From Cyanobacteria bacterium HKST-UBA02 (GTDB lineage: Bacteria > Cyanobacteriota > Vampirovibrionia > Obscuribacterales > Obscuribacteraceae): a stretch of DNA of 5,184 nucleotides. Shown here piece by piece: positions 1 through 5,184 of this stretch. Each line of letters begins with the position of its first letter. The first letter of the stretch is position 1. The stretch is taken from contig JAGQHH010000425.1 in assembly GCA_020431945.1 (NCBI GenBank), positions 1 through 5,184 of the forward strand, written 5' to 3'. The notes under the pieces were generated by a model. The model saw only the letters and a program-made list of their open reading frames with translations, was not told the origin of the DNA and did not search any database. The position numbers and the translations under genes are program-made.

Positions 1-1361
1 TGGCGCTAATGAGTTTGCAACTCAGGGGAGGCGAGCTAATAGAGCTTGCCGATGGCTTCGTCGAGAGACAGGTCGTCATCCAAAACCGGGAGATAAAAAG
101 GCAGAAAGACCTCAGGGCTTCGCTCAATACGATAGTCTTTTCTGGTATTGGATTCAATATCATAATCGCCTTGGTTCTTGCTGTCGCTTTCAATCGCAAT
201 ACGATTCAGAGGCTCAATATCCTGAGAGTGAACGCCGACCTTCTTGCCCGAGATGAGGCTCTATTGCCGAAAGTGGAGGGAGATGACGAGATTGCAATCA
301 TCGACGGACGTTTTCACGAAATGGCAGATAGCGTCAGAAGGGCCACTAAAAGGGAGAAGGCAATTCTGACTAATACTAGCGATGTGATTTTCTCGCTCAA
401 CGCCAGCCTCGAGTTTACTTTCGTCTCGCCGGCCTCGAGCAGAATATGGGGGTATCACGAGGATGAGTTGATCGGCCGGGAGATTGATTGCGTGATTTCG
501 GATGGCGACACTGAAAGAGTTAGAAAACAGCTTCTCGAGCTGGAACTCTCGCACGATAGAGGCACGATTGAATGCACTCTTGTCACTCGCGAGACGGAAG
601 AGACCGAGGGACTGCTCTCCGTCTTCTGGTCAGATACCGAAAATCAGCTCTTTTGTGTCTCTCATGATATCACCGAGCGCAAGCAGCTCGAGAGGCTCAG
701 ACAAGAGATTGTCTCGATGGTGACTCACGACTTGAAGAGCCCGTTGAGCTCGTTGAGTCTTATCTTTTCCTTCCTTCTCGAAGAGGAGAAGATATCGAAG
801 AACGCGAGCAAGCTCTGCTCAAGGGGTAAAGACTCTGTCGAGCATATGGTGAGACTTATCAATGATCTACTTGATGCAGAGCGCCTCGAGCAGGGGATAC
901 TAATGCTCGAGATCAATGAGTTTCGCGTGCGAGATGCAATCTCCAGGGCGGTCGACTCGGTTAAGGCGATTGCAGACAAGAGGCGAATCAATATAAAGGT
1001 GCTTGGGCCTAATGTAACAGTAAGAGCAGATCTAGAGCGAATTGTGCAGGTCCTGATTAATATCCTTAACAATGCTATTAAATTCTCCGAGGCGGACTCT
1101 CTGGTGAAGGTGATTGCAAGCGAAAGCGATGGAAGCTTATGCATAGAGGTGATCGATAACGGAATCGGAATTCCCAGTCAACATATAGATTCGATTTTCG
1201 ATAAGTTCCGGCAGGTCCGGGCCTCGGATAGCACGAAACGCGGCGGTAGCGGCCTCGGTCTGGCAATCTCGCGCTGGCTCGTAGAACAACATGGTGGGAG
1301 AATTGGGGTTGAGAGCCAGGAGGGCAAAGGCAGCCGCTTCTGGTTCACGATACCACTCTGA
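1..1361 (+). CDS. Membrane sensor histidine kinase (TM-HAMP-PAS-HisKA-HATPase_c), 5' partial
   Basis: This is the C-terminal part of a two-component sensor kinase that autophosphorylates on histidine and passes the phosphate to a response regulator. Numbering from the first visible Met (ATG at 9), residues about 43-61 form a hydrophobic membrane segment. A HAMP-like linker follows (about 61-115), then a PAS domain (about 116-222, ending SHDITERK). The HisKA dimerisation helix has its H-box [11 protein letters not shown], with His240 as probable phosphoacceptor. The ATPase domain shows the N-box ILNNAIKFS (352-360), G1 DNGIGI (383-388), the F-box near F397-F400 and G2 GGSGLGL (412-418), so all catalytic motifs are intact. 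The frame stays open to the left edge and ATG 9 has no Shine-Dalgarno sequence before it. The true start, a first membrane helix and an extracytoplasmic sensor domain therefore probably lie upstream. No response regulator is present in the window. No terminator is visible after the stop, and a promoter-like element begins 1 base beyond it. The architecture is compatible with PhoR-type kinases, but the signal is unknown. Confidence 0.95.
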
Positions 1362-1362
1362 A

Positions 1363-1396
1363 TTGTCAATAAAACGTCAACTTGAATTGTTAGTTT
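1363..1396 (+). promoter_or_regulatory. Pho-box-like direct repeat plus -10 element, upstream of the Pro-rich protein gene
   Basis: The element starts 1 base after the kinase stop codon. TTGTCAAT (GTCAAT at 1365-1370) is followed by GTCAAC at 1376-1381, so the repeat period is 11 bases. Taking the 18-base box as 1363-1380, a -10-like TAGTTT lies at 1391-1396 after exactly 10 bases. That is the spacing known for PhoB-activated promoters, where the box replaces the -35 element. The predicted transcript would start near 1403, and the Shine-Dalgarno GAGAGGA is at 1417-1423. About 12 of 18 positions match the E. coli Pho box by hand. The -10 match is weak alone; support comes from the same arrangement at two other genes here. 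Confidence 0.5.
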
Positions 1397-1431
1397 CTCA
1401 ATGACACTGGCTCACAGAGAGGAACTACGCG

Positions 1432-2034
1432 ATGTTTGAAGGACAAAGACCTAACGCCGAGGTGAGTGAAGGCGCGAGTCAAGCAGCACAGGTGATAGAA
1501 GTCAAATTCGAAGGCTCGGACGGACTTTTCCGGGAGTTGAGGCACAAGCCTTCTCCAGCGGCCCAGGAGTTGATACCATCCGTCTCGTTGGTTGATGAAA
1601 TGGCGAATATAATCGGTGAGGCAAGCAGCGGATCCGACGCAGGTCGAAAATATGTGGACACCCCTGGTGGCCGGAAGTACCGGACAGTAGGTAGACCCTT
1701 ACAAGAGCAAGATCAGACAGGGGACCTCGTCCGACCCGGCAAACCGCCGATCAATCGAGCCGATCAATGTCCGCCAGAGCAGAATCTTCCGAATACGGGA
1801 CTGATCAAGCCTCGCTGGGGAATAGACGAAGTGCCCGTGCCCTATCGGCCAGATAACAAACCGGAAAAGCCGCAACCACCTCAGAACAAAGAGAAACCAG
1901 GCAAGCTGGAAAGTCCTGATCGAGTAACAAGACCGCACCATCCGAGACCGCTCCTTCCTCTCGAACCCTCTAAACCGGATACTCACAAGATACTGAAAAA
2001 GACTCCAGAAGGTGTTCTAGCGGCAGAATCGTGA
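1432..2034 (+). CDS. Hypothetical soluble protein with Pro-rich C-terminal half
   Basis: I do not recognise the family. The product is 200 residues with no signal peptide and no membrane segment, so it is predicted cytoplasmic unless exported by an unusual route. The N-terminal 100 residues are mixed and could fold. They contain a short repeated motif, GRKY, at 71-74 and 80-83. Residues 101-192 hold 23 prolines (about one in four) plus many Lys, Arg and Asn, for example PDNKPEKPQPPQNKEKPGK, and are almost certainly disordered. The start is supported by GAGAGGA at 1417-1423, 8 bases before the ATG. The gene is followed by 156 non-coding bases containing an inverted repeat, then a same-strand gene with a LysM-like domain. 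A Pho-box-like promoter precedes it. Pro/Lys-rich tails of this kind can act as linkers or partner-binding segments, but nothing here shows which. The start, frame and compositional continuity make a real gene likely. Confidence 0.75.
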   Translation: MFEGQRPNAEVSEGASQAAQVIEVKFEGSDGLFRELRHKPSPAAQELIPSVSLVDEMANIIGEASSGSDAGRKYVDTPGGRKYRTVGRPLQEQDQTGDLVRPGKPPINRADQCPPEQNLPNTGLIKPRWGIDEVPVPYRPDNKPEKPQPPQNKEKPGKLESPDRVTRPHHPRPLLPLEPSKPDTHKILKKTPEGVLAAES

Positions 2035-2041
2035 TATCCCC

Positions 2042-2116
2042 CCAGCGCCGCTGGACCAGGCGAGACATCAGTGGAATCGCACTCTAACCATTTTGAGTTG
2101 AAGTATTCCACTGATG
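2042..2116. repeat. 12-bp perfect inverted repeat (2066-2077 / 2105-2116) with a small GC-rich hairpin before it
   Basis: CATCAGTGGAAT at 2066-2077 is exactly complementary in reverse to ATTCCACTGATG at 2105-2116, with 27 bases between. Inside the loop, ACTC and GAGT can add a 4-bp inner stem. Just upstream, CCAGC gcc GCTGG (2042-2054) forms a compact 5-bp hairpin. Neither structure is followed by a T run, so a classical intrinsic terminator is not supported. An mRNA structure that protects or attenuates the transcript between the two genes, or a binding site for a dimeric regulator, fits better. It occupies about half of the 156-base gap at 2035-2190. The rest of that gap holds only a weak GGCAC/GTGCC dyad (2133-2137 / 2146-2150) and the ribosome binding site of the next gene. 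Confidence 0.7.
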
Positions 2117-2190
2117 CTCAACTGGAGTTCTTGGCACTATATGAGGTGCCTTGTGGGGCAACGAGATGAAGTTTCTTCGAGGAGTTAATA

Positions 2191-3234
2191 ATGGAACCTA
2201 CAGGAACGGAAATCTACAATAGCATCCAGAATTTTGGCGACCTTGCACTGGCCGCTGAAGTCTATGGAGGCGTAGGTCTGACATCGATCGAGGACTACTA
2301 CAGAGACTTGAATCCCGGCAACAGTCAGGCAATCCGTGATGCCGTGATGCTGGAGCTTCAGGAGAGAGGAATTCTAGCTGCGTTTGAGATCGATGAGAAT
2401 GGATTGAACGTTAAGGAAGGGGGGTTGAGTTCGGAGGAGAAGCGGGCAGCAGGATTGATCAATCTCTTAGAGCAGATGACCGGCGACAACTCCACATTCG
2501 TGACAGAGCTAGCCAGACTCACCGATGCCGGCGGCGAGGCGGACTCGGATGCCGGTCAGGTCGCCCTGGGGGATCTCGAAGAGGCTCTCAGGATTGAAGA
2601 AGCGAATCCCGGTACCTACACTGCCGGGCAGGTAATGGCGATTCATGAGTTGCAATCGAGAATGCGAGCCCAGATCGAATTGGATGCCATGTCGGCCACG
2701 ATGTTTGGCGGCATTGTATCGTTGTTTTCTGATGGAGGTGAGAGTGGTGTTCCTAATAATGATGGCTTCGCGGACGGACTCGATGTCGGACCGAACGATA
2801 TTGCTCAACTGGCGGAAATGAACGGTATAGTCCGCCACGATAGTGTGGAGCTCGACCAGCGACTATTGCTTAGAGAGGCAGACGATACCGCACAATCCGA
2901 TCCAGTAGAGGCTCCGAATGCGGAGGAGCAGCGTATGTCAAACGGTCAGATTGAGTTTGATCTCGAGCCCACAGCCCAAATTGGAGATTATCCTATGGTC
3001 GAGCCGGAAGCGACTTACACGGTTAAGGGAGGCGACGGTTTCGACCGAATAGCCAGGGCCGTATACGAGGAAGCGTACGGTGAGCGCCCTAGCGCCGCCT
3101 TCGAGATCGAGCTCTCGAAAGCGATAGCAGAGTTGAACGGGAACGACAGAGACTACTCGGGCGGCTACATACATCCTGGGGACTCCCTTGCTGTACTGAC
3201 AAAGGCGCAGATTGATGCTCTCCTGGAAGAATAG
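2191..3234 (+). CDS. Acidic protein with C-terminal LysM-like domain, no signal peptide
   Basis: The product is 347 residues, strongly acidic, with no hydrophobic signal or membrane segment. Residues 275-347 form a LysM-like domain. It has the entry strand YTVKGGDGF, a helix with DRIARAVYEEAYG, a second helix IELSKAIAELN, and a closing IHPGDSLAVLT strand. LysM normally binds N-acetylglucosamine chains of peptidoglycan or chitin. Between the two helices this copy has roughly 10-15 residues more than a standard 44-50 residue LysM. Residues 1-270 match no family I recognise. They are mostly helical in appearance, with Asp/Gly-rich stretches (LTDAGGEADSDAG; VPNNDGFADGLDVG) that recall degenerate EF-hand loops but lack the full DxDxDG pattern. 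GAGGAG at 2179-2184, 6 bases before the ATG, fixes the start. No Pho-box-like repeat precedes the gene, so it may be cotranscribed with the gene at 1432 or use its own promoter. A second gene with the same LysM variant follows after 111 bases. Confidence 0.85.
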   Translation: MEPTGTEIYNSIQNFGDLALAAEVYGGVGLTSIEDYYRDLNPGNSQAIRDAVMLELQERGILAAFEIDENGLNVKEGGLSSEEKRAAGLINLLEQMTGDNSTFVTELARLTDAGGEADSDAGQVALGDLEEALRIEEANPGTYTAGQVMAIHELQSRMRAQIELDAMSATMFGGIVSLFSDGGESGVPNNDGFADGLDVGPNDIAQLAEMNGIVRHDSVELDQRLLLREADDTAQSDPVEAPNAEEQRMSNGQIEFDLEPTAQIGDYPMVEPEATYTVKGGDGFDRIARAVYEEAYGERPSAAFEIELSKAIAELNGNDRDYSGGYIHPGDSLAVLTKAQIDALLEE

Positions 3235-3266
3235 ACATTCTCTCTTTACCGAAGGAATGCCTCAAT

Positions 3267-3300
3267 TTGTCAACAATCTGTCAACTCTGATCACTATTGT
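3267..3300 (+). promoter_or_regulatory. Pho-box-like direct repeat plus -10 element, upstream of the small LysM-like gene
   Basis: This is the best of the three matching elements. GTCAAC at 3269-3274 and GTCAAC at 3280-3285 are perfect copies with an 11-base period. The 18-base box TTGTCAACAATCTGTCAA (3267-3284) agrees with the E. coli PhoB consensus, as I recall it, at about 14 of 18 positions. After exactly 10 bases comes TATTGT (3295-3300), matching TATAAT at 4 of 6. A transcript would begin near 3307, followed by the Shine-Dalgarno GGAGGA at 3331-3336 and the ATG at 3346. A short TTGTC/GACAA dyad (3297-3301 / 3310-3314) overlaps the expected start and may be chance. Confidence 0.6.
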
Positions 3301-3345
3301 CTCTCTATCGACAAACGGGTCGTAGCTTTCGGAGGATTTACTACA

Positions 3346-3828
3346 ATGACACTCAACTCATTAGAACAGAACACTGAACGTTTTCAATCACCCACAATCC
3401 AGCTCGGACAAGCGCTGTTAGGGTCGGTAGATTTCGAAACTTTTTCCAGCCTGTCCAAAACCAATAACTTTTCGGAGGCGGAGCTGCCAGAGCTGAACCT
3501 CGTCGATCCAAGACAGTCTGCTCGCGCCAAAGAAAGAGTAGGCGGGGTTCCATATGTAGTCAAGCCAGGTGAAACTCTCACGGATGTAGCCAGGTCTGTC
3601 TTCGAAAGTTATTTTGCTACCGAGCCCACGTCAGATATCTTGAAACCTCTATCTACATTGATTGACAAGATGAATCATCTCAATCATCCAATCTTACCTC
3701 TAGAAGCGGATCAAACCCTGCGCGTTCCTACTGCTGATGAGGTCGAAGACGCTTTCAACTCATGCTTTATACGCCATGAAGCACAAGAGTGGTTTCAAGA
3801 TATGCTCAACACGGAGAGCATGGAGTAG
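3346..3828 (+). CDS. Small LysM-like domain protein, no signal peptide
   Basis: The product is 160 residues without a signal peptide or membrane segment. Residues 69-130 form a LysM-like domain: PYVVKPGETLTDVARSVFES, then a spacer, LSTLIDKMN, and LPLEADQTLRVPT. It aligns by eye with the C-terminal domain of the 347-residue protein just upstream. Shared positions include Y.VK.G, the AR.V.E helix, the Asn ending helix two, and L.V.T at the end. Both have the same lengthened region between the helices. The N-terminal 65 residues (Ser/Thr/Asn-rich) and the last 30 residues (one Cys, otherwise polar and acidic) are unfamiliar. The start is supported by GGAGGA, 9 bases before the ATG. The gene has its own Pho-box-like promoter, so it can be expressed independently of the upstream gene. 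Two hairpins follow it. LysM domains usually bind peptidoglycan glycans, but without an export signal the location is open. Confidence 0.85.
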   Translation: MTLNSLEQNTERFQSPTIQLGQALLGSVDFETFSSLSKTNNFSEAELPELNLVDPRQSARAKERVGGVPYVVKPGETLTDVARSVFESYFATEPTSDILKPLSTLIDKMNHLNHPILPLEADQTLRVPTADEVEDAFNSCFIRHEAQEWFQDMLNTESME

Positions 3829-3880
3829 AGCAATTAGTTACGAACCTGAATGAACCCCCAGGTAAATTTCTCGAAGCGAG

Positions 3881-3928
3881 ACATTGGAGGGCTTAGATAC
3901 CGCAAGTGGTATTGAAGCCCTCCGGTGT
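3881..3928. terminator. Long two-part hairpin after the rightward genes, probable terminator
   Basis: GGAGGGCTT at 3886-3894 pairs perfectly with AAGCCCTCC at 3915-3923. The stem can be extended outward to 3881 and 3928 through two G-U pairs. The loop contains a second stem, ATACCG CAAG TGGTAT (3897-3912), separated by a 2x2 internal loop. Downstream on the + strand is TTAATTAAT, a poor U tract, so termination may be partial, or the structure may protect the 3' end of the mRNA. It starts 53 bases after the stop of the small LysM-like gene, and a tiny TCTCG aag CGAGA hairpin (3869-3881) abuts it. Confidence 0.6.
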
Positions 3929-3954
3929 TAATTAATGATCCAGTTGATTATTAA

Positions 3955-3993
3955 AGAGGGAAAAGGCTGTCGGGCGCTGACAGCCTTTCCTCT
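3955..3993 (-). terminator. Rho-independent terminator, best read for the leftward gene
   Basis: AAAGGCTGTC (3962-3971) pairs over 10 bp with GACAGCCTTT (3979-3988) around a 7-base loop. AGAGG/CCTCT extends the stem outside a small bulge. Read leftward, the stem runs into TTTTCCCTCTTTAAT, a reasonable U-rich tail, and it lies 20-50 bases past the stop of the leftward 161-residue gene. Read rightward, the tail CCTTTCCTCTGATC also has some T residues. It may therefore act in both directions between the two converging transcription units. Confidence 0.75.
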
Positions 3994-4012
3994 GATCATC
4001 CAAACGTAGCGG

Positions 4013-4498
4013 CTATTTCGGTCCTCTTCCGACAGCCCTCACGGTATCGCCTAGTTGTTGTCCGTCCCTGTCCATGAGCCTGATGAAATAAGCTCCCGGA
4101 GGAATCCTCTTTCCGTCGATCTGAACTTCAATGCTCCGACCCGTACCAGCCAGACCTGCGTTTATGCGATTTTGGAGGTTCTCAACTTCCAGACCTCCAA
4201 CGGCAGATGCACGACTAAACAGCTCGGCGAGATCTTCGGAAACCCTGGAATTGCGGTCAAGCTTACCTTCTCTCAAACCGAAGATTATCTTGACCAGCCC
4301 TGTCTTCGATTCGATATTGTCATTGTGTGTTATCTCCAGATGCGGTATTTCTACCTGGTCACGTCGGACCGGCAGGCGGCATCCGGGCCAGATGTAAGCT
4401 TCGCTGACCGTGGACTTTTCTTGCCCTGACTCCGGGTTCTCACCCGTATTTAAATTGATGTCTTTATCGATAGCCTTTTCGGCGAAATGGTCGAACAT
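4013..4498 (-). CDS. Hypothetical protein, 161 residues, unknown family
   Basis: I do not recognise this protein. It has no signal peptide or membrane segment. Residues 1-33 are polar and look disordered (NLNTGENPESGQEKS). Residues 34-80 look like a beta-rich segment, with WPGCRLPVRRDQVEIPHLEITHND then LVKIIFGLREGKL. Residues 85-115 look helical (SEDLAELFSRASAVGG...ENLQNRINAGL). Residues 120-157 appear beta-rich again: SIEVQIDGKRIPPGAYFIRLMDRDGQQLGDTVRAV. It shares no visible LysM domain with the rightward genes. The start is set by AGGAG (4510-4506 read leftward), 7 bases before the ATG. Upstream lies a Pho-box-like promoter of the same design as two rightward genes, which suggests coregulation. 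A strong hairpin terminator lies just past its stop. The 4055-4429 open frame on the other strand is its shadow. Confidence 0.8.
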   Translation of the reverse strand: MFDHFAEKAIDKDINLNTGENPESGQEKSTVSEAYIWPGCRLPVRRDQVEIPHLEITHNDNIESKTGLVKIIFGLREGKLDRNSRVSEDLAELFSRASAVGGLEVENLQNRINAGLAGTGRSIEVQIDGKRIPPGAYFIRLMDRDGQQLGDTVRAVGRGPK

Positions 4499-4532
4499 CT
4501 TGCCTCTCCTTTTCTTAGTGGTGCATCAACGG

Positions 4533-4692
4533 CTAACTGCCTGGCTGAATGCTACTAAAGCAAGTTGACAGCATGATGACTTTATTCGGAAAAGGCGCTA
4601 GATCGGCGCGCTCAATAATACCGTCTGCGGTGGTGTAGGAGGTGCTCCAAGGAAATTCTGGGTTGTCCTGCCCAAAATCGCAAGCTTCAATG
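4533..4692 (-). pseudogene. Possible frameshifted C-terminal tail of the upstream leftward gene
   Basis: Past the TGA at 4689-4687, another minus-strand frame reads GIEACDFGQDNPEFPWSTSY and continues for about 50 residues to TAG at 4535-4533. It includes an ADGIIERADLAPFPNKVIML segment that looks like real protein. Removing one base from a run of five G (4697-4693, minus strand) joins the upstream frame smoothly as ...ERSWRG-IEACDFG. The original frame after the stop reads like noise. Either the gene is frameshifted, by mutation or sequencing error, or the resemblance is chance. The last part overlaps the Pho-box-like repeat. It would end 34 bases before the next gene's ATG. Confidence 0.4.
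4549..4582 (-). promoter_or_regulatory. Pho-box-like direct repeat plus -10 element, leftward, upstream of the 161-residue gene
   Basis: On the minus strand, GTCATC (4580-4575) is followed by GTCAAC (4569-4564), again with an 11-base period. The 18-base box spans 4582-4565. After exactly 10 bases comes TAGCAT (4554-4549), matching TATAAT at 4 of 6. GTCAACTTG is identical to nine bases of the site before the 1432 gene. About 12 of 18 positions match the E. coli Pho box by hand. A transcript would start near 4542, with the Shine-Dalgarno AGGAG at 4510-4506 and the ATG at 4498. The site overlaps a protein-like reading frame described separately, so it could be coincidental. Confidence 0.5.
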
Positions 4693-5184
4693 CCCCCGCC
4701 AGCTCCGCTCCGCCTCTTCAACCAGACGGCGGTTGGCCGGCGTATTCTCCACCAGGCGCCCGTTCAGACCCCGGATCATCTTCGGCTCGCCGGTGACGGT
4801 CTTGCCGAAACACCGATCGATGGACTCCTGATCGAATCGCTTGATCTTCCCGTAGAGATCCGGTGACAATCTGGCGAGTTCCTTTCTGTCTTTACCATCG
4901 GCGCTCTCTCCCACACCGATTCGGAAAAAGCTCAGTCCTTCGGACTGGTGCTCGTAAGGATATGGGAAATAGTCCGTGGCGGGCTTGACCAGGGCACGCT
5001 CTTGCATGTCTTTCGACTCGAGAAGTCTCTTGCCGTCCTCCGGACGCTTACCAGCGGTCCATCGCCACTTCTCGTCTTTTGTCTGACGCCAGAGCCCGCC
5101 TTCGTTGTCCTTGAGAAGAAAAGCGCCGTGCTTCTTGCTCCAGGTCCAGCCCAGATCCCTGGCTTCGGCCCGCGATGCCCTGGT
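4687..5184 (-). CDS. Hypothetical protein, 5' partial, Trp/Lys-rich
   Basis: The frame is open from the right edge of the window to TGA at 4689-4687, giving 165 visible residues. The Met at 5007 is internal: the 59 codons before it are in frame, uninterrupted and protein-like (RDLGWTWSKKHGAFLLKDNE; GGLWRQTKDEKWRW). It is unlikely to be the start. I do not recognise the family. The first 45 residues have many Trp and Lys with repeated W-x-W spacing. The middle (KPATDYFPYPYEHQSEGLSF) is Tyr/Pro-rich. The rest is charged and mostly helical in appearance (SPDLYGKIKRFDQESIDRCFG; NTPANRRLVEEAERSW). No membrane segment is visible in this part. The gene lies upstream of, and on the same strand as, the 161-residue gene, with no hairpin terminator between them, so some read-through is plausible. 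The end may be displaced by a one-base frameshift. Confidence 0.8.
   Translation of the reverse strand, partial: TRASRAEARDLGWTWSKKHGAFLLKDNEGGLWRQTKDEKWRWTAGKRPEDGKRLLESKDMQERALVKPATDYFPYPYEHQSEGLSFFRIGVGESADGKDRKELARLSPDLYGKIKRFDQESIDRCFGKTVTGEPKMIRGLNGRLVENTPANRRLVEEAERSWRGH

Follow-up and report, generated by a model that had tools for sequence, protein, structure and literature searches.

Candidate PhoB-type promoters ahead of three genes in a genome fragment from Obscuribacterales

Results and Discussion

Three genes located on both strands of a 5184-base stretch of Obscuribacterales DNA (hereafter the window; G+C content 51.6%) share one promoter-like design, in which the motif GTCA is directly repeated with a period of 11 bases and followed at a fixed distance by a -10-like hexamer. 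Written out as GTCA-N7-GTCA-N11-TANNNT, the design occurs in three mismatch-free copies, and all of these are oriented in the sense of the gene that follows, namely genes A, C and E. Judged by their sequence, the three sites are likely activator-dependent promoters of a single regulon, controlled by a PhoB-type regulator of the OmpR/PhoB family. Phosphate is our guess for the activating signal, and we hold it at slightly below an even chance.

In the proposed mechanism, a phosphorylated OmpR/PhoB-family regulator, most likely of the PhoB type, would bind two half-sites of the type TGTCAAC, arranged head to tail 11 bases apart. This box would cover the -35 location, with a weak -10 element following at a constant distance, and recruitment of a sigma70-type polymerase by the bound dimer would stand in for the -35 contact. 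The expected outcome is joint activation of genes A, C and E. One regulator probably serves all three genes, and it is from the DNA that we infer its binding, the activation and the co-regulation.

Architecture of the three sites

With six open reading frames of the window taken as its genes, 13.7% of the sequence is non-coding, and all three sites are found in this non-coding DNA (Table 1). The design is present at three of the four gene starts that have upstream DNA in the window (A, C and E). The fourth is that of gene B, whose upstream region (2035-2190) contains no place with three or fewer mismatches out of 11. Site A is situated immediately behind the sensor kinase gene, the stop codon of which ends three bases ahead of the first GTCA. 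The GTCA core is conserved in all six repeat units.

Table 1. Genes and promoter-like elements of the window, with positions counted from its first base.
Feature	Position	Strand	Basis
Sensor histidine kinase, 5' end cut by window start	3..1361	+	PAS, HisKA, HATPase_c
Site A direct repeat TGTCAAT-AAAA-CGTCAAC, period 11	1364..1381	+	exact pattern match
Site A -10-like hexamer TAGTTT, 9 bases past repeat	1391..1396	+	
Gene A, 200 aa	1432..2034	+	ORF
Gene B, 347 aa	2191..3234	+	ORF
Site C direct repeat TGTCAAC-AATC-TGTCAAC, period 11	3268..3285	+	exact pattern match
Site C -10-like hexamer TATTGT, 9 bases past repeat	3295..3300	+	
Gene C, 160 aa, one LysM domain	3346..3828	+	ORF; Pfam
Gene E, 161 aa	4013..4498	-	ORF
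Site E -10-like hexamer TAGCAT, 9 bases past repeat	4549..4554	-	
Site E direct repeat AGTCATC-ATGC-TGTCAAC, period 11	4564..4581	-	exact pattern match
End of further frame	4687..5184	-	ORF

An earlier note on this DNA had placed the repeats at 1365 and 1376 and at 3269 and 3280 on the plus strand, and at 4580 and 4569 on the minus strand. These coordinates are right, and the 11-base period and the three hexamers that it named are all present. The gap to TAnnnT, which it gave as 10 bases, needs correction, as the count from the second GTCAAC to TANNNT is 9 at each of the three sites (equal to 11 from the end of GTCA). It further put the ATG at about 50-65 bases beyond the repeat, in agreement with the measured distances of 50 (A), 60 (C) and 65 (E) bases.

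At all three sites the repeat takes up the -35 location. When spacers of 16-18 bases are considered, the best agreement with TTGACA is at most three of six letters at site A, one of six at site C and two of six at site E. In addition, a general sigma70 scan reported a promoter-like site in none of the three upstream regions. An ordinary sigma70 promoter was rejected on the basis of this blank scan and of the lack of a good -35 element at these spacers. The window gave no Rfam match at an E-value of 0.1 or better.

Comparison with shuffled sequences

With the gap set to 9 bases and up to two mismatches allowed, the pattern matches the window three times, each time without any mismatch, versus a mean of 0.02 matches in 200 shuffled sequences. 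This pattern had been composed after the sites were seen, and therefore the core, the period and the distance were left free in a broader control. Here, any 4-base core was admitted, and both the period and the distance to TANNNT could vary from 5 to 20 bases; the shuffles preserved dinucleotides, and the position of a site was not used. The best result of this free search in the window was three copies, a number that was reached in 0 of 300 and in 2 of 4000 shuffles. The simpler repeat GTCA-N7-GTCA occurs three times in the window, in every case at one of the three sites, and this count was equalled in 1 of 4000 shuffles.

Match to the Pho boxes of E. coli

Both strands of the window were scored with an 18-column PhoB matrix, which was built from all 59 E. 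coli PhoB ChIP-seq sites (PMC10294691 Table 1) and was not fitted to the window. Site C ranks first with 14.99 bits, site E second with 14.04 bits and site A third with 10.03 bits, while the fourth-best place, at 7.39 bits, is site C read on the other strand. On the same matrix the E. coli sites have a median of 15.3, and by this measure sites C and E are ordinary among them. Site A is weak, with 3 of the 59 E. coli sites scoring equal or below. Among 1000 shuffles, 17 contained a match at the level of site C, 2 contained two matches at the level of site E and 33 contained three matches at the level of site A, which means that the case for site A depends chiefly on where it lies and how it is spaced. 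The scores of C, E and A are attained at 2, 6 and 50 places, respectively, within 150 kb of other E. coli DNA; real sites are contained in this DNA, as bound regions at rhsE and yfcJ are reported (PMC10294691).

The design itself was searched for in 105,006 bases of E. coli K-12, made up of six stretches that had been selected for the Pho genes phoA/phoB, pst, ugp, phn, phoH and psiE. The exact design is matched by the phoA promoter only. One mismatch is found at two places, pstS and phoH, and two mismatches at 26 places, the phoB and ugpB boxes among them. The boxes of phoA, pstS, phoH, phoB and ugpB are listed as PhoB-bound (PMC10294691). At the phnC and psiE promoters, though their stretches were included, no place with two or fewer mismatches was found. 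Three further K-12 stretches, with a length of 150,000 bases, gave zero exact matches, and the phoA Pho box is the sole exact match in 255 kb. The same 150,000 bases contain three places with one mismatch, situated just ahead of yfcF, within yncG and within accD. Since all three lie off known Pho promoters, near matches alone are not specific.

A comparison with E. coli Pho promoters such as those of phoA, pstS and phoH shows that the window sites have the same GTCA core and 11-base direct repeat, and the core of all six window units is that of the strongest E. coli Pho boxes. The geometry of phoA is reproduced exactly at three of three sites, where 11 bases separate the second GTCA from the TA of the -10 element. 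The E. coli Pho box is described as lying 10 bp upstream of TAN3T/A (PMC1906773), the PhoB sites of phoA overlap its -35 element (PMC3348028), and strict spacing is backed by structural models (PMC10294691). As in the E. coli promoters, where the box replaces the -35 element, the window sites are without a good -35. The letter following GTCA is A in five of the six window units, in contrast to T or C in most E. coli sites. Unlike the E. coli Pho promoters, moreover, one of the window sites is weak, a downstream phosphate family is absent and the host is far from proteobacteria. The proposal of the earlier note that the three genes have one promoter design in common is borne out by the phoA geometry and by the first three ranks on the PhoB matrix.

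Comparison with SphR, WalR and CpxR motifs

In photosynthetic cyanobacteria, the SphR Pho box is given as CTTAACCT in at least three repeats (PMC1906773), and such boxes recur every 11 bases (PMC1906773 Table 1). From the 30 rows of this table, mostly predicted sites, we built an SphR matrix as a repeated 8-column unit. When two units were used, the three window sites rank 30th, 92nd and 60th of 10,332 places; with three units, the three sites rank 50th, 202nd and 31st of 10,310. The PhoB and SphR matrices were built differently (18 columns versus a repeated 8-column unit) and their scores are not comparable, whereas the ranks within each, first to third for PhoB and low for SphR, support a core nearer to the proteobacterial box. 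The earlier note had regarded the core in this way, in preference to the TTAAC type. Its view is supported by the matrix ranks. A cruder comparison does not add to this: when matched to the consensus derived from the six units, the SphR and E. coli Pho consensuses tie at 0.62 each, and E. coli Pho is ahead only if identity is calculated unit by unit (0.65 versus 0.52 for SphR).

OmpR/PhoB-family regulators bind 11-base direct repeats, and the consensus is TGTWAH for WalR and GTAAA for CpxR. The six half-sites match these motifs at 0.78 (WalR) and 0.77 (CpxR) versus 0.65 for E. coli Pho, figures that do not form a ranking, as the motif lengths differ. Moreover, the levels at which E. coli Pho, SphR, WalR and CpxR match the unit consensus are each reached by 10-12% of random 11-mers (about 12% for WalR and about 11% for CpxR). 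Comparisons of such short consensuses are not decisive, and they fail to single out PhoB.

The neighbouring histidine kinase

The closest relatives of the sensor kinase encoded ahead of site A are 585-595 aa long. Among the best 120 of its 5871 relatives, most of the named ones are from Obscuribacterales or Melainabacteria, with few others (Trichormus, Drouetiella), and the first relative named as Obscuribacterales appears at 37% identity. Its best NCBIfam models are WalK with 201, PnpS with 197 and PhoR with 189 bits, for which the cut-offs are 725, 400 and 334, respectively; a cut-off was reached by none of the best 25 of 78 NCBIfam families. Because the kinase lies under the WalK, PnpS and PhoR cut-offs, it is not evidence for phosphate. 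That it acts as the partner of the regulator is possible, and we put this forward as a guess. Among the plasmid matches listed, all have less than 60% identity, the best being 35.8% on a cyanobacterial plasmid, and a scan of viral contigs with a kinase alignment yielded two distant kinases of 31% and 30% identity.

Alternative readings

The sites might instead be bound by another OmpR/PhoB-family regulator, WalR- or CpxR-like, which senses envelope or other stress, perhaps together with the adjacent kinase. We consider this possible, at clearly less than an even chance. The promoter mechanism would be that of the PhoB-type reading, with a regulator and a signal other than those of phosphate. 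As the PhoB-type reading leaves the signal open, the two overlap, and the confidences given to them are not exclusive. LysM domains are typical of wall-binding proteins, and gene C carries one; the kinase scores about equally on the WalK, PnpS and PhoR models, all under cut-off; and the half-sites agree with the WalR and CpxR motifs at the levels given above, again not as a ranking. The window sites also resemble WalR and CpxR boxes in their 11-base direct repeats and similar letters, but the core is GTCA in the window and GTWA or GTAAA in those boxes. The GTCA core, which all six units share with the strongest E. coli Pho boxes, and the phoA spacing to the -10 element argue for the PhoB type, while the adjacency of the kinase shows no link and no response regulator gene was found in the window by the ORF list and domain search. 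Membership of the sites in the SphR (TTAACC) system of photosynthetic cyanobacteria is very unlikely. NCBI taxonomy places the Obscuribacterales, to which the host belongs, in the Cyanobacteriota/Melainabacteria group, and SphR boxes have in common with the window sites the 11-base period, the position upstream of genes and a consensus overlap about as large as for the E. coli unit. However, the window sites consist of two repeats with a GTCA core and are missed by the SphR matrix, so that tandem units of the CTTAACCT type are disfavoured by the matrix ranks, though not by plain consensus.

A direct repeat alone cannot tell an activator from a repressor, and the repeats could serve a repressor or some other DNA-binding protein as operators, with the promoters located elsewhere. 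This is improbable in view of the 9-base distance to TANNNT, which is fixed at three of three sites, the lack of a good -35 element and the sigma70 scan, which left the three upstream regions without a promoter-like site. A chance resemblance among upstream regions appears more remote still. Only three bases are fixed in the -10-like part, the pattern was found post hoc, and three matrix matches as good as the weakest site arise in 33 of 1000 shuffles, but the look-elsewhere control with its 2 of 4000 shuffles led us to judge chance unlikely, and all three sites lie upstream of genes in sense orientation and hold ranks 1-3 on a matrix derived from the bound sites of another organism.

Significance for Obscuribacterales

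Obscuribacterales are non-photosynthetic relatives of cyanobacteria, and a species named for phosphate accumulation is included among them. To our knowledge, regulatory genetics is lacking for this group, and the sites provide it with a candidate cis-regulatory code linked to genes that lack a known family. Among the papers listed from the open-licence literature searched, no report of a Pho box or Pho regulon in Melainabacteria, Obscuribacter or Obscuribacterales was found. Polyphosphate genes are reported in Ca. Obscuribacter phosphatis (PMC4040986), which makes a phosphate role plausible; the main text of that paper mentions neither PhoB nor PhoR. If the signal is phosphate, the sites would reveal how the phosphate response is controlled in a lineage equipped with polyphosphate genes, and the half-site code of photosynthetic cyanobacteria would not be that of their non-photosynthetic kin. 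It is possible, at clearly less than an even chance, that Obscuribacterales use a proteobacterial-type GTCA Pho box where their photosynthetic relatives have the TTAACC box, and that their phosphate regulon recruited lineage-restricted protein clusters including the LysM protein.

Products of the downstream genes

The description of the three genes as uncharacterised in the earlier note holds. Genes A and E have no match in Pfam, PHROGs or NCBIfam, and gene C has a LysM domain only, at residues 70-128 (Pfam E-value 6.7e-7, 29.6 bits with a cut-off of 20.9). The product of gene B possesses a LysM-like end, which remains below the cut-off (18.3 versus 20.9 bits). A phosphate-related family in Pfam or NCBIfam was matched by none of the products of A, C and E. 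Such a downstream gene is usual for a Pho regulon, yet not required. Confirmed boxes do occur at genes without obvious phosphate regulation (PMC4415409).

Genes A and C were searched against 5.8 billion proteins, and in this search, which reaches only relatives sharing short words, each retrieved itself and one close relative only. The relative of gene A (P0004) is 89% identical and of equal length, and that of gene C (P0002) is 86% identical. Both relatives begin at the identical residue as their counterpart, which supports the starts of A and C (not that of E). For P0002 and P0004, as well as for P0005 from the kinase search, the longest contig listed measures 23,346 bases, and it is probably a single contig. 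For E and C, structure prediction gave models of insufficient quality for a fold search, with a mean pLDDT of 44.6 and 43.7, respectively.

A scan of genome collections gave a single locus matching gene C, in a metagenome-assembled genome labelled uncultured Bacteroidetes (residues 31-84, 41%). It was rejected as an orthologue, being by eye a match of the LysM domain only. Annotated phages yielded no match to gene C, and scans of viral contigs with genes C, B and E returned nothing. A stricter form of the box pattern was found in 18 stretches of viral contigs. No common function was evident among the products of the viral ORFs downstream of the box when viewed by eye. In 9 of the 18 stretches, an ORF of 50 aa or more on the same strand has its first start codon at most 150 bases away, a count that skips ORFs whose first start codon precedes the site. 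By eye, the product of gene A is proline-rich.

Gap upstream of gene B and the kinase-gene A junction

The gap upstream of gene B (2035-2190) contains no Pho-like box, that is, no GTCA direct repeat with an 11-base period placed before a TANNNT element. It harbors a perfect inverted repeat of 12 bases (arms at 2066-2077 and 2105-2116), and its predicted fold is more stable than those of shuffled sequences, with a z of -3.26 and 2 of 200 shuffles being equally stable. A search of Rfam gave no matches. Gene B may be controlled through a leader RNA.

At site A, the Pho-like box upstream of gene A, the histidine kinase stop codon ends 3 bases before the first GTCA (1359-1365). Given this proximity, gene A may also be co-read on the kinase transcript.

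Genes C and E and LysM-like stretches

The convergent genes C and E are separated by two inverted repeats (3881-3993), one of which was identified by the terminator scan as intrinsic-terminator-like on the minus strand, 3' of gene E (3990-3960). The entire scan returned 4 terminator-like sites versus a shuffle mean of 4.5, thus no excess.

Judged by eye, a stretch that looks like the terminal part of a LysM unit recurs in proteins B and C and possibly in E; examples are YIHPGDSLAV (protein B) and YIWPGCRLPV (protein E). The three may be diverged members of a single family.

LysM-end-like stretches in the encoded proteins
Protein	Position	Strand	Basis
B	3166-3198	+	by eye
C	3688-3729	+	by eye
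E (possible)	4367-4396	-	by eye

Strict box form in viral contigs

A strict form of the box also occurs in two viral contigs, L026 (499-531) and L040 (3498-3530), in both cases 29 bases 5' of a 163-codon frame, counted to its first start codon; judged by eye, this frame resembles a T4-type late sigma factor.
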